Both the position numbers and the translations under genes were made by a program. Below are positions 1 through 64,000 of a DNA stretch of 64,000 nucleotides, in pieces; the stretch's first letter is position 1; every line of letters begins with the position of its first letter. The stretch is taken from the NCBI GenBank assembly GCA_030697205.1, contig JAUYQP010000047.1:1-64000 (forward strand), written 5' to 3'. The notes under the pieces were generated by a model, which ran no database searches, was not told where the DNA came from, and worked only from the letters and a program-made list of their open reading frames with translations. This DNA is from Mycobacteriales bacterium (lineage in GTDB: Bacteria > Actinomycetota > Actinomycetes > Mycobacteriales > SCTD01).

Positions 1-67
1 GGCCGCCGTTCGAGATGTCGTCGTCCGAGGTGGTCACAGCGGCCTTCGCAAGCGTCGGTGCCTTCAT
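1..67 (-). CDS. 5' end of an unknown gene (partial)
   Basis: An ATG at 67-65 is preceded on the minus strand by AGGAG eight bases upstream, a textbook ribosome binding site. The frame is open to the window edge and reads MKAPTLAKAAVTTSDDDISNGG. Only 22 residues are visible, with no recognisable motif, so no function is offered. The strong ribosome binding site is the main reason to believe it is real. Confidence 0.55.
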   Translation of the reverse strand, partial: MKAPTLAKAAVTTSDDDISNGG

Positions 68-117
68 CGTGCAGTCTCCTGTCCGAGGCGTCAGCCCCAG
101 CGTCGGACCTCAGCGAC

Positions 118-141
118 TTACACAGACGATCTGACACGCCC
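118..141. mobile_element. IS256-like terminal remnant
   Basis: The plus strand reads TTACACAGACGATCTGACAC and then GCCC. This resembles, from memory, the outer ends of IS256-family elements of actinobacteria. It lies exactly where similarity of the adjacent IS481 fragment stops, as expected if one element inserted into the other and was later lost. No IS256 transposase is present. Family assignment is by recall and is uncertain. Confidence 0.35.
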
Positions 142-142
142 T

Positions 143-229
143 GAACGCCGGTTCGCCCACCTCGCGGTAACGAGCCAGGAGCTCGACGAGCCCCGACGTC
201 GACACGCCGTACTCAGCGATGACCTCGGC
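143..229 (-). pseudogene. IS481-family transposase fragment (helix-turn-helix only)
   Basis: The minus frame encodes AEVIAEYGVSTSGLV followed by ELLARYREVGEPAF. This matches the N-terminal helix-turn-helix of IS481-type transposases (pattern AxVAxxYGVSxSxVYxLLARYRxxGEAAF). Only about 29 residues survive. The DDE catalytic domain is absent and the frame runs directly into the IS256-like end at 141. The fragment cannot be functional and marks a former mobile-element site next to the unknown gene at the window start. Confidence 0.55.
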
Positions 230-309
230 CGGTGGGGGGCCCCGGGAGGACGACGGCAGTGATGACCAGACGGGCTGTGGACACCCCACCAACGTCGGCA
301 CGGCTGGTT

Positions 310-345
310 CGGGACGTCCTGAGACATCAGTCCGGGATGTCCTGA
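310..345. repeat. Direct repeat CGGGAYGTCCTGA x2
   Basis: CGGGACGTCCTGA at 310-322 and CGGGATGTCCTGA at 333-345 differ by one base and are spaced 23 bp apart. They lie upstream of the IS481 fragment with respect to its strand. Short repeats of this kind are typical of the terminal region of IS481 elements, so they probably are the left end of the same decayed element. Confidence 0.45.
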
Positions 346-408
346 CGCAGCCCTCCCCTCGGACACGACGTCGCAGGCGCGACCACGCACCAGGCCCAGC
401 TGCCCGGC

Positions 409-1905
409 TCAGGCGTCGTACTCCATCCGGTTGCGGCCGCTGCTCTTCGCCCTGTACAGCGCCGCGTCAGCCCGCGCGTAGGTGTCGGCACTGTCCTCGT
501 GGGTCCGCTTGCTCGCGACACCACCACTGAAGGTCGTCGACGGGGCCGTGGCCAACCAGGCGTCTTTGATGCGGCCCAGCACCGCCTCCGCCTCGTCCCT
601 GTCGACAGCAGCGAGCACCAGCAGGAACTCCTCACCGCCCACGCGGGCGACGCTGTCGAGGTCACGCAACCCGGCACGGACGTGATGGGCGAACTGCTGG
701 AGGGTGGTGTCTCCAGCAGCGTGGCCACGTGTGTCGTTGACGGCCTTGAAGTGGTCGAGGTCCAGCACCACGACGACGTCGCCGGGCTGGAGCTCGGCCA
801 GCATCAGGTCGGCAGCGCGACGGTTGCCGACCTGGGTCAACGGATCGGTCTCCGCCTGCTCGGCGTAGTGACGCGTCGCTGCCTGAGCCCTCAGCAGGCG
901 GCGCGCGTTGCCGAGAGCGGTCCCTGCGATGTCGGCGAGCAGGCTCAGCACGTCGACGTCCGAGGGGCTGAGCTTCGCCGGCTGCGTCGTCCCCGCGTGG
1001 AGCAGCGCCACGAGATCACCTGTAGTGCGCACCGGCAAGGAGATGGTGGTCCGCACCCCGGTGTCCCTGATGACGGATCTCGCCTTGGCGTAGTCCTGGT
1101 AGTCATCGACGACGACGGGGCCGCCGCCAGTCAGGACGTCCCCAGAAGCTCCCTCCTGCATCGAGAGCGCCTGGCCGTCCAGTGCCGCGAACAGCCCCCG
1201 CCCGTGACGGGTGACGAACGCCTGGCTGTCCCGGTCGAGGAGTTCGAGGCTCGAGCCGGCGTAGCCGAGCGCGAGCACCGCATCGGCCACGGCTTCCTGG
1301 ATCTCCTCCGGGGCCAGGGCGTGCAGGGACGCGCTCACGCGACTGACGATCGTCAGCTGCTCCGCCAGCCGGTGGGTACGTCTCTGCTCCTGCTGCAGCT
1401 GCTGCTCGGCCAGCACCCGGGGAGTGATGTCGGCGACGAGGACGAAGAAGCCGTCCACCTGACCGGACTCTGCGATGTCGGGCACGTACGAGGCTTGGGA
1501 GTAGCGCACCGTCCCGGTGGGGTCGACGATCTCCCTGTCGAAGGTCTGCTCGACGCCGGATAGGGCCTTCTCCATGTACGGCAGGTTCTTGAGGAACAGC
1601 TCAGGACCCAGCAGCTCGCTGATGTGGACGCCGCGCAGCTGCTCAGGCATCTTCCCGAACCAGTCCTGGTAGGCCCGGTTGGCCATGCGGTTGCGCAAAT
1701 CGCGGTCCCAGTAGCCGATCATGGCCGGTATGTGGTCGAGCACCGTCTGCAACCACCTGCGTCCATCCGCGAGCTCCCGCAGCCGCGCGACGAGTTCACC
1801 CGGTGACACACCGTCGAGCCATCCGTCGCCAGTTGTGCGGGGGGCAGGAGGGAACCCCTCGGTGACGACACGGGGGGACGCCGGCACGACTCGCTCCACA
1901 CCCAC
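409..1905 (-). CDS. PAS-GAF-GGDEF diguanylate cyclase
   Basis: A 498-residue soluble protein predicted to make cyclic-di-GMP from two GTP. The order is a PAS sensor (about residues 48-165, with DHIPAMIGYWDRDLRNR), a Gln/Arg-rich linker, a GAF domain (about 185-335) and a GGDEF domain (about 345-498). The active-site loop is GGEEF near residue 425. An inhibitory I-site, RDLD, lies exactly five residues before it, so product feedback is expected. LDLDHFKAVND supplies the metal/substrate region. There are no membrane segments, so the signal is probably cytosolic (redox, light or ligand). The start is a GTG without a clear ribosome binding site, so the N-terminal 20-30 residues are uncertain. It stands alone and is not overlapped by its neighbours. 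Confidence 0.9.
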   Translation of the reverse strand: MGVERVVPASPRVVTEGFPPAPRTTGDGWLDGVSPGELVARLRELADGRRWLQTVLDHIPAMIGYWDRDLRNRMANRAYQDWFGKMPEQLRGVHISELLGPELFLKNLPYMEKALSGVEQTFDREIVDPTGTVRYSQASYVPDIAESGQVDGFFVLVADITPRVLAEQQLQQEQRRTHRLAEQLTIVSRVSASLHALAPEEIQEAVADAVLALGYAGSSLELLDRDSQAFVTRHGRGLFAALDGQALSMQEGASGDVLTGGGPVVVDDYQDYAKARSVIRDTGVRTTISLPVRTTGDLVALLHAGTTQPAKLSPSDVDVLSLLADIAGTALGNARRLLRAQAATRHYAEQAETDPLTQVGNRRAADLMLAELQPGDVVVVLDLDHFKAVNDTRGHAAGDTTLQQFAHHVRAGLRDLDSVARVGGEEFLLVLAAVDRDEAEAVLGRIKDAWLATAPSTTFSGGVASKRTHEDSADTYARADAALYRAKSSGRNRMEYDA

Positions 1906-2097
1906 AGCATCGGATGACGCCCTGTCGACGGCGATAGCACGAGGTGACTACTGGACCAAGGGGCGCGTCGGCGCGACAGCGGCAGCACCGGGCGCTGCGA
2001 CGACAACCCGGCCGCTCGCCGCTCGACCTGAAGATCCGCGACGACGACCTCGCCGCGGGCGCCGAGAAGCAGGGCCCGGGGTGAGTGCGGACCCGCG

Positions 2098-3522
2098 CTA
2101 CCAGGCAATGCGGACCTGCGGGTCGGGCAGGTCGGCGAGCCCGCTCAGCGACGCCAGCCGGGCCAGGCCGGGAGCCGCGTGGCGTTGCAGCCGCGCCAGC
2201 GCATCGTCGAGGTCGGGGCCGCTCGGCTCCTGCGGGGAGATGCGCGCGGGGTTCAGCGCGACGCCGTGCGACCACGCCAGCACGTCGGGTTCGGCGCCGA
2301 AGGAGGCGGCGGCCCGCGCTCCCAGGACGGTCATGTGGGCCCACCCCTCGAGCGAGTCACCGAAGGGCGTAGGCGGGCAGAGGGCGTTCTTGTCGGCGTC
2401 GTCGGCCCGGGTCGCCTCGACGTAGCCGGCGAGCGCGGCACCGAAGCACGGGAAGCCGCTGCGGATCGGCTGCAGCGTGATCGCCGCGGGCCCCCAGATC
2501 GGCACCCGGGGTGGGTAGCGCAGACCCGGAGCTGCGCAGTGCACGACGACCGCGTCCCGCGCGACGGCGACCGACCCCTCGTCGAGGTCCAGGTGCCCGG
2601 GTCGGACACGTCGGAGGTGACCGCGCCGGACCACGTGCTCGACCGTGCGCAGGCGCTCGAGCTCCCACGTGGCGAGGGTCGGCGTCTTGCCCATGGTCGG
2701 TGTGACCGATGGGTCGATGCGGAGCATGGAGCCGCGCTCCTCGAGCTCGAGGAACAGCTGGTCCAGGCTCTCGGCAGTGCCAGCTGCCTCCAACGTGTCG
2801 GCGACCATGCCCAGGAACACCGCGGGGGCCGGCTGGACGACCGCGCGGTTGAGCATCCACGGGTCGCGCGGGCGCACCCAGCACACGGCACCCGGGTCGA
2901 CGCCCTGCCCGAGCAACCACACCACCGCGTCGGTGGCGGTCTTGCCCGACCCGACGACGACGAAACGCGAGGGCGGCTCCTCCAGCTCGACGAGGCCGTT
3001 CACCGTGACCACACGCGCTGCGTCGTCGACCTCGAAGGGCGCGGCCGTACGCGCAGGGATCGACGGAGCCAGGTAGCGCGCGTCCACGACCCGGCAGCCC
3101 TCAGGCACCTCGTACACCCGGCCCGAGACCCGCGAGACGAACCTGCGCCCGCCGACGTAGTCGCAGCCGGGGAACCACTCGACCCGGTCGGACGGTTGCA
3201 GGCGCTCAGCGAGGAGCTGCGCGTAGTAGGCACAGATCTCCGACACGCTCGCGCGCTCGTGCAGACCCGCCTCCGGACCCCGCTCCTGCACGCGGTTCGC
3301 GCCGAGCAAGGTCGACCCGACACCGTAGAAGGCCGAGGCCTGGTGGAGGCGGACGAAGGGGTAGGCGTCGAGCCAGTGGCCCCCGACACCCGGGCGACGG
3401 TCGACGAGCGCCACCCGCACGTCGGTGTGCTCGACGAGGGCGTCCACGAACGCCATCCCCGTCGCGCCCGCACCGACGACCAGGTAGTCAGCCGCCACCG
3501 CGTGGGTCACGCCCACAGCCAA
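2098..3522 (-). CDS. FAD/NAD(P)-binding oxidoreductase, monooxygenase-like
   Basis: About 470 residues. The N-terminus is a Rossmann dinucleotide fold with GAGATGMAFVDAL and VALVDRRPGVGGHW, as in flavin-containing monooxygenases and related FAD oxidoreductases. A second nucleotide-binding segment, VVVGSGKTATDAV, appears near residue 190, as expected for NADPH. The substrate is unknown. The longest frame starts with TTG at 3522, but GTG codons at 3516, 3510 and about 3498 are alternatives, and none has a strong ribosome binding site. The last would put the start six residues before the first beta strand. It lies downstream of the DUF2157-like gene on the same strand with a gap of about 57 bp and could be co-transcribed. 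Confidence 0.8.
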   Translation of the reverse strand: MAVGVTHAVAADYLVVGAGATGMAFVDALVEHTDVRVALVDRRPGVGGHWLDAYPFVRLHQASAFYGVGSTLLGANRVQERGPEAGLHERASVSEICAYYAQLLAERLQPSDRVEWFPGCDYVGGRRFVSRVSGRVYEVPEGCRVVDARYLAPSIPARTAAPFEVDDAARVVTVNGLVELEEPPSRFVVVGSGKTATDAVVWLLGQGVDPGAVCWVRPRDPWMLNRAVVQPAPAVFLGMVADTLEAAGTAESLDQLFLELEERGSMLRIDPSVTPTMGKTPTLATWELERLRTVEHVVRRGHLRRVRPGHLDLDEGSVAVARDAVVVHCAAPGLRYPPRVPIWGPAAITLQPIRSGFPCFGAALAGYVEATRADDADKNALCPPTPFGDSLEGWAHMTVLGARAAASFGAEPDVLAWSHGVALNPARISPQEPSGPDLDDALARLQRHAAPGLARLASLSGLADLPDPQVRIAW

Positions 3523-3579
3523 GCACCGCAGTCCCCGCCCTGGCCACCTCCGCGAGAGTGAAGCCGGCCAGGGCCGTCG

Positions 3580-4551
3580 TCACCCCGGCCCAGCCGTACC
3601 GTGCCGCAGGGTCCGCAACGCCGCGAGGACGAGCAGCGTCCCGGCGAGCAGCAGTGCCAGCGGTGCGGCGACCGCGCCGGGGAACCAGCTCATCAGCACC
3701 CCCGGGAAGACGATGAACATGCCGACCGCGCCGACCGCCAGCAGCGCGAGGTCGGCCATCCGCAGCGCGAGCCCGACGAGGGCGAGCACCGCGACCAGCG
3801 CCACGACCCGGCCCCAGTCGGCCATCTGCACGGTCGCGGCCCCGAGGGCGACCCCCACGGCCCCGAGCACGAGCACGAAGCGACGGGGAGCGAGCATGTC
3901 TCGCACCCCGAGGTAGAGCCAGCCGGCCCCGACGGCGAGGATCCCGAGGGCGGGTAAGCCGTCGCCCGACGGTCCGGACGGTGCGACCCGGGCCAACGCG
4001 GCGGCACCCGTGGCCGCCAGCCCGACGAAGGCAACGGCCTGCTGGAGCGGGCTTCGCAGCAGCCACCAGAGCACAGCGGAGTACGCCGTTACCCCCGTGG
4101 CCACGACCAGCGCGGTGTCGGCGTCCCGGGTGTCCAGCACCTCGACGGCGAACAGGCCCAACAGGAACGCGACGGTCGCTGCGGACAGTCCCCAGGCGGC
4201 GGAGTGCAGCCGTCCCGCGGCCGTGCCGAGCCCCACGGGCAACGCCGCCCCGAGCCCGAGCAGCAGGCCCGCCGCCGCTGCGGTCAGCCCGAGACGGGCC
4301 CACAGCGCCAGGTCCGCCCACAGCTGCGCCGTCAGCAGCAGCCCGGCCACGACGACCAGGACTCCGCCGACGTAGCCGAGGGCCTCGGTGAGCATCGGTG
4401 CGCGACCGGTGCGTCCACCGGCGGCGAGGGCGGCCTGCTCGTCGGCGACGATCTGCGAGGCCTGCGCCGGGCTGATCAGCCCGTGCTCCACCCACCGTTC
4501 GAGGTGCTCGTCGAGGTCGTCCAGCTGCCTGACCGCGTGATCGGTGCTCAT
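3580..4551 (-). CDS. DUF2157-like multi-pass membrane protein
   Basis: 323 residues from the ATG at 4551. The first 60 residues are soluble and contain LERWVEHGLISPAQASQIV, the helix-rich opening typical of DUF2157 proteins. The rest is a run of about nine to ten hydrophobic helices rich in Ala, Leu and Gly (for example ALGYVGGVLVVVAGLLLTA). No catalytic motif is visible. The family has no firm function; it is a cytoplasmic-membrane protein. A longer open frame exists upstream of the ATG but has poor amino-acid composition and runs into the divergent gene at 4685. The 133 bp between the two starts must hold both promoters. Confidence 0.75.
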   Translation of the reverse strand: MSTDHAVRQLDDLDEHLERWVEHGLISPAQASQIVADEQAALAAGGRTGRAPMLTEALGYVGGVLVVVAGLLLTAQLWADLALWARLGLTAAAAGLLLGLGAALPVGLGTAAGRLHSAAWGLSAATVAFLLGLFAVEVLDTRDADTALVVATGVTAYSAVLWWLLRSPLQQAVAFVGLAATGAAALARVAPSGPSGDGLPALGILAVGAGWLYLGVRDMLAPRRFVLVLGAVGVALGAATVQMADWGRVVALVAVLALVGLALRMADLALLAVGAVGMFIVFPGVLMSWFPGAVAAPLALLLAGTLLVLAALRTLRHGTAGPG

Positions 4552-4684
4552 GTCGCGACGATGGGCGGCGGCGTCCTTGCAGGCCAGGGTCCAAGGTCCC
4601 TCCGCGACGGCCCGTCTGTCCTGACAGCTGTCGTCGTCCACAGGCCCCCGCGATGTCGGCAGCCGCGTGCGGTAGCAAGAGCGG

Positions 4685-5242
4685 ATGACCGTGACCGCGC
4701 TCCGCTTCACCCGCACCGCCCGCGAGGGCGAGGCGACCCCCGAGGCCGCCCTCAAGCTCGTCCTGTCGACCGAGCCCGTCGTGCTGCCCGCCGAGATCGG
4801 GTACGACGAGAGGTGGGTGTGGGTCGGCCCTGACGGCGAGCGGGAGCCGCTCGAGGTGGTCGCGGTGTCGGTCGGCGACGACCTCGTCGTCGTGAGTGCC
4901 TCCCCGCGGATCCGCGGGGAGGAGCGCCCGGCGGGGCTCGCCTCCCCGCCGCGAGACCCTTTGCTGGCCCAGGACCTCTACCGAGGCGACGACGTCGACC
5001 TCGACGTCGAGGTCCTGCGCGACTCGCGCGGCAAGCGGTACAACGAGCGGCGCGCGCGCAACCTCAGCAACCAGACGCTGCGCGGGCTGCGCGAGAAGGG
5101 CGTGCCCGACGGCACCCGCGTCAGCCTCACCGTCGTGCTCCCCGCAGAGCTCCACGACCGGGTCGGCGACGCGGCGCGCACCCGCGGGGTGACGGTCGCG
5201 CAGGTCGTGCGCGACGCCCTCACCGCGCAGCTCGGCGGCTGA
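4685..5242 (+). CDS. Hypothetical protein with C-terminal ribbon-helix-helix-like domain
   Basis: 185 residues. The last about 45 residues (VSLTVVLPAELHDRV, then GVTVAQVVRDALTAQL) have the strand-helix-helix pattern of CopG/Arc-type DNA-binding domains, with the helix turn before the second amphipathic helix. Residues 1-140 are acidic, beta-rich and unrecognised. A basic stretch, RRARNLSNQTLRGLR, precedes the RHH part. If the C-terminus binds DNA, the protein is likely a dimeric repressor. Its divergent neighbour at 4551 would be the obvious target, but that is only inferred from position. A strong stem-loop follows the stop. Confidence 0.7.
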   Translation: MTVTALRFTRTAREGEATPEAALKLVLSTEPVVLPAEIGYDERWVWVGPDGEREPLEVVAVSVGDDLVVVSASPRIRGEERPAGLASPPRDPLLAQDLYRGDDVDLDVEVLRDSRGKRYNERRARNLSNQTLRGLREKGVPDGTRVSLTVVLPAELHDRVGDAARTRGVTVAQVVRDALTAQLGG

Positions 5243-5254
5243 GACGGCACCCCC

Positions 5255-5291
5255 TCCCGCACCGCCTCCCCCCACGAGGGAGCGTGCGGGA
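5255..5291 (+). terminator. Stem-loop after the RHH gene
   Basis: TCCCGCAC at 5255-5262 pairs with GTGCGGGA at 5284-5291, with an inner CTCCC/GGGAG stem. It starts 12 bases after the stop at 5242. There is no T-tract, which is common for intrinsic terminators in high-GC actinobacteria. The rest of the gap to the next gene (5292-5510) shows no further structure. Confidence 0.6.
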
Positions 5292-5510
5292 TAGAGTCGT
5301 GATCGCTACCGGGTGTGCCCTCACCGACGCGACAGCGCGCAGTCAGAGCTGCTGAGCGCTCGTCGTCAGGGCCGTCCCCTCGAGCACCCGCCCGCGGACG
5401 TCGACGACGCCCCGGGCCGGACGTGCCGCGCGGGGCGTGAGGCCTCCGGCGCGGCCGCCGGTCGCGTCCTCGACGGTGGTGACGGCACGACCGGCACACA
5501 GGGAGACGGC

Positions 5511-7643
5511 GTGGCAGAGCGCGGCGGGCGACAGCCCGGCAACCGGCCTGCCCAGCGCCAGCAGCCGCGCCGGCCCGCGCGCCGCGAGGAGGGCGTCCTG
5601 CCCGTTGTCGAGCGGGCCGTCCGCGAGGTCGAGTTCGCCGTCCAGCGGGGCAAGGTCCGCCCGGCGATCCGCGCGCAGTTCCAGGTCGTGGCGCTGCTGG
5701 TCCGCGAGGAACGAGCCCGCGTCAAGACCGACGCGAGCCTCACGGAGTTCAAGCGCAACGGTGCGATGAAGCGCATCGAGGCGATCGGCACCGCGATGGC
5801 GAAGTGCGCCGCCCGCGACACCTCGCTCTACGCCCTGCTCGCCGAGGACGCCGAGCTCGTCGAGGGCGCTCGCGCCCTGCTGCGCGAGCTGCGCGAGGCA
5901 GCCGGCCTCGAGGCCGCCCCTCCCCCGGCAGAGGCGGGCTCCGCGACGGTGCAGCCCCGGCAGGAGCGTCGCGTCGTACCCCAGTCGGTGATCTCGCGAC
6001 AGCTGGCCAACCCCTTCCTCGAGCCCGACTTCTCAGGTGCCCCGTCCAAGCAGACCCGGCCGCGGCTGCTCGCCAACTGGGAGCTGCTGCAGCCGCTGCT
6101 GCGCGCCTTCGAGAACCCCGGCGGCGGCGCGTCGTCGTGCATGCCGCTGCCGGCTCCGAAGTCGCTGCTGGCCGCGGGCGGTCGCGAGCTCATGCCACAC
6201 CAGGCGCAGGTCATCCAGGCCGCCGCCGGAGGGCACCGGACCTTCCTGCTGGCCGACGAGCCCGGTCTCGGCAAGACCGCGCAGGCGCTGCTGTCCGCGC
6301 AGGCGGCCAACGCCTTCCCGCTGCTGGTCGTCGTCCCCAACGTCGTGAAGACCAACTGGGCGCGCGAGGCCGGCATCTGGACGCCGACCCACCCAGCGAC
6401 CGTCGTGCACGGAGACGGCGACAGCGTCGACGGCTTCTCCGACATCGTCGTCGTCAACTACGAGGTCCTCGACCGCCACGTCGGCTGGCTCGGCTCCCTC
6501 GGCTTCCGCGGCATGGTCGTCGACGAGGCCCACTTCATCAAGAACAAGACCTCGCAGCGGTCGCGCCACGTCCTCGAGCTGTCGCAGCGGCTCCGCTCGC
6601 GCACGGTGCGCCCGCTGCTGATGGCGCTCACCGGCACGCCGCTCATCAACGACATCGAGGACTTCCTCGCGATCTGGGAGTTCCTCGGCTGGATCGGTGA
6701 CACGGAGCCGGGCCCGGCGCTGATGGAGAAGCTCGAGGCCAACGAGCTCACCCCCGTCGACCCCGGCTTCCACCCGCTGGCCCGCCAGGCCGTCATCGAC
6801 CTCGGCATCGTGCGCCGTCGCAAGGTCGACGTCGCTGCCGACATCCCGGCCCGCCGCATCGCCGACCTCCCGGTCGAGCTCGACGGCGCCCTGGGTCGGT
6901 CGATCCGCGACGCCGAGCGCGTCCTCGCGCGTCGGATGATGAAGCGCTACGACAGCGCGCTGGAGGCCCGCGACGCCGGCGTCACCGTCGAGGGCATCGA
7001 CCATGAGCTGGTCCGGAAGGTCGCCGGCTGGGAGCGGCAGGACACCGACGAGTCGACCGGCGGCGAGAACGTCTTCACGATGATGCGCCGCATCGGCCAG
7101 GCCAAGGCCGGGCTCGCCGCCGACTACGCCGCGCAGCTCGCCCGCAGCGTCGGCAAGGTCGTCTTCTTCGCCAAGCACATCGACGTCATGGACACCGCCG
7201 AGGCCGCCTTCGCCCAGCAGGGGCTGCGCTACTCCTCCATCCGCGGAGACCAGACGCCTAAGGCCCGCCAGCTCGCGATCGACTCCTTCGTCAACGACCC
7301 CGAGGTCGCCGTCGTGGTCTGCTCGCTGACCGCCGCGGGCGTCGGGCTCAACCTGCAGGTGTCGTCCAACGTCGTGCTGTCGGAGCTGTCGTGGACCGAC
7401 GCCGAGCAGACCCAGGCCATCGACCGCGTGCACCGCATCGGCCAGGACGCCCCGGTCACCGCGTGGCGCATCATCGCCGCGCAGACCATCGACGCGAAGG
7501 TCGCGGAGCTCATCGACAGCAAGGCCGGCCTGGCCGCCCGCGCGCTCGACGGCTCCGACGAGGAGGTCTCGTCGTCGGTGGACGTGCAGCTCGAGGCCCT
7601 CGTCGGCCTGCTCACCGACGCCCTGCGCGAGCGCGGGCTCTAG
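5511..7643 (+). CDS. SNF2-family DEAD/H helicase-like ATPase
   Basis: About 710 residues from GTG 5511, chosen because GGGAG lies five bases upstream; the frame extends further but with poor composition. The N-terminal 150 residues are basic and helical (VKTDASLTEFKRNGAMKRIEA). The ATPase half has a Walker A of LADEPGLGKTAQ, a Walker B/DEAH of VVDEAHFIKN and a motif III of LTGTPL. The C-terminal RecA domain shows SLTAAGVGLNLQ and QAIDRVHRIGQD (motif VI). This is the SNF2 signature, as in SMARCAL1/RapA-type DNA translocases. The likely role is ATP-driven remodelling of DNA or protein-DNA complexes in repair or restart; the exact substrate is unknown. It is a single gene followed 10 bp later by the DUF2277 gene. 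Confidence 0.85.
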   Translation: MAERGGRQPGNRPAQRQQPRRPARREEGVLPVVERAVREVEFAVQRGKVRPAIRAQFQVVALLVREERARVKTDASLTEFKRNGAMKRIEAIGTAMAKCAARDTSLYALLAEDAELVEGARALLRELREAAGLEAAPPPAEAGSATVQPRQERRVVPQSVISRQLANPFLEPDFSGAPSKQTRPRLLANWELLQPLLRAFENPGGGASSCMPLPAPKSLLAAGGRELMPHQAQVIQAAAGGHRTFLLADEPGLGKTAQALLSAQAANAFPLLVVVPNVVKTNWAREAGIWTPTHPATVVHGDGDSVDGFSDIVVVNYEVLDRHVGWLGSLGFRGMVVDEAHFIKNKTSQRSRHVLELSQRLRSRTVRPLLMALTGTPLINDIEDFLAIWEFLGWIGDTEPGPALMEKLEANELTPVDPGFHPLARQAVIDLGIVRRRKVDVAADIPARRIADLPVELDGALGRSIRDAERVLARRMMKRYDSALEARDAGVTVEGIDHELVRKVAGWERQDTDESTGGENVFTMMRRIGQAKAGLAADYAAQLARSVGKVVFFAKHIDVMDTAEAAFAQQGLRYSSIRGDQTPKARQLAIDSFVNDPEVAVVVCSLTAAGVGLNLQVSSNVVLSELSWTDAEQTQAIDRVHRIGQDAPVTAWRIIAAQTIDAKVAELIDSKAGLAARALDGSDEEVSSSVDVQLEALVGLLTDALRERGL

Positions 7644-7653
7644 CCTCGGCGGC

Positions 7654-7923
7654 ATGTGCCGCAGCATCAAACCGCTCAACAACTTCGCGCCCCCGGCGAC
7701 CGAGGACGAGATCCGGGCCGCTGCCCTGCAGTACGTCCGCAAGATCAGTGGTGCCACGCACCCGTCGTCGGTGAACGCCGCCGCGGTCGAGCAGGCGGTC
7801 GAGCTCGTTGCGCAGGCCTCCGCGGAGCTGCTCGACCGGCTCGTGACGACCGCCCCCGCCAAGCACCGTGAGGTCGAGGCCGCGAAGGCGCGGGCGCGGG
7901 CGGAGCAGCGCTACGGCTCCTGA
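7654..7923 (+). CDS. DUF2277 family protein
   Basis: 89 residues beginning MCRSIKPLNNFAPPATEDEI. The invariant MCRSIK opening, the PPAT..EI segment and AALQYVRKISG match the small DUF2277 family found across actinobacteria. There is no catalytic motif and no membrane segment, and the family function is unknown. It starts 10 bp after the helicase stop, so the two are probably co-transcribed. Its 3' end overlaps the convergent rhodanese gene by 13 bp. Confidence 0.85.
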   Translation: MCRSIKPLNNFAPPATEDEIRAAALQYVRKISGATHPSSVNAAAVEQAVELVAQASAELLDRLVTTAPAKHREVEAAKARARAEQRYGS

Positions 7924-8303
7924 GCGCCTGCGCGGCGCAGCGGGCGACCTTCCGCCGTCCAGGCCCGCAGCCCACCGGCGAGGTGGGCCACGTCCGTGCG
8001 ACCGAGGGCCTGCAACGCCGCTGCTGCCAGGGCGGAGCGGTCTCCCGCCGCGCTGCACAGCACGAGCCGGCGACCTGGACGCAGGTCGGGGTGGCCGCGC
8101 GCCTCGACCCCGTCGGCAAGGAACTCCAGCAGGCCGCGTGGGACCGCCACTGCCCCGGGGAGCGTGCCCCGTGCCACCTCGGCCGGCTCGCGCACGTCGA
8201 CGACGACGGCGTCGCCGCGCGCGAGCTCGGCCGCGAGCTCGGTGGGGCTGAGGTTCTCCAGGCCCGCGCGCGCCGAGATGACCAGCGCGCGCAGCGGGGT
8301 CAC
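7911..8303 (-). CDS. Rhodanese-like sulfurtransferase
   Basis: 130 residues from a GTG at 8303 that overlaps the stop of the cupin gene (GTGA), so translation is coupled. The rhodanese fold is shown by VVVDVREPAEVARGTLPGA (CH2A motif). The catalytic loop is CSAAGDRS with the persulfide cysteine near residue 87, followed by LAGGLRAW, the usual C-terminal signature. A single-domain rhodanese like this transfers sulfane sulfur to an unidentified acceptor in the cytosol. Its partner is presumably the cupin encoded immediately upstream. Confidence 0.85.
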   Translation of the reverse strand: MTPLRALVISARAGLENLSPTELAAELARGDAVVVDVREPAEVARGTLPGAVAVPRGLLEFLADGVEARGHPDLRPGRRLVLCSAAGDRSALAAAALQALGRTDVAHLAGGLRAWTAEGRPLRRAGAQEP

Positions 8304-8665
8304 CCCGCGGCACCCTGGATGTGGGCGACCACGGGGTTGAACTCGTCGGTCGGGGAGAAGTCGACGTACTCCACGTCCTCGAGCGCCACGGGCACGTGGC
8401 CCGGGGCCCAGTAGACGGCGTCGCCGGCCTGGAAGACCTTGTCGCCGGACGGGCTGCGCATCTGCAGGCGGCCCTTGAGCAGGTAGCCCCAGTGGGGGCA
8501 CTGGCAGGCGTCGCCCGGCAGGCCGACCAGGGCCGGTCCGAGGTCGGCGCCCTGGGGCAGCCGGATGAACGACGTGGACATGCCACCGCCGATCTCCTGG
8601 AGGCGGACCTCGACGCCGTTGCCCTCGATGACGATCGGGACGTCGTGACGTGCGACTGCGTGCAT
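8300..8665 (-). CDS. Small cupin-domain protein
   Basis: 121 residues from the ATG at 8665, preceded on the minus strand by AAGGAG eight bases upstream. The central region CQCPHWGYLLKGRLQMR, then GDAVYWAPGHVPVALED, follows the two-motif beta-barrel cupin pattern, though motif 1 keeps only one of the usual two histidines and contains two Cys. A role as a metal-dependent dioxygenase or sensor is possible but unproven. It sits in an operon with the rhodanese (4-base overlap) and 74 bp downstream of the BTAD regulator, which may control it. Confidence 0.75.
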   Translation of the reverse strand: MHAVARHDVPIVIEGNGVEVRLQEIGGGMSTSFIRLPQGADLGPALVGLPGDACQCPHWGYLLKGRLQMRSPSGDKVFQAGDAVYWAPGHVPVALEDVEYVDFSPTDEFNPVVAHIQGAAG

Positions 8666-8739
8666 GGCTGGTGCTCCTTCGCGTGAGGTGGACCGTGCGA
8701 AGCGAGGGTGTCGGCCGGGCGTTCCCGGAACGTTCCCGG

Positions 8740-11700
8740 TCAGACCAGGGCGGTCGCAGCGTCGGCGCAACGCTGCGCGTCGAGGGGTTGACCGACGGAC
8801 CCGAAGCCCTCCGCGGCCGCCGCGAGGTGGCGCAGCGCGGCCTGCTCGTCGCCCTCCGCCCGCGCCCGGTGACCGCGGACCTCGTCGACGGCGGCGTACC
8901 AGCCCGGCAGGCGCATGAGGATCGTCGTCAGCTGCGCGGCGGCCTGCTCGTAGGCCCGCGCCTGCTCCGCGCGTCCCCCGGCAGCGGCGGCCAGCGCAGC
9001 CGGCACAGCCAGGTTGATCCGGCAGCCGGGGCAGGTCTCCATCGAGCCGTGGACGGCCTCCTCCGCCTCGTCGAGGGCGGCGAGCGCCGCAGCGGGCGAG
9101 CGCGCAGCGGCGATCCGTGTGCCGTAGATGCGGTCGAAGAGGTGGAAGCCCAGCCCTGACTCGCGGGCCACATCGAGCGCCTCGTCGAGCAGGGCGTCCG
9201 CGCGGTCGGGGTCGCCGACCGCGAGGGCGTGCGCCGCGAGCCGTTCCAGGGCGAGGGCCTCGCCGCCGTTGGCACCGATGGCCCGGTGCAGCTGCACTCC
9301 GGCTGCCAGGTCACGGCCGGCCTCGTCCAACCGGCCCATGAGCAGCAAGGCCTCCCCACGGAAGGTCACCGCGAAGGCCTTCCCCCGGGCGGCACCGAGC
9401 CGGTCGGCCTCGGCCTCCAGCGCCCGCGTGAAGTCGATGACCTCGCCGTAGGGCTGGCCGCCGTACAGCAGGCGCTCCGCCACGCAGAGCTGGCCGTCGA
9501 AGACCGTGACGGCGACCTCGGGCAGGGCGTAGGTCTCGCGCAGGCCGGCGCGCATCGTGCGGGGCAGCTCGCCCTTCACGTGGGCAGCCGCGGCCTCCGC
9601 CCAGGACGCGATGACCATGGCGGAGGGGTCGCCCGAGGCGATGGCCAGCGCTCGGGTCTCGGCCGCCATCGCCACACCGACGTCGGGGTCGGCATGGCCC
9701 ATGGCGGCGGCTCCGCACATCGCGAGGGCCTGGGCGAGGCGTCCCTGCAGCGTCGTCGGCTGCAGCCCGTCCAGGGCGAGCAGCGCACCGGCCGGGTCGC
9801 CGGCGCGCACGGACGCCAGTGCCTGCATGGCCAGGACGTCGTCGCGTTGACCTGCGGGCAGCGCACCGGCCGCCGCCGCGTAGGCCGAGGGCGCACGCTC
9901 GTCGCCGCGCGCCTCCAAGCACTGCGCGCGCAGCCGTAGCGCCTCGGCGTGGCCGGGCTCCTGCGCCAGCAGGACGTCCAGCCGTGCCAGCGCGTCGGCG
10001 TAGGCGCCCAGGCCCACGGAGCGCTGGGCCGCCAGCAGGAGCCAGGGCAGCGCCTCCCGGGGGCGCTCACCGGACAGCCAGTGCGCCGCGACGACCTCGG
10101 GGGCGGCGCCGAGCTCGGCGAGGCGCCGGGCCGCGTCACGGTGCACGGCGACCCTGCGGTGGGGCGGCATCTGCTCGACCAATACTTGCCGGACGAGGTC
10201 GTGACGGAAGGCGTAGGAGGACCCCCGGACCACGAGGACCCCTGCCGCGAGCGCGGCGTCGAGCACGGCGAAGGCCTCCGGCTCGGCGAGACCGGTCAGT
10301 GCGAGGACCGCGGCGGGGTCGAGACCGTCGGCCGCGACCGCGAGCCGCTGGACCATGGCCCGCGTGCCCTCATCGAGGTCGACGAGCCGAGCGGCCACGG
10401 CCTCGTGCACCGAGGTGGCGCTCCTGCCGTCGCGGGCTCCGCGGGCGAGCTCCTGCAGCACCAGGGGGTTGCCCTGGGCGCGCCTGACCAGCGGCAGGAG
10501 CACGTCGTCGGCCAGCCCGTCGGCGGTCGCCGTCACGAGCGCGGCGGCGTCGCCGTCGTCGAGCGGGGGCAGCTCCACCACCGTCGACGCCTCGTGCCGC
10601 GCGAGCCGGGCGACGACTCGTTGTAGTGCCTGGCCGGCCGCCTCGGGCCGGTATCCGAGCACGACGAGCAGGCCGGGCCCACCGGACGACGCCAGGTGAC
10701 CCAGCGCCTCGACGGCATCGTCGTCGGCCCAGTGCACGTCGTCGACGACGAGGACGGTGCCGGCCCCGCCTGCGGCGGCTCGCAGCAGCCGCCGCACGGC
10801 ACCGATGACCTGGTGCCTCGTTACCGGGCCGCTGGGCCCGACCTGCGGGCCGGCCAGCGGCGACAGCTCGGCGAGGAGCCCGCGGGTCGGGGCGGGCAGT
10901 CGCTCGAGGAGCCCGCGGTCGCCGCCGAGGAGCACCTCGACGGCCTGCACGAACGGCGCGAACGGGCCTTCGTCCGCACTCGCGCGCACCCGCACGACGC
11001 GCCACCCCGCCTGCTCGGCCCGCGCGCCCAGCGCAGCGCACAGCGCCGACTTGCCGATGCCACCGGGCCCGCGCACGACGAGTGCACTGCGGCTGCCTGC
11101 CCGCGCCGGAGCGAGGGCCGCCTCGGCTGCAGCGAGCTCGAGGTCCCGTCCGACCAGCGACTCCGGCTCCGACGGCACCATCCCCGCGACGCAGTCGGCG
11201 TAGAGGCCCTGCACCACGGCCCCGGGCCGGGCGCCGACGTCCCTCTCCAGCACGGAGCGCAGCCGGGCGTAGGCCCGCAGGGCGCCGTGGCGGTCGGAGG
11301 AGGCGAGCGCCACGCGCATCAGGCCTGCCGTGGCTGCCTCGTCCGTCGGGTCCGCGTGCACCAGCGACGCCCAGTCACCGCTGCGGCGCAGCAGCTCCAG
11401 CCAACGGGTCCGCAGGACCTCACGGCGAGAGCTCACCCACTCGTCGTAGGGCGACCCTGGCAGCAGGTCGCCGGCGTAGAGCCGGGCGGCGTCGGCGCAG
11501 GCTGACGAGTCCTGCGATCGCAGGGCCAGGGCGGCGGCCTGCTCGAACGCCGTCACGTCCAGCGCGACGGGCTGGTCGGGCAGCAGCTCGACCTGTCCGC
11601 CGCGCAGGACGACGCCGCGGTCCCCCAGCACGGTGCGTGCGTGATGGGCGGCCTTGCGCAGGTTCGCGGCTCCCGCCGCCACGTCGAGGGTCGGCCACAG

Positions 11701-11868
11701 CGCGTCGACGACCTGCTCGCGGTGCAGGCGCCGCCCGTCCGCGAGGCAGAGCAGTTGCACCAGCTCGACAGCCCGGCGGGTCGGCCAGGCGTCGGACGGC
11801 AGCCGGCGACCCGCGCGCTCGACCGTGAAGCCACCGAGCATCGCGATGCGCACCGCGTCCGTCGTCAC
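8740..11868 (-). CDS. BTAD/SARP-type transcriptional regulator with ATPase and TPR domains
   Basis: 1042 residues. The start is a GTG at 11868 with GAGGAGG about five bases upstream. The N-terminal about 95 residues form an OmpR/SARP winged helix (IAMLGGFTVERAGRRL, then RREAVELVQLL-like RRAVELVQLLCL). A bacterial transcriptional activation domain follows to about 235. Next is an STAND/AAA ATPase with Walker A GPGGIGKS (267-274) and Walker B VLVVDDVHW (372-380), then helical TPR-like repeats rich in Ala, Arg and Leu from about 590 to the end. This layout equals AfsR-like regulators that bind DNA when ATP and ligand states change. Likely targets are the adjacent cupin-rhodanese genes or itself. 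Confidence 0.85.
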   Translation of the reverse strand: MTTDAVRIAMLGGFTVERAGRRLPSDAWPTRRAVELVQLLCLADGRRLHREQVVDALWPTLDVAAGAANLRKAAHHARTVLGDRGVVLRGGQVELLPDQPVALDVTAFEQAAALALRSQDSSACADAARLYAGDLLPGSPYDEWVSSRREVLRTRWLELLRRSGDWASLVHADPTDEAATAGLMRVALASSDRHGALRAYARLRSVLERDVGARPGAVVQGLYADCVAGMVPSEPESLVGRDLELAAAEAALAPARAGSRSALVVRGPGGIGKSALCAALGARAEQAGWRVVRVRASADEGPFAPFVQAVEVLLGGDRGLLERLPAPTRGLLAELSPLAGPQVGPSGPVTRHQVIGAVRRLLRAAAGGAGTVLVVDDVHWADDDAVEALGHLASSGGPGLLVVLGYRPEAAGQALQRVVARLARHEASTVVELPPLDDGDAAALVTATADGLADDVLLPLVRRAQGNPLVLQELARGARDGRSATSVHEAVAARLVDLDEGTRAMVQRLAVAADGLDPAAVLALTGLAEPEAFAVLDAALAAGVLVVRGSSYAFRHDLVRQVLVEQMPPHRRVAVHRDAARRLAELGAAPEVVAAHWLSGERPREALPWLLLAAQRSVGLGAYADALARLDVLLAQEPGHAEALRLRAQCLEARGDERAPSAYAAAAGALPAGQRDDVLAMQALASVRAGDPAGALLALDGLQPTTLQGRLAQALAMCGAAAMGHADPDVGVAMAAETRALAIASGDPSAMVIASWAEAAAAHVKGELPRTMRAGLRETYALPEVAVTVFDGQLCVAERLLYGGQPYGEVIDFTRALEAEADRLGAARGKAFAVTFRGEALLLMGRLDEAGRDLAAGVQLHRAIGANGGEALALERLAAHALAVGDPDRADALLDEALDVARESGLGFHLFDRIYGTRIAAARSPAAALAALDEAEEAVHGSMETCPGCRINLAVPAALAAAAGGRAEQARAYEQAAAQLTTILMRLPGWYAAVDEVRGHRARAEGDEQAALRHLAAAAEGFGSVGQPLDAQRCADAATALV

Positions 11869-12145
11869 AGGACCTCCTCACCCCGCGCCGACCCTGCCAT
11901 CCCTGATCGTGTTGGTCCACGACGGGACCAGCGTCACCCGGCCGGCTCAATGAGGGCAGCGTCACGACCACGGGCCGCTGTCGTCCGACTGCACGGGCCT
12001 GACCAGCTCGGCGTTGCGTCAGCAGTAACTGTCACCTCAGGGATGGGCTTTTTGTGCCGGTCCACCGATCCGCGAGGGGTGACAATCAGAGCCAGCGGGC
12101 TGGACGCGCCTGCAATCCCGTGGGAGCACGGGCCGAGGAGGTCCG
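11869..12145. other. Intergenic region between two divergent regulators
   Basis: 277 bp separate the BTAD regulator start (minus) from the GGDEF gene start (plus). It must contain both promoters. The only symmetrical element noticed is TGGTCC at 11913-11918 with GGACCA at 11925-11930, a 6-bp inverted repeat with a 6-bp spacer, which could be an operator near the BTAD start. A GCTTTTT run lies at about 12046-12052. No small gene was supported. Confidence 0.4.
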
Positions 12146-14005
12146 TTGAGCGGCCGCGGCGACTCTCCTGGGTCCCGTTCCTGGAGCGTGGACGACGTCG
12201 TCGCCCTGTCGGCCGAGTTCCGCGACGAGTACGCCAAGCTTCGCGACGAGCTCGCTCGGCAGCGCGACGAGATCGCCCGGCTGCGCGACGACGTGGCGCG
12301 TGATCGCGACCGAGCCGCGCTCGAGCGCGCCCGGCAGGCCGAGCAGGCAGAGGGCGACGACGCGGTCGACCTGATCGACCTGACCGCAGGAGTGGACGAG
12401 CAAGGAGCCCGACGGGACCGCGCGGCGGACCGGCGCGACCGGGTCGCCGCCGACCGCGACCGCGTGGATGACGTGTCCGAGACTGCTCCGTCCGCGGGGG
12501 CGCTCGACGGGACGGAGGTCACGACACGGGCCGGTGCCTCCCGTCAGGCAGCCGCACTCGACCGACTGCGTGCCGCCGAGGACCGCACCGCAGCTGCCCT
12601 GGAGAGGAGCCACTCGCGAGTGGAGCGGTCCAGGTCGGCCGACGACCGCAGCGCCTCCGCGAAGGAGCGGGTCGAGGCTGCCAGCGACCGCAGCTACGCG
12701 CACGCCGACCGTACGGCGTCCGCCACGGAGCGCACGACGGCCTCCTTCGACACGGTGACGGCCGAGCTGTGGCGGGCCGCGATCGCTCAGGCCCCGCTCG
12801 GCGTCATGGAGTTCGACGACGACGGCACGATCGTCAGCGCCAACCCGGCGCTGCACCGCCTGCTCGACTACCCGGACGGACAGCTGGAGGGCAGGAACTA
12901 CGTGAGCGAGGTGGTGCACCCCGACCAGCGGGATCAGTCCGCGCAGGTCCTCGCCCACCACGTCGCCCGGGGAGCTGGGACCCACAGCGAGGTCCAGCGC
13001 CACCTCGTGACGGCGACCGGCGCGCACAGGTGGGTCCTGGGAACCGAGGTGCGGATCAGCAGTGCGGATGGCGCGCCCGATCGCATGATCGGCTTCCTGC
13101 TCGATGCCACCGCGGCCCGGCTCGACCGCCAGCGCCTCGCGGAGGCCAACGCGCGGTTCGAGAAGCTTCTGCAGTTCAGCACCGACGCCATCCTCGTCCT
13201 CAACGCCGGCGTCGCGCTCTACGCCAGCCCCGGTCTGGCCGCCGTGACCGGCAGCACCTCGGCGTCTGCCGTCGGCGCGAGCGTCCGCACCCTCTTCCAC
13301 CCCGACGACGTCCCCGCCATCGAGGCCATGCTGGTCGAGATCACCAACGGAGCCGTCGCGGTCATCGGCTTCACGGCTCGTGTCGCCCACGTCGACGGGC
13401 GATGGCGGCACGTGGAGGCCACCGCGTCCGACCAGGCCGGTGACCCCGCCATCGGCGGGACCGTCGTCAACATGCGTGACGTGACCGACCGGCTCGACGT
13501 GGTGAACCGCCTTGCCCACCAGGCCACGCACGACGACCTCACCGGTCTCCCTAACCGGTCGCTGCTGCTCAAGCTCCTCGAGCAGGCCCTGGCGCGGGCG
13601 GCCCGCTTCGGGAAGCCGTGCGCTGCGCTCTTCCTCGACCTGGACCACTTCAAGGACGTCAACGACACATTTGGCCACGACGTGGGCGATACCGTGCTGA
13701 CGGCGACGGCCGAGCGACTCCGCGCGCTCGTCCGCCCGGGCGACAGCGCGGCACGGCTGGGTGGAGACGAGTTCGTCGTCGTGGCCGAGGACGTCGACGA
13801 CCCTGTCGTCGCGTTGGCCCTTGCCGAGCGCATCCGCGCGGGCATCGCCCGACCCGTGTCCCTGCCGGGCGGCGGGACGATCGGCGTCAGCTGCTCGATC
13901 GGGATCGCGCGGTCTGCCGTGCTTGCCCCCGAGACCCTGCTCCGTGAGGCCGACGAGGCGCTCTACCGCGCCAAGGCGCTGGGACGGGACCGGTCCGAGG
14001 GCTGA
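12146..14005 (+). CDS. Diguanylate cyclase with charged coiled-coil N-terminus, two PAS domains and GGDEF
   Basis: 619 residues, starting with TTG 12146, which has GAGGAGG five bases upstream. Residues 1-205 are extremely rich in Arg, Asp, Glu and Ala with heptad-like repeats (KLRDELARQRDEIARLRDD, later RRDRVAADRDR), predicting a long coiled coil. PAS1 spans about 210-330 (RAAIAQAPLGVMEFDDDG), PAS2 about 335-450 (FEKLLQFSTDAILVL) and the GGDEF domain about 455-619. The catalytic GGDEF is intact near 540, and the I-site RPGD is five residues before it. It should synthesise cyclic-di-GMP under product inhibition. The stop TGA abuts the stop of the convergent acyl-CoA dehydrogenase with no gap. 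Confidence 0.9.
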   Translation: MSGRGDSPGSRSWSVDDVVALSAEFRDEYAKLRDELARQRDEIARLRDDVARDRDRAALERARQAEQAEGDDAVDLIDLTAGVDEQGARRDRAADRRDRVAADRDRVDDVSETAPSAGALDGTEVTTRAGASRQAAALDRLRAAEDRTAAALERSHSRVERSRSADDRSASAKERVEAASDRSYAHADRTASATERTTASFDTVTAELWRAAIAQAPLGVMEFDDDGTIVSANPALHRLLDYPDGQLEGRNYVSEVVHPDQRDQSAQVLAHHVARGAGTHSEVQRHLVTATGAHRWVLGTEVRISSADGAPDRMIGFLLDATAARLDRQRLAEANARFEKLLQFSTDAILVLNAGVALYASPGLAAVTGSTSASAVGASVRTLFHPDDVPAIEAMLVEITNGAVAVIGFTARVAHVDGRWRHVEATASDQAGDPAIGGTVVNMRDVTDRLDVVNRLAHQATHDDLTGLPNRSLLLKLLEQALARAARFGKPCAALFLDLDHFKDVNDTFGHDVGDTVLTATAERLRALVRPGDSAARLGGDEFVVVAEDVDDPVVALALAERIRAGIARPVSLPGGGTIGVSCSIGIARSAVLAPETLLREADEALYRAKALGRDRSEG

Positions 14006-15787
14006 TCAGAACCACGCGTCGTGCATGTCCAGCGCCGTGCGGTCGAGGCTGTCGAGCAGGTCGAGCTGCGGCCCGGTGCGGGGCAGCTCGTGCGCGAAGA
14101 AGAAGCGCGCCGCCTGGCGCTTACCGTCGTAGAAGTCGCCCGACCGGCCGTGCGCAGCGAGCACCTGCTCGAGCCACACCCAGGCGACGACGACGTGCCC
14201 CACCGCCTCGAGGTAGGCCGTCGCGTTCGCCAGCGCGAGCTCCGGGTCGCCGGTCCCCCACAGCTTGGTGGTGGTCGCGACGACGCGCTGCACCGCGCTC
14301 GAGAGCTCACCGGCCAGCCGCGCCGGCTCGTCACCGAGCGCCAGCGCGGCGTCCGTCGTACGCCCGATGGTCTCGACCAGCAGGGCGAGCCCGGCGCCAC
14401 CGCCCATGACGACCTTGCGGCCGAGCAGGTCGAGCGCCTGGATGCCGTGGGTGCCCTCGTGGATGGGGTTGAGGCGGTTGTCGCGATAGTGCTGCTCGAC
14501 GTCGTACTCGCGGGTGTAGCCGTAGCCGCCGTGGACCTGGATCGCGAGGCTGTTGGCCTCGAGGCACCACTGCGACGGCCAGCTCTTCGCGATCGGGGTG
14601 AGGACGTCGAGCAGCAGGCCCGCGCGGTCTCGGTCGGCCTCGGTCTCGCCGGTGCGCTGCTCGTCGAGCAACCGGCCGCAGTAGAGGTTGAGGGCCAGGG
14701 CACCCTCGACGTAGGACTTCTGGGCGAGCAGCATGCGGCGCACGTCGGCGTGGGCGATGAGCGGGACCTGCTTGGTCGACGGGTCCTTCGCGGCCACCGG
14801 CCGGCCCTGCGGGCGGTTGCGCGCGTAGTCGAGCGAGGCGAGGTAGCCGGTGTAGCCGAGCGCGGTGGCCCCGAGCCCGACACCCACCCGGGCCTCGTTC
14901 ATCATCGTGAACATCGCGGCCAGTCCTCGGCCCTGAGCGCCGACCAGGTGGCCGACAGCACCGGGCTCGCCGTCGGGCCGGTGGGTGCCCTCGCCGAAGT
15001 TGAGCATCGTGTTGACGGTGCCGCGAAAGCCCATCTTGTGGTTGAGCCCGGCGAGCACGACGTCGTTGCGCTGGCCGTCGGGAAGCACCTTCGGCACCAG
15101 GAAGAGGCTGATCCCCTTGACCCCCGGGGCGTCGCCGGGGACCTTCGCGAGGACGAGGTGGACGATGTTGTCGGACAGGTCGTGGTCGCCCGCCGAGATC
15201 CACATCTTGTTGCCGAAGAGTCGGAAGCTGCCGTCGGGCTGCGGCTCCGCGCGCGTCGCCACGTCGGCAAGGCTGCTGCCGGCCTGCGGCTCCGACAGGC
15301 ACATGGTCCCCGTGAAGCGGCCCTCGACCATCGGCAGCACCCACTGCTCGACCTGCTCCGGACTGCCGTGCTCGAGGAGCAGGTTGGCGGCCGCCATGGT
15401 GAGGAAGTAGTAGGCGCTCGTGCCCGTGTTGGCGGCCTGGAACCACGCGAAGCAGGCCCCCGTGACGCTCGCCGGCAGCTGCATCCCGCCGACGGCTGCG
15501 TCCATCGAGCTGCCGATCAGCCCCGACGCGGCGAAGGCCTCGAGGGCCGGCTTGACCTCGTCGTGGACGTGCACGCGGGTGCCGTCGAAGCGCGGCTCCT
15601 CGCTGTCGTTGCGCTTGTTGTGCGGGCGGAAGCGCTCGGTCGCGATCTGCTCGGACAGCGCCAGGACCGCGTCGAAGGTCTCGCGGCTGTGCTCGGCGAA
15701 GCGCTCCCTGCTCGTGAGGTCCTGGACGCGCAGCCACTCGAAGAGCAGGAAGTCGAGGTCACGCCGGGACAGCAGGATGGAGGCCAT
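14006..15787 (-). CDS. Acyl-CoA dehydrogenase with C-terminal extension
   Basis: 593 residues from the ATG at 15787. The flavin- and substrate-binding middle domain shows FTGTMCLSEPQAGSSLADV and FGNKMWISAGDHDL. The C-terminal helical domain has VHGGYGYTREYDVEQHYRD and IHEGTHGIQALDLLGRK, whose Glu is the usual catalytic base position of this group. It is longer than the standard 380-residue enzyme because of an extra C-terminal helical domain, as in FadE5- and DmdC-like members. It oxidises an acyl-CoA to the 2-enoyl-CoA with FAD and electron-transferring flavoprotein. Chain-length preference cannot be read off. Its start is 35 bp from the divergent Mur-ligase gene. Confidence 0.9.
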   Translation of the reverse strand: MASILLSRRDLDFLLFEWLRVQDLTSRERFAEHSRETFDAVLALSEQIATERFRPHNKRNDSEEPRFDGTRVHVHDEVKPALEAFAASGLIGSSMDAAVGGMQLPASVTGACFAWFQAANTGTSAYYFLTMAAANLLLEHGSPEQVEQWVLPMVEGRFTGTMCLSEPQAGSSLADVATRAEPQPDGSFRLFGNKMWISAGDHDLSDNIVHLVLAKVPGDAPGVKGISLFLVPKVLPDGQRNDVVLAGLNHKMGFRGTVNTMLNFGEGTHRPDGEPGAVGHLVGAQGRGLAAMFTMMNEARVGVGLGATALGYTGYLASLDYARNRPQGRPVAAKDPSTKQVPLIAHADVRRMLLAQKSYVEGALALNLYCGRLLDEQRTGETEADRDRAGLLLDVLTPIAKSWPSQWCLEANSLAIQVHGGYGYTREYDVEQHYRDNRLNPIHEGTHGIQALDLLGRKVVMGGGAGLALLVETIGRTTDAALALGDEPARLAGELSSAVQRVVATTTKLWGTGDPELALANATAYLEAVGHVVVAWVWLEQVLAAHGRSGDFYDGKRQAARFFFAHELPRTGPQLDLLDSLDRTALDMHDAWF

Positions 15788-15822
15788 GCCGCCCAGTATC
15801 CGCCCCCGGTAGCGTCTCGCGC

Positions 15823-17508
15823 ATGCCGCACCGGCCCGACGAGGCACCCCCCGGGCTGGTCGAGCTCCGCTTGCTCGACGGGCCCAACCTCTACTTCCCG
15901 ACAGCGACCGTGAAGGTCGTCCTCGACGTCACCGGGCCGCTGCACGCACCCGACCTCGCGTCCTGGGCGGCCGGGCTCGGTCGCGCCGACGAGCGACCGG
16001 GTACGCCGGACAGCGACCTGCGCCGCAAGGCCCTGCTGAGGGTGGCCGCCACGACCACCCGGGCCCTCGCGGCCGCGGCCGGGACCGGACGGCTCGCCGT
16101 CCGCGCCCGCAGCGGACCGGGGCCGGCCGAGGTCACCGTGGCCTTCCCCTGGCGGCGCCGCGAGCGCGGCCGGGCGCTCGGCGTCGCCCTGGCGGCAGCC
16201 TTCGCCGGGGTGCCCCTCGACGTCGCGGTCGCGCCCGTCCGGTCGGCCCGCGGCGAGGCCTCGTCGACCCCTCGGCCGCGCATCCCGGTCGTGGCGGTCA
16301 CCGGCACCAACGGCAAGACGACGACGACGCGGCTGGTCGCGCACATGGGGCGCTGCGCCGGGCGGGTCGTGGGGTGGAGCAACACCGACGGCGTGTGGGT
16401 CGACGGCGAGGTCGTCGAAGAGGGCGACTGGTCCGGCTACGGCGGGGCGGGTCGGGTGCTCGAGGACCCGGCCGTCACCCTCGCCGTCCTCGAGACCGCG
16501 CGCGGAGGCCTGCTGCTGCGCGGCTTCGGTGCGGCCTGGAACGACGTCTCGGTCGTCACCAACGTCAGTGCCGACCACCTGGGGCTGCAGGGCATCACGA
16601 CCCTCGACCAGCTCGCCGAGGTGAAGGCGATCGTGCCGCGCTCGACCCGGGCCGGCGGGTGGTGCGTCCTCAACGCCGACGACCCGCGGGTCCTCGCGAT
16701 GCGCTCCTCGTCGAAGGGGCGCCCGTGGGCCTTCTCCCTCGACCCCGACTCACCCGGGCTCCGGGCGGCGCTCGACGCCGGCGGCCGCGGCTGCACCCTG
16801 GCCGACGGCCAGCTCGCCGTCGTCTCCGGCGACTGGGAGGTCGACGAGCTGGTCCCGGTCGTCGACGTCCCGATGACGTTGTCCGGCCTGTCGACCCACA
16901 ACCTCGCCAACGCCCTCGCCGGTGCCGCGGCCGGGCTCGCGATCGGGCTGCCGCGCGAGGCGGTCGTCGAGGGGCTGCGGACCTTCCAGCCCGACGCGGC
17001 GCTCAACCCGGGGCGCCTCAACCTCTACGACGTGTCCGGTGCGGTGGTGTGCCTCGACCTCGCCCACAACGAGGACTCGCTGGCCGCGCTGCTGCGCGTC
17101 GTCCACGGTCTGCGGGTCCCTGGCGCGCGGGTCATCACGGTGCTCGGCGCGGCGGGCGACCGCGACGACGACGCCTTGCGGGCCCTGGGGCACCAGGCCG
17201 CGCACGGGTCGGACCTCGTGGTGATCGGTGAGAAGGAGCGCTACCTGCGTGGTCGGCCTCGCGAGGCCATGACGGCGCTGTTCCGCGAGGGGCTCGCCGA
17301 GGGCGGGATGCCCGAGGTCGACGCCTTCCCGGACGAGCTGTCGGCCCTGCAGGCGGCCGTGTCCCGGGTCCACCCGGGTGACGTGGTCGCCTTCATGTGC
17401 CACGCCGACCGGGCGCCGTGCGAGGACTGGCTCCGCTCCGCCGGCGCGGTGGCGCTGACCCCTGCGGCCGTCCGCGAGATGATCACCAAGGCAGCGGCGC
17501 GACGGTGA
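15823..17508 (+). CDS. Mur ligase family protein: CphA-like N-domain plus Mur-ligase domain, no ATP-grasp
   Basis: 561 residues. Residues 12-38 (LLDGPNLYFPTATVKVVLDV) align with the first strand region of the neighbouring cyanophycin synthetase (YRGPNFWSYDPAVHLVVDL). Residues about 90-127 match the end of the CphA N-domain (a PGxxxV..A pattern followed by GxxxGxxLA). The Mur ligase ATP site GTNGKTTTT (160-168) and the CphA-type ARGGLLLRGFG, SADHLGLQGI and CVLNADDP follow. The roughly 300-residue ATP-grasp domain that adds Asp in CphA is missing. All ATP-binding residues look intact, so it should catalyse ATP-dependent amide-bond formation, as the CphA M-domain does when it adds Arg. The substrate is unknown. 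It converges on cphA with 8 bp between stops. Confidence 0.8.
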   Translation: MPHRPDEAPPGLVELRLLDGPNLYFPTATVKVVLDVTGPLHAPDLASWAAGLGRADERPGTPDSDLRRKALLRVAATTTRALAAAAGTGRLAVRARSGPGPAEVTVAFPWRRRERGRALGVALAAAFAGVPLDVAVAPVRSARGEASSTPRPRIPVVAVTGTNGKTTTTRLVAHMGRCAGRVVGWSNTDGVWVDGEVVEEGDWSGYGGAGRVLEDPAVTLAVLETARGGLLLRGFGAAWNDVSVVTNVSADHLGLQGITTLDQLAEVKAIVPRSTRAGGWCVLNADDPRVLAMRSSSKGRPWAFSLDPDSPGLRAALDAGGRGCTLADGQLAVVSGDWEVDELVPVVDVPMTLSGLSTHNLANALAGAAAGLAIGLPREAVVEGLRTFQPDAALNPGRLNLYDVSGAVVCLDLAHNEDSLAALLRVVHGLRVPGARVITVLGAAGDRDDDALRALGHQAAHGSDLVVIGEKERYLRGRPREAMTALFREGLAEGGMPEVDAFPDELSALQAAVSRVHPGDVVAFMCHADRAPCEDWLRSAGAVALTPAAVREMITKAAARR

Positions 17509-17516
17509 TCATCTCG

Positions 17517-20243
17517 CTACAGGTCGGGGTCGCCCACCGCGTGCTGGCGGGCGCCGGCCTGGGCCACGTGGGACCGGGCCTCGACCTCGGCCCAGACGGC
17601 ACTCGCGTCGTCGACGCAGAGCACCACCAGATCGCCCGGGTTCGCCAGGTCCATCGCCCGCTTCACGGCGGCGATCTCCGCCAGGACGATCTCGACCGTC
17701 GTGGTGCGTGAGCCCTGCGCCCCGCGCACGCCCTCGGCGACCAGGGCCGCCAGCTCACCCGCGGGCCGACCGCGCAGCCGCGCGTCCTCGCGCAGCACGA
17801 TCGTGTCGAAGCAGCCGGCCGCGACCGTGCCGAGCTCGCGCAGGTCCTCGTCGCGCCGGTCGCCCGCTGTGGCCACGACGGCGATCCGGCGAGACCGCTC
17901 GATGGAGCCGGGCGCCGGCGCGGTGAGCTTCTCGACGAAGTCGGTGAGCATCCGCATGCCAGCGGCGTTGTGGCAGTAGTCGATGAGCACGGTCACGCCG
18001 TCGACCTCGGTGATGTTGAGGCGACCGGGCGCGAGGTAGTAGGACGTCGTGAAGGTGCGCAGGCCCTGCCGGATGTCGTGCAGCGGAGCGCCCGCGGCGA
18101 AGGCGGCGGCCGCCGCGGCCAGTGCGTTTTGGACGTTCATGACGGCCTTGCCGCCGAAGGTCGCGGGCAGCAGGTGGGTCCAGGCCAGCTGCATGGCCCG
18201 CCGGCCGTGGCGGATCACGATCATGTCGCCGAGCTCGCTGCGCTCCAGGACGACGGCCCGGCCGCCCCTGCGGCAGTGGCCGTCGACGCGCTGCCACTCC
18301 GGAGAGCCCGGCTCCGACATCGAGAACCAGATGACGTCACCGCTGCAGGCCCTCGACATCGCGGCGACCAGCGGGTCGTCAGCGTTGAGGACCGCGAAGC
18401 CGTTGCGCGGCACGGCCTCCACGACGACCTGCTTGACCTGCGCGAGCTGCTCGACGGTGTCGATGCCCTGCATCCCCAGGTGGTCAGCCGCGATGTTGAG
18501 CACGACGCCGACGTCGTTGCGCTCGTAGCCGAGGCCCTCGCGCAACAGCCCACCACGGGCGACCTCGAAGACCGCGAAGTCCACGCGGGGGTTCTGCAGG
18601 ACCATCCTGGCCGAGCGCGGTCCGGAGGCGTCCGAGCGGATGACGAGCCGCTCGTCGATGACGATGCCGTCGGTCGAGGTCATGCCGACCTTGCGCCCGA
18701 TGCCCTTGAAGATGTGGGCGATCATCCGCGAGGTCGTCGTCTTGCCGTTGGTGCCGGTCACCGCGACGATCGGGATCCGGGAGGGCGCGCCCGGCGGGAA
18801 GAGCAGGTCGATGACCGGCTTCGCGACGTACTGCGGCTCCCCCACCGTCGGGTTGGTGTGCATGCGGAAGCCCGGCGCCGCGTTGACCTCGACGATGCCA
18901 CCTCCCGCCTCACGGACGGGGTCGGTGATGTCGCGCGCGATGAAGTCGATGCCCGCGACGTCGAGGCCCACCACGCGGGCGGCCTCCTCGGCGATCTCGA
19001 CGTTGTCGGGGTGCGCCTCCATCGTGCGGTCGATGGAGATGCCACCCGTCGACATGTTGGCGGTGAGGGTGAGCTTGACGAGCGTGCCTGCGGGGGGCAC
19101 CGACGACAGCGAGAAGCCCTGGGACTCGATGAGCTCGCGGGCCGCGTCGTCGAGGGTGATGCGGGTCAGCACCTTCTCGTGGCCGACGCCGCGTCGCGGG
19201 TCGGCGTTGGTCTGGGCGACGAGGTCCTCGACGCTCTGCCGACCGTCGCCGATGACGTGCGCCGGCACCCGCTCGGCGACCGCCACCATCCGGCCGCCGA
19301 CGACGAGGAAGCGGTAGTCGGAGCCGGACAGGAAGGTCTCGACGAGGACGTAGCCGTTGCGTGACTGGCCCTTGGCGACGTCGTAGGCCTTCGCCAGCGC
19401 GGCGTCGTCGCGGATGTCGAGCCCGACCCCACGACCGTGGTTGCCGTCGAGCGGCTTGACCGCCACCGGCCAGCCCAGCGACACGGCGACCTCGCGGGCG
19501 CCCTCGACGGTGCGGACCGCGGTCGAGCGCGGCACGGGCAGCCCGGCCGCACCGAGCAGCTTGATCGTCATCTCCTTGTCGGAGGCGATGTCGACCGCGA
19601 GGTTGGAGGTCAGCGAGGTCATGGTGGCCCGGATCCGCCGGGCGTGGACGCCCTGCCCGAGCTGCACGAGGGACCCGCTGTTGAGGCGCATCGTCGGGAT
19701 GTCGCGCGACACGGCCTCGTCGACCAGCGCCTGCGTCGACGGGCCGTAGGCCGCCTTCTGGGCGAGCAGCAGCAGTGTCTCGACCTCGGCGTCGAAGTCG
19801 AAGGCAGGGTCGGCCTGCACCAGGTGGTTGACCAGCCGCACGGCGAGCTTGCCGGCCGCGACACCGACGGTCTCGTCGGAGTAGGCGTAGATGACGTTGT
19901 AAACGCCAGGCTCGCCGGTGCCGCGGGTCTTGCCCCGGCCGACCTCGGCTCCGGTCATGCGCTGCAGCTGGATCGCGACGTGCTCCGCGACATGACCCAC
20001 CCAGGTGCCCTCGCGCAGCCGCTCCGCGAACCCGCCCTTCTTCTTGCGCGAGCAGGAGTGGTCACCGACCTCAGGCAGCAGCCGCAGCAGCTCGTCGACG
20101 AAGCCGGGCAGCGCACTGGTCGGGTGGGCCTCGAGGACGCCCAGGTCCACCACCAGGTGCACGGCGGGGTCGTAGGACCAGAAGTTCGGCCCCCGGTAGA
20201 CGCGGCTCGACCGGATCGTCAGGTCGGGGGCGGGGCTGGTCAC
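17517..20243 (-). CDS. cphA: Cyanophycin synthetase
   Basis: 908 residues, the usual CphA length. The N-domain (1-160, RGPNFWSYDP) is followed by an ATP-grasp domain (about 190-470) with VAVKPLDGNHGRGVGLDI, TLTANMSTGGISIDRTMEA and EVNAAPGFRMHTNP, which adds Asp to the backbone. A Mur-ligase domain (about 480-908) with GTNGKTTTSRMIAH, ARGGLLREGLGYERNDVG and AADHLGMQGID adds Arg to the Asp side chain. Both active sites look complete. The product is the multi-L-arginyl-poly-L-aspartate nitrogen/carbon store, kept as cytosolic granules. The GTG start at 20243 overlaps the stop of the cyanophycinase gene (GTGA), so synthesis and degradation enzymes are translationally coupled. Confidence 0.95.
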   Translation of the reverse strand: MTSPAPDLTIRSSRVYRGPNFWSYDPAVHLVVDLGVLEAHPTSALPGFVDELLRLLPEVGDHSCSRKKKGGFAERLREGTWVGHVAEHVAIQLQRMTGAEVGRGKTRGTGEPGVYNVIYAYSDETVGVAAGKLAVRLVNHLVQADPAFDFDAEVETLLLLAQKAAYGPSTQALVDEAVSRDIPTMRLNSGSLVQLGQGVHARRIRATMTSLTSNLAVDIASDKEMTIKLLGAAGLPVPRSTAVRTVEGAREVAVSLGWPVAVKPLDGNHGRGVGLDIRDDAALAKAYDVAKGQSRNGYVLVETFLSGSDYRFLVVGGRMVAVAERVPAHVIGDGRQSVEDLVAQTNADPRRGVGHEKVLTRITLDDAARELIESQGFSLSSVPPAGTLVKLTLTANMSTGGISIDRTMEAHPDNVEIAEEAARVVGLDVAGIDFIARDITDPVREAGGGIVEVNAAPGFRMHTNPTVGEPQYVAKPVIDLLFPPGAPSRIPIVAVTGTNGKTTTSRMIAHIFKGIGRKVGMTSTDGIVIDERLVIRSDASGPRSARMVLQNPRVDFAVFEVARGGLLREGLGYERNDVGVVLNIAADHLGMQGIDTVEQLAQVKQVVVEAVPRNGFAVLNADDPLVAAMSRACSGDVIWFSMSEPGSPEWQRVDGHCRRGGRAVVLERSELGDMIVIRHGRRAMQLAWTHLLPATFGGKAVMNVQNALAAAAAAFAAGAPLHDIRQGLRTFTTSYYLAPGRLNITEVDGVTVLIDYCHNAAGMRMLTDFVEKLTAPAPGSIERSRRIAVVATAGDRRDEDLRELGTVAAGCFDTIVLREDARLRGRPAGELAALVAEGVRGAQGSRTTTVEIVLAEIAAVKRAMDLANPGDLVVLCVDDASAVWAEVEARSHVAQAGARQHAVGDPDL

Positions 20244-21184
20244 GAGGCCTCCGGGTTGTTCGTACGGCGGGCGGATCGGGACGTGCGGCCGGTCCCGACA
20301 CCCTCGGCCGCGACACGCCTCGCCAGGCCGCGCAGGCCGGCAGAGGGCAGCGCCGGCGCAGGCTCGCGCAGGTCGTCGGCGCGGCCGCTCACCGTCGGCA
20401 GCAGCACCCTGTCACGCAGGTCGAAGCGCGCCCCTGCCGGCAGCGAGTGCACCACCGCGCCGGAGACGAGCAGCGGGTCGGAGCGGCGAGCGGTGTCGAC
20501 GTTGGAGGAGATGCCCGAGCCGTCGAAGATCGTCACCGCGCCCCGGCCGACGACCTCGAGCCAGCGCTGCTCGGTGACGAGCGCGGCGGTGTCCTCGTCG
20601 ACGCCGATCCCGAGCAGGTGCGGTGAGTGCGCGACCAGGGTCAGCAGCCGGCCGTAGCGGTTGCGCTGGTCGAAGTGCTGGTCGACGACGACGCCCTGCA
20701 CCAGGCCGAGCCCGGCCGACATCTGCACCATCCGCAGCTTCGGCGTCGCGCCCTCGGCCCCGAAGGCGACCATGTGCTCGCTCTGCCCGGACGCACCCGC
20801 GCTGGTGCCACCCACCACGGCGCCCCGGCGGTGCGCGTCGAGGATCGCGGTCCCGAAGGGCGTCCCGGCGAGTGCCCCGGCGAGGGTCATCTGGTTGCCG
20901 CCGGTCATGAAGACCCCGGTCGCGTCGGTGAGCGGCGCGACCAACGCCGGGTCGGCCGCCTCCGTGCGCGTCGTCGGCAGCGGCCCGCGCACGTCGGTCA
21001 CGCCGAGCCGTCCGAAGGCCTCGCGGTAGAGCTCGACCGCCTCCTGCCCGAGCGACGACGCGGTCGCCACGACGGCGATCCGCGCGTCGGGGCCGCCGGC
21101 GAGCCGGACGAAGCGCTGCAGGACCACACGGGCCCCGACCTTGTCCTCGGCACCGCCGATCATCATCAGAGGGCCGGGCGTCAT
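20240..21184 (-). CDS. cphB: Cyanophycinase (peptidase S51)
   Basis: 314 residues. Cyanophycinase is an exopeptidase that releases beta-Asp-Arg dipeptides from cyanophycin. The nucleophile elbow GGTSAGAS places the catalytic Ser at about residue 128. MMIGGAEDKVGARVV at the N-terminus and FMTGGNQMTLAG, GLGLVQGVVVDQHFDQRNRYGRL and GIGVDEDTAALV are family hallmarks. The protein is about 40 residues longer than the cyanobacterial enzyme because of an Arg-rich C-terminal tail ending NNPEAS. It is the first gene of the cphB-cphA pair. The spacing to the upstream whiB (58 bp) leaves open whether all three are in one transcript. Confidence 0.93.
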   Translation of the reverse strand: MTPGPLMMIGGAEDKVGARVVLQRFVRLAGGPDARIAVVATASSLGQEAVELYREAFGRLGVTDVRGPLPTTRTEAADPALVAPLTDATGVFMTGGNQMTLAGALAGTPFGTAILDAHRRGAVVGGTSAGASGQSEHMVAFGAEGATPKLRMVQMSAGLGLVQGVVVDQHFDQRNRYGRLLTLVAHSPHLLGIGVDEDTAALVTEQRWLEVVGRGAVTIFDGSGISSNVDTARRSDPLLVSGAVVHSLPAGARFDLRDRVLLPTVSGRADDLREPAPALPSAGLRGLARRVAAEGVGTGRTSRSARRTNNPEAS

Positions 21185-21242
21185 CCGGCGACCCTAGCGG
21201 GGCGCCAGGGAGAAGATCAGGGAGTACGTCGAAGCGGGTCCG

Positions 21243-21554
21243 TCAACGGGACCGCACCGGTCGCGGACCCCACAGCAGGTCCTGGCGCTCCCCCTCCGAC
21301 AGCCCGCCCCACACGCCGTAGGGCTCGCCGGTGTCGACGGCGTGCGCCAGGCACTCTCGGCGCACCGGGCAGTGGCCGCAGACCTCTTTCGCGGCCGCCT
21401 CGCGCTGCCCGCGGGTCGGCTCGCGCTCGCCGTGCGGGTGGAAGAACAGGTCGTCGAGCCCGCGACAGCGGGCCTGCAGCTGCCACTCCCAGCGCCACGA
21501 CTGCGCGCCGGGTGGCGTCGCGGTCCCGATCACGTCCGGCATGCGGGACATCAT
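21243..21554 (-). CDS. WhiB-family iron-sulfur transcriptional regulator
   Basis: About 103 residues. Four cysteines that would bind a [4Fe-4S] cluster are present in ARCRGLD and VCGHCPVRREC, followed by the turn motif GVWGGLSEGER and a short basic tail, RPVRSR. This is the WhiB/Wbl layout; such proteins act with the principal sigma factor as redox-responsive regulators. The start is uncertain: ATG codons lie at 21554, 21551 and 21542 and none has a clear ribosome binding site, so leaderless translation is possible. It is transcribed toward cphB-cphA and divergently from blaI, sharing the operator region at 21555-21591. Confidence 0.9.
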   Translation of the reverse strand: MMSRMPDVIGTATPPGAQSWRWEWQLQARCRGLDDLFFHPHGEREPTRGQREAAAKEVCGHCPVRRECLAHAVDTGEPYGVWGGLSEGERQDLLWGPRPVRSR

Positions 21555-21591
21555 CTACGACAACAGGTAGAACTTCTACTCCAGGTAGTAG
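21555..21591. promoter_or_regulatory. Clustered CTAC/GTAG half-sites between whiB and blaI
   Basis: Half-sites are CTAC 21555-21558, GTAG 21567-21570, CTAC 21576-21579 and GTAG 21585-21588 and 21588-21591. GTAGAACTTCTAC (21567-21579) is a perfect 6-bp inverted repeat around one base. BlaI/MecI/CopY repressors bind TACnnnGTA-type palindromes, so autoregulation of the blaI-blaR pair is the simplest reading. The array starts at the first base before the whiB ATG, so whiB may be controlled too. Confidence 0.6.
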
Positions 21592-21600
21592 TTTGGCCGC

Positions 21601-21945
21601 GTGACCCGACTCGGCGACCTGGAGCGCGCGGCCATGGAGGCGGTGTGGGCCGCCGACACCGCCCTCACCGCGCGCGAGGTGGCCGAGCGGGCTGGAGGCG
21701 AGCTGGCCTACACCACCTGGCTCACCGTGCTGTCCCGCCTGGAGAAGAAGGGCCTGCTCCGGCGGGCCCGCGACGCCCGGGCCCACACCTACACCGCGGT
21801 CGCGACCCGCGAGGACCACATCGCCCGGCTCATGCAGCAGGCGCTCGGGCAGGCCGGGGACCGCACCGCCGCGTTGCAGCACTTCGCCCGATCGGTGACG
21901 CGGGGCGAGGCCGACGCGCTGCGCCGAGCGCTCGAGGACCGCTAG
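21601..21945 (+). CDS. BlaI/MecI/CopY-family repressor
   Basis: 114 residues. The N-terminal winged helix reads RLGDLERAAMEAVWAADTAL followed by TAREVAERA and LAYTTWLTVLSRLEKKGLL, the recognisable BlaI helix-turn-helix and the protease-sensitive region. The C-terminal helices form the dimer interface. The GTG start at 21601 has no ribosome binding site and may be leaderless. The downstream M56 peptidase begins three bases after its stop, giving the classic repressor-sensor pair in which the peptidase inactivates the repressor. The inducing signal is unknown; no beta-lactamase gene is nearby. Confidence 0.9.
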   Translation: MTRLGDLERAAMEAVWAADTALTAREVAERAGGELAYTTWLTVLSRLEKKGLLRRARDARAHTYTAVATREDHIARLMQQALGQAGDRTAALQHFARSVTRGEADALRRALEDR

Positions 21946-21948
21946 CCG

Positions 21949-22842
21949 GTGCTCGCCGCCGCGGTCCTGCTGGCGGCCTGCCTGCTCGCCCTCACCGTCG
22001 TACCCCGGCTGCTCGCGGCCGCGCGCTGGCCGGCCCGCTCGCCCGGCCGGGCCCTCCAGCTGTGGCAGGCACTGGGCCTCTCCGGCGGCCTGCTGGCACT
22101 GGAACTGCTGCTCACCCGCGCCCTGGCGCCCGTGGGCGAGGACCACCTCGACGGCGTACGCCGGGCCTGGGACGCACCGTCCCGCCTGCCCTGGTGGTCG
22201 TGGCTGGCGCTCGCGGCCTTCATCGCGCTGCTGCTGCGCCTGCTGTCGGTGCTGCTGGCCTCGACCGCCCGCACACTGCTCGCCCGCCGTCGCCACCGGT
22301 GCCTCGTCGACCTCGTGACGACCCCCGCGCCGACGCTGCGTGGCACCCGCGTCGTCGACCACGCCGTCCCCGTCGCCTACTGCCTCCCGGGCCTGCGCTC
22401 GCGCGTCGTGCTGAGCCAGGGGGTGCTCGCGCTGCTCGCGGCCGACGAGGTCGAGGCCGTGCTCGCCCACGAGCGCGCGCACCTCACCCAGCGCCACGAC
22501 CTCGTCGTCCTGCCCTTCGTCGCCCTCGGCGCGACCTTCCCGCGGCTGCCACCGGTGCGCACCGCGCAGGCCGAGGTGGCGCTGCTCGTCGAGATGCTCG
22601 CCGACGACGTCGCGGTCCGCCGCCACGACCGGGCGGTGCTCGCCGCAGCCCTCGCGAAGGTCGGCGGCGGTGCCGTGCCGCCGGGCGGCCTCGGCGCGGC
22701 AGGGCCGGCTGTCCTTCGCAGGCGGGAGCGGCTGCTCCAGGCCCCCGACCCACTGACCCGCGCCGCGGCGCTGGCCGTGCACGCCGCCACCGTGGGCGTC
22801 CTGCTGCTCCCGCTGGCAGGAGTCCTGGCCGCGCAGGTGTGA
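21949..22842 (+). CDS. BlaR1-like M56 membrane metallopeptidase
   Basis: 297 residues. Hydrophobic helices at about 1-20, 40-60 and 82-105 and at the C-terminus place it in the membrane. The zinc protease motif HERAH occurs in VEAVLAHERAHLTQRHD, with the downstream EMLADDVAVRRH segment providing the third ligand. Preceding AYCLPGLRSRVVLSQG is typical of M56 peptidases. Unlike staphylococcal BlaR1 there is no extracellular penicillin-binding sensor domain, as usual for actinobacterial homologues, so the signal must be sensed in another way. It presumably cleaves or triggers loss of the BlaI protein encoded three bases upstream. Confidence 0.88.
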   Translation: MLAAAVLLAACLLALTVVPRLLAAARWPARSPGRALQLWQALGLSGGLLALELLLTRALAPVGEDHLDGVRRAWDAPSRLPWWSWLALAAFIALLLRLLSVLLASTARTLLARRRHRCLVDLVTTPAPTLRGTRVVDHAVPVAYCLPGLRSRVVLSQGVLALLAADEVEAVLAHERAHLTQRHDLVVLPFVALGATFPRLPPVRTAQAEVALLVEMLADDVAVRRHDRAVLAAALAKVGGGAVPPGGLGAAGPAVLRRRERLLQAPDPLTRAAALAVHAATVGVLLLPLAGVLAAQV

Positions 22843-22871
22843 AAGGGTCTCCCAACGGTTACTTCAGGGAC

Positions 22872-24749
22872 ATGGTCGAGACACCGCGCAGCGACACCGC
22901 CCTAGCCCTGCAGGCTCACCTGGACGGTGAGCACGCCGCCGTCCGCCAGCAGGTCCGCGACCGGCTGAGCCAGCTCGACCTCGCCAAGGCCGACGGCCTT
23001 GAGCGCGACGCCTATCGCGACCTCGTGCTGCAGTGGTGCCGGGAGCTCGCGGACGTCGGCATCGGCAGCCGCTCCTTCCCCGTCGAGTACGGCGGCGCCG
23101 ACGACCCGGGCGGGCGAATCGCGGGCTTCCAGACGCTCGCGCACGGTGACCTGTCGCTGCTCGTCAAGGTCGGCGTGCAGTTCGGGCTCTTCGGCGGCTC
23201 CGTGCACCGGCTCGGGACCGAGCGCCACCACGCCGCCTACCTGCGCGACACCGCCACCCTGGACCTGCCCGGCTGCTTCGCGATGAGCGAGACCGGTCAC
23301 GGCTCCGACGTGCGCTCGCTGCGCACCATCGCCCGCTACGACCCCGACGCCGACGAGCTGGTCGTGCACACCCCGGACGACACCGCCCGCAAGGACTGGA
23401 TCGGCAGCGCCGCCCGCCACGCCCGCCTCGCCGTGGTCTTCGCCCAGCTCGAGGTCGGCGGGGAGCACCGCGGCGTGCACGCGGTGCTCGTGCCCCTGCG
23501 TGACGACCAGGGCAGGGTCCTCGACGGCATCGAGATCGAGGACTGCGGCGACAAGATGGGGCTGCAGGGCGTCGACAACGGCCGGATCCGCTTCCACGCC
23601 GTCCGCGTCCCGCGCGACAACCTGCTCGATCGGTTCGGCACCATCACCGCCGACGGCGACTACGTCTCGCCGATCACCAACCCCGCGGCCCGCTTCTTCA
23701 CGATGATCGGCGCCCTCGTCGAGGGCCGGATCTGCATCGGGGGCGCCGCCCTGTCGGTCGCTCGCAACGCCCTCACCATCGCGGTCCGCTGGGGCGAGGA
23801 GCGACGGCAGTTCGGCACCGGGCTCGAGGAGGACATCGCGCTGATGGACTACCTCACCCACCAGCGGCGACTGCTGCCGCGCATCGCCCGCAGCTACGCG
23901 CTGCAGGCCGCGCACGACCACGTCACCGCGCGCTACGCCGCGGCGGTGGACGGCGCAGACAGCGACGAGCAGCGCGCGGTCGAGTCGCTCGCGGCAGGGA
24001 TCAAGGCCTACGCCACCTGGGAGATGGTCGACGCGGTGCAGCAGGCCCGCGAGTGCTGCGGCGGCAAGGGCTACCTCGCGGAGAACCGCTTCGCGTCACT
24101 GCGCGCCGACTCCGACGTCTTCACGACCTTCGAGGGCGACAACACCGTCCTCATGCAGCTGGTCGCGAAGGGCCTCCTGTCGGACTACGCCTCGCAGTTC
24201 GAGGACCTCGACCTGGCCGGCGTCGTGCGGCACCTGTCCACCCGGCAGGTCGGCCGCTTCTTCTCCGAGAGCGGACCACTCGGCCGCTTCCTGCGCGACG
24301 ACGCCGAGCTGCGGTCCTTCGACTGGCAGTCCGCGGCGCTGCGGTTCCGCGAGGAGCGCACCGTCGACGCGCTGGCCCGCCGGATGCGCAAGCTGACCAC
24401 CGAGGGCACCGACGCGCTGCGGGCGCTCGCGCTGTGCCAGGACCACGCACTCACCGCCGCCACCGCCCACGTCGAGCGCGTCGTCCACGAGCAGCTCGGC
24501 GAGCAGACCGGGTTGCGCAAGGACGTCGCCGAGCTCGCGGCGCTGTCGGTCATCGAGCGCGACCGCGCGTGGTGGCTGGAGCACGGCTTCCTGTCCGGTG
24601 ACGACTCGCGGGCGCTGCAGAAGGAGGTCAACGCGCTGTGCCACGAGCTGCGTCCGCACGCGCTCGACCTCGTCGACGGCTTCGGGGTCCCCGACGCGCT
24701 GCTGCGCGCCCCGATCGGGGTGAGCCCCCAGCGGGTGGCTGCGGAGTAG
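22872..24749 (+). CDS. Acyl-CoA oxidase / acyl-CoA dehydrogenase family protein
   Basis: 625 residues from ATG 22872. The frame is open for another 1.5 kb upstream, but that part is Arg/Pro-rich antisense sequence and is not coding. The N-terminal helices lead to GCFAMSETGHGSDVRSLRT and IGSAARHARLAVVFAQLEV, matching acyl-CoA oxidases. ECCGGKGYLAENRF and TTFEGDNTVLMQLVAKGLL give the catalytic Glu in the FEGDNTV motif diagnostic of the ACOX group. The reaction is FAD-dependent 2,3-desaturation of acyl-CoA, with oxygen or ETF as acceptor. The acceptor cannot be told from the sequence. It is a single gene between blaR and the convergent cyclic-di-GMP gene. Confidence 0.88.
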   Translation: MVETPRSDTALALQAHLDGEHAAVRQQVRDRLSQLDLAKADGLERDAYRDLVLQWCRELADVGIGSRSFPVEYGGADDPGGRIAGFQTLAHGDLSLLVKVGVQFGLFGGSVHRLGTERHHAAYLRDTATLDLPGCFAMSETGHGSDVRSLRTIARYDPDADELVVHTPDDTARKDWIGSAARHARLAVVFAQLEVGGEHRGVHAVLVPLRDDQGRVLDGIEIEDCGDKMGLQGVDNGRIRFHAVRVPRDNLLDRFGTITADGDYVSPITNPAARFFTMIGALVEGRICIGGAALSVARNALTIAVRWGEERRQFGTGLEEDIALMDYLTHQRRLLPRIARSYALQAAHDHVTARYAAAVDGADSDEQRAVESLAAGIKAYATWEMVDAVQQARECCGGKGYLAENRFASLRADSDVFTTFEGDNTVLMQLVAKGLLSDYASQFEDLDLAGVVRHLSTRQVGRFFSESGPLGRFLRDDAELRSFDWQSAALRFREERTVDALARRMRKLTTEGTDALRALALCQDHALTAATAHVERVVHEQLGEQTGLRKDVAELAALSVIERDRAWWLEHGFLSGDDSRALQKEVNALCHELRPHALDLVDGFGVPDALLRAPIGVSPQRVAAE

Positions 24750-24753
24750 CCGC

Positions 24754-27228
24754 TCACTCCCCCGACAGGGGCAGCGCGCAGGCCGCGGGGAAGGGGAGCG
24801 CGTCGAGCCGGCTGGACACCACCGCGGCCAGCGCCTCGAGGTGGTCGCGTACGGGCTGGTCGACCCTGACCTCCGAGCGCCAGGTGACGCTCAGCGCCCC
24901 GACCACCTCACCCGCGCGGAAGATCGGCACCGCAGCGAGTCCGGTCAGCCCACGCGCGAGCCGCACCTCCGATGACGGGTGCTCCCCCACGTCGGCAGTG
25001 CTGATCCAGACTGCGTCACCCTCACGGGCTGCCGTGACGGTGGGGAGCGGGCTGTCCAGCGGTTGCGACCGGAACCGCTCCACGGCCCAGGCCGGGTAGC
25101 CCGCGGCGTGCACGGTGCGCAGCGTGGCCGGGGCGGCAGCGCGGTCCACGAGGCTGAAGGCGCCCGCGTCCGCACCGACGAGCCGGCGGGCGGCCTGCAC
25201 AGCGAGCTCGGCGACCTGCGCCACGTCCTGCGCCAGCTCCAGCGCGCGGGTGGTGCGGCGCAGGTCGTCCTGCAAGTCGTGCGCGAGCGGCCGCACGCCC
25301 TGCGCGGCAGCGCCGCTCGGCGGGGCGACGGGTGACGGCCCGGGCCGAGGCTCGGGACGGCCGAAGTACCAGCCCTGCGCGATCTGCACCCCGAGCGTCG
25401 TCAGCTCGACCGCCTGCTCGACGGTCTCGACACCCTCGGCGACGACTTGGAGGTCGAGCACCGTGGCGAGCCCGACGACCGCACGCACGATGCTGCGGCT
25501 CACCGGGTCGTCGACGAGCCCTGCGACGAAGACCCGGTCGATCTTCACGGTGTCGACGGGCAGCCGCTGGAGGTAGGTCAGCCCGGCGTAGCCCGTCCCG
25601 AAGTCGTCCAGGGCCACGCGCACGCCCAGGTCGCGTAGGCGGCGTACGTCGGCGACGTCCTGCCGCTCGTCGATCGGCCGGTCCTCGGTGATCTCCACCC
25701 ATAGCAGTCCGGGCTCGAGGCCGGTCCGTTGCAGGACGGCAGCCACCCGAGATGCCAGGTCGGCGCGCGCGAGCTGGCGCGGTGAGACGTTGACCGAGAC
25801 GAAGGGCGCGACGCCGCCGACCCGCGGCCAGCGGGCCGCGTCGGCACAGGCGGTCTCGATGACCCAGTCGGTCACGGGCCCGTCGAGGTCGCTGTCCTCC
25901 AGGACGTCGAGGAACGAGCCCGGGAGCAGCAGCCCCCGCGTGGGGTGCTCCCAACGCAGCAGTGCCTCGAAGCCCAGCGGGGAGCCCGACACGAGGTCCA
26001 CGATCGGCTGGTAGTGCAGCCGCCACTGCCCACGAGGCAGGGCCTGACCCAGCTCGGCCCGCAGGGCGAGCTGGGCGAGCGCCTCTGCCCGCATCGCCGC
26101 GTCGAAGACCTCCCACCGCCCGCGTCCCGCGGCCTTCGCGCGGTAGAGGGCAGTGTCGGCCTCCGCCAGCAGCGAGCCCGTCGTCGAGCCCGCGGTCGCG
26201 ATGGCGATGCCGACCGACAGCGAGCTGCGCACGACCTCACCCGCGACGACGACCGGCTCACGGCTGGTCTCGAGCAGCCGCTCCGCCACGGCGATCGCCT
26301 CGGCGGGACCGCCGAGGTCCTCGAGCACCAGGACGAACTCGTCGCCACCGAGCCGTGCGGCGGTGTCCCCCACCCGCAGGTGGGCCTGCAGCAGCCTGGC
26401 CACGGCCATCAGCAGCTCGTCACCGGCGAGGTGGCCCAGGCTGTCGTTGACGAGCTTGAAGTGGTCGAGGTCGAGGAAGACCACGGCCAGCACCGAGCCG
26501 GTGCGCGACGTGCGGGCCAGGGCGTGATCCAGGCGGTCCAGGAGCAGCTCGCGGTTGGGCAGGCCCGTCAGGGAGTCGTGCATCGCGCGGTGGACCAGCT
26601 CTGCCTGGGACTCGCGCTGCTGGCGCATGCTCTCCTGCAGCTCGGTGTGGATGCGCGCGTGGTCGATCGCGAGCGCGGCCTGGGCGGCGAAGACCTCGAG
26701 CAGCAGGCAGTCGCCCTCGTCGGGGCGCAGGCCGTCGACCGGCAGGTCGACCGACAGCACGCCGAGCATCCGGCCGTCGGCGGCGTGCAGCGGCGCGAAC
26801 AGCGCGTCGAGGGGGTGCCAGCTGTCGGGCGAGTCGTCGACCTCGATGTCCGGGACCCAGAAGAACATCTCCTCCGGTGCGGTGTCCTCCTTGCGACCGT
26901 CGACGAAGCGCAGCCGACCGCGCGGCTCGGACTCGCTGAGCAGCTGCTCCCAGTCCTGCTTGCGGTGCCGCTGACCGGTGAGGCTCTCGCGGACGGACTC
27001 GGGCCCGGTCATGGCCGAGACCACGAGATCGCCCTCCGGCGTCACCAGGTTGAGCACCGCCACGCCGAAGCCCAGCAGCTCGACGACGGCAGCCGTGACC
27101 TCCTGCAGCGTCCGCTGCAGGTCGAGGGACCCGCCGATGCGCGCGACGACGTCGGAGAGGACGGCAGCCGCGTGCGGATCGGGGGTCGCGACGGGTCCTC
27201 CGCCGCCGTTCTCCGGCACGCCGGTCAC
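24754..27228 (-). CDS. GAF-GGDEF-EAL-GAF cyclic-di-GMP enzyme
   Basis: 824 residues. A GAF domain (about 20-200) is followed by a GGDEF domain with intact GGDEF (294-298) and I-site RVGD five residues before it. A complete EAL domain follows (421 onward): EALLRWEH, SVNVSPRQL, WVEITED, DDFGTGYAGL (541-550), KIDRVFV and VAEGVET. All metal ligands and the catalytic Glu expected for phosphodiesterase activity are present. A second GAF domain occupies about 650-815. Both synthetic and degrading active sites look competent, so the two GAF domains probably switch the balance. No membrane segments are seen. It starts 41 bp from the divergent ThDP enzyme. Confidence 0.92.
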   Translation of the reverse strand: MTGVPENGGGGPVATPDPHAAAVLSDVVARIGGSLDLQRTLQEVTAAVVELLGFGVAVLNLVTPEGDLVVSAMTGPESVRESLTGQRHRKQDWEQLLSESEPRGRLRFVDGRKEDTAPEEMFFWVPDIEVDDSPDSWHPLDALFAPLHAADGRMLGVLSVDLPVDGLRPDEGDCLLLEVFAAQAALAIDHARIHTELQESMRQQRESQAELVHRAMHDSLTGLPNRELLLDRLDHALARTSRTGSVLAVVFLDLDHFKLVNDSLGHLAGDELLMAVARLLQAHLRVGDTAARLGGDEFVLVLEDLGGPAEAIAVAERLLETSREPVVVAGEVVRSSLSVGIAIATAGSTTGSLLAEADTALYRAKAAGRGRWEVFDAAMRAEALAQLALRAELGQALPRGQWRLHYQPIVDLVSGSPLGFEALLRWEHPTRGLLLPGSFLDVLEDSDLDGPVTDWVIETACADAARWPRVGGVAPFVSVNVSPRQLARADLASRVAAVLQRTGLEPGLLWVEITEDRPIDERQDVADVRRLRDLGVRVALDDFGTGYAGLTYLQRLPVDTVKIDRVFVAGLVDDPVSRSIVRAVVGLATVLDLQVVAEGVETVEQAVELTTLGVQIAQGWYFGRPEPRPGPSPVAPPSGAAAQGVRPLAHDLQDDLRRTTRALELAQDVAQVAELAVQAARRLVGADAGAFSLVDRAAAPATLRTVHAAGYPAWAVERFRSQPLDSPLPTVTAAREGDAVWISTADVGEHPSSEVRLARGLTGLAAVPIFRAGEVVGALSVTWRSEVRVDQPVRDHLEALAAVVSSRLDALPFPAACALPLSGE

Positions 27229-27269
27229 CGTACGTGAGGTCGCCAGGAGGTCTGCGCAAGGATGGCGTC

Positions 27270-29567
27270 GTGGATCACGACGACGCCGTCCTGCGCGCGG
27301 TCGAGGCGCGGGTGCTGTGGCTCGCGACCTCGATCGTGCACGCCGCCAACGCCCGCCGACCCAACGACTCCGGGGTGAAGGTCGGGGGTCACCAGAGCTC
27401 CAGCGCCTCGATGGTCACGATCATGACCGCGCTGTGGTTCGACGCGCTGACTGCTGCCGACCGGGTGTCCGTCAAGCCGCACGCGTCACCGGTGCTGCAC
27501 GCGATCAACGCGCTGCTGGGCCGCCTCGACCCGTCGTACCTCCCCCGGCTGCGCGAGCTCGGCGGGCTGCAGCCCTACCCCTCGCGCACCAAGGACCCCG
27601 ACACGCCCGACTACTCCACCGGGTCGGTCGGCATCGGTGCGACCGCGCCGGTGTGGGGGGCGATCGCGAGCCGCTACGTGCAAGCGCACTTCGGTGGGGA
27701 GCCGGGGGGGCGGCAGATCTCGCTGCTCGGCGACGCCGAGCTCGACGAGGGCGCGATCTGGGAGTGCGTCGCCGACCCGCAGGTGCAGCGGCTGGGCGAG
27801 GTGCTGTGGGTGGTCGACCTCAACCGACAGTCGCTCGACCGGATCGTCCCGGACATCGCGATCGGCCGCTGGATGGGGATGTTCGCCGCGGCCGGCTGGC
27901 AGGTCCTCGAGGTGAAGTACGGCCGGCTGCTGCAGTCGCTGTTCTCGGAGCCGGGCGGCGAGGCGCTGCGCTCCCGCATCGACACGATGGGCAACGAGGA
28001 GTACCAGTGGCTGCTGCGCTCCCCCGCCGACGTCCTCCGGGAGCGGCTCGCCGGTGACCGCCTCGAGCTCGCCGAGCTGCTCGACGAGCTGTCCGACGAC
28101 GAGGTCCACGCCGCCCTCCGTGACCTGGGCGGCCACGACCTGGGCGAGCTCTCGCGGGCCTTCCGCGCGGTCGACAACACCCGCCCGACCGTCGTGTTCG
28201 CCTACACGATCAAGGGCCGGGGCCTGCCCGTCGAGGGTCATCCCGGCAACCACTCGGCCCTGCTGACCGAGGAGCAGTACGCCGCCCTCGCGGCCGAGCT
28301 CGGCACTGCAGCGGACGACCCGTGGGAGCTCTTCGACGCCGCGTCACCGGAGGGTGCGCTGTGCAGCGCCACGGCCGAGCGGCTCGCCCGCCCCCTGCTG
28401 CCGGCCGTCGCCGTCCCCGAGGTCCCCGTCGAGCTGGGCCGCGACCACCGCGGGGAGCAGTCCACGCAGGCCACCCTCGGCAGGGTCCTCACCGACCTGG
28501 GCCGTGACGCCCCCGAGGTCGCCGCCCGCGTCGTCACGGTCAGCCCCGACGTCGCCTCGTCGACCAACACCGGCGGCTGGATCAACAAGGTCGGCGTCTG
28601 GTCGGTGTCGGACCGCCACGACTGGTTCGCCGAGGACGGCGATCGGCTGGTGCGCTGGCGCGAGACCTCCACCGGTCAGCACGTCGAGCTTGGCATCGCC
28701 GAGGTCAACCTGGTGTCGCTGCTCGGCGAGCTCGGATCCACCTGGTCGCAGCTCGGCCAGCCGCTGCTGCCGATCGGCACGGTCTACGACCCGTTCGTCG
28801 GCCGCGCGCTGGAGCCGTGGGTCTTCGGCACCTACGGCGGTGGGCAGTCCATCCTCGTCGGCACGCCGTCGGGCGTGACGCTCGCCCCGGAGGGCGGCGC
28901 CCACCAGAGCATCACGACGCCGTCGATCGGCCTCGAGACCCCGGGCGTCACGGCCTACGAGCCGGCGTTCGCCATCGAGACCGAGTGGTGCCTGCTCGAC
29001 GCGCTGTCCCGGATCGGCCGGCCGGGCGGGGAGTCGGCGTACCTCCGGCTCACCACCCGACCGCTCGACCAGGCCCTGTGCGACCTGCCGACGGACCCGG
29101 CCGGGCGGGCAGCGCGACGCCACGACGTCCTCGCCGGCGGCTACCGGCTCCGCTCTGCCGACACGGTCCCCGACGTGACGATCGCCGTCGTGGGTGCGCT
29201 CGTCCCGGAGGCGCTCGGGGCCGCGGACCGGCTGGCCGACCTCGGGGTGGCCGTCGACGTCGCGGTCGTCACGTCCTACGACCGGCTGTGGCGCGCCGTG
29301 CAGGCCCGTCGTGGGCTGCTCGTCGGCCCGGCGCACGGCGTCGACGAGACCGTGCTGGAGCGGCTACTGCGGCCCTCACCGCTGGTCACCCTGCTCGACG
29401 GCCACCCGCACACGCTGGCCTTCCTCGGCACGGTCCACGGCTCGCCGGTGAGCTGCCTCGGGGTGTCGGCGTTCGGTCAGGGCGGTGGGCTGGCCGACGT
29501 CCACGCGCTGCACGGGCTCGACAGCGCCTCCGTCGTCGGCGCGGCCCTCGACCTCATCGACCTCTAG
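27270..29567 (+). CDS. Transketolase/pyruvate-dehydrogenase-E1-like ThDP enzyme
   Basis: About 765 residues from GTG 27270, chosen because AAGGA lies about seven bases upstream; an earlier GTG at 27234 is possible. The thiamine-diphosphate/Mg site is GDAELDEGAIWE with the partner Asn in VVDLNRQSLDR. The N-terminal SGVKVGGHQSSSASMV and the pyrimidine-domain TGQHVELGIAEVNLVSLLG and GGAHQSITTP resemble AceE-type E1 and transketolase C-terminal domains. It therefore handles a 2-keto acid or ketose. Which one is not clear, and no E2/E3 genes accompany it. Actinobacterial homologues are usually labelled transketolase-like. Confidence 0.8.
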   Translation: MDHDDAVLRAVEARVLWLATSIVHAANARRPNDSGVKVGGHQSSSASMVTIMTALWFDALTAADRVSVKPHASPVLHAINALLGRLDPSYLPRLRELGGLQPYPSRTKDPDTPDYSTGSVGIGATAPVWGAIASRYVQAHFGGEPGGRQISLLGDAELDEGAIWECVADPQVQRLGEVLWVVDLNRQSLDRIVPDIAIGRWMGMFAAAGWQVLEVKYGRLLQSLFSEPGGEALRSRIDTMGNEEYQWLLRSPADVLRERLAGDRLELAELLDELSDDEVHAALRDLGGHDLGELSRAFRAVDNTRPTVVFAYTIKGRGLPVEGHPGNHSALLTEEQYAALAAELGTAADDPWELFDAASPEGALCSATAERLARPLLPAVAVPEVPVELGRDHRGEQSTQATLGRVLTDLGRDAPEVAARVVTVSPDVASSTNTGGWINKVGVWSVSDRHDWFAEDGDRLVRWRETSTGQHVELGIAEVNLVSLLGELGSTWSQLGQPLLPIGTVYDPFVGRALEPWVFGTYGGGQSILVGTPSGVTLAPEGGAHQSITTPSIGLETPGVTAYEPAFAIETEWCLLDALSRIGRPGGESAYLRLTTRPLDQALCDLPTDPAGRAARRHDVLAGGYRLRSADTVPDVTIAVVGALVPEALGAADRLADLGVAVDVAVVTSYDRLWRAVQARRGLLVGPAHGVDETVLERLLRPSPLVTLLDGHPHTLAFLGTVHGSPVSCLGVSAFGQGGGLADVHALHGLDSASVVGAALDLIDL

Positions 29568-29571
29568 GACC

Positions 29572-29832
29572 TCAGCGGCGGCGGGGGAGCCAGCGGCGGT
29601 CGTAGATGCGGGCGGTCGTGACGTCGGCAAGCTCAGCCTCGGTGAGGCCCTCGACGACGTAGCCGGGCTTCTTGCGCCGCTTCGCCTGGATCTTCTCCTC
29701 CAGTGCGATCAGGTCGACCTTCGACTGCCGCCACTGCCACAGCGCGACCGCTGCGGTCCACAGCAGGAAGAGCACCGCGGCGGCACCCAGGATGGTGAGG
29801 ATCGCCTCGTCGCTGGTGTCGACCCACGTCAT
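29572..29832 (-). CDS. Small single-pass membrane protein
   Basis: 86 residues. The start ATG at 29832 overlaps the stop of the lipoprotein gene by four bases (ATGA). One membrane helix is formed by ILTILGAAAVLFLLWTAAVAL (residues about 11-31) and is followed by a strongly basic cytosolic tail (KIQAKRRKKPGY). No family is recognised. Coupling to the lipoprotein suggests the two act together in the envelope. Confidence 0.65.
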   Translation of the reverse strand: MTWVDTSDEAILTILGAAAVLFLLWTAAVALWQWRQSKVDLIALEEKIQAKRRKKPGYVVEGLTEAELADVTTARIYDRRWLPRRR

Positions 29833-30272
29833 GCGATCGCTTCGGCGCAGGTGGTGAGGCCGTAGGCCTTGGCGTAGGCGGCGTCCACGGTCGGCTTCGG
29901 CCGCGAGGACAGCAGGCCGAGCAGCTTCGAGCCGTCGCCGCCGGCGGCCTGGACCTTGGCCTGGAAGTCCTTCCCTGCCGTGACGTCGACGGCCAGGGGG
30001 TCGAGCAGCTTGGCCTTGAGGTCGGCCGCATCGTCCTCGGGCAGGTCGAGGGCGAGCAGGTCGCGCTGGGCGGTCTCGGCGATGTCGACGACGGTGTCGA
30101 CGTAGACCTCCAGCGACGCGACCGAGGTCGGCTGCGGCGTCTCGTCGGCGGCCTTCTTGGCGGTCGCGCAGATCGCCTCGGCCTTCGCGACGAACGCCGC
30201 CTTGGGGTCGTCACCGCCGCCACAGGCGGACAGCACGAGCAGGACCGGGACCACGAGCAGCAGGCGCTTCAC
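29829..30272 (-). CDS. Predicted secreted lipoprotein
   Basis: 147 residues. The signal peptide MKRLLLVVPVLLVLSAC ends in a lipobox, LSAC, whose Cys17 would be lipidated and anchored to the outer face of the membrane. The mature part is helical and Ala/Asp-rich (FVAKAEAICATAKKAADETP) with two further Cys (in EAICA and TTCAEAIA) that could form a disulfide. The function is unknown. It is followed by the small membrane protein with an ATGA overlap, and it lies 27 bp downstream of the SpoU methyltransferase gene on the same strand. Confidence 0.75.
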   Translation of the reverse strand: MKRLLLVVPVLLVLSACGGGDDPKAAFVAKAEAICATAKKAADETPQPTSVASLEVYVDTVVDIAETAQRDLLALDLPEDDAADLKAKLLDPLAVDVTAGKDFQAKVQAAGGDGSKLLGLLSSRPKPTVDAAYAKAYGLTTCAEAIA

Positions 30273-30299
30273 ACGACGAGTGTGGCAGGCCAGGGCGCG

Positions 30300-31106
30300 T
30301 CAGGGGCGTAGGCCGACGACCCAGCAGGCCACGGCGGCGGCGGCCGCGACGTTGAGCGAGTCGACCCCGGCGGCCATCGGGATCCGGACCCGCTGGTCGG
30401 CTGCCCCCATCGCCTCCTCGGTGAGCCCCGGACCCTCCGCGCCGAACATCAGCGCGACCTTCTCGTCAGCGCCGAGCACGACGTCCTGCAGCGGCACGGC
30501 ATCCGCCGCGGGCGTCAGCGCCAGCACCCGGAAGCCGGCCTCCCGGACGAGGTCGACGCCTCCCGGCCAGGTCGGCAGGTAGGCGTAGGGCACCGCGAAG
30601 ACCTGCCCCATCGAGACCCGCACGGTGCGCCGGTAGAGCGGGTCGCACGACTGCGGGTTGAGCAGCACCGCGTCGATGCCGAGACCGGCCGCGCTGCGAA
30701 AGACGGTGCCGAGGTTGGTGTGGTTGGTGACCGCCTCCATCACCAGCACCCGCCGCGCACCGGCGAGGACGTCCTCGGCCGACCGCAGCGGCAGCCGGCC
30801 GAACGACGCGAGCGCACCCCGGTGGACGTGGAAGCCCGTGACGGCCTCGAGCACGTCGTACGACGCGACGTAGGTGGTCGCCTCGAGGGCGGCCACCGGG
30901 GCGGACAGGTCGGCCAGCCGCTGAGGCGAGAGCAGCAGCGACCGCACGGGGTAGCCGGCGGCGGCGGCCCGCGCGATGACCTTCTCGCCCTCGGCGATGA
31001 AAAACCCCTCCGTCGGGTCGTGCTTCATCCGCCGCGCCCCGTCGGTGAGCCCGACGTAGTCGGCGACCCGCGGGTCGGTCGGGTCGCTGACCTCGACGAG
31101 CGTCAC
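30300..31106 (-). CDS. SpoU/TrmH-family RNA 2'-O-methyltransferase
   Basis: 268 residues from a GTG at 31106 that overlaps the stop of the upstream oxidoreductase (GTGA). An N-terminal substrate-binding domain (GFFIAEGEKVIARAAAAG) precedes the SPOUT knot. The three SpoU motifs are present: NHTNLGTVFRSAAGLG, FGAEGPGLT and RIPMAAGVDSLNVAAAAAV, which bind S-adenosylmethionine and give the catalytic Arg/Asn/Ser. The enzyme methylates a ribose 2'-OH in rRNA or tRNA; the site cannot be assigned. A longer ATG start at 31136 would overlap the upstream gene more and is less likely. Confidence 0.9.
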   Translation of the reverse strand: MTLVEVSDPTDPRVADYVGLTDGARRMKHDPTEGFFIAEGEKVIARAAAAGYPVRSLLLSPQRLADLSAPVAALEATTYVASYDVLEAVTGFHVHRGALASFGRLPLRSAEDVLAGARRVLVMEAVTNHTNLGTVFRSAAGLGIDAVLLNPQSCDPLYRRTVRVSMGQVFAVPYAYLPTWPGGVDLVREAGFRVLALTPAADAVPLQDVVLGADEKVALMFGAEGPGLTEEAMGAADQRVRIPMAAGVDSLNVAAAAAVACWVVGLRP

Positions 31107-32164
31107 CAGCGGGCTCGCTCGTACTGCGCCGGCCACGGACCCTCGGCGTCGAGCTCGTGGGCCGCGCGCAGCGGCCAGTGCGGGTCGCGCAGCAGCTCAC
31201 GGGCGAGCAGCACCAGGTCGGCGTCACCGTCGGCGAGGACCTGCTCGCACTGCCGCGCGTCGGTGAGCAGGCCGACCGCGCCGGACAGGACCCCCGCGTC
31301 GCGGACCGCCCGCGCGAAGGGCACCTGGTAGCCGGGGTGCACGTCGATGACCTGCTCCGGCGCGAGCCCACCGGAGGAGCAGTCGACGAGGTCGACCCCC
31401 CGCTCAGCGAGCAGCAGCGCGAGCTCGACGGTCTCCTCGAGCGTCCATCCGCCCTCGACCCAGTCCTGCGCGGACACCCGGTAGAGCAGCGGCTTGTGGT
31501 CGGGCCAGACAGCACGGACAGCCTCGGCGACCGCGAGTGGGAGCCGGATGCGACCGCTGAACGAGCCGCCCCAGGAGTCGGTGCGCAGGTTGGACAGCGG
31601 CGAGCAGAAGCTGTGCAGCAGGTAGCCGTGGGCGCCGTGGAGCTCCACCACGTCGAAGCCCGCGTCGTCGGCACGGCGGGTCGCCGCCACGAAGTCCGCG
31701 ACGACCTTCGCGATGCCGGCCTCGTCGAGCTCCCGCGGAGCGGCGTACCTGCCGAAGGCCGCCGGGCTGGGACCGACGCTCTCCCACCCGCCGTCCTCGA
31801 TGGGGACCGACCCGCGACGGGAGTGCCACGGCCGGTAGGTGGAGGCCTTGCGGCCGGCGTGCGCCAGCTGCACCCCGGCTGCCGCGCCCTGCGCCCGGAC
31901 GAAGGCGACGACCCGCGCCCACGCGTCTGCCTGCGCGTCGTTCCACAGGCCGGCGTCCTCGGGGCTGATGCGCCCCTCGGGGCTGACAGCGGCGGCCTCG
32001 GTGAGCACCAGACCGGCGCCGCCGACGGCCCGGGCACCGAGGTGCACGAGGTGCCAGTCGCCGGGCAGCCCGTCGACGCTTGTGTACTGGCACATCGGCG
32101 AGACGGCGATGCGGTTGCGCAGGGTGGTGCCGCGCAGGGTCAGGGGCGAGAGGAGGTGAGACAC
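31103..32164 (-). CDS. NADH:flavin oxidoreductase (old yellow enzyme, YqjM-like)
   Basis: 353 residues starting with GTG 32164, directly after a GGGGG-rich ribosome binding site. It is an FMN-dependent TIM barrel. SPMCQYTSVDG carries the Cys of the thermophilic-like YqjM class, HAGRKAST binds substrate, HGAHGYLLHSFCSPLSN supplies the FMN pocket and DLVLLARELLRDPHWPL is the C-terminal phosphate clamp. It should reduce activated C=C bonds with NAD(P)H; the physiological substrate is unknown. It heads a minus-strand series: OYE, SpoU methylase (4-base overlap), lipoprotein and small membrane protein. Confidence 0.92.
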   Translation of the reverse strand: MSHLLSPLTLRGTTLRNRIAVSPMCQYTSVDGLPGDWHLVHLGARAVGGAGLVLTEAAAVSPEGRISPEDAGLWNDAQADAWARVVAFVRAQGAAAGVQLAHAGRKASTYRPWHSRRGSVPIEDGGWESVGPSPAAFGRYAAPRELDEAGIAKVVADFVAATRRADDAGFDVVELHGAHGYLLHSFCSPLSNLRTDSWGGSFSGRIRLPLAVAEAVRAVWPDHKPLLYRVSAQDWVEGGWTLEETVELALLLAERGVDLVDCSSGGLAPEQVIDVHPGYQVPFARAVRDAGVLSGAVGLLTDARQCEQVLADGDADLVLLARELLRDPHWPLRAAHELDAEGPWPAQYERARW

Positions 32165-32212
32165 CCCCCTAGGATGGACGAGTCCCGGACACCACTCCTC
32201 GGAGGCTCCCGC

Positions 32213-32398
32213 ATGGCTGACACGCACACCCACAAGATGACCTCGTGGGTCTCCGTGCTGCTCATCATCGTGTCGAGCACGATCCTCGGCATCGCCTTCG
32301 TCGCGGAGTCGGTGCCGCTCGCGGTGGCCGGCGGCGTCGTGGGCGTCGCCGGTGCCGTCATGGCCGTCGTCTACGGCCTCATGGACGACGCCCACTAG
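32213..32398 (+). CDS. Small two-helix membrane protein (HGxxPAAW-like)
   Basis: 61 residues from ATG 32213 with GGAGG seven bases upstream. MADTHTHKMTSWVSVLL begins with a His-rich cap and leads into two hydrophobic helices (about 12-30 and 35-55), ending MDDAH. The layout (His-rich start, two helices, about 60-80 residues) resembles the small actinobacterial HGxxPAAW family, though the signature is not exact. No function is known. It is divergent from the old-yellow-enzyme gene by 48 bp. Confidence 0.65.
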   Translation: MADTHTHKMTSWVSVLLIIVSSTILGIAFVAESVPLAVAGGVVGVAGAVMAVVYGLMDDAH

Positions 32399-32432
32399 CG
32401 GGTACGCCGCACCGCCGTCCGCGGGCCGTCCC

Positions 32433-34160
32433 TCAGCGGCGGACCGACTGGCGGGCCCAGGTCCGCATCTGCTCGATCCGCTCGGTGATCTCCACCGCGG
32501 TCGCGACCGGCGTGGGCGGGCCGCCGCAGGCGGTGCGCAGCTCGGCGTGGATGACGCCGTGCGGCTTGCCGGTGCGGTGGTGCATGGCGCCGACCAGCCC
32601 GTTGAGCTCCTTGCGCAGCTGCTGCAGCTGCTCGTAGGCGCTGGGCTCGCGCACCCCCGGGGCGATGACCCTCGGTGCGGCGGCGATCTGCTTGGCCTGC
32701 CGCGCTGACAGCAGCGCGCGGACCTGGTCGGGCTCGAGCAGACCGGGGAGGCCGAGGAAGTCCTCCTCCTCGGCGGACCCCACGGCCGCGCCCGTGCCGT
32801 ACTCACCGCCGTCGTAGATGACGCGGTCGAGGTGCGCGGAGGCCTGCAGCGCGGTGAAGGCCGCCTCCTCCTCGCCGGCCTCGTCGACCTCGCGGTTGGC
32901 CGCGGCGATGAGCTCGTCGGCGAGGAAGACCTCCTTTGCCGGGCCGTCGAGCGCGTGGTCGCGCTCCTTCTCCATCTCGCCTGCGAGGGTCATCAGGCTC
33001 GGCACCGACGGCAGGAAGACGCTGGCGGTCTCACCGGTCTTGCGGGCGCGCACGAAGCGGCCGACGGCCTGGGCGAAGAACAGCGCGGTCTGCGTCGACG
33101 TCGCGTAGACGCCGACCGCGAGCCGCGGGATGTCGACGCCCTCCGACACCATGCGGACGGCGACCAGCCAGCGGTCGTCGGAGACGTCGAAGCCCGCGAT
33201 CTTCTTCGACGCGCCGGGGTCGTCGGAGAGCACGACCACGGGCGGCCGGCCGGTGATGCCGGTGAGCAGCTCGGCGTAGAGCTTGGCGGTGGCGTGGTCG
33301 CTGGCGATCACCATGCCCCCGGCGTCGGGCATGCCACCCGCGCGGTACTGCGACAGCCGGCGGTCGGCGGCCTGCAGGACCGCGGGCATCCAGTCGCCGT
33401 GCGGGTCGAGCGCGGTGCGCCAGGCGGCGGCGGTCTGCTCCGCGGTGAGCGGCTCGCCCAGCGTCGCGGTGATCTCCTCGCCGGCGCGGGTCCGCCAGGT
33501 CGCGGTGCCGCTGTAGGCGAGGAAGAGCACGGGGCGTACTACGCCGTCGCGCAGTGCGTCGCTGTAGCCGTAGCTGTGGTCCGACGCGCTGCGGGTGATG
33601 CCGTCGGGACCGCGCTCGTAGCGCACGAAGGGGATCGCGGCGGTGTCGGAGCGGAACGGCGTACCGGTCAGGCACAGCCGGCGGGTCGCGGGCTCGAAGG
33701 CCTCCCGGACCGCGTCACCCCACGACAGCGCGTCGCCACCGTGGTGGACCTCGTCGAGGATGACCAGGGTGCGCCGGCGCTCGGTGCGGGCGCGGTGCAG
33801 CGCCGGGTGCGCGGCGACCTGGGCGTAGGTGACGCAGACGCCGGCGAAGTCGCGACTGGCCTGGCCCATCGCGTTGGTGAAGGCCGGGTCGAGCTGGATG
33901 CCGACGCGGGCGGCGGCGTCGGCCCACTGCGTCTTGAGGTGCTCGGTCGGCGCGACGACCGTGACGGCCTGGACGGCGCCGGTGGACAGCAGCTCAGCGG
34001 CGACCCGCAGCGCGAAGGTCGTCTTGCCGGCGCCGGGGGTGGCGACCGCGGTGAAGTCGCGCGGGCTGGACCGGAGGTACTTCACGAGGGCGGCCCGCTG
34101 CCATGCGCGCAGCGGTGCCGCGGCGACGGTGTCGGGTGCTGACTCGGATGCTGCGGTCAT
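32433..34160 (-). CDS. DEAD/DEAH-box helicase (superfamily 2)
   Basis: 575 residues from the ATG at 34160. The frame continues upstream to 34307 without support. Motif I is ATPGAGKTTFALR, the motif II box is ILDEVHHGGD (DEVH), motif III is LTGTPFRS and motif VI is QAVGRFVRARKTG. This is an XPB/ComFA-like SF2 arrangement, common as a chromosomal helicase in actinobacteria. The C-terminal 150 residues are helical and charged and contain MHHRTGKPHG. ATP-dependent nucleic-acid unwinding or translocation is expected; the partner is unknown. The divergent hydrolase gene lies 179 bp away. Confidence 0.85.
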   Translation of the reverse strand: MTAASESAPDTVAAAPLRAWQRAALVKYLRSSPRDFTAVATPGAGKTTFALRVAAELLSTGAVQAVTVVAPTEHLKTQWADAAARVGIQLDPAFTNAMGQASRDFAGVCVTYAQVAAHPALHRARTERRRTLVILDEVHHGGDALSWGDAVREAFEPATRRLCLTGTPFRSDTAAIPFVRYERGPDGITRSASDHSYGYSDALRDGVVRPVLFLAYSGTATWRTRAGEEITATLGEPLTAEQTAAAWRTALDPHGDWMPAVLQAADRRLSQYRAGGMPDAGGMVIASDHATAKLYAELLTGITGRPPVVVLSDDPGASKKIAGFDVSDDRWLVAVRMVSEGVDIPRLAVGVYATSTQTALFFAQAVGRFVRARKTGETASVFLPSVPSLMTLAGEMEKERDHALDGPAKEVFLADELIAAANREVDEAGEEEAAFTALQASAHLDRVIYDGGEYGTGAAVGSAEEEDFLGLPGLLEPDQVRALLSARQAKQIAAAPRVIAPGVREPSAYEQLQQLRKELNGLVGAMHHRTGKPHGVIHAELRTACGGPPTPVATAVEITERIEQMRTWARQSVRR

Positions 34161-34296
34161 CGGGTGGTGTGGGTCCCCAGGGTCGGTCCGGACGGGCGCT
34201 GAACACGCACACGGTCGCCCCGGAGGTGCTCGGAGCGACCGGTCCCGAGGGTAGCCCGGGCGGCCGACGGCGACCTGCCGCGACACGCCCCCGAGG

Positions 34297-34320
34297 CCGT
34301 GACACACGGCTGTGACACGG
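34297..34320. promoter_or_regulatory. 24-bp palindrome upstream of the alpha/beta hydrolase
   Basis: CCGTGACACA, a CGGC centre, and TGTGACACGG form an inverted repeat with one mismatch per 10-bp arm. It lies 20 bp before the GTG at 34340. The size and symmetry suit a dimeric repressor operator (TetR/GntR-like), but no regulator gene is adjacent. Confidence 0.5.
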
Positions 34321-34339
34321 GAGTGGCAGGCTTCGCGCC

Positions 34340-35299
34340 GTGACGAAGGGGTTGCGGGTCCGGCGCGAGGTCAGGGTGGTCCACGGCCACCGACGGGCGT
34401 TCCTCCGGGCGGGGCGGGGGCCGGTGCTGCTGCTCGTGCACGGGATCGGCGACTCCAGCGAGACCTGGACCGACGTGATCGGCGAGCTGGCGCGCACCCA
34501 CACCGTGATCGCGCCCGACCTGCTCGGTCACGGCGCGTCGGACAAGCCGCGGGCCGACTACAGCGTCGGCGGCTTCGCCAACGGCCTGCGCGACCTGCTC
34601 GTCATCCTCGGCGTGGAGTCGGTGACCGTCGTCGGGCACAGCCTCGGCGGCGGGATCGCGATGCAGTTCGCCTACCAGTACCCCCAGCTCGTCGAGCGGC
34701 TGGTGCTGGTCGCGAGCGGTGGCCTCGGCGAGGAGGTCAACCCGCTGCTTCGCTGCGCGGCCCTTCCGGGCGCGTCGCTGGCGATCTCCGCCTCGGTGCT
34801 GCCGCCGGTCCGGCTGCCGGTGCTGGCGGCGTCCCGCCAGCTCGCCCGGCTGGGCGTCGTCGAGCGCTCCGACGTCGAGGAGGTCGCGACCGTGTGGGGT
34901 GCCCTGCGCGACCGCGACACCCGCCGCGCCTTCCTGCGCACACTGCGCTCGGTCGTCGACCTGCGCGGCCAGTCGATCACCAGCCGCGACCGGCTCTACC
35001 TCACCTCGGCGATCCCGACGCTGCTCGTGTGGGGCGAGCGCGACCCGATGCTGCCCGTGCGCCACGCCCGCGAGACCGCCGACGCCCTGCCGGGCGCGCA
35101 CCTCGAGGTCCTCGAGCGCGCCGGCCACCTGCCGCACCGGTCCGACCCTGACCGCTTCGTCCGCGCGGTCCGGGCCTTCGTCGACACCACCGAGCCGGCC
35201 CGCCACGACCCGACGGTGTGGCGGTCCCTGCTCTCAGGTGGCGACCCGTTCGAGCTGCACGCCGAGGTCGACGCCACCGTCGAGCTCCTCTCCGGCTGA
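34340..35299 (+). CDS. Alpha/beta-fold hydrolase
   Basis: 319 residues from GTG 34340. The oxyanion motif LVHGIGDSSETW, the nucleophile elbow GHSLGGG (Ser at about residue 104), the acid in LVWGERDPMLP and the catalytic His in AGHLPHRSDP give a full Ser-Asp-His triad in the expected order. A helical cap of about 60 residues lies between strands 6 and 7. There is no signal peptide, so the enzyme is cytosolic. The substrate is unknown; epoxide hydrolases, esterases and C-C hydrolases share these motifs. Confidence 0.88.
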   Translation: MTKGLRVRREVRVVHGHRRAFLRAGRGPVLLLVHGIGDSSETWTDVIGELARTHTVIAPDLLGHGASDKPRADYSVGGFANGLRDLLVILGVESVTVVGHSLGGGIAMQFAYQYPQLVERLVLVASGGLGEEVNPLLRCAALPGASLAISASVLPPVRLPVLAASRQLARLGVVERSDVEEVATVWGALRDRDTRRAFLRTLRSVVDLRGQSITSRDRLYLTSAIPTLLVWGERDPMLPVRHARETADALPGAHLEVLERAGHLPHRSDPDRFVRAVRAFVDTTEPARHDPTVWRSLLSGGDPFELHAEVDATVELLSG

Positions 35300-35316
35300 C
35301 CGCGCCGGGATCCGGG

Positions 35317-36888
35317 TCAGCAGACGGTGTCCCAGACCTTGCCGTTGGTGGGGTTGACGGTCGGGACGGTGTCGCGCACGACCCGGGGGGCGCGCAGCCG
35401 GTCGACCTTCGCCTGCACGGCCGCGGTCCGGGTGGGCAGGGGCGAGCTCTTGGTGTAGCGGGCCGGCGAGCTGTTGCCCTCGACCAGGGCGGCCTTCGCG
35501 ACCTGGGAAGCGTGCTTGCCGGTGTAGCGGAGCACGTAGAGCCCGAGGTCGATGTCGACGACGTAGATCAGCCCGTCCTGCACGACCGGGTAGCTCCACA
35601 TCGCGCCCGTGCGGCGCGACTCAGCGGGCATGCCGGTGAAGAACAGGCGGGTGTCGCGCATGGACGGCGCGTCCTTCGTGGCCTTGGGCACGAAGGCACC
35701 CGCCTCGACCGGCTTGTAGGGGTCCGTGACGTCCACAGCCCGCAGGCCCCCGGCGTACCACGTGAGCAGTGCGAGGTTCGGGAACGTCGTCTGGTTGTGG
35801 GCGGTGAAGGTGGCGTTGGCCCTCCTCGACCGGTCGCAGTCGTTCTCCGGGAGCTTGTACTCACCGGCGAGGACCGGAGCGGCCGGGTCGCTGAAGTCGC
35901 CCATCCGCAGGTGGCCGAAGGGGCAGCCCGTCCCGGCGTTGGCGTAGTCCTCCTGCACCATCACCGCGAACGGCCGGCCCGGCAGCGGGACGGTCCCGTG
36001 CACATTGGCGCCGTAGTCGAGCTTGTTCGGGCCGAGCGGCAGGATCACGGGCACCCCGGCGGGGTCGGCGACCCGCGAGGTGTCCGCGACGTAGGTGCCG
36101 TAGTCCCAGGTGCCGAGGTAGGCCCGGGTGCCATCGTCGTTGACGTAGATCGAGTGCGCGTAGCCGCTGCCGGACTCGGCGACCGCGGCGGCGTTGTCGA
36201 GCTGGTCGATGACGGTGTCGTAGGTCGTCAGCAGCTCGGGAGCTGTCGGGTCGGACAGGTCGAGGACCGTGACGTCGGGGGCGAACAGCGTGGTCGTGAC
36301 GTAGGCCAGGACCCGCCCGGGGGTCTTCGGGTCCTTCCAGATGAAGAACTCGTGGGGGGTGCGGACGCCGAAGTCGTAGGCGGCCAGCAGCTTCGGGGCG
36401 CGGCAGTCGGCCTTGATGTCGAAGACCTGCAGCTGGTTGAACCCGCCGTTGGCGCCGTTGCCGATCGCGTTGCTGAAGGCCAGGACGTAGAGGACCCCGA
36501 GCGCGGCATCGGCGCGCAGCTCGCGCTGGGTGACGCTCGCCTTCGGCGGGATCGTCCCGACGCGGGTCGGCTTGGCGGGGTTCTTGACGTCGACGATCGC
36601 GATGCCGCCGCCGGGGCGGTTGACGGTCGCGCGGTCCCCGACGTAGGCGCAGCGGCCCGCGACCGCGACGGGTGAGTTCATCCCGCGGTTGCCGAGGTCG
36701 GTGTGGCCGACCTGCTGGAAGCCCTTGGAGGTGCCGGGCACCGACGGGCTGCCGACGGTCGTCACGGGCGTCGGGGCGGCACCGGCGGGCACGGTCGACA
36801 CGACCAGACCCGCGAGGGCGGACGCCAGGGCGATGCGCAGGACAGGGCGGCGGTTCACGGCAGCTCCGGATCTCATCGGTTGACTCAC
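35317..36888 (-). CDS. Secreted beta-propeller-like protein with LVIVD-type repeats
   Basis: 523 residues. A signal peptide (RRPVLRIALASALAGLVV and cleavage near PAGA-AP) directs export. The mature part has repeated blocks such as GIAIVDVKNPAKPTRVG, VTVLDLSDPTAPELL and LRAVDVTDPYKPVEAG. These are the V(D)(L/V)xxPxxP repeats of LVIVD-type proteins that build a beta-propeller. Four or more copies are visible. Such proteins are surface or periplasmic and probably bind other proteins or carbohydrates; no catalytic residues are recognisable. The C-terminus ends in Cys (VWDTVC). It is a monocistronic gene convergent with the hydrolase. Confidence 0.82.
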   Translation of the reverse strand: MSQPMRSGAAVNRRPVLRIALASALAGLVVSTVPAGAAPTPVTTVGSPSVPGTSKGFQQVGHTDLGNRGMNSPVAVAGRCAYVGDRATVNRPGGGIAIVDVKNPAKPTRVGTIPPKASVTQRELRADAALGVLYVLAFSNAIGNGANGGFNQLQVFDIKADCRAPKLLAAYDFGVRTPHEFFIWKDPKTPGRVLAYVTTTLFAPDVTVLDLSDPTAPELLTTYDTVIDQLDNAAAVAESGSGYAHSIYVNDDGTRAYLGTWDYGTYVADTSRVADPAGVPVILPLGPNKLDYGANVHGTVPLPGRPFAVMVQEDYANAGTGCPFGHLRMGDFSDPAAPVLAGEYKLPENDCDRSRRANATFTAHNQTTFPNLALLTWYAGGLRAVDVTDPYKPVEAGAFVPKATKDAPSMRDTRLFFTGMPAESRRTGAMWSYPVVQDGLIYVVDIDLGLYVLRYTGKHASQVAKAALVEGNSSPARYTKSSPLPTRTAAVQAKVDRLRAPRVVRDTVPTVNPTNGKVWDTVC

Positions 36889-36901
36889 CGGTTCGCCGCT
36901 C

Positions 36902-37726
36902 TCAGCCCGATTCCTCCCGCGGCTCGGTCACGAAGTCGATGAGCCGCTCGACGCTCTGCAGCAGCGGGACCTCCAGGTCGGTCCAGCCGTCGACCGCTGC
37001 CAGCACCCGCTTCCACCCCTCCCACGGCTCTCCCCACCCGAGCGCCGCGCAGACGCCCTCCTTCCAGGGGGTGCCGCGCGGGATCTCGGGCCACGCCGTG
37101 ATGCCGAGCCGGGCAGGCTTCACGGCCTGCCACACGTCGACGTAGGGGTGACCGGTCACGAGCACCTGCGGGTGGGTGACCTCCGCGACGACCCGCGACT
37201 CCTTCGACCCGGCGACGAGGTGGTCGACGAGCACGCCGAGCCGCCGGTCGCGGGTCGGGGCGAAGGCCCGCACCTCGGCCGCGAGGTCGTCGACTCCGTC
37301 GAGCGCCTCGACGACCACGCCCTCGACGCGCAGGTCGTCGCCCCACACCCGCTCGACGAGCTCCGCGTCGTGGCGGCCCTCGACCCAGATCCGGCTGCCG
37401 GCCGCGACCCGCGCCCGCTGACCGACGACGGCGACAGACCCAGAGGCAGTACGCCGGGGGCCGGCGGGCGTCACCGCCCGCGGGCGCTCCAGCGTGACGG
37501 CGACCCCGTCGAGGAGGAACCCGCCGGGCTCGAACGGGAAGACGCGGACCTTGCCGTGCCGGTCCTCCAGGGACACCCGCTCCTTGTCGCAGTCGACGAC
37601 CGCGCCGCAGAAGCCGGTGCTGCGCTCCTCGACGACCAGGCCGCGCTCGGCGCCCACCACCTCGGGGGCCCGCCGCACCGGGCGGCCTGCGGCCAGGACG
37701 TCGTCGGCGTACTCCCTGCTCCTCAC
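36902..37726 (-). CDS. DUF3097 family protein
   Basis: 274 residues from a GTG at 37726. It carries the DUF3097 features: the Trp/Gly/Pro-rich GTPWKEGVCAALGWGEPWEGWKR-type block (residues about 220-245), IWVEGRHDAELVERVWGDDL and HPYVDVWQAVKPARLG. This is an actinobacterium-specific cytosolic family of unknown function, with a TOPRIM-like EGxxD..L pattern in WVEGRHDAEL that may bind nucleic acid or metal. It diverges from the gene at 37791 across 64 bp. Confidence 0.85.
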   Translation of the reverse strand: MRSREYADDVLAAGRPVRRAPEVVGAERGLVVEERSTGFCGAVVDCDKERVSLEDRHGKVRVFPFEPGGFLLDGVAVTLERPRAVTPAGPRRTASGSVAVVGQRARVAAGSRIWVEGRHDAELVERVWGDDLRVEGVVVEALDGVDDLAAEVRAFAPTRDRRLGVLVDHLVAGSKESRVVAEVTHPQVLVTGHPYVDVWQAVKPARLGITAWPEIPRGTPWKEGVCAALGWGEPWEGWKRVLAAVDGWTDLEVPLLQSVERLIDFVTEPREESG

Positions 37727-37790
37727 CTCTGTGACGCTAGGCGCGACCCCGCTCCGGGCCGGGGAGCGACACGACCTACCGTGGCTCACC

Positions 37791-38570
37791 GTGTCGACGT
37801 CGAGCCCCCGCAGCGCGCTGCTCGCCGCGTGGGGTTGCGCGTGGCTCTCCGGCGAGGCGTCGCTGCCGGAGCTGGTCGAGCGGGTCACCGTGGCCGACGA
37901 CGAGCACCGGGTCGTGGGGCTCGCGGTCGACGACGTGCCGCTCGAGTCCGCGGTCGGGCGGCTGCGCGCGGACGGCGTCACGCGGCTGCGGGTCGTGCTG
38001 CCTGCTCCCGGTGACGTGTCGTCGCTGCCCGGGCCGGGTCCCTTCAGCAGCGCGGCCCTGGTGGCGTCGGAGGGGGTGCTGGCCCTGCGGGCCGACGGCA
38101 CCGGCCGCGGGCTGGTGCCGACGGTGACGGCCCACGGGTCGGAGTTCGACGGGACGGTGACGACGGTCGTGTGGCAGGCGTTCGCGCTGGACGCGCCGGT
38201 GCCGGACCGCGGGCCGTGGCTGCACGACGCGGAGCACGACCTGCGTCGCGGCGTCGTCGAGGCGGCGACCGCCCTGCGCGACCTCGACGTGGCCCGCTGG
38301 CGCCCCGAGGTCGCCGACGCGCTGACCGACCTGCGGCGGGACGCGCGGCGCGGCCTCGACGACGAGCTGCCCGGCAGCTTCCCGCCGCGGGCGCGCCAGC
38401 TGCTGGCCCAGGCCCGCCAGCTCGGCGGGGTGCTCTCGCTCGCGGCCGAGGACCACGGCGGCGCCGTCGACACCCACGAGACCGCGGTCCGCGAGCGCGC
38501 GCTGCGCGAGCTCGGCGTCCTGGTGCGTCGGGCCCGCCTCGCGGCCTACAACTCCTGGGGGGCCGCATGA
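37791..38570 (+). CDS. Hypothetical protein coupled to serB
   Basis: 259 residues, probably starting with GTG 37791; a GTG at 37731 in the same frame is the alternative and neither has a ribosome binding site. It opens with RSALLAAWGCAWLSGEASL. The central part is acidic (HDAEHDLRRGVVEAATALRD) and the C-terminus is a long Arg/Ala/Leu helix. There is no motif I recognise and no membrane segment. Its stop TGA overlaps the ATG of serB by four bases, so the two proteins are made together, which suggests a link to serine metabolism. Confidence 0.7.
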   Translation: MSTSSPRSALLAAWGCAWLSGEASLPELVERVTVADDEHRVVGLAVDDVPLESAVGRLRADGVTRLRVVLPAPGDVSSLPGPGPFSSAALVASEGVLALRADGTGRGLVPTVTAHGSEFDGTVTTVVWQAFALDAPVPDRGPWLHDAEHDLRRGVVEAATALRDLDVARWRPEVADALTDLRRDARRGLDDELPGSFPPRARQLLAQARQLGGVLSLAAEDHGGAVDTHETAVRERALRELGVLVRRARLAAYNSWGAA

Positions 38571-39730
38571 CGAGACTGCTCGCGACGGTGACGGGCCGGG
38601 ACCACCCGGGCGTCACCGCCGCGCTGATGGACGCGCTGACCTCGGTGTCCGCGACCGTGGAGGACGTCGAGCAGGTCGTCGTGCACGGCCGGCTGCTGCT
38701 CGGGATCGCCGTCGCCCCGGACTCCCTCGCGGTGCGCGACGCCCTGACCGCTGCGGCTCGGGCGCTCTCCGTCGACGTCGACCTGCAACCGCTCGCTGAC
38801 GACGGCGCGGGCGGCTCGGTGGTGCGCCACCACGTCACCGTCCTCGGTGCTCCCCTGCTGCCCGCCGCCCTGGCCGCCGTGACCCGCCGGATCGCCTCCT
38901 GCGGCGCCAACATCGAGCGGGTCGTGCAGCTGTCGCGCTACCCCGCGACCGCCTACGAGCTGCTCGTGTCCGGGGGCAGCGGCCTGCAGGCAGAGCTCGC
39001 CGCCGAGGCGGTGGCGCAGTCGGTCGACGTCGCCGTCGAACGGGCCTCGCTCTACCGCCGCGCCCGACGGCTGGTCGTGATGGACGTTGACTCGACCCTG
39101 GTGCAGGGCGAGGTCATCGAGATGCTCGCCGCCGAAGCCGGCTGCGAGGCGGAGGTCGCAGCGGTGACGTCAGCCGCGATGGCGGGCGAGCTCGACTTCG
39201 AGGAGTCGCTGCGGGCCCGGGTCGCGCTGCTCGAGGGCCTCCCCGTCGAGGCCGTCGACCGGGTGCGCGCCGCGGTCGAGCTGACCCCGGGAGCCCGCAC
39301 CTTGGTCCGGACCCTCAAACGCCTCGGCTACGCCGTGGGCGTCGTGTCGGGCGGCTTCACCGCGGTGACCGACGACCTCGCTGCGTCGCTGGGTCTCGAC
39401 CACGCCCGCGCCAACGTCCTGGAAGTCGTCGACGGCCGGCTCACCGGTCGGGTCGTCGGCGCTGTCGTCGACCGGGCCGCGAAGGCCACCGCGCTGAGGG
39501 AGTTCGCCGCGCTGGAGGGCCTGACGATGGCGCAGACCGTGGCGATCGGTGACGGCGCCAACGACCTCGACATGCTCGACGCCGCCGGACTCGGGATCGC
39601 CTTCAACGCCAAGCCGGTCGTCCGCGAGGCGGCCGACACGGGCATCTCGGTGCCCTGGCTCGACACCGTGCTCTACCTGCTCGGCATCACCCGCGACGAG
39701 GTCGAGGCGGCCGACGCGCAGGATGGGTAG
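38567..39730 (+). CDS. serB: Phosphoserine phosphatase with tandem ACT domains
   Basis: 387 residues. Two N-terminal ACT domains (about 1-80, TGRDHPGVTAALMDAL; about 88-165, VTVLGAPLLPAALAAV) precede a HAD phosphatase domain. The nucleophile motif is MDVDSTL (Asp at about 168), motif II is VSGGFTAV and motif IV is AIGDGANDLDML. It hydrolyses O-phospho-L-serine to serine, the last step of serine synthesis, in the cytosol. The ACT domains suggest feedback by an amino acid, as in mycobacterial SerB2. Translation is coupled to the upstream gene by ATGA. Confidence 0.94.
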   Translation: MTRLLATVTGRDHPGVTAALMDALTSVSATVEDVEQVVVHGRLLLGIAVAPDSLAVRDALTAAARALSVDVDLQPLADDGAGGSVVRHHVTVLGAPLLPAALAAVTRRIASCGANIERVVQLSRYPATAYELLVSGGSGLQAELAAEAVAQSVDVAVERASLYRRARRLVVMDVDSTLVQGEVIEMLAAEAGCEAEVAAVTSAAMAGELDFEESLRARVALLEGLPVEAVDRVRAAVELTPGARTLVRTLKRLGYAVGVVSGGFTAVTDDLAASLGLDHARANVLEVVDGRLTGRVVGAVVDRAAKATALREFAALEGLTMAQTVAIGDGANDLDMLDAAGLGIAFNAKPVVREAADTGISVPWLDTVLYLLGITRDEVEAADAQDG

Positions 39731-39865
39731 GCCCGCTGCCTCACCCACGCGACACACGCGGGTCTCGTGAGACAGGCGAGCGCGAGGCCCGGACGCGCTG
39801 CTTCGGACCTGCGCCCGAGACTGCGTGCCACGTCGTCCTGGCGCACCGCCCGGAGAGGCGTCATT

Positions 39866-40555
39866 GTGGCTCCTGCATCGCACGAATCCGACCTGTTTGC
39901 CTCAGGAGTGCCAGTGCCGTCCTCATACGTCCCCACGCAGCTCGTCGCGACCGTGAGCGAGGTCGAGGCAATCCTCGGCGAGCAGTTCGAGAACCAGGTC
40001 GAGAAGGTCATCGACCACATCGACGAGCACTGCAGGGCCTGGATCGAGCGCAGCCCCTTCGTCGTGATCTCGAGCTCGTCGGCAGCGGGCGCGGTGGACG
40101 TCGCCCCCAGGGGCGACCCTGCCGGTTTCGTGCGCGTCCTGGATCCGAAGACCCTTGCCGTGCCGGATCGTCCAGGCAACCGCAGGGGTGACACCTTCCG
40201 CAACGTCCTGGAGAACCCCCATGTCGGCCTGATGTTCGTCGTCCCCAAGCGCCGCGAGGTGGTGCGCGTGTCCGGCACGGCACAGATCGTCAGGGACGAG
40301 CCGCTGCTGAGGTCCATGGCCGTGCACGACAAGGTGCCGACGTTGGCGCTCCTGATCCGCGTCGAGGAGGCGATGTTCCACTGCGGCAAGGCGATGATCC
40401 GGTCGCACATGTGGGAACCGGAGCTGTGGGGCCCGATCGAGGGCTTGCCGACCTACGGGCGAGCCCTTGTCGACCATGGGGCACTGACGACCTCGGTGGC
40501 CGACATGGAGTGGATGACCGACGTCAACGAGCAGTACCGGCTCTACGACGACTGA
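39866..40555 (+). CDS. FMN-binding PPOX-type flavoprotein
   Basis: 229 residues from GTG 39866, with CGGAGAGG about eight bases upstream. The fold is a pyridoxamine-5'-phosphate-oxidase-like split barrel: ERSPFVVISSSSAAGAVDV, RRGDTFRNVLENPHVGLMFVV and EVVRVSGTAQIVRDEPLL are the expected strands and FMN phosphate-binding segments. The RGDPAGFVRVLD region is typical of the MSMEG_1061-type subgroup. The reaction is unknown, probably flavin- or F420-dependent reduction. It stands alone after serB. Confidence 0.82.
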   Translation: MAPASHESDLFASGVPVPSSYVPTQLVATVSEVEAILGEQFENQVEKVIDHIDEHCRAWIERSPFVVISSSSAAGAVDVAPRGDPAGFVRVLDPKTLAVPDRPGNRRGDTFRNVLENPHVGLMFVVPKRREVVRVSGTAQIVRDEPLLRSMAVHDKVPTLALLIRVEEAMFHCGKAMIRSHMWEPELWGPIEGLPTYGRALVDHGALTTSVADMEWMTDVNEQYRLYDD

Positions 40556-40600
40556 GCCGTCAGGAGGTCGTGACGGCGCGCGACCTCGCGACCTCGGGGG

Positions 40601-40887
40601 TCAGGCCCGCGTGGGCAGCGGTGGCGCGGGTGGGGCCTCGGCGATGCCGCAGGCCAGGAAGCCGTGGGTGCCGCGCGGCTTGGGGGCGAGCGCCGTCGAC
40701 GTGTACTGCGCCCAGATGTCGGCGTCGAGCAGCCGGTCGCCCCAGACGCGGTTGAGGTCCGCCGGGCCGAGGGTGTTGGCGGTGTTGCCGGAGACGGGCG
40801 TCAGGGCCTGGGTGTCGACCCAGCCCGACAGCGACGCGGCGGCCGCGAACTGGCCGGGGAAGCGCTCGTCCGGGTTCGTCGGCCCCG
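40601..40887 (-). pseudogene. C-terminal fragment of an alpha/beta hydrolase or esterase
   Basis: The minus frame reads NPDERFPGQFAAAASLSGWV, then a segment containing DLNRVWGDRLLDADIW, and ends in PPLPTRA. The FPGQFAAAASLSGW segment is typical of the strand-helix after the nucleophile in antigen-85/esterase-D-like hydrolases. There is no start codon with a ribosome binding site, the nucleophile motif is missing, and the 5' end merges with the 3' end of the ferrochelatase gene in another frame. It is best read as the tail of a deleted gene; a functional small ORF is less likely. Confidence 0.4.
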
Positions 40888-41967
40888 TCAGGCAGGCCGC
40901 CTGGCGGCGGGACGGACGGGCGCGGGGCAGCAGCGGGCCGGGCACCGGTCGTGGGTCGCGGGCGCGCCGTGGTCGGGCAGCTCGGGACCGGCGAGCCGCT
41001 CCACGACCAGGTCGCGCAGCATCGAGACGAACGCCGGCGAGGTCCCGACGGTCGGGGCACGGCGCAGCTCGAGGCCGAGCCCGGCGGCGGTCTCGCGGGC
41101 CTGCAGGTCGAGGTCGTAGAGCACCTCGACGTGGTCGGAGGTGAAGCCCACCGGCACGAGCACGACCTCGCGGACCCCCTCGGCCGCCAGCGCCACGAGG
41201 TGGTCGTTGACGTCGGGCTCCAGCCACGGCACCGACGCAGGCCCCGAGCGCGACTGGAAGACGAGGTCCCACTCCAGCCCGACCCGCTCCCCGACGGTCG
41301 CGGCGGCGTGCCGCAGCGCGGTGACGTAGCCGTCGCCGTCCGGCCCCGAGGACGCGGCGACCGACAGCGGGATCGAGTGGGCCGTGAAGACCAGCCGCGG
41401 CGCGGGCAGCCCGGCCAGCTGCGTCCGCACCCCCTCTGTGAGCGGCCCGAGGAAGCCCTCCTCGGCGTAGTAGTGCCGCAGCTTGGTCACGAGCGGTCCC
41501 TCGCCGGCCCGGGCGCGCCAGACGTCCTCGCGGTACTGACGACACCCGGAGTACGACGGGAAGGCGCTCGTCACGACGGCGAGCGCGTGACGCCGGCCAT
41601 CGGCCCGCATCGTCGAGAGCGTGTCGGTGAGGAAGGGATGCCAGTTGCGGTTGCCCCAGTAGACGGGCAGGTCGGGCCCGCGGGCGGCCAGCTCCGACTC
41701 GAGCGCCGCGACGAGCGCCCGGGCCTGGGCATTGATCGGCGACACGCCCCCGAAGTCCTCGAGGTAGTGGCGCGAGACCTCCTCCAGCCGCTCGGGCGGG
41801 ATCCCGCGCCCGCGGGTGACGTTCTGCATGAACGGAAGGACGTCGTCGGGACCCTCCGGCCCGCCGAAGGACACGACGAGCAGCGCGTCCACCGGAGGCG
41901 GGTCGGGCGGCACGGTGTCGATCCCGGCGTACGGCTGGTCGGCGCTCTGCTCTCGGGTCTGCTCCAT
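40888..41967 (-). CDS. hemH: Ferrochelatase (coproporphyrin/protoporphyrin)
   Basis: 359 residues from the ATG at 41967, with GGGGAGG nine bases upstream; an ATG three codons earlier overlaps the ribosome binding site and is less likely. VVSFGGPEGPDDVLPFMQNV, YWGNRNWHPFLTDTL, LVFTAHSIPLSVA (catalytic His), YDLDLQARE and FVSMLRDLVVERL are ferrochelatase hallmarks. The C-terminal HDRCPARCCPAP has the Cys cluster that in actinobacterial enzymes binds a [2Fe-2S] centre. It inserts ferrous iron into coproporphyrin III or protoporphyrin IX for heme synthesis. In actinobacteria the coproporphyrin route is usual (name cpfC). Confidence 0.93.
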   Translation of the reverse strand: MEQTREQSADQPYAGIDTVPPDPPPVDALLVVSFGGPEGPDDVLPFMQNVTRGRGIPPERLEEVSRHYLEDFGGVSPINAQARALVAALESELAARGPDLPVYWGNRNWHPFLTDTLSTMRADGRRHALAVVTSAFPSYSGCRQYREDVWRARAGEGPLVTKLRHYYAEEGFLGPLTEGVRTQLAGLPAPRLVFTAHSIPLSVAASSGPDGDGYVTALRHAAATVGERVGLEWDLVFQSRSGPASVPWLEPDVNDHLVALAAEGVREVVLVPVGFTSDHVEVLYDLDLQARETAAGLGLELRRAPTVGTSPAFVSMLRDLVVERLAGPELPDHGAPATHDRCPARCCPAPVRPAARRPA

Positions 41968-42020
41968 CGCGACCATCCTCCCCTGTGCGCGACCGGGCGC
42001 GCACGTCGTAGCGTCGTCGC

Positions 42021-42728
42021 GTGCCCGGACCCCTCGCTCTCGTCGGCAGCGGTGAGTACCTCGAGGTGATGCTCGACGTCGAGCGCGCCCTGCTCGCCGG
42101 CCGGCCACCCGTCTACGTGCAGGTCCCGACGGCCGCGGCACCGGAGGGCGAGGCGTCGCTGCAGCGCTGGGTGGAGCTCGGCCGCACCCAGGCCGCGCGG
42201 CTCGGGGTCGAGGCCCGCCCGCTCGTCGCGCGCGACCGGGCCGAGGCCGACGACGCGGCGCTCGCCGCGCAGGTCGAGGGCGCCGGTCTGGTCTACCTCT
42301 CGGGCGGCAACCCGCCGTTCCTCGCCGACACCCTGCGCGGCACCGCGCTGTGGGCGGCGGTCGAGGCGGCCTGGCGCGGCGGTGCGGCGCTGGGCGGCTG
42401 CAGCGCCGGCGCGATCGCGCTCACCGGCTGGGTCCCCCACATCCGCCACCCGCTCAACCCCTCCCGCGAGGGCCTCGGGCTGGTGCCGCAGCTGCGGGTG
42501 ATCCCGCACTTCGACCGCTTCCTCGGCTGGATGCCCGACCTGGTCGACCGCTTCCTGCTGCGGGCGCCCGAGGGCACCGCGGTGCTCGGCATCGACGAGG
42601 ACACCGCGCTGGTCTGGGACGACGGGGTCTGGACCGCACGCGGACGCCAGGCGGTCTGGCTCATCAGCCGCGACGGGCGCGAGCCCTTCCGCGAGGGCGA
42701 CGTCCTGGACCTCCCGGCGCCGGGGTGA
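42021..42728 (+). CDS. S51-like peptidase (class I glutamine-amidotransferase fold)
   Basis: 235 residues from GTG 42021. GAGLVYLSGGNPPFLADTL and the nucleophile elbow GGCSAGAIALTG put the catalytic Ser at about residue 128, as in cyanophycinase and aspartyl dipeptidase PepE. GLGLVPQLRVIPHFDRFL and GIDEDTALV are further S51 features. It is shorter than the cyanophycinase at 20240. The substrate is unknown; Asp-containing dipeptides, including beta-Asp-Arg, are candidates. It is the first gene of a three-gene operon; its stop overlaps the GTG of the amidase gene. It is divergent from hemH by 53 bp. Confidence 0.85.
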   Translation: MPGPLALVGSGEYLEVMLDVERALLAGRPPVYVQVPTAAAPEGEASLQRWVELGRTQAARLGVEARPLVARDRAEADDAALAAQVEGAGLVYLSGGNPPFLADTLRGTALWAAVEAAWRGGAALGGCSAGAIALTGWVPHIRHPLNPSREGLGLVPQLRVIPHFDRFLGWMPDLVDRFLLRAPEGTAVLGIDEDTALVWDDGVWTARGRQAVWLISRDGREPFREGDVLDLPAPG

Positions 42729-43816
42729 GGCGGCTCGCCGGCCTGGTCGTCGTCCTCGCCCTCGCCGGCTGCGTGCAGTCCGACGGCGGCGACGAGTGCG
42801 GCCCCGGCAACTCCTGCGAGGCGCCCGCGCCGACGACCACCGGACCCAGCGCGGTGACGACGTCGAGCCCGTCGAGCCCGCCGAGCCCCAGCCCGGTGGC
42901 ACTGCCCACGTCGTACGGCGGAGAGGGCGTCCGCTGGCCGGTGGTCCGTCGTACGTCCGTGGCTCCTCAGGCGCTTGGCGCGGTGCGCACCCTCGCCCGC
43001 GTTCAGCGGTCCGACGGCGGCACGCTCGCGGCGGGGCTGCTGCTCCCCCGGGTCTCCGCGTCCTTCCTGCTGACACCGTGCGGGGAGCGGGTGGCCGTCA
43101 CCGGTCGCACCGAGCGGGTCGCGCCCCGCGGCTCCTCGCCGCTGGTGCTGCTGGACCCCGGCCACGGCGGCCACGCCGACGGGACCCGCGCGCCTGATGG
43201 GACCCGCGAGGCCGACCGGGTCCTGGACGTCGCGCTGCGCACCGAGCGGGCCCTGTCGGGCACGCGGGTGGAGCTGACGCGGCGGACCGACAGCGACGCC
43301 TCGTTGCCCTACCGGGTCGCGCTCGCGGACGCGCTGCGGGCGGACCTGTCGGTGTCATTGCACCTCGACGCGGCCCCAGAGACGACCGCCGCGACCCCCG
43401 GCACGCGCGTCTTCGGGTCGGTGTCGGACCCCTCGGGACGGCGCGCAGCGGGGGTCGTCCACGAGCACCTGAGGCGCTACCTGCAGACCCTCGGCGACCG
43501 GGTCGGTGGGCAGTGGGCGTCGGACCGGGTCCCCGGCGCTCTCTACCGCCTCGGGTCGCGCGGCACCGACTACTACGGGCTGCTGCGCCGGGCCCACACC
43601 ACCTGGGTCATCGCCGAACCCGCCTACCTCAGCGACCCGGAAGAGGCTGCCCTGCTGGCCGACCCGTCAGTGCGGGCCGGGCTCGCGAGGGCCTACGCCG
43701 ACGGTGTGCGGGCGTTCCTGCGGGGCGGCGCCGGCAGCGGGTGGGCCGTGCCCGAGCCAGACCCGACCGACCCTGCGCCGGCTCCCGGCCAGACGACCTG
43801 CACCGACCCGACGTGA
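42725..43816 (+). CDS. Lipoprotein N-acetylmuramoyl-L-alanine amidase (Amidase_3)
   Basis: 363 residues from a GTG overlapping the preceding stop. The signal peptide ends in the lipobox ALAGC (Cys about 16), followed by a Ser/Pro/Thr-rich linker to about residue 70. The catalytic domain (about 135-335) shows LLDPGHGGHADG (zinc His), READRVLDVALRTERAL (zinc Glu), VSLHLDAAPE (zinc His) and IAEPAYLSDPEE (catalytic Glu). It should cut the amide between MurNAc and the stem peptide of peptidoglycan, on the outer face of the membrane. Its stop overlaps the start of the TSUP gene. Confidence 0.9.
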   Translation: MRRLAGLVVVLALAGCVQSDGGDECGPGNSCEAPAPTTTGPSAVTTSSPSSPPSPSPVALPTSYGGEGVRWPVVRRTSVAPQALGAVRTLARVQRSDGGTLAAGLLLPRVSASFLLTPCGERVAVTGRTERVAPRGSSPLVLLDPGHGGHADGTRAPDGTREADRVLDVALRTERALSGTRVELTRRTDSDASLPYRVALADALRADLSVSLHLDAAPETTAATPGTRVFGSVSDPSGRRAAGVVHEHLRRYLQTLGDRVGGQWASDRVPGALYRLGSRGTDYYGLLRRAHTTWVIAEPAYLSDPEEAALLADPSVRAGLARAYADGVRAFLRGGAGSGWAVPEPDPTDPAPAPGQTTCTDPT

Positions 43817-44565
43817 GCGCCGCGGACGTCGTGCTGCTGGGGGCCGCCGGCTTCACCGCGGGGGCCTTCAACGCCGTCGCGGGCGGCGGCTCGCTGCTGT
43901 CCTTCCCCGCGCTGCTGGCGGTCGGCCACGGGCCGCTGGTCGCCAACGTCACCAACACCGTCGGCCTGCTGCCGGGCTACCTCGGCGGGACGCTCGCCTA
44001 CCGGCGAGAGCTGATGGGTCAGGCCGCCCGCGTCCGCTCGCTCGGCGCTGCGGCCTGCGTCGGCGCGGCGCTCGGCTGCGTCGTGCTGCTCACCACGCCG
44101 GAGGGCGTCTTCGAGGCGGTGGTGCCGTGGCTCGTCCTCACTGCGTGCGCGCTGCTCGCGCTGCAGCCGCGACTGACCCGCGCGCTCCCACGACGCGACG
44201 GCGGGGAGGTCCAGCCCCGACCAGTCGCGCTGCACCTGGCGGTCGGTGTCGCCGGGGTCTACGCGTCGTACTTCGGCGCAGCCGTCGGGGTCGTGCTGCT
44301 CGCCGTGCTGGGACTGCAGGTGGCCGACGGGCTGCAGCGGCTCAACGCGCTGAAGGGGGCGCTGTCGCTGCTCACCAGCGTGCTCGGCGCGGTCGTCTTC
44401 CTCGCCGTCGCGCCGGTCGACCTCTCCGACGCGGGCCTGCTCGCGGTCAGCTCGCTGGCCGGCGGGCGACTCGGTGGCGGGCTCGCGCGACGGCTGCCCG
44501 ACCGGGTCCTGCGCGGCACCGTGCTCGTCGTGGGCGTCGCGGTGGCACTCGCGCTCCTTCTCTAG
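43813..44565 (+). CDS. TSUP family membrane permease (TauE/SafE-like)
   Basis: 250 residues from GTG 43813, overlapping the amidase stop. GFTAGAFNAVAGGGSLLSFPALL is the first TSUP repeat and GVYASYFGAAVGVVLLAVL the second, with about eight membrane helices overall. The family exports sulfite/organosulfonates or moves other small anions. The last codons overlap the convergent gene at 44562 by four bases. Its place in an operon with two hydrolases suggests it exports or takes up a product, but which one is not shown. Confidence 0.85.
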   Translation: MSAADVVLLGAAGFTAGAFNAVAGGGSLLSFPALLAVGHGPLVANVTNTVGLLPGYLGGTLAYRRELMGQAARVRSLGAAACVGAALGCVVLLTTPEGVFEAVVPWLVLTACALLALQPRLTRALPRRDGGEVQPRPVALHLAVGVAGVYASYFGAAVGVVLLAVLGLQVADGLQRLNALKGALSLLTSVLGAVVFLAVAPVDLSDAGLLAVSSLAGGRLGGGLARRLPDRVLRGTVLVVGVAVALALLL

Positions 44566-44963
44566 GGACGTTTGAAGGGGTCCGGGGTCGGCGGTGCGAC
44601 CAGCCCCGCGCGCGGGCAGGTCGCGAGGGTGAGGCCGGCGTGCTGGAGGGCGTCGTCGGTGAGCGACTCGACGCTCCAGCCGGATGCCTGACCGTGATCG
44701 CTGATCGTCACCCGGTAGATCGTGATGTCGTACTTGCCCGGGGTGCCGTAGACGGTCCCGATCGAGCCGACGACCTTCGCGGTCCCCGGGCCGGTCGGCG
44801 TGCCGTTCCACGGCTGGTCGTAGCGCTGCCACAGCCCCACCGAGGCGTTCCACACGCCACCGCGCGCGACGTCGCGGTACTCGAGCTCGCGCAACACCTC
44901 CTGTGCGGGCTTCTCCCCCAGCACGGCGGAGGGGCGGATGACGGTCGTGGACTCGCTGGGCAC
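44562..44963 (-). CDS. Hypothetical protein
   Basis: 133 residues from GTG 44963 with AGGA at the right distance. The sequence is beta-rich: VIRPSAVLGEKPAQEVL, then YRVTISDHGQASGWSVESL and HAGLTLATCPRAGL. No signal peptide, membrane segment or recognised domain was seen. It is convergent with the TSUP gene and divergent from the secreted-protein gene at 45065 (101 bp). Confidence 0.65.
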   Translation of the reverse strand: MPSESTTVIRPSAVLGEKPAQEVLRELEYRDVARGGVWNASVGLWQRYDQPWNGTPTGPGTAKVVGSIGTVYGTPGKYDITIYRVTISDHGQASGWSVESLTDDALQHAGLTLATCPRAGLVAPPTPDPFKRP

Positions 44964-45064
44964 CCGGACATCCTGCCCGAGTCGGCCGGTCGGAGCAGTC
45001 AAGTGGCGGCATCCGGAAGTCGATGTGTCCTGTACGCGGCATTCGCGTTGATCTGAGGTGGGAC

Positions 45065-45763
45065 ATGAGGGGCACGAGCCGGCTGACGCTGGTCGGAGTG
45101 GGTACGACGCTGACCGCCGTGGGGATGCTCGCGCTGTCGGCGCCTGCGCTGGCCCTGGGGCCGGTCCCGGGACCCGAGGCGCTGCCGGCGCTGGTGGAGG
45201 CCGCCGCGGCGCCCGTCCTCGCGGCTGTCCCCGCGCCCACACCGGCCCCTTCGGCCGAGCCTTCCGCCCAGCCGTCAGAGGACCCCGTCGTTGCGCTGCT
45301 GCCCGAGCCGGTCAAGGGCCTGGTCGCGCCGGTCATCAGCCCGGTCACCGGCCCGGTGACCGAGGTCCTGCTGCCCGCTCCCGCCCCGTCGCCGACCGCA
45401 CCCGCGCCGACCGCGCCGGCTCCAGCCCCTGCTGCCCCGCGTTCGCCGGTGGCGGCCCCCGTCGTCGCCGCTCCGGTCGGCGCCCCGGTCGCGCCCGTCG
45501 CGGTTTCGCTGCCCCGCGTCGACTCGGCTGCGTCGAACGCGTCCGGCGCGACGACCGGAGCCGTCTCCGCAGCTCCTGCAGCCGGTAGCGGCGGTCCGCG
45601 CTCGGCCCCTCTGACCCTGGCCCGTCCGGTGCCCTCTGTCGGCGCCGCTCTGCCGGTCGACCCGGCCAGCCCCGCGCTGCCCGCCGCCGTCGTCGCGATC
45701 GCGATCTGCATGGTCACGGCCGCTGCCGCGGGCCAGGCCGCCGAGATCCGCGCCCGCCGGTAA
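45065..45763 (+). CDS. Secreted Pro/Ala-rich protein with C-terminal membrane anchor
   Basis: 232 residues from ATG 45065 with GAGGTGGG upstream. A signal peptide (LTLVGVGTTLTAVGMLAL, cut near ALA-LG) is followed by about 150 residues of Pro, Ala, Val, Ser and Thr with runs such as PAPTPAPSAEPSAQPSEDP. A C-terminal helix (PAAVVAIAICMVTAAAAGQ) is followed by EIRARR, typical of a stop-transfer anchor with a basic cytosolic tail. No catalytic motif is present. It probably spans the cell wall as a stalk or structural protein. No sortase motif was seen. Confidence 0.75.
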   Translation: MRGTSRLTLVGVGTTLTAVGMLALSAPALALGPVPGPEALPALVEAAAAPVLAAVPAPTPAPSAEPSAQPSEDPVVALLPEPVKGLVAPVISPVTGPVTEVLLPAPAPSPTAPAPTAPAPAPAAPRSPVAAPVVAAPVGAPVAPVAVSLPRVDSAASNASGATTGAVSAAPAAGSGGPRSAPLTLARPVPSVGAALPVDPASPALPAAVVAIAICMVTAAAAGQAAEIRARR

Positions 45764-46052
45764 CCAGCCCTGGCGTCAAGTCGGCTCGGTGCTCACTCCC
45801 GGCGCCCGGCGCGTCGTGACGATCGTCGTGAAGCAGGGGTCGAGCCGGCAGCCCGCTTACCAGCGCTTTCGCGCGCCCGCCCCCCGGGGCCACTACACGA
45901 CGATCTTCACGACCTCTGGTTCCGGAGTCCACCGCCGCGGAGGTTTCTCTCCAAACGTATCAAGCACTACCTACTTCCCGGCAGACAGCCCCCAGTAAGT
46001 CGCCGTACTGGGGGGAGTTGCTGACCCAGGCACTCATCGCTAACCTCCGAGG
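45764..46052. other. Intergenic region, no gene supported
   Basis: 289 bp. No open frame with a good start or composition was found. Around 45915-45955 the sequence ACCTCTGG..CGCGGAGGTTT can fold into a weak stem followed by TTTCTCT, which may terminate the gene ending at 45763. Base composition becomes visibly less GC-rich from here to about 46460. Confidence 0.35.
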
Positions 46053-46454
46053 ATGCCTGACGGGGACGTGGCAGCCTGGTTCCACGAGTACCTCTCCGCG
46101 TTCGCCGCGTGTGGACGAGGTGAGCGATCGCCTTCGTCGGTGCTGTCGTACTACGACACGCCGCTCCTGATGAGCACCGACGCAGCTCTTGAGTCGCTCA
46201 CCGGCCCGGATGAGGTCCTGGCAATGGTCGAGCAGCAAGTCGAAGCCATGCGGGCTGCCGGGTACGACCACAGCGAAGTGCTAGACGCGCAGACCAAGAT
46301 TGTGAACGCAGGTACCGCCGTCCATTACAGCCGATTCTCCCGCCGACGAGCCGATGGCTCTGAACTCAGCAAACTAGCAGTGACGTACCTCATCTCGCGC
46401 CACCCGACCGGCCGACGAATCTCAGCCCTGCTGATACATAGCCAGGTGGAGTAG
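46053..46454 (+). CDS. NTF2-like (SnoaL-type, DUF6841-like) protein
   Basis: 133 residues from ATG 46053. WFHEYLSAFAACGRGERS followed by VLSYYDTPLLMSTDAALESL and GPDEVLAMVEQQVEAM is the cone-shaped NTF2/SnoaL pattern: helix, then a loop with a small-molecule pocket, then strands (KIVNAGTAVHYSRFSRR). No catalytic residue is identifiable. The gene stands out because its codons end in A or T more often than its neighbours (such as aag att gtg aac), suggesting recent acquisition. It converges on the hepT remnant, 29 bp apart. Confidence 0.65.
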   Translation: MPDGDVAAWFHEYLSAFAACGRGERSPSSVLSYYDTPLLMSTDAALESLTGPDEVLAMVEQQVEAMRAAGYDHSEVLDAQTKIVNAGTAVHYSRFSRRRADGSELSKLAVTYLISRHPTGRRISALLIHSQVE

Positions 46455-46483
46455 GTGCCGTTCCTCGCGGTGGCCGTCCGGCC

Positions 46484-46820
46484 CTATTCGGTCTTACGAA
46501 GGCGCTGCTGGAGGCGCTCCACCGCGGCTTTGAGTGGCTCGAGGTCGTGGTGGACGGCGCCCGAAACGTGGCCGTGCGTGGCGTCGAAGTAGCGGTGGAC
46601 CAGCCGGTCTCGCATGCGGGCGATGTCACTCCACGGGTGAGTCGGCTCGGTGTCCAGCAGTGCCGTCGAGGTGGCTTTGATCGCTTCGCCGATCTCCATG
46701 AGGCGGACGCGTACGGCGTCGAAGATCAGACCATCCGACAGGTCCCCGCGGGCGACGTGACTTCTGATGGCCGCTGGCGTCGAGGATGTCCTGGAGGCGT
46801 TCGGAGTCGCGCCGGCTCAT
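46484..46820 (-). pseudogene. hepT: hepT-like ribonuclease toxin gene with frameshift
   Basis: Two minus frames together encode a HepT (DUF86) protein. The first, from ATG 46820 (GGAGG just upstream), reads MSRRDSERLQDILDAS. The second continues IRSHVARGDLSDGLIFDAV, then MEIGEAIKATSTALLD. The RNase motif RX4HXY is intact in RMRDRLVHRYFD. Between DILDA and AIR only four bases remain where family spacing expects six, so a 2-bp deletion around 46775-46785 splits the gene. A shorter start at 46699 would miss the first helix. No MntA nucleotidyltransferase antitoxin lies beside it, fitting an inactivated toxin. Confidence 0.65.
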
Positions 46821-46964
46821 ACCCTCCGGGTGCTGTCGGAGGAGGAGTACCTGCGTCGGGGCCGGCGCCTGGTGGACCTGTGGCACCCGCTGCGCGACGA
46901 CCCTGTGCCGCGCTTCTGCCTCGCCGGCCACGAGTGGGTGGACGGACACGAGGCACGGCGCTGA
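46767..46964 (+). CDS. Possible small gene or gene fragment
   Basis: 65 codons, overlapping the hepT remnant on the other strand. The second half (VLSEEEYLRRGRRLVDLWH, then PRFCLAGHEWVDGHEARR) has good coding composition, the first half does not. A GTG at 46830 is an alternative start. No family is recognised and no ribosome binding site is clear. It could be the end of a truncated gene. The rest of the stretch to 47147 shows nothing. Confidence 0.25.
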   Translation: MAAGVEDVLEAFGVAPAHTLRVLSEEEYLRRGRRLVDLWHPLRDDPVPRFCLAGHEWVDGHEARR

Positions 46965-47147
46965 CGGAGCCTCGGGTCGAGCGGGCGACCGAGCAGGCCG
47001 CGGTCGGTTCCCTGCCCCGCGGCGCCCGCGCACGGGGCCCTCTTGTCGTACCTGCTGGTCGGGCGCATTGCCGTCCCCTGTAGACACGTAGTCGTCCGGA
47101 AAGTGGCAGCGAGACGGTCTGCCACTCGTGAGCAGACAGGAGCCGTC

Positions 47148-48098
47148 ATGCGCGCGATCCAGATCACCGAGTTCGGCGGACCGGAAGTCCTACAGCTCAG
47201 CGAGGTGGCCGACCCGGTCGCCGCCGACGGGTTCGAGGTCGTCGCGGTCTGGAGCGCCGGCGTCAACTACGCCGACACCCACCAGGTCGAGGACAGCTAC
47301 TTGTCCAAGACGACGCTGCCGCTCATCCCCGGCTCGGAGGTCGTCGGCGACCTCGGCGGCACCCGAGTGGCAGCCTTCACGATGACCGGCGGCTACTGCG
47401 AGCAGGCCCTCGTCCACCCCGCGATGTCGTTCCCGCTGCCCGAGGCGGTCTCCGACGGGCAGGCGCTGTCGCTGATGGTGCAGGGCCTCACCGCCTGGCA
47501 CTTGCTCCGCACCTCCACCCACCTCGTTGAGGGCGAGTCCGTCGTCGTGCACGCCGCTGCCGGCGGCGTCGGCACCCTCGCGGTCCAGCTCGCCAAGGCA
47601 TGGGGTGCCGGCAACGTCATCGCGGTTGCCTCCTCGGAGGACAAGCTCCAGCTGGCCAAGGACCTCGGCGCCGACAGCCTCGTGCTCGCCGGCGAGGCCG
47701 ACCTCAAGGGCGCGCTCGAGGCGGCCAACGGAGGCCGCAAGGTCGACGTCGTGCTCGAGATGGTCGGTGGTCCGACCTTCGACGCCTCCCTCGCCGCGCT
47801 GGCGCCCTTCGGACGGCTCGCGACCTTCGGCATGGCCTCGCGCACGGCCCCGAAGCCGGTCCACTCCGGCGAGCTGATGTCGCGCAGCCGCGCGGTCATC
47901 GGCTTCTGGCTGGCCCACTGCTTCGGCAACCCCGCGATGCTGCAGCCGCAGATGGCCGAGCTGCTCGACATGGTCGTCGCCGGCACCCTGCGCCCGCTGG
48001 TCGGCGGCACCTACCCGCTCGCCGACGCCCGGCAGGCCCACGAGGACCTGCGCGGCCGCGGCACCACCGGCAAGCTCGTCCTCGATTGCACCGCCTGA
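47148..48098 (+). CDS. NADPH:quinone oxidoreductase, medium-chain family
   Basis: 316 residues from ATG 47148 with AGGAG seven bases upstream. The catalytic GroES-like half opens MRAIQITEFGGPEVLQL and contains PGSEVVGDLGGTRVAA. The NADPH-binding half carries AAAGGVGTLAVQLAKAWGA and EMVGGPTFDASLAAL. The zinc-binding residues of alcohol dehydrogenases are absent, which points to the zeta-crystallin/quinone-oxidoreductase subgroup. It should reduce quinones or enones with NADPH. It is a single gene ending six bases before the convergent trmB stop. Confidence 0.9.
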   Translation: MRAIQITEFGGPEVLQLSEVADPVAADGFEVVAVWSAGVNYADTHQVEDSYLSKTTLPLIPGSEVVGDLGGTRVAAFTMTGGYCEQALVHPAMSFPLPEAVSDGQALSLMVQGLTAWHLLRTSTHLVEGESVVVHAAAGGVGTLAVQLAKAWGAGNVIAVASSEDKLQLAKDLGADSLVLAGEADLKGALEAANGGRKVDVVLEMVGGPTFDASLAALAPFGRLATFGMASRTAPKPVHSGELMSRSRAVIGFWLAHCFGNPAMLQPQMAELLDMVVAGTLRPLVGGTYPLADARQAHEDLRGRGTTGKLVLDCTA

Positions 48099-48104
48099 CG
48101 AGCC

Positions 48105-48788
48105 TCAGTCGCGGGCGGCGACGACGTCCAAGGGGCAGCGGCCGGCCCGCAGGCCCTGCTCCTCGAAGCGGGTCACCGGTCGCCCGCGCAGCCGCGCGCC
48201 GGTCTCCACGACCCGCAGCGGTGACTGCCCGAGGACGTCGCGCACGACCTCGGCGTACTCCTGCCAGTCGGTCGCCACGTGCAGGACGCCCCCCGGCGCG
48301 AGGCGGTCGTGGACCAGCGCGGCGAAGGCCCGCGTGACGAGGCGGCGCTTGTGATGGCGGCTCTTGGGCCACGGGTCGGGGAAGAGCACCCGCACCTCGG
48401 CGAGCGACCCCGAGCCGACCATGTCGCGGAGCAGCACGAGGGCGTCGCCGTCGGCGACCCGCAGGTTGGTCAGGCCCGCGTCGCCGACGAGCCGGAGCAG
48501 GTTGCCGTGCCCCGGCGTGTGGACGTCGACCGCGAGCACGTCGAGCTCGGGGTGGTCGCGCGCGGTCGCGAAGGTCGCCTCCCCCATGCCCGCACCGATC
48601 TCGAGCAGCACGGGAGCCTCTCGGCCGAACAGCGCGGGGAGGTCGAGGGGCCGGGGCTCGACCCGCAGGCCGTACGACGACCACAGCCGCGCGATCGCGT
48701 CCGCCTGCGTCGCCGAGACCCGGCTGCGCCGCATCTTGAAGGTCCGCACGGTGTCGGAGGCCGCGAGGTCCAGCGGGGGCAGCTCCAC
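48105..48788 (-). CDS. trmB: tRNA (guanine46-N7)-methyltransferase
   Basis: 227 residues from GTG 48788. The SAM-binding motif is LLEIGAGMGEATFATA and the substrate/catalytic motif is VLFPDPWPKSRHHKRRL, which is diagnostic for TrmB. HVATDWQEYAEVV and TRFEEQGLRAG complete the family pattern. It makes m7G46 in the tRNA variable loop in the cytosol. The 206 bp upstream, up to the acyltransferase stop at 48995, contain the two hairpins described separately. Confidence 0.93.
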   Translation of the reverse strand: MELPPLDLAASDTVRTFKMRRSRVSATQADAIARLWSSYGLRVEPRPLDLPALFGREAPVLLEIGAGMGEATFATARDHPELDVLAVDVHTPGHGNLLRLVGDAGLTNLRVADGDALVLLRDMVGSGSLAEVRVLFPDPWPKSRHHKRRLVTRAFAALVHDRLAPGGVLHVATDWQEYAEVVRDVLGQSPLRVVETGARLRGRPVTRFEEQGLRAGRCPLDVVAARD

Positions 48789-48828
48789 CGCATCGAGCCT
48801 AGGGCTCCTGCTCGCGCGCCCGGACGGG

Positions 48829-48872
48829 TGTGGCGATCACGCACGCTGCGGCCGGCCTGCATGATCGCCACA
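48829..48872. repeat. 44-bp hairpin element, copy 1
   Basis: TGTGGCGATCA at 48829-48839 and its exact complement TGATCGCCACA at 48862-48872 enclose a loop. Pairing extends inward (about 16 of 18 bases per arm, GCACGC against GCCTGC). A second copy lies 86 bp downstream. Confidence 0.75.
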
Positions 48873-48914
48873 TCCCCGAGGCGGGGTGGACGCCGACGCG
48901 TGTGCCCTGGCAGA

Positions 48915-48958
48915 TGTGGCGATCACCCACGCTCGGGCCCGCCTGCATGATCGCCACA
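48915..48958. repeat. 44-bp hairpin element, copy 2
   Basis: TGTGGCGATCA at 48915-48925 pairs with TGATCGCCACA at 48948-48958, and the arms extend one or two bases outward (GATGTGG/CCACATC). Copy length equals copy 1. It lies 36 bp after the acyltransferase stop and could also serve as its terminator. Confidence 0.75.
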
Positions 48959-48994
48959 TCCTGGTGGGGGCTGTCGCAGGAGGCCAGGGTGGGT

Positions 48995-49597
48995 CTACAG
49001 GCGCGGGCGCTCGGGGCAGGCGCAGAAGTAGTCGCACCAGGCCCGCTGGCAGTGCGCCGGGTAGTCGAGCTTGCGGGTCACGACGCCCGGGTTGCCCGCG
49101 ACGATGCAGTCGTCGGGCACGTCGCGGGAGACGACCGCGCCCGCGCCCACGACGACCCGCTTGCCGATCGTCACGCCGGGGAGGATGACCGCTCGGGCGC
49201 CGACCCAGGTGCCGTCACCGATGCGCACCGGGGCGTCGTAGGGGTTGCGGCCCTCGGTGCCGTGGCTGTTGCTGTCGAGGATGTAGACCTCGTTGGCGAG
49301 CGCGACGTCGTTACCGATCGTCACCTCGAGGACCGAGAACAGGATCGTGCCGGCGTTGACGAAGCAGCGGTCGCCGAAGGTGACCTTGCCCCAGCCGCAC
49401 AGCAGGGTGCGTCGGTGGCCGGACACGACCCGGAAGTGGTCGCCCACCGTCATGTCGCTGCACTCGAGGCGCGGGTGGCCGTAGACCTTGGCCCACTGGC
49501 CGTGCGTCATGCCGCGCAGGTGGTAGGCGGTGTTGGCAGCGAGCTTCGCCGCGTCGGCGTGGCGCCGCGCGGTCCCGAGCACGTCAGCGGCCCCCAC
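48995..49597 (-). CDS. Hexapeptide-repeat acyltransferase (left-handed beta helix)
   Basis: 200 residues from GTG 49597. The middle 120 residues are left-handed beta-helix hexapeptides: VGDHFRVVSGHRR, FGDRCFVNAGTIL, IGNDVALANEVYI, IGDGTWVGARAVI and IGKRVVVGAGAVV, followed by VAGNPGVVTRKL. This is the WbbJ/maltose-O-acetyltransferase type that uses acetyl- or acyl-CoA, with the catalytic His in DSNSHG. The C-terminus HCQRAWCDYFCACPERPRL is unusual with four Cys. It is divergent by 26 bp from the Cys-miniprotein and ATP-grasp genes. Confidence 0.85.
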   Translation of the reverse strand: MGAADVLGTARRHADAAKLAANTAYHLRGMTHGQWAKVYGHPRLECSDMTVGDHFRVVSGHRRTLLCGWGKVTFGDRCFVNAGTILFSVLEVTIGNDVALANEVYILDSNSHGTEGRNPYDAPVRIGDGTWVGARAVILPGVTIGKRVVVGAGAVVSRDVPDDCIVAGNPGVVTRKLDYPAHCQRAWCDYFCACPERPRL

Positions 49598-49623
49598 GGC
49601 TCCAGACTATTAGCCTCGAGCCG

Positions 49624-49824
49624 GTGGACGCCGATCAGGACGAGCGGGTGGTGTGCTCGGCGAAGGGCTGCCGGGCCGACGCGGCCTTCGCGGTGGTCTG
49701 GAACAACCCGTCGATCCACACGCCGGACCGCGAGAAGGTCTGGCACGCCTGCCCCGACCACCGCGACAGCCTGGCCCAGCACCTCGACGTCCGCGGCTTC
49801 CTGACCCGGGTCGACCCGTGCTAG
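49624..49824 (+). CDS. Small Cys-rich (zinc-ribbon-like) protein
   Basis: 66 residues from GTG 49624. VVCSAKGCRADAAFAVVWNN and VWHACPDHRDSLAQHL give a CX4C...HXCXXH arrangement able to bind zinc, and a final Cys ends the protein. The first 10 residues are acidic. Homologues are small actinobacterial hypotheticals. The stop (TAG 49822-49824) overlaps the GTG of the ATP-grasp gene by seven bases, so they are co-translated and probably interact. Confidence 0.75.
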   Translation: MDADQDERVVCSAKGCRADAAFAVVWNNPSIHTPDREKVWHACPDHRDSLAQHLDVRGFLTRVDPC

Positions 49825-51050
49825 CACTGGCCGGTCAGCAGGTCGTCGCGGAGGGCTTGCCGGCCGACGTGCCCGGTGCCGTCGTGATGAACATGCACGT
49901 CACCGGCCTCGCGGTCGCGCGCTCGCTCGGGCGCGCGGGCGTGCCCGTGCTCGGCCTCGACAAGGAGCGCGGCGGCCTCGGCCAGCACTCCCGCCACCTC
50001 TCCGCGCTCGGGCTCGTGCCAGGCCCCGAGGACGCAGAGGCCCTGGCGCAGCACCTGGTCGCGCTCGGACCGTCCTTCCCGACCCGTCCCGTCCTCTTTC
50101 CCTGCAACGACGACTGGGTGCTCGCGCTGGCCGCGCACCGCGACGTGCTGGAGGAGCACTACCTCTTCCCCTTTGCGCCCTACGACGTCGTGCAGCGGGC
50201 GCTGTCGAAGACCGACCTCTACCGCGCCTGCGAGGCGCTCGGGGTCGACGCGCCGCGGTCGTGGTACCTCGACGACCGGCCTGCGGAGCACGTCGCCGAC
50301 CAGGTCCCCTACCCCTGCGTGCTCAAGCCCGACGACTCCCGCGGCTTCTACGACGCCTTCCAGGCGAAGGTGTTCGTCGTCCACGACCGGGCCGAGTTCC
50401 TCGAGCGGTACGCCACAGCCGCCGCGCACGGCCTGTCCCTCGTCGCGCAGGAGTGGATCGGCACCGACCCGGGCGGCTTCTGGTCGGTGGCGTCCTACCT
50501 CTCCCCCGACGGGACACCTCGCGGGGTCTTCACCGGGCGCAAGCTCGAGCAGTGGCCGCCCGACTTCGGCACCTCCTGCCTCGCCGACGCGCAATGGGAC
50601 CCGGCCATCGCCGACGCCGGCGTGCGGGTTCTGCAGCAGCTCGGCTACAGCGGCATCAGCGAGATCGAGTTCGTCCGCGACGCGGCGACCGGGCGGCTGC
50701 TGCTGCTCGACGTCAACACCCGCGCCTGGAAGTGGATCGGGCTGCCGGTCGCGGCCGGGGTCGACCTGCCGCTGCTCGCCTGGTCCGACGCCGTCGGCCG
50801 GACCTTCGACGCCGGGCCGCAGGTCGACGGGACCCGCTGGGTGTTCCTGCGCGACTACGTCCGGCTGGTCCACGCGCGGGCCGCGACCGTGCCGCACGAG
50901 GCCGTCACCAAGGACGAGTGGACCGCTCTGATGGCGGGTCGAGCGACCGGCCTCGTCGACGGCATCCACGACCCCGACGACCCGGAGCCGGCGTACGACG
51001 CCCTGTGGTCGGAGCTGTCCGGCGGCAGCGGCTACACCTGCGCCTGCTGA
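49818..51050 (+). CDS. ATP-grasp ligase (COG3919-like carboxylate-amine ligase)
   Basis: 410 residues from GTG 49818. VVMNMHVTGLAVARSLGRAG and VPVLGLDKERGGLGQHS form the N-terminal Rossmann-like domain of COG3919-type ATP-grasp proteins (as in D-aspartate ligases). The lid and ATP site are in YPCVLKPDDSRGFYDAFQAK and VAQEWIGTDPGGFWSV; the metal site is in ISEIEFVRDAATGRLLLLDVNTR, with the Glu and Asn of the ATP-grasp core. It forms an amide or peptide bond using ATP; substrates are unknown. The C-terminus GSGYTCAC again ends in Cys. It follows the Cys-miniprotein and diverges from the acyltransferase. Confidence 0.85.
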   Translation: MLALAGQQVVAEGLPADVPGAVVMNMHVTGLAVARSLGRAGVPVLGLDKERGGLGQHSRHLSALGLVPGPEDAEALAQHLVALGPSFPTRPVLFPCNDDWVLALAAHRDVLEEHYLFPFAPYDVVQRALSKTDLYRACEALGVDAPRSWYLDDRPAEHVADQVPYPCVLKPDDSRGFYDAFQAKVFVVHDRAEFLERYATAAAHGLSLVAQEWIGTDPGGFWSVASYLSPDGTPRGVFTGRKLEQWPPDFGTSCLADAQWDPAIADAGVRVLQQLGYSGISEIEFVRDAATGRLLLLDVNTRAWKWIGLPVAAGVDLPLLAWSDAVGRTFDAGPQVDGTRWVFLRDYVRLVHARAATVPHEAVTKDEWTALMAGRATGLVDGIHDPDDPEPAYDALWSELSGGSGYTCAC

Positions 51051-51071
51051 CCAAGCCAGGTCAGTGCCGGG

Positions 51072-51443
51072 TCAGTGTCGGAAGCCGCCGAAGAAGCGCC
51101 GGAAGACCCCGCCCTGCACGGGCAGCGGCGGGGCGGCCGGAGGTGGCGTCGTACGCCGTCGCGCGATCGGCTGGTCGTAGTCGGTGTGCCAGATCGCCTC
51201 GATGGTCTGCGCCTCGTCGTAGTCCTCGGACCCCGCGATCTTCGGGACGAAGCCGACGAGCATGCCGTTGGCCATCACCTGCGCCTCGAGCCCGGCAGTG
51301 CCGTCGGTGTCCCAGACCGCCTCGCGGCCGTCGGGCAGGGCGACGACGACCCCGAACTGGTAGACCCCGGCCTTCTTCACGGTCGCGTGCACGCCGTGCG
51401 AGCGCAGCGCGTCGACCACGCGGTGCGCGCGTCCCTCGTCCAT
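51072..51443 (-). CDS. Hypothetical protein
   Basis: 123 residues from the ATG at 51443. The N-terminal RAHRVVDALRSHGVHATVKK and VYQFGVVVALPDGREAVWDT form an alpha/beta fold, followed by a Pro/Arg-rich tail (RRRTTPPPAAPPLPVQ) ending FFGGFRH. No known family. Convergent with the ATP-grasp gene (21 bp) and divergent from the monooxygenase gene at 51487. Confidence 0.65.
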   Translation of the reverse strand: MDEGRAHRVVDALRSHGVHATVKKAGVYQFGVVVALPDGREAVWDTDGTAGLEAQVMANGMLVGFVPKIAGSEDYDEAQTIEAIWHTDYDQPIARRRTTPPPAAPPLPVQGGVFRRFFGGFRH

Positions 51444-51486
51444 GGCGGCCACGCTACCCACGCCACCTGTCACTAGCCTGGCAACC

Positions 51487-52506
51487 ATGCGCTTCGGCTA
51501 CTGGATGCCCATCTTCGGCGGCTGGCTCCGCAACGTCCCCGACGAGGGGATGTCGATCGACTGGCCGTACCTCCGCGACCTCGCCGTCGCGAGCGAGCAG
51601 CACGGCTTCGACCTGTCTCTCATCGCCGAGCTCAACCTCAACGACATCAAGGGCCACCGCGCCCCGTCGCTGGACGCGTGGGCCCTCGCCCCGGCTGTGG
51701 CGGCCGTCACGCAGAGCCTCGAGCTGATGCTCGCGGTCCGCCCCAACTACCACTCGCCGAGCCTCACCGCGAAGGCCGTCAGCACCCTCGACACGATCGC
51801 CCCGGGCCGCATCAGCCTCAACGTCGTGAGCTCGTGGTGGAAGGACGAGGCCACGCAGTACGGCGCGCCCTTCGACGTGCACGACGCCCGCTACGCGCGC
51901 ACCGCCGAGTGGCTCGAGGTCTTCACCCGCCTGATGAAGGAGGAGACGGTAACCCACCACGGTGAGCTCTACGACCTCGACGGGTGCGTGCTCGAGCCCA
52001 AGCCGGCCGAGCCGCCGACGGTCTACATGGGCGGGGAGTCCCCGACGGCGAAGGACGTCATCGCACAGCAGGGCACCGCCTACGTCATGCACGGCGATGC
52101 CCCCGAGGTCATCGCCGCGAAGGTGCAGGACATGGAGGCGCGCCGCACCGCCGCGGGCCGACCACCGTTCCGCTACGGCGTGTCCGGCTACGTCATCGTG
52201 CGCGGCACCGAGGCGGAGGCGCAGGCCGAGCTCGCCCGCGTGCTGGACGTGCAGTCGAGCCCGGAGGCCTACGCGTCTTACCAGGACTTCGTCGCCGGCT
52301 CCCAGCTGGAGTCGCAGGTGTCGCTGGAGGAGTACTCCGTGTCCAACAGGGGCCTGCGCGCTGGGCTGGTCGGCACGCCCGAGCAGGTCATCGCGCGGAT
52401 CCGCGACTACGAGGCTGCGGGCGTCGACCTGATGCTCCTGCAGTTCTCCCCGCAGCACACCGAGATGGAGCGCTTCGGTCGTCAGGTCATCCGTGCGTAC
52501 TCCTGA
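51487..52506 (+). CDS. LLM-class FMNH2-dependent monooxygenase (SfnG/SsuD-like)
   Basis: 339 residues from ATG 51487. It has the luciferase-like TIM barrel: MRFGYWMPIFGGWLRNVPD, RPNYHSPSLTAKAVSTLD, then GRISLNVVSSWWKDEATQYG and PPTVYMGGESPTAKDVIAQQ. NVVSSWWKDEA is close to dimethylsulfone monooxygenase SfnG and alkanesulfonate monooxygenase SsuD, so oxygenolytic release of sulfur from organosulfur compounds is plausible. An FMN reductase is not encoded nearby. It overlaps the GNAT gene by 14 bases and is the first gene of a three-gene operon. Confidence 0.82.
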   Translation: MRFGYWMPIFGGWLRNVPDEGMSIDWPYLRDLAVASEQHGFDLSLIAELNLNDIKGHRAPSLDAWALAPAVAAVTQSLELMLAVRPNYHSPSLTAKAVSTLDTIAPGRISLNVVSSWWKDEATQYGAPFDVHDARYARTAEWLEVFTRLMKEETVTHHGELYDLDGCVLEPKPAEPPTVYMGGESPTAKDVIAQQGTAYVMHGDAPEVIAAKVQDMEARRTAAGRPPFRYGVSGYVIVRGTEAEAQAELARVLDVQSSPEAYASYQDFVAGSQLESQVSLEEYSVSNRGLRAGLVGTPEQVIARIRDYEAAGVDLMLLQFSPQHTEMERFGRQVIRAYS

Positions 52507-53068
52507 GCCCGTCGTCCTCACCGGCGACCGCGTCCGCCTCGAGCCGCTCGGGCCCGAGCACGTCGAGGACCTCTTCGCCGCCGCCCAGGACGACCGGGTG
52601 TGGAGGTGGCTCCCCGCCCTGCGGCCACGCACCGTCGAGGACGTCGTGACCCTCGTCGACGCCGCCGAGGCCGACCCCGACCGGCTCGCCTTCGCGGTCG
52701 TCGTCGACAGCCGGGCGGTGGGCTCCACGAGCTACCTCGACATCGACGTCGCGCTCGGCGGGCTCGAGATCGGCTGGACGTGGTACGCCGTGGAGCAGTG
52801 GGCGAGCCGCACCAACCCGCAGTGCAAGCGGCTGCTGCTCGGGCATGCCTTCGACGACGTCGGCGCCGGGCGGGTGCTGCTCAAGACCGATGCCCTCAAC
52901 GCCCGCTCGCAGGCCGCGATCCGCCGGCTCGGGGCGGAGTACGACGGGACGCTGCGGCACCAGCGCCGCCGGCCCGACGGGACGGTGCGCGACACGGCGT
53001 ACTTCTCGATCCTCGCGGCCGAGTGGCCGGCGGTCCGTGCCGGCCTCGACGAGCGGCTCGCCCCGTGA
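52493..53068 (+). CDS. GNAT-family N-acetyltransferase (RimJ/RimL type)
   Basis: 191 residues from GTG 52493, overlapping the monooxygenase gene by 14 bases. LTGDRVRLEPLGPEHVEDLF, then VVVDSRAVGSTSYLDID, and FDDVGAGRVLLKTDALNARS and AAIRRLGAEYDGTLRHQRR match the RimL subfamily, in which the enzyme transfers an acetyl group from acetyl-CoA to an N-terminal amine or small amine. The end TDALNARSQAAIRRLG is the acetyl-CoA pyrophosphate-binding region. The substrate is unknown. Confidence 0.88.
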   Translation: MRTPEPVVLTGDRVRLEPLGPEHVEDLFAAAQDDRVWRWLPALRPRTVEDVVTLVDAAEADPDRLAFAVVVDSRAVGSTSYLDIDVALGGLEIGWTWYAVEQWASRTNPQCKRLLLGHAFDDVGAGRVLLKTDALNARSQAAIRRLGAEYDGTLRHQRRRPDGTVRDTAYFSILAAEWPAVRAGLDERLAP

Positions 53069-54810
53069 CCGACTTCGCCGACCTCGGCCTGCGACCCGAG
53101 CTGGTCCGGGCGCTGGCCGCCCTCGGCTACGAGGAGCCGACACCGGTGCAGGCCGCGGCGATCCCGCCGCAGCTCGAGGGCCGCGACGTCCTCGGCCAGG
53201 CCGCGACCGGCACCGGCAAGACCGCCGCCTTCGCGCTGCCGCTGCTGCAGCGCCTCGGCGAGTCGCGCGGCCGGCTGCCGTCGGCCCTCGTGCTCACCCC
53301 GACGCGCGAGCTCGCGATGCAGGTGTCAGAAGCGGTGCACACCTACGGCAAGCAGCTCGGTGTGCGCGTGCTGCCGGTCTACGGCGGCCAGCCGATCGGG
53401 CGGCAGCTGCGCGAGCTCGAGCGCGGCGTCGACGTCGTCGTGGCAACGCCGGGTCGGGCCATCGACCACATCAACCGGGGCACCCTGCAGCTGTCCGAGC
53501 TCGCCGTCGTGGTGCTCGACGAGGCCGACGAGATGCTCGACATGGGCTTCGCCGACGACCTCGAGGCAATCTTCGCCGCGACGCCGGCACAGCGCCAGAC
53601 CGTGCTCTTCTCCGCGACCCTGCCGAGCCGGATCACGGCCATCGCGAAGCGCCACCTGCACGAGCCGGTGCGGGTGCAGATCGAGCGGGAGACCACGACC
53701 GCCGGTGAGGCGCCGCGCGTCCGCCAGGTCGCATACGTCGTGCAGCGCGCCCACAAGCCGGCGGCCCTCGGGAGGCTGCTCGACGTCGAGCAGCCCGCGC
53801 GCGCGATCGTCTTCTGCCGCACCCGCGAGGAGGTCGACAGCCTCACCGAGACCCTCAACGGCAGGGGCTACCGCGCGGAGGCGCTGCACGGCGGGCTCAG
53901 CCAGGAGCAGCGCGACAGGGTCGTCAACCGGCTGCGCGCTCGCACCGCCGAGCTGCTCGTCGCGACCGACGTCGCGGCCCGCGGCCTCGACATCGACCAC
54001 CTCACCCACGTCATCAACTACAACGTCCCGTCGGCCGTGGAGCCCTACGTCCACCGCATCGGCCGGGTCGGGCGCGCCGGCCGGGTCGGCACCGCCATCA
54101 CCCTCGCCGAGCCGCGCGAGCACCGGATGCTCAAGACGATCGAGCGGGTCACCGGCGCGACCATCGCGCAGGAGCGGCTGCCCAGCGTCGAGGACCTGCG
54201 CAGCCGGCGCCTCGAGCTGACCCGCGCTGCCCTGCACGCGTGCCTCACCGACGACGACCTCGAGGGCTTCCGGGGGGTCGTCGACTCGCTGACCGCCGAC
54301 TTCGACCTCGCCGACGTGGCGGCCGCGGCCGTCAAGCTCGCCCACGAGGCGACCGGGCCGGCCCCCGACGAGCAGGACATCCCGACCGCGACCGCCCCGG
54401 CGACCGGCACCCGAGACTCCCGCCCCGACTCCCGCCCCGACTCCCGGGCCGACTCCCGGGCCGACTCGCACTCGGGCAGCCGACCGGTGGCGGGTCCCCG
54501 GTCCTCACCGCACGACCGCAGCCGGCCAACCTCCGGCGGCCCCGACCCGGCCCGCGAGCCACGTGGCGGCGGCACCTGGGGCAGGGTCTTCGTCGGCCTC
54601 GGCCGCTCCTCGGGGATCCGTCCGCAGGACCTCGTCGGTGCCGTCGCCGGCGAGACGTCGCTGTCGGGCCGTGATGTCGGCGCGATCGAGATCAGCGAGC
54701 GGTTCTCCCTCGTCGAGGTCCCGGAGGACAGCGTCGACGAGGTCGTCGCGGCCCTGCGCACCACGCTCATCCGCAACCGCAAGCCCGTCGTGCGGCGCGA
54801 CCGCTTCTGA
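53065..54810 (+). CDS. DEAD-box RNA helicase with C-terminal DbpA RNA-binding domain
   Basis: 581 residues from a GTG overlapping the GNAT stop (GTGA). The helicase core has the Q-motif GYEEPTPVQAAAIPPQ, Walker A ATGTGKTAAF, motif II VLDEADEMLDMGF, motif III FSATLP and motif VI HRIGRVGRAG. A C-terminal RNA-recognition-like fold (about 510-581, RVFVGLGRSSGIRPQDLV, then FSLVEVPEDSVDEVVAAL) equals the DbpA domain that targets rRNA. A linker with the four-residue repeats DSRP/DSRA joins them. Likely CsdA/DeaD-type, acting in ribosome assembly or RNA turnover in the cold. Confidence 0.9.
   Translation: MTDFADLGLRPELVRALAALGYEEPTPVQAAAIPPQLEGRDVLGQAATGTGKTAAFALPLLQRLGESRGRLPSALVLTPTRELAMQVSEAVHTYGKQLGVRVLPVYGGQPIGRQLRELERGVDVVVATPGRAIDHINRGTLQLSELAVVVLDEADEMLDMGFADDLEAIFAATPAQRQTVLFSATLPSRITAIAKRHLHEPVRVQIERETTTAGEAPRVRQVAYVVQRAHKPAALGRLLDVEQPARAIVFCRTREEVDSLTETLNGRGYRAEALHGGLSQEQRDRVVNRLRARTAELLVATDVAARGLDIDHLTHVINYNVPSAVEPYVHRIGRVGRAGRVGTAITLAEPREHRMLKTIERVTGATIAQERLPSVEDLRSRRLELTRAALHACLTDDDLEGFRGVVDSLTADFDLADVAAAAVKLAHEATGPAPDEQDIPTATAPATGTRDSRPDSRPDSRADSRADSHSGSRPVAGPRSSPHDRSRPTSGGPDPAREPRGGGTWGRVFVGLGRSSGIRPQDLVGAVAGETSLSGRDVGAIEISERFSLVEVPEDSVDEVVAALRTTLIRNRKPVVRRDRF
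54415..54462 (+). repeat. 12-bp tandem repeat in the helicase linker
   Basis: Four units of GACTCCCGSSCC (GACTCCCGCCCC twice, then GACTCCCGGGCC twice) encode DSRP DSRP DSRA DSRA. The unit is a multiple of three, so copy-number changes would stay in frame. Confidence 0.85.
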
Positions 54811-54816
54811 CCGTCG

Positions 54817-56013
54817 TCAGGCAGCCGGGCCCATGAGCGACAGGGCGTTGTCGCGCAGGATCTTGCGGCGTACGCCGTCGTCGAGGTCCTTGAGCTCGAC
54901 GAGGTAGTCCAGCGGCGAGGGCATGCCCTCGATGTGCGGCCAGTCCGAGCCGAACAGCACCCGGTCGGCGCCCATGAGCTCGACGACCTCGTGGACGTCG
55001 TCCTCCCAGAACGGGTTGACCCACAGGTGGCGGCGCAGCGTCTCGACGGGATCCTCGGCCCAGTAGCCGGGCATCTTCTTCGCAGCGGACCGCAGCCCGG
55101 CGAACAGCCCCGGCAGGAACTGGGAGCCGTTCTCGACCGAGGCGACGCGCAGGCCGGGGAAGCGGGTGAAGAGCTGGTCGAAGGCGAAGCTCGCGACGAG
55201 GTCGTGGATCGAGCGCTCCATGGTGAGCATCGAGATCCGGGGGCGCGCCATCGCCTTGAACGACGAGGAGAAGCGGCCGCCGCTGTAGCCGGCGGTCGCG
55301 GTCGGGCCGCTGTCGCCGGCGTGCACGACAAGGGTGATCCCGGCCTCCTGCAGCCGCGCCCAGAAGGGGTCGAAGGCCTCGTCGCTCATCGGCAGCCGAC
55401 CGTCGCGGGTCGTCGGGGCGGCGGCCCGCACGACGACCGAGCGGGCGCCGAGCCCGACAGCCCGCTCGAGCTCCGCGCAGACCCAGTCGACGTCGCACAG
55501 CGACAGGTAGGGGGCGGCCCAGATGCGGCCGTGGTAGCCGTAGCCCCAGTCCTCCTCGACCCAGCGGTTGAAGGCGCTGAACATCAGAGTGACCGCCTCC
55601 GGATCCTCGGAGAGCTCCTCCTCGTAGAGCATGCCGAGGGTCGGGTAGAGCCAGATCTGCTCGACGCCCTGGTCGTCCATCGTCGCGATCCGGGCGTCGC
55701 GGTCGCGGTAGGCCGGGCGCACCGGCTCGCGCTCGCGCAGGAACTCCATCGGCAGCTTGCCGTCGGGGTTGCCGCGGAAGTAGTCGGCCATCGCCCCTGG
55801 CGGGCTCACCGGGTCGAAGGTCGGGTTGACGACCGCCTTGTTGAGCCGGCCACCCACGATCGGGTAGCGGCGGCCACCCACCTCCGCCCACTGGAAGACC
55901 CGCTCGCCGTGGCGCGGGTCGAGGTGACGCGTGAAGGCGTCGAGCGCCTCGTAGTAGTGGTTGTCCGCATCGATGACGCCGTAGTCGAGGTCCACGCCCC
56001 GAAGGTAGAACAC
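54817..56013 (-). CDS. Amidohydrolase 2 family metal-dependent hydrolase
   Basis: 398 residues, taken from GTG 56013 because AAAGAGA precedes it; GTG 55995 and 56031 are in the same frame. It opens GVDLDYGVIDADNHYYEAL, where the metal-binding HxH of amidohydrolases appears as DADNHYY, followed by VVHAGDSGPTA (third His), VENGSQFLPGLF and FGSDWPHIEGMPSPLD with the conserved Asp. A TIM-barrel hydrolase or decarboxylase with one metal ion is likely; the substrate is unknown. It is the third gene of a minus-strand operon after azlC and azlD. Confidence 0.8.
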   Translation of the reverse strand: MFYLRGVDLDYGVIDADNHYYEALDAFTRHLDPRHGERVFQWAEVGGRRYPIVGGRLNKAVVNPTFDPVSPPGAMADYFRGNPDGKLPMEFLREREPVRPAYRDRDARIATMDDQGVEQIWLYPTLGMLYEEELSEDPEAVTLMFSAFNRWVEEDWGYGYHGRIWAAPYLSLCDVDWVCAELERAVGLGARSVVVRAAAPTTRDGRLPMSDEAFDPFWARLQEAGITLVVHAGDSGPTATAGYSGGRFSSSFKAMARPRISMLTMERSIHDLVASFAFDQLFTRFPGLRVASVENGSQFLPGLFAGLRSAAKKMPGYWAEDPVETLRRHLWVNPFWEDDVHEVVELMGADRVLFGSDWPHIEGMPSPLDYLVELKDLDDGVRRKILRDNALSLMGPAA

Positions 56014-56041
56014 GTTCTCTTTGGCGGCCACCCCCCTCGCC

Positions 56042-56077
56042 GTCCCAGCCCCCGTCCCAGTCCCCGTCCCAGCCTCC
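56042..56077. repeat. 12-bp tandem repeat before the amidohydrolase
   Basis: Three near-identical units, GTCCCAGCCCCC, GTCCCAGTCCCC and GTCCCAGCCTCC, at 56042, 56054 and 56066. They lie between azlD and the amidohydrolase and, on the minus strand, would extend the amidohydrolase frame as a Gly/Thr-rich stretch. Confidence 0.7.
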
Positions 56078-56090
56078 TTGTGCAAGGAGG
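56073..56090. promoter_or_regulatory. Hairpin containing AAGGAGG
   Basis: CCTCCTT at 56073-56079 pairs with AAGGAGG at 56084-56090 around a four-base loop. Because CCTCCTT equals the reverse of a ribosome binding site, either strand presents a Shine-Dalgarno-like sequence inside the stem. On the minus strand it follows the azlD stop at 56097 by seven bases and precedes the amidohydrolase start. Confidence 0.6.
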
Positions 56091-56096
56091 TGGCGG

Positions 56097-56417
56097 TCAG
56101 GAGAGGCCGGCGGCGCGGAGCGCAGCGGTGACGGCCGCGGCGCCGACGACGACCACGACGAGGTGGGCGCGCCGCCACAGCAGCACCGAGGCGACCCCGA
56201 TCCCGACGGTCTTCGCTCCGACGGCGAGCTCCGGGCCCTCGGCTAGCGCGCTCGTGACGACAAGGGCCGCGAGCAGCGCCGAGCCGAGCAGCGCGACGAC
56301 TCGCACGAGCGGCGCGGGCAGCTCGCGCTCCCCGATGGCGAAGGGCCCGATCCCCTTGCAGACGAAGGTAACGAGCGCGACCAGCGCGATCGTGGTCCAC
56401 ACCGTCGTGGCGCTCAC
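56097..56417 (-). CDS. azlD: AzlD branched-chain amino-acid exporter small subunit
   Basis: 106 residues from GTG 56417, overlapping the azlC stop (GTGA). VWTTIALVALVTFVCKGIGP, VRVVALLGSALLAALVV and VVVVVGAAAVTAAL form three to four membrane helices, as in AzlD. Together with AzlC it would export branched-chain amino acids or their analogues through the cytoplasmic membrane. Confidence 0.85.
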   Translation of the reverse strand: MSATTVWTTIALVALVTFVCKGIGPFAIGERELPAPLVRVVALLGSALLAALVVTSALAEGPELAVGAKTVGIGVASVLLWRRAHLVVVVVGAAAVTAALRAAGLS

Positions 56418-57064
56418 ACCGGCCGCCGCAGGCCGACCAGCGCAGCAGCGCTCGCGACGAGGACGGTCACGCCGGCGGGCACGAACGGCACCAGCGCGAG
56501 GGCGACGAGCGCCCCGGCGAGCGCCACCCCGCGGCGCAGCGGGTCGCGCAGCTCGGTCCACAGCAAAGTGAGGAAGAAGGCGGGGAAGAGCGCGTCGAGG
56601 CCGAGCGCGCGGGCGTCGAGGTCGGGCACGACAGCGCCCGCCGCAGTGCCGAGGACCCACATGACGTACTGCGCGCCGGTGTGGCCGAAGAGGTACTCCC
56701 GGGCGAAGGTGCCGTCACCGTTGGACGCCATCACCCAGGAGGAGTCGACGGTGCCCTGGCCCTCGACCGCCCGGCGCAGGCGCCCGCCGCGCAGCGACGG
56801 TCCGAGGGCGAAGCCCATGGGGACGAAGCGGCTGTTCATGAGTGCGGCGGCGCTCACCGCCGCGCCGACCCCGCCGCCGGCCACGAGGATGCCGAGCGAG
56901 GTGAACTGCGCGGAGCCGGCGAAGACGACCGCGGACATGACCACGGCGGCCAGCGGGGAGAAGCCGGCCTCGGTCGCGACCACGCCGAACGACATCGACA
57001 GCACGAAGGCGACCGCGGCGAAGGGCGCGCCGTCACGCAAGCCGTCCCGGAAGGTGCGCACCAC
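56414..57064 (-). CDS. azlC: AzlC branched-chain amino-acid permease
   Basis: 216 residues from GTG 57064. It has about eight membrane helices and the AzlC signature SMSFGVVATEAGFSPLAAVV with AGSAQFTSLGILVAGGG and MNSRFVPMGFALGP. It forms the transporter with AzlD, encoded next with a 4-base overlap. The third gene of the row is the amidohydrolase, whose product could be the exported molecule. Confidence 0.9.
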   Translation of the reverse strand: MVRTFRDGLRDGAPFAAVAFVLSMSFGVVATEAGFSPLAAVVMSAVVFAGSAQFTSLGILVAGGGVGAAVSAAALMNSRFVPMGFALGPSLRGGRLRRAVEGQGTVDSSWVMASNGDGTFAREYLFGHTGAQYVMWVLGTAAGAVVPDLDARALGLDALFPAFFLTLLWTELRDPLRRGVALAGALVALALVPFVPAGVTVLVASAAALVGLRRPV

Positions 57065-57166
57065 ACCGACCCTACGGACCCCTCAGGCGAGCAGTCCCGC
57101 CCGGACCGCGTGCCCCGGGTCCGGGCCACCAGCCGCAGCTGCCGTGCTTCCCCGCATCGCGCTTGG

Positions 57167-57266
57167 CGGACTTCGGACTTCCAGCTGGACAGCGAGATCG
57201 GACCGGTGTGCGTGCTCCCCCACCCGCGGTGACGCACTCGACCGTGAGGTGGAAGTCCCACGTCCG
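57167..57266. repeat. 17-bp inverted repeat with 66-bp loop
   Basis: CGGACTTCGGACTTCCA at 57167-57183 pairs with TGGAAGTCCCACGTCCG at 57250-57266 (14 of 17 positions). It lies in the 268-bp gap between azlC and the deacylase gene, where no gene is supported. Similarity of the two arms continues weakly inside the loop. Confidence 0.6.
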
Positions 57267-57332
57267 AGCAGCAGGCAGTCGACAGTCCTGCGTGGACGAG
57301 GCGGTGGGCGGCGTGACCGCCGGCGTCACGGC

Positions 57333-57848
57333 CTAGCCGGCAAGGCCTTCCACGACCTGCGCCCCGGGCAACGCGGCGAGCGAGGCGCCCGGCAGGACCA
57401 GCTTGGAGCGGCGCAGCCCGGACCCGACCACGACCCACGGGACCCCGACGACCCGGCTGTCGATCAGCAACGGCCAGCCGGCAGGCAGGCCGACGGGGGT
57501 GATCCCGCCGTACTCCATCCCGGTCTCGGCCACCGCCACGTCCATCGGCGCGAAGCTCGCCTTGCGCGCGTCGAGCAGCCGCCGCACAACGCCGTTGACG
57601 TCGACCCGCGTGGTCGCGAGCGCGACGCACGCCGCGAGCGTCGTCACCTCGCCGCGCCGCCCGGCGACGACGACGCAGTTGGCCGACTCCTCCAGCTTGA
57701 CTACGTAGGCCGCGCAGAAGGCCGCGGTGTCGGCGAGCTCAGCGTCGATCTCGGCCACCAGCGCACCAGGGGGCAACAGGGGTACGACGGGAGGCGCGAG
57801 CAGGTCGGCGCGCTCGACGGCGGGCGTGGTGGCGAGGGTTCCGAGCAC
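57333..57848 (-). CDS. YbaK/ProX-type aminoacyl-tRNA deacylase
   Basis: 171 residues from GTG 57848 with AAGG about eight bases upstream. The fold opens with VEIDAELADTAAFCAAY-type helices, then SANCVVVAGRRGEVTTLAACV and MDVAVAETGMEYGGITPVGLP, the conserved glycine loop of YbaK/EbsC proteins (GMEYGGITP). They hydrolyse mischarged tRNA such as Cys- or Ala-tRNAPro. The divergent HEAT gene starts 24 bp away. Confidence 0.85.
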   Translation of the reverse strand: MLGTLATTPAVERADLLAPPVVPLLPPGALVAEIDAELADTAAFCAAYVVKLEESANCVVVAGRRGEVTTLAACVALATTRVDVNGVVRRLLDARKASFAPMDVAVAETGMEYGGITPVGLPAGWPLLIDSRVVGVPWVVVGSGLRRSKLVLPGASLAALPGAQVVEGLAG

Positions 57849-57872
57849 GCCTGCGACCTTACGGTTGCCGGT

Positions 57873-58295
57873 ATGACCCCACGGCAGCGCATCGAGGCCC
57901 ACGCCGCCCGGGTCGGTGCGGCGGCGGTCGTCGACGGCTGCCGCGCACTGCTGCGCGAGGACGGGATGGATCCCGCACTGGTGCGGGTCCTCGCCGGTGA
58001 TGCCGCGACCTGGGGGCTCGAGCGGCAGAACCACTGGCTGCGGGTGTGGGGCGTCCGCGGCCTGCTGTGGTGCTGGGACGACGCGGCCCTGCCCGAGCTG
58101 GCGGACGCGCTGGCCGACCCGCAGTGGCGGGTGCGCGAGCTGGCCTGCAAGGTCGTCGCACGCCATGGCCTCGACAACCTGCACGACCCGATCGCCGGGC
58201 TGCGCGACGACGAGGTGCCCCGGGTGGCCGCGGCAGCCGGAAGGGCGGTGGTCCGTCTGCTCGCTCAGGGCAGCGCGACGACCTCGACCCCCTGA
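57873..58295 (+). CDS. HEAT-repeat protein
   Basis: 140 residues from ATG 57873. RVWGVRGLLWCWDDAALPEL followed by ADPQWRVRELACKVVARHG and LRDDEVPRVAAAAGRAVVRL are consecutive helical pairs with the D..VR pattern of HEAT repeats. There is no enzymatic domain; probably a protein-protein adaptor. Its 3' end overlaps the convergent moeA by 31 bp. Confidence 0.75.
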   Translation: MTPRQRIEAHAARVGAAAVVDGCRALLREDGMDPALVRVLAGDAATWGLERQNHWLRVWGVRGLLWCWDDAALPELADALADPQWRVRELACKVVARHGLDNLHDPIAGLRDDEVPRVAAAAGRAVVRLLAQGSATTSTP

Positions 58296-59482
58296 CCCGC
58301 GGCGCACCCGGGCGGGACCACCGCGAGGTGGTCCGCGACAGCGGCGCCGCGCAGCATCGCCGAGCCCGCGTGCCCCGTGGGGTGGGCCGCACCGCCGGTC
58401 AGGGTGATCGGCACCAGCCGGGTGGTCGCTGCCGTCGACGGCTCGCCCCGCCAGGTCGCTCGGGCGAGCTCCGGCAGCGGTCTGCCGGCCAGCGCGGCCA
58501 GCAGCGGCTCCGCGAGCGTGACGAGGGCGACGAGGGCGGCGAGCGGGTTGCCGGGCAGACCGAGGACCCAGGTGCCGTCGGGCAGGCGCGCGAGCAGCTG
58601 CGGGTGACCGGGGCGCACGTCGACGCCGTCGACCAAGACGTCTGCGTCCAGCTCGCGTAGGACCGTCGCGAGGTGGTCGGCCGGTCCGGCCGACGACGAC
58701 CCGGACACCAGCACGACGTCGGCTCGGGTGGGGGCGCTGGTGTCGGCGCTGGTGTCGGGGGCGGCCTCGGTGAGGGCGGCGCGCAGCCGGTCGCGGTCGT
58801 CCGGCACCACGTCGACCCTGACCGAGACCGCGGCCAGACCGGGGACCGCCGCCCGCAGCAACGGGCCGACCGCGTCACGGATCCGGGCCGCGGACGGCAG
58901 CCCGTGGTCGACGAGCTCGGAGCCGGTGACGACGGCGCGGACGGTCGCGCGCGGGTGGACGAGCACGCTGTCGTGTCCGGCTCCCGCAGCCAGCCCGAGG
59001 GCAGCCGGCGACAGGACGGTGCCGCGGGCGAGCAGGACCTCCCCCACTGCGGCCTCCTCCCCCGCCGACCGGACGTGACGTCCCCGCTCCGTCGCGCCGG
59101 ACAGGAGGTCACCGGTGTGCGGATCCGACGACGCGGCAGCCAGGTGCCCCTGCTCGAGCGGCAGGACCGAGGTCGTGCCGACGGGCACCGCGGCGCCGGT
59201 CGCTGTGACGACGGCGTCGCCGTCACGGAGCTGCACAGACGCGACGTCACCGGCGAGCACCTCACCGACGACCCGCCACGGGCCGTCACCGCACACCGCC
59301 CAGCCGTCCATGGCGGAGGCGTCGAAGGGCGGCAGCGCGACCAGGGCCCGCAGGTCCTCGGCCAGCACCAGCCCGGCCGCGGCGTCGAGGGCGACGCGAC
59401 CCGCGGGCAGCGCTGTCGCGCAGGCGTGCGCGATCGCCCGGGCCTCGTGCCAGTGGGTGCCCACTACGCGCGGTCGGTCCAC
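58265..59482 (-). CDS. moeA: Molybdopterin molybdotransferase
   Basis: 405 residues, GTG start at 59482 (a GTG at 59464-59466 overlapping the previous stop is possible). PPFDASAMDGWAV, TGAAVPVGTTSVLPLE, VTGSELVDHG, RDAVGPLL and GLPGNPLAALVAL follow MoeA domains in order, with domain IV at the C-terminus. The usual SGGxSxG stretch is VSGSSSAGPADH here, keeping the Asp. It inserts molybdate into adenylylated molybdopterin to give Moco. It is the last gene of the moaA-DUF6457-moeA row. Confidence 0.92.
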   Translation of the reverse strand: MDRPRVVGTHWHEARAIAHACATALPAGRVALDAAAGLVLAEDLRALVALPPFDASAMDGWAVCGDGPWRVVGEVLAGDVASVQLRDGDAVVTATGAAVPVGTTSVLPLEQGHLAAASSDPHTGDLLSGATERGRHVRSAGEEAAVGEVLLARGTVLSPAALGLAAGAGHDSVLVHPRATVRAVVTGSELVDHGLPSAARIRDAVGPLLRAAVPGLAAVSVRVDVVPDDRDRLRAALTEAAPDTSADTSAPTRADVVLVSGSSSAGPADHLATVLRELDADVLVDGVDVRPGHPQLLARLPDGTWVLGLPGNPLAALVALVTLAEPLLAALAGRPLPELARATWRGEPSTAATTRLVPITLTGGAAHPTGHAGSAMLRGAAVADHLAVVPPGCAAGQGVEVVALP

Positions 59483-59691
59483 GACGCCGCGAGGGCGGCC
59501 AACCGCGCGGAGGCCTCGATCGGGTCGGCGCCACGGCCGACCGCGATCCCGAGCAGGTAGGTGGTCAGCGGTGCGGCCGGCCGGGTCACGCCGTGGGCCG
59601 CGTCGCGGGCGAGGTCGAGCAGCGCGGTGACGTCGACCGGGTCGGTCAGGCCGAGCTCGGCCGCGGCGGCAGCCACCCAGTCGTCGAGCAC
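59464..59691 (-). CDS. DUF6457 domain protein of the molybdenum cofactor operon
   Basis: 75 residues from GTG 59691 with GAGGAG six bases upstream. VLDDWVAAAAAELGL then DLARDAAHGVTRPAAPLTTYL and LLGIAVGRGADPIEASAR match DUF6457, a small helical domain often found next to, or fused with, MobA/MoaA in actinobacteria. It presumably helps cofactor synthesis. It overlaps the start of moeA. Confidence 0.85.
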   Translation of the reverse strand: MLDDWVAAAAAELGLTDPVDVTALLDLARDAAHGVTRPAAPLTTYLLGIAVGRGADPIEASARLAALAASWTDRA

Positions 59692-59743
59692 CCGGACTCC
59701 TCTGCGTCGTACTCCGTGTCGGGTCCAGTGTCCCGCACCGGGG

Positions 59744-60730
59744 TCAGCCGCCGATCGCCGACATGGGGCGCTGCGGCTGCAGGAAGCCGGGGTCGTCGAT
59801 GCCGTGGCCGGCGCGCTTGCCCGCGACCGCGAGTCGCGCCCGTTCGGCGAGCTCGGCGTCGGTAGCGCCGGAGCGCAGCGGGGCGCGGAGGTCGGACTCC
59901 TCGCGGGCGAAGAGGCAGTTGCGCAGCTGCCCGTCGGCGGTGAGCCGGAGCCGGTCGCAGGTGCCGCAGAAGGGCCGGGTGACCGAGCCGACGATGCCGA
60001 CCTGGGCCGGGCCACCGTCGACGAGCCAGGTCTCGGCGGGAGCGCTACCGCGGTCCTCGGCGGGCGTCAGGGAGTAGCGGCGAGAGAGCTGGGCGAGGAC
60101 CTCGTCGGCGGTCACCATCAGCGCGCGGTCCCAGCCGTGCTGCGGGTCCAGGGGCATCTGCTCGATGAAGCGCAGCTCGTAGCCGCGCTCGAGGCACCAG
60201 TCGAGCAGCTCGCCCGCCTCGTCGTCGTTGCGACCCCGCATGAGGACGGCGTTGACCTTGACGGGGGTGAGCCCCGCGGCCGCCGCGGCCTCCAGGCCGG
60301 CGACGACGTCGGCGTGCCGGTCGCGACGGGTGAGCTGGTGGAAGCGGTCAGGGCGCAGCGTGTCGAGGCTGACGTTGACCCGGGCGAGGCCCGCGTCGGC
60401 GAGCGGCTGCGCGAGCCGGCGCAGGGCCAGGCCGTTGGTGGTGAGCGACAGCCGCAGGCCCAGCTCGACGAGCCGGCGCACGAGGTCGACGACCCCGGGG
60501 CGCAGCAACGGCTCGCCGCCGGTGAGCCGCACCGTGCGGATGCCCTCCCGCGCGAGCAGCCCGACGACCCGCACGAGCTCGTCGTCGGTCAGCAGCTCCG
60601 GCTGCGGGAGCCAGGGCAGGCCCTCCGCAGGCATGCAGTAGTCGCAGCGCAGGTTGCAGCGGTCGGTCAGCGACACCCGCAGGTCGGTGGCCACCCGGCC
60701 GAAGCCGTCGACGAGGCCTTGTGCGGTCAT
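59744..60730 (-). CDS. moaA: GTP 3',8-cyclase (molybdenum cofactor step 1)
   Basis: 328 residues from the ATG at 60730. The radical-SAM cluster site is CNLRCDYC in TDRCNLRCDYCMPAEG, SAM contacts in TGGEPLLRPG and VNVSLDTL, the second [4Fe-4S] cluster in FCGTCDRLRLTADGQLRNC, and the essential C-terminal GG in MSAIGG. It converts GTP to 3',8-cH2GTP, the first step of molybdopterin. Its ATG overlaps the stop of the upstream regulator gene by four bases. Confidence 0.95.
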   Translation of the reverse strand: MTAQGLVDGFGRVATDLRVSLTDRCNLRCDYCMPAEGLPWLPQPELLTDDELVRVVGLLAREGIRTVRLTGGEPLLRPGVVDLVRRLVELGLRLSLTTNGLALRRLAQPLADAGLARVNVSLDTLRPDRFHQLTRRDRHADVVAGLEAAAAAGLTPVKVNAVLMRGRNDDEAGELLDWCLERGYELRFIEQMPLDPQHGWDRALMVTADEVLAQLSRRYSLTPAEDRGSAPAETWLVDGGPAQVGIVGSVTRPFCGTCDRLRLTADGQLRNCLFAREESDLRAPLRSGATDAELAERARLAVAGKRAGHGIDDPGFLQPQRPMSAIGG

Positions 60731-63700
60731 TCCCCGAGGGTACGTCGGGGCATGTAGGACCGGAGCCGCTCGCGCAGCAGCGTCTCGGCGTCGTCGGGCG
60801 CCCCGCAGGCCACCAGGACCTCGCGGGCCTCGGCCAGGTGGGTCTGCTCACCGAAGAGGTGGGCGTGCCACACCAGGGGTACGGCGGTCCAGGCGGTGAC
60901 CCCGAGCGACTTCCACTCCGCCGCCGCAGCGACCAGCCGCGCATCGTCGCCGTCAAGCAGGCCGTGCAGCAGGTGGTCGACCGCTCGGGCCTCGGCGAGG
61001 TCCGGCAGCGGTGGCAGCTGGAGAGCGATCGCGGGGCGCTCACCCTTCAGCAGGTCGTCGACCTCCAGCCAGCGCTGCAGGATCGCGTCGACCGGAGGCG
61101 CTCCCCACTCGCGGCTGTCCCGTTGGAGCGCGTCGGACTCACTGAACGACACGCGCTGCCCTGCCATCACCTGGCACTGCAGCCGCAGCACCCGAGGACG
61201 CAGCGACAGGAAGGGCTGGTCCCCGGCGCGGTCGGCCTCGAGGACCTGGTCGAGCAGCGGGACGGCCGCCTCCCACCGACCCGTCTCGCAGGCCCGCACT
61301 GCCGCACACCACGCTCGCTCGCGGTCGTAGGCCCTGCCGAGCTCTGCGGCGAGCTCCGACGCCTCCTGCAGCGCGCCGTCGGCCTCCCCTGGGCGTCCCT
61401 GCCTGCCGCGCAGGAGCGCTGTCGCCACCAGCACGTCGAAGCGCTGGTGCGAGGTCGGTCGCGCGGCAGCGTGGTCCGCACCCTGCTCGAGCAGCGCGTC
61501 AGCGAGCTCCAGATCCCCTACGGCGACCGCAGCCTCGGTTGCCACCCATACCGCGTTGCTCACGACCTGGCGGACACCGACAGATTCCCCGAGCTGCACG
61601 GCCTCCTGAGCATGAGCAAGCGCGTGCGTCGGTGACATCCCGGCCAGGTCCACGAGCGCGCGCCCCGCCAGCAGACGACTGCGGCCGCCGATGTCGTCCG
61701 GCCGTGCCAGTGCGTTCGCGTGTCCGAGCCACTCCTCCAGGTACCCCCGGCCGCGCAGGAACGCGTGGAAGGCCACCGTCTGCGCAGCCGTGGCCGCCAT
61801 CGCCATGTCTCCCGCTCGCCGCGCCGCGTCGTAGGCAGCGGAGAACGCGACAGCGATCTGCGCCAGCGAGTCTCCCTGCAGGGCGTAAGCGCCCGCGATG
61901 TGCACCTTGGCTTGCCCCACTGCATCGTCGACCTCGATGTAGGCGGCCATGGCCTCATCGAGGAGCTCGCGGGCCCGCTCCGGGTCACTGAGCACGAAGG
62001 TCATGCCGTGCAGCAGAAGAGCGTGTGCCTCGCCGTTCCGGTCCTGCGCGGCAACGGCGAGGCGGTGCGCCAGCACAGCTGCCTTACGCGCCGCCAAGTG
62101 CTGCCCCACCAGCTCGTGCACCTCCGCGAGAAGCAGCTGTGTGTCCAGCTGCTCCAGGTCGCAGGCGGCGTACTGCTCGAAGAGGGCTGTCACGCGCGCG
62201 AGAACCGCGAGGCTCGCCGCGGGGTTCTCCTGCACGAGCCCGTGCGCATGCGCGAGCAGCGCCATCTGGGTATCGCGGGCCAGTGAGCAGTCTGGTGCGG
62301 AGAGTCCTTGGCTGAGATCCAGAGCGGCCTCCAGGTGGGCCGCCCGGGCAGCAAGCGCCCCCGAGGGGAGCCGCACGGAGTACCAGTCAGCTGCCGCTCG
62401 GTGCTGGTCCACGCGGCGCGCACGGGTCAGGCTCTCGTAGGCGACGTCGCGGACGAGCGCGTGGCGGAAGCGGAGCCGCGGACCAGCGGCCGACGCCTCC
62501 CACTGCAGGAGACCGCGGGCGACGAGCCCGTCCGCCACGTCGGCGATGTCGCTCCTGCACAGGTGACGCAACAGATCGGGGACGACGGCCTCGCCGCTGA
62601 TCGACGCAGCGGCGAGGACGTCCCGCTCGATCCCGTCGAGGAGGTCAAGGCGTCCCGTGACGAAGAGCCTCATCACGGTGGGCACCCGTCGCAGGCCTTC
62701 GGGGTGCGCGATGACGGCACGCCCGCCGTCCATCTCGACGGTGCGCTCCTCGAGGAGGAGGCGCGCGCACTGCTCGAGGTAGAGCGGGACACCCCCGGCC
62801 CGCGCTGTGAGGAAGTCGATGAGCTCCGGGGGAGCTCCGGGCAGCAGCTGGTCGACCACGAGCCGGCTGTCCTCGGCGGTGAGCGGCTCGACGTCGAGGT
62901 CTGGGCACGCAAGGGCGGGCGTCCCGTCGCGGCGGCTGGTCGCGACGACCGACAGGCCGTCGAGCGCCAGCAGCGAGGACAGCAGGCGAAGCTCGACCGG
63001 CGTCGCCCAGTGCACGTCGTCGATGACGACGACGAGCTCGTCGCGGTGCTGGGCGAGGACGTTGACGAGCGCGGCTACCTGGTCCTCGACCCGATCGGGC
63101 TCTGCGCTGTCGACCGGCTCACCGCGCAGGCGACGCAGCCGGCGCTGTGCCGCCTCCGGCAGTCCTGCGAGCCACTCGGCCGGAACCGCGCAGGCGAGCT
63201 CGGCAACGGCAGCGACCTGCGCCTCAGCCCGGAACGACGGGCAGGCTGCAGTCAGGACACGGAGCCCCGCGACGTCCTGGCGACGCGCCGCCCACTCTCG
63301 GGCCACCCTGGTCTTGCCGACCCCCGGCTCGCCCACGAGAAGCACGCGCCCCGCCACGCGGTCCATGGCCCGCAGCACGTCGTCGCGACCGAGGAGCCTC
63401 GTGGTCGACGGCGTGCGCCGCGCATCGGGGACAGCGCCTTCGCGCCACAGCAGCCGACGGGCGAGGACGGGCAGATCACGACCCCGCACCTCGATCCGGT
63501 GCTCGTCGGACCAGCGCAGGCTGGCGGACACCGCCGTCAGCAGGGCCGACGCGACGAGCACTTCGTCGGGACCCGCAACGGCGCACAGCCGACTGCCGAC
63601 GTTGACGGCGTCGCCGGACACCGAGAACCCATCCGTCTCCCACGAAGGGGCAACGAGGACCTCCCCGAGGTTGACCCCGATGCGCAACGACGGGAGCTCG

Positions 63701-64000
63701 GGACCGTAGGCCGCGCGCCGGTCAGCGACGATCGACTGCATCGCGACCGCGGCGGACAGCGCCCGGAAGGCGATGTCCTCGCTGTCACGCAGTGCTCCGA
63801 AGACGGCCATGAGACCGTCCCCCTCGATCGCGGGCACCGAGCCCCCCAGATCCGTGCAGGCGCGCCGCAGCCCGTTCATGAGCGGGCGAATCAGCAGGTG
63901 CACGTCCTCGGGGTCCAGGGACGCCGCCAGGTGGGTGTAGCCCGCGAGGTCGGCGAACACCACGGCAACGACACGTCGCTGAGGTTCGAAGGACGCGGTC
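60727..64000 (-). CDS. Adenylate/guanylate cyclase - ATPase - TPR regulator (partial, 5' end beyond window)
   Basis: At least 1090 residues; the frame is open past 64000 (FEPQRRVVAVVFADLAGYT), so the true start is outside. A class III cyclase domain (FADLAGYT, EGDGLMAVFG, VNVGSRLCAVAG) with both metal Asp is followed by an STAND ATPase: LLVGEPGVGKTRVAREW (Walker A) and VVVIDDVHWATPVELR (Walker B). The C-terminal 550 residues are TPR-like helices. The design matches LuxR-less cyclase-AAA-TPR signalling proteins of actinobacteria. Stop and moaA start share ATGA, so it is translated with the molybdenum genes. Confidence 0.88.
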   Translation of the reverse strand, partial: TASFEPQRRVVAVVFADLAGYTHLAASLDPEDVHLLIRPLMNGLRRACTDLGGSVPAIEGDGLMAVFGALRDSEDIAFRALSAAVAMQSIVADRRAAYGPELPSLRIGVNLGEVLVAPSWETDGFSVSGDAVNVGSRLCAVAGPDEVLVASALLTAVSASLRWSDEHRIEVRGRDLPVLARRLLWREGAVPDARRTPSTTRLLGRDDVLRAMDRVAGRVLLVGEPGVGKTRVAREWAARRQDVAGLRVLTAACPSFRAEAQVAAVAELACAVPAEWLAGLPEAAQRRLRRLRGEPVDSAEPDRVEDQVAALVNVLAQHRDELVVVIDDVHWATPVELRLLSSLLALDGLSVVATSRRDGTPALACPDLDVEPLTAEDSRLVVDQLLPGAPPELIDFLTARAGGVPLYLEQCARLLLEERTVEMDGGRAVIAHPEGLRRVPTVMRLFVTGRLDLLDGIERDVLAAASISGEAVVPDLLRHLCRSDIADVADGLVARGLLQWEASAAGPRLRFRHALVRDVAYESLTRARRVDQHRAAADWYSVRLPSGALAARAAHLEAALDLSQGLSAPDCSLARDTQMALLAHAHGLVQENPAASLAVLARVTALFEQYAACDLEQLDTQLLLAEVHELVGQHLAARKAAVLAHRLAVAAQDRNGEAHALLLHGMTFVLSDPERARELLDEAMAAYIEVDDAVGQAKVHIAGAYALQGDSLAQIAVAFSAAYDAARRAGDMAMAATAAQTVAFHAFLRGRGYLEEWLGHANALARPDDIGGRSRLLAGRALVDLAGMSPTHALAHAQEAVQLGESVGVRQVVSNAVWVATEAAVAVGDLELADALLEQGADHAAARPTSHQRFDVLVATALLRGRQGRPGEADGALQEASELAAELGRAYDRERAWCAAVRACETGRWEAAVPLLDQVLEADRAGDQPFLSLRPRVLRLQCQVMAGQRVSFSESDALQRDSREWGAPPVDAILQRWLEVDDLLKGERPAIALQLPPLPDLAEARAVDHLLHGLLDGDDARLVAAAAEWKSLGVTAWTAVPLVWHAHLFGEQTHLAEAREVLVACGAPDDAETLLRERLRSYMPRRTLGE

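Follow-up and report, generated by a model that had tools for sequence, protein, structure and literature searches.

A Mur-ligase-type relative of cyanophycin synthetase without the ATP-grasp domain accompanies one clade of CphA

The window analysed here (the whole stretch of 64,000 nucleotides from contig JAUYQP010000047.1 of a Mycobacteriales bacterium) contains an intact open reading frame of 561 residues at positions 15823-17508 of the forward strand. Its product, termed P below, consists of a CphA-derived N domain and a Mur-ligase M domain without an ATP-grasp domain. The adjoining cphA gene, on the reverse strand at 17517-20243, encodes a full three-domain cyanophycin synthetase of 908 aa with an intact Cx19HxxEH motif (TIGR02068, 1144 bits; cut-off 850). 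Next to it, at 20240-21184 and also on the reverse strand, lies cphB, encoding a cyanophycinase that passes the curated NCBIfam cut-off (TIGR02069, 234 bits). P and cphA are convergent (tail to tail) with an 8-bp gap between them. A perfect 14-bp inverted repeat with a 16-nt loop (17474-17517) spans the 3' ends and stop codons of both genes and is a possible shared two-way terminator; a search for RNA families near the P gene found none.

In Pfam searches P matched Mur_ligase_M (residues 159-370) and Mur_ligase_C (residues 397-525), both above cut-off, and the same two models matched 18/18 members of the P family. Pfam gave no match of P to an ATP-grasp domain and none to the CphA N-domain model PF18921. 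The closest PDB matches in a sequence search were CphA1 chains, covering residues 127-525 only. Scores against curated models were well below threshold, with 373.6 bits for the CphA model TIGR02068 over residues 152-527 only (cut-off 850) and 105.7 bits for the best MurE equivalog model (cut-off 476). As Pfam and phmmer alone miss the N domain, its assignment required comparison of profiles and folds. Alignment of the P and CphA N-domain profiles with hhalign gave a score of 45.9 and an E value of 1.3e-6 over 154 columns, the maximum among 60 column-shuffled controls being 20.2; this comparison was limited to the N domains with the P-loop region removed, the P-loop dominating the alignment when included. 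An AlphaFold model of P (27 orthologues; pLDDT 93, pTM 0.92) superposed through residues 10-541 on TeCphA1 (7wae_A), with 512/561 residues aligned at an rmsd of 2.5 Å and a Z score of 53.8, against Z values of about 32 and 340-390 aligned residues for ordinary Mur ligases in the same structural comparison. The model of a P from the non-actinobacterial branch likewise superposed on SuCphA1 (549/575 residues, 3.3 Å). In the predicted structures, the N and M domains of P thus superpose jointly on CphA, the ATP-grasp domain is simply absent and N is joined straight to M. The first-pass annotation had proposed a protein with an N domain and a complete M domain but lacking ATP-grasp, linked to cphA-cphB, and Pfam, the profiles, the AlphaFold superposition and the neighbouring genes agree with it; the first 150 residues, which it had singled out as the part to check, match the CphA N-domain fold by both profile and superposition. 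Some P proteins are longer, as shown for those of Terrabacter type (loci L037, L038, L064 and L065), whose C terminus is extended by about 170 tetratricopeptide-like residues (TPR_5 at E 1.8e-24 in the one member scanned).

The N domain of P comprises approximately residues 10-130 (15850-16212, forward strand), its start being set by the VIA-align superposition from model residue 10 together with the hhalign alignment. Near its beginning lies a DGPNLYF loop (residues 19-25; 15877-15897, forward strand) that is near-invariant among P proteins. The correspondence between DGPN in P and RGPN in CphA noted in the first-pass annotation is real, D19-G-P-N22 being equivalent to the GPN-Y14-W-S-I17 loop of SuCphA1. 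In SuCphA1 this hydrophobic loop with Y14 and I17, studied through Y14S/I17T variants, makes contact from the N domain to the M domain (PMC9262961), and the DGPN loop is probably conserved in P because the equivalent loop packs N on M. The N domain had also been described as shortened, which it is, but it is not merely shortened: the Cx19HxxEH peptidase motif, reported in 83% of CphA1 (PMC9262961), was found in 0/52 P copies, against 49/50 of the CphAs paired with P, the CphA of the window included. The mean net charge of the P N domain was +7 in Actinomycetota and -9 elsewhere, so that one common mode of polymer binding is not assured. Two further explanations for the pairing were discarded. 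P as a supplier of primers to peptidase-less CphAs was ruled out by the motif count in paired CphAs, and the idea that the M domain of actinobacterial CphA is dead and helped in trans was dropped because its catalytic residues are intact.

The M core of P (approximately residues 153-396; 16279-17010, forward strand) contains the P-loop GTNGKTTTT (residues 161-169), the Mg ligand E224, D251/H252 and K268, and is followed by the lid (approximately residues 397-540; 17011-17442, forward strand), in which R398, H415 and GDR447 are kept and the presumed amino-acid pocket is altered. Positions at least 90% conserved in both P and CphA are the P-loop, E224, D251, H252, K268, N363, R398, H415, N416, GDR445-447 and RGR476-478. 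This set includes the positions matching Lys499, Glu558, Arg731 and His748 of TeCphA1, residues that contact ATP or Mg (PMC9427784). With the catalytic residues kept, P should be an active ATP-dependent ligase, and the earlier suggestion of a single amino acid being attached to an Asp side chain would be compatible with their conservation. The GD(Y/W)SG loop, at residues 201-205 of P, presumably faces the acceptor and is largely common to P and CphA, which makes an Asp-type carboxylate acceptor likely.

P and CphA differ in the lid at three acidic positions. In the CphA of the window these are D800, D820 and D878, equivalent to D781, D801 and E857 of SuCphA1, and each is acidic in 50/50 paired CphAs and in nearly all other CphAs. 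In P, the first position is Asp in 7/51 sequences, the second Asp in 3/51 and Glu in 12/51, and the third an acid in 0/51, while Tyr474 (48/51) and Arg530 (42/51) are specific to P. In the protein of the window, the presumed donor loop EKERYLRGR (residues 470-478; 17230-17256, forward strand) has lost the acid of CphA Asp820 and gained the family-specific Tyr474, and H527-R530 (17401-17412, forward strand) stands in place of the Asp878 position. We take the three lid loops in which P and CphA differ to be those that hold the incoming amino acid in MurE. By analogy with the donor-binding loop positions of MurE, D800, D820 and D878 are presumed to form the arginine pocket of CphA; they could instead belong to a charged, polymer-guiding surface of the lid. 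The loss of acids at sites that probably recognize the arginine side chain suggests that P uses a different donor, possibly one that is neutral or acidic. Both arginine motifs in which the donor carboxylate is expected to be held are retained. It has to be considered that P duplicates the reaction of the CphA M domain, namely the attachment of arginine to the terminal Asp, and so boosts the slower step or makes starter peptides; both proteins have the Mur catalytic residues, GDR and RGR, and this, together with the position of P next to cphA, fits such a role. However, the loss of acids that are near-invariant in CphA, with Tyr474 and Arg530 present instead, speaks against arginine as the donor, and starter peptides from P seem unnecessary when the paired CphAs already carry the primer-making Cx19HxxEH motif, so that this explanation is considered unlikely.

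The distribution of P was assessed in genome searches that were not conditioned on cphA. P was found in 95 genomes, of which 92 also contained cphA, mostly on the same contig and in two different conserved arrangements. In Actinomycetota, P occurred in 40 genomes; cphA was detected in 38 of these, the other two being MAGs listed as 87% and 67% complete, and three genomes in the same samples had cphA without P. Among 101 genomes of the order of Lysobacter, P was present in 40 and accompanied by cphA in 39 of these. The order of Defluviimonas showed P in 11 genomes, all with cphA, and CphA alone in 4, while in the order of Pseudoduganella P was found in 4 genomes, all with CphA, and CphA alone in 51. 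P was detected in none of 146 cyanobacterial genomes, of which 63 had CphA. A second branch of P, sharing 29-35% identity with the P of the window, extends through Proteobacteria, Acidobacteria, Myxococcota and others, and the spread of P across bacteria is wider than the first-pass annotation had stated. In this branch, P usually lies directly downstream of cphA on the same strand, as seen in Lysobacter, Defluviimonas, Cysteiniphilum, Acidobacteria and Plesiocystis. In total, 47 P-cphA pairs were compared: 25, all from Actinomycetota apart from one Thermomicrobia genome, were convergent, and in the other 22 P lay downstream of cphA in the same direction. The order iadA-cphB-cphA-P recurred in many loci of the Lysobacter order, the gene upstream of cphB being read from its sequence as a putative isoaspartyl dipeptidase gene, iadA; clustering of cphA with cphB and dipeptidases has been reported (PMC10206079). 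The concern that homologues might mostly be unlinked to cyanophycin genes is answered by these counts, as they are overwhelmingly tied to them. That P acts on a substrate unrelated to cyanophycin, its neighbourhood being incidental, is very improbable given the co-occurrence with cphA, the shared contigs and the two conserved arrangements. Several beta-proteobacterial loci (L097, L103, L108, L126, L127 and others) have, just upstream of the full cphA, a gene for a second CphA of about 725-830 aa in which the P-loop and lid of the M domain are missing; this is a CphA2-like architecture in non-cyanobacterial genomes.

An M-domain tree separated P from CphA, with 98% support for CphA, and the CphAs partnered with P formed a cluster distinct from the CphAs of Bacteroidota, Cyanobacteria and Burkholderiales. 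The Mur-ligase tree is not safely rootable, the outgroup being a MurF-type ligase on a very long branch, and the direction of domain loss was not taken from it. The direction is better indicated by non-actinobacterial P proteins, in which a stretch between N and M matches the initial segment of the CphA G domain (hhalign score 48.1, E 2.2e-6). In view of this remnant, a full-length CphA that lost its ATP-grasp core is the most likely ancestor of P. A 701-aa CphA relative encoded in Duganella (L113:11286-13388, reverse strand), convergent with cphA, combines an N domain and a whole M domain with a degraded G domain and is possibly an intermediate towards a P-like form.

P and its partner CphA co-evolve. 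Mirror-tree comparison of their distances gave a correlation of r 0.86, where permutations reached 0.19 at most, and values of 0.86 and 0.83 within the two branches. P is the faster-evolving of the two, with a mean identity of 54% and 43% in the two branches compared with 65% and 62% for CphA. Co-evolution and the retained N-M arrangement of CphA would also fit a non-catalytic P serving as a regulator or structural subunit of a CphA assembly, but the P-loop, the Mg ligand and the lid residues are at least 90% conserved in both branches, which would be unexpected for a pseudoenzyme, and this role is regarded as improbable.

The C-termini of the partner CphAs were also compared. In 31/32 paired CphAs from outside the Actinomycetota (L079, L121, L151-L166, L195-L203 and L206), a variable linker is followed by the conserved tail D-x-(R/K)-G-(V/I/L)...E-x-x-D, whose final Asp is also the terminal residue of the protein. 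The ExxD tail was found in 0/74 unpaired CphAs and in 0/26 paired CphAs of Actinomycetota and Thermomicrobia, that of the window included. Such a tail could serve P for docking or even as its acceptor, and P might then act on CphA itself, docking on the tail or joining an amino acid to its terminal Asp and thereby tethering or priming the polymer. Besides the near-complete association among non-actinobacterial paired CphAs, a gene in which a CphA M domain is joined in frame to a complete P (L205:4172-7126, forward strand) is consistent with this; it occurs in one genome, which also has a separate full tailed CphA (L206), and could be real or an assembly effect. The tailed CphAs, however, form a single phylogenetic group and offer no independent contrasts, so that their association with P is not independent evidence, and the absence of the tail from actinobacterial partners further weakens the proposal, which is held to be quite improbable. 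Among paired CphAs of Actinomycetota and Thermomicrobia, a different motif, (G/S)DPDL, was observed near the C terminus in 11/26 (including the window cphA, L171, L183, L187 and L190) and in 0/69 unpaired CphAs.

The reading preferred here, with a probability of roughly 0.5, is that P is a competent Mur-type ATP-dependent amide ligase, derived from a CphA-like protein by loss of ATP-grasp, that partners one clade of CphA and uses a donor other than arginine to give capped or side-chain-modified cyanophycin; its activity, acceptor, donor and product are those we infer from the comparisons above. CphA binds its chain between the N domain and the M core (PMC9427784). With its own N domain still packed on M, P would probably offer the M active site either a cyanophycin-like chain or the Asp-bearing end of one; there it would phosphorylate the Asp carboxylate with ATP and then join the donor amine. 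The donor would probably not be arginine, as the three acidic positions of the presumed CphA arginine pocket are gone and the two arginine motifs are kept. Lacking ATP-grasp, P cannot add backbone Asp and would cap or modify a chain, not polymerize it, the predicted product being a capped or side-chain-modified cyanophycin. A bolder form of this proposal, put forward tentatively and on balance doubtful, is that "cyanophycin" is a two-enzyme product in Actinomycetota, Lysobacter relatives, Rhodobacterales-type bacteria, Acidobacteria and others, with CphA making the Asp-Arg chain and P adding a non-arginine amino acid on Asp side chains, on chain ends or on the C-terminal Asp of CphA, to give a polymer chemically unlike the cyanobacterial one.

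Accounts of cyanophycin synthesis name one enzyme, which is CphA1 or, in cyanobacteria, CphA2. Cyanobacteria are the group in which the pathway was elucidated, and P is absent from those genomes of the group that were sampled. A ligase that accompanies one CphA clade across phyla, and is absent from the Cyanobacteria sampled, means that a standard part of the pathway in those bacteria is uncharacterized, and that P-bearing bacteria may rely on two enzymes, not one, to make or modify cyanophycin. If side chains or chain ends are indeed changed, natural cyanophycins would differ among phyla and P would be a new tool for modified polyamides.

The open-licence literature describes CphA1 and CphA2 and yielded neither an M-only partner nor a characterized member of the P family, in keeping with the earlier remark that an M-domain-only form was not known as characterized. 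One report may concern P: Tetrasphaera MAGs contain a shorter cphA copy in series with cphA, near cphA-cphB, that is transcribed less than the long copy (PMC10687191). Tetrasphaera is a relative of the genomes with Terrabacter-type P, and the short copy, compared here by its description, was reported simply as a cphA copy (PMC10687191); it may be P. With CphA1 (PDB 7lg5, 7wae; TIGR02068), P shares the N fold and docking loop, the M core and lid, the relative placement of N and M and the Mur catalytic residues, but it differs in having neither ATP-grasp nor the Cx19HxxEH peptidase site, in the loss of three acidic lid positions and in a score of about 374 bits against the required 850. CphA2 resembles P in that it too derives from CphA1 with one activity left and no peptidase motif in its N domain (PMC9262961, PMC9427784), and it is the opposite case, as the first-pass annotation had recognized: CphA2 retains ATP-grasp and is without the M-domain P-loop and lid, whereas P retains M and is without ATP-grasp. 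MurE-type ligases share with P the Mur_ligase_M and Mur_ligase_C domains and their fold, but the N-terminal domain of P is of the CphA type and its score is far under the MurE cut-offs. P is a new, uncharacterized variant among the kin of CphA and the Mur ligases, distinct from CphA1, CphA2 and MurE.
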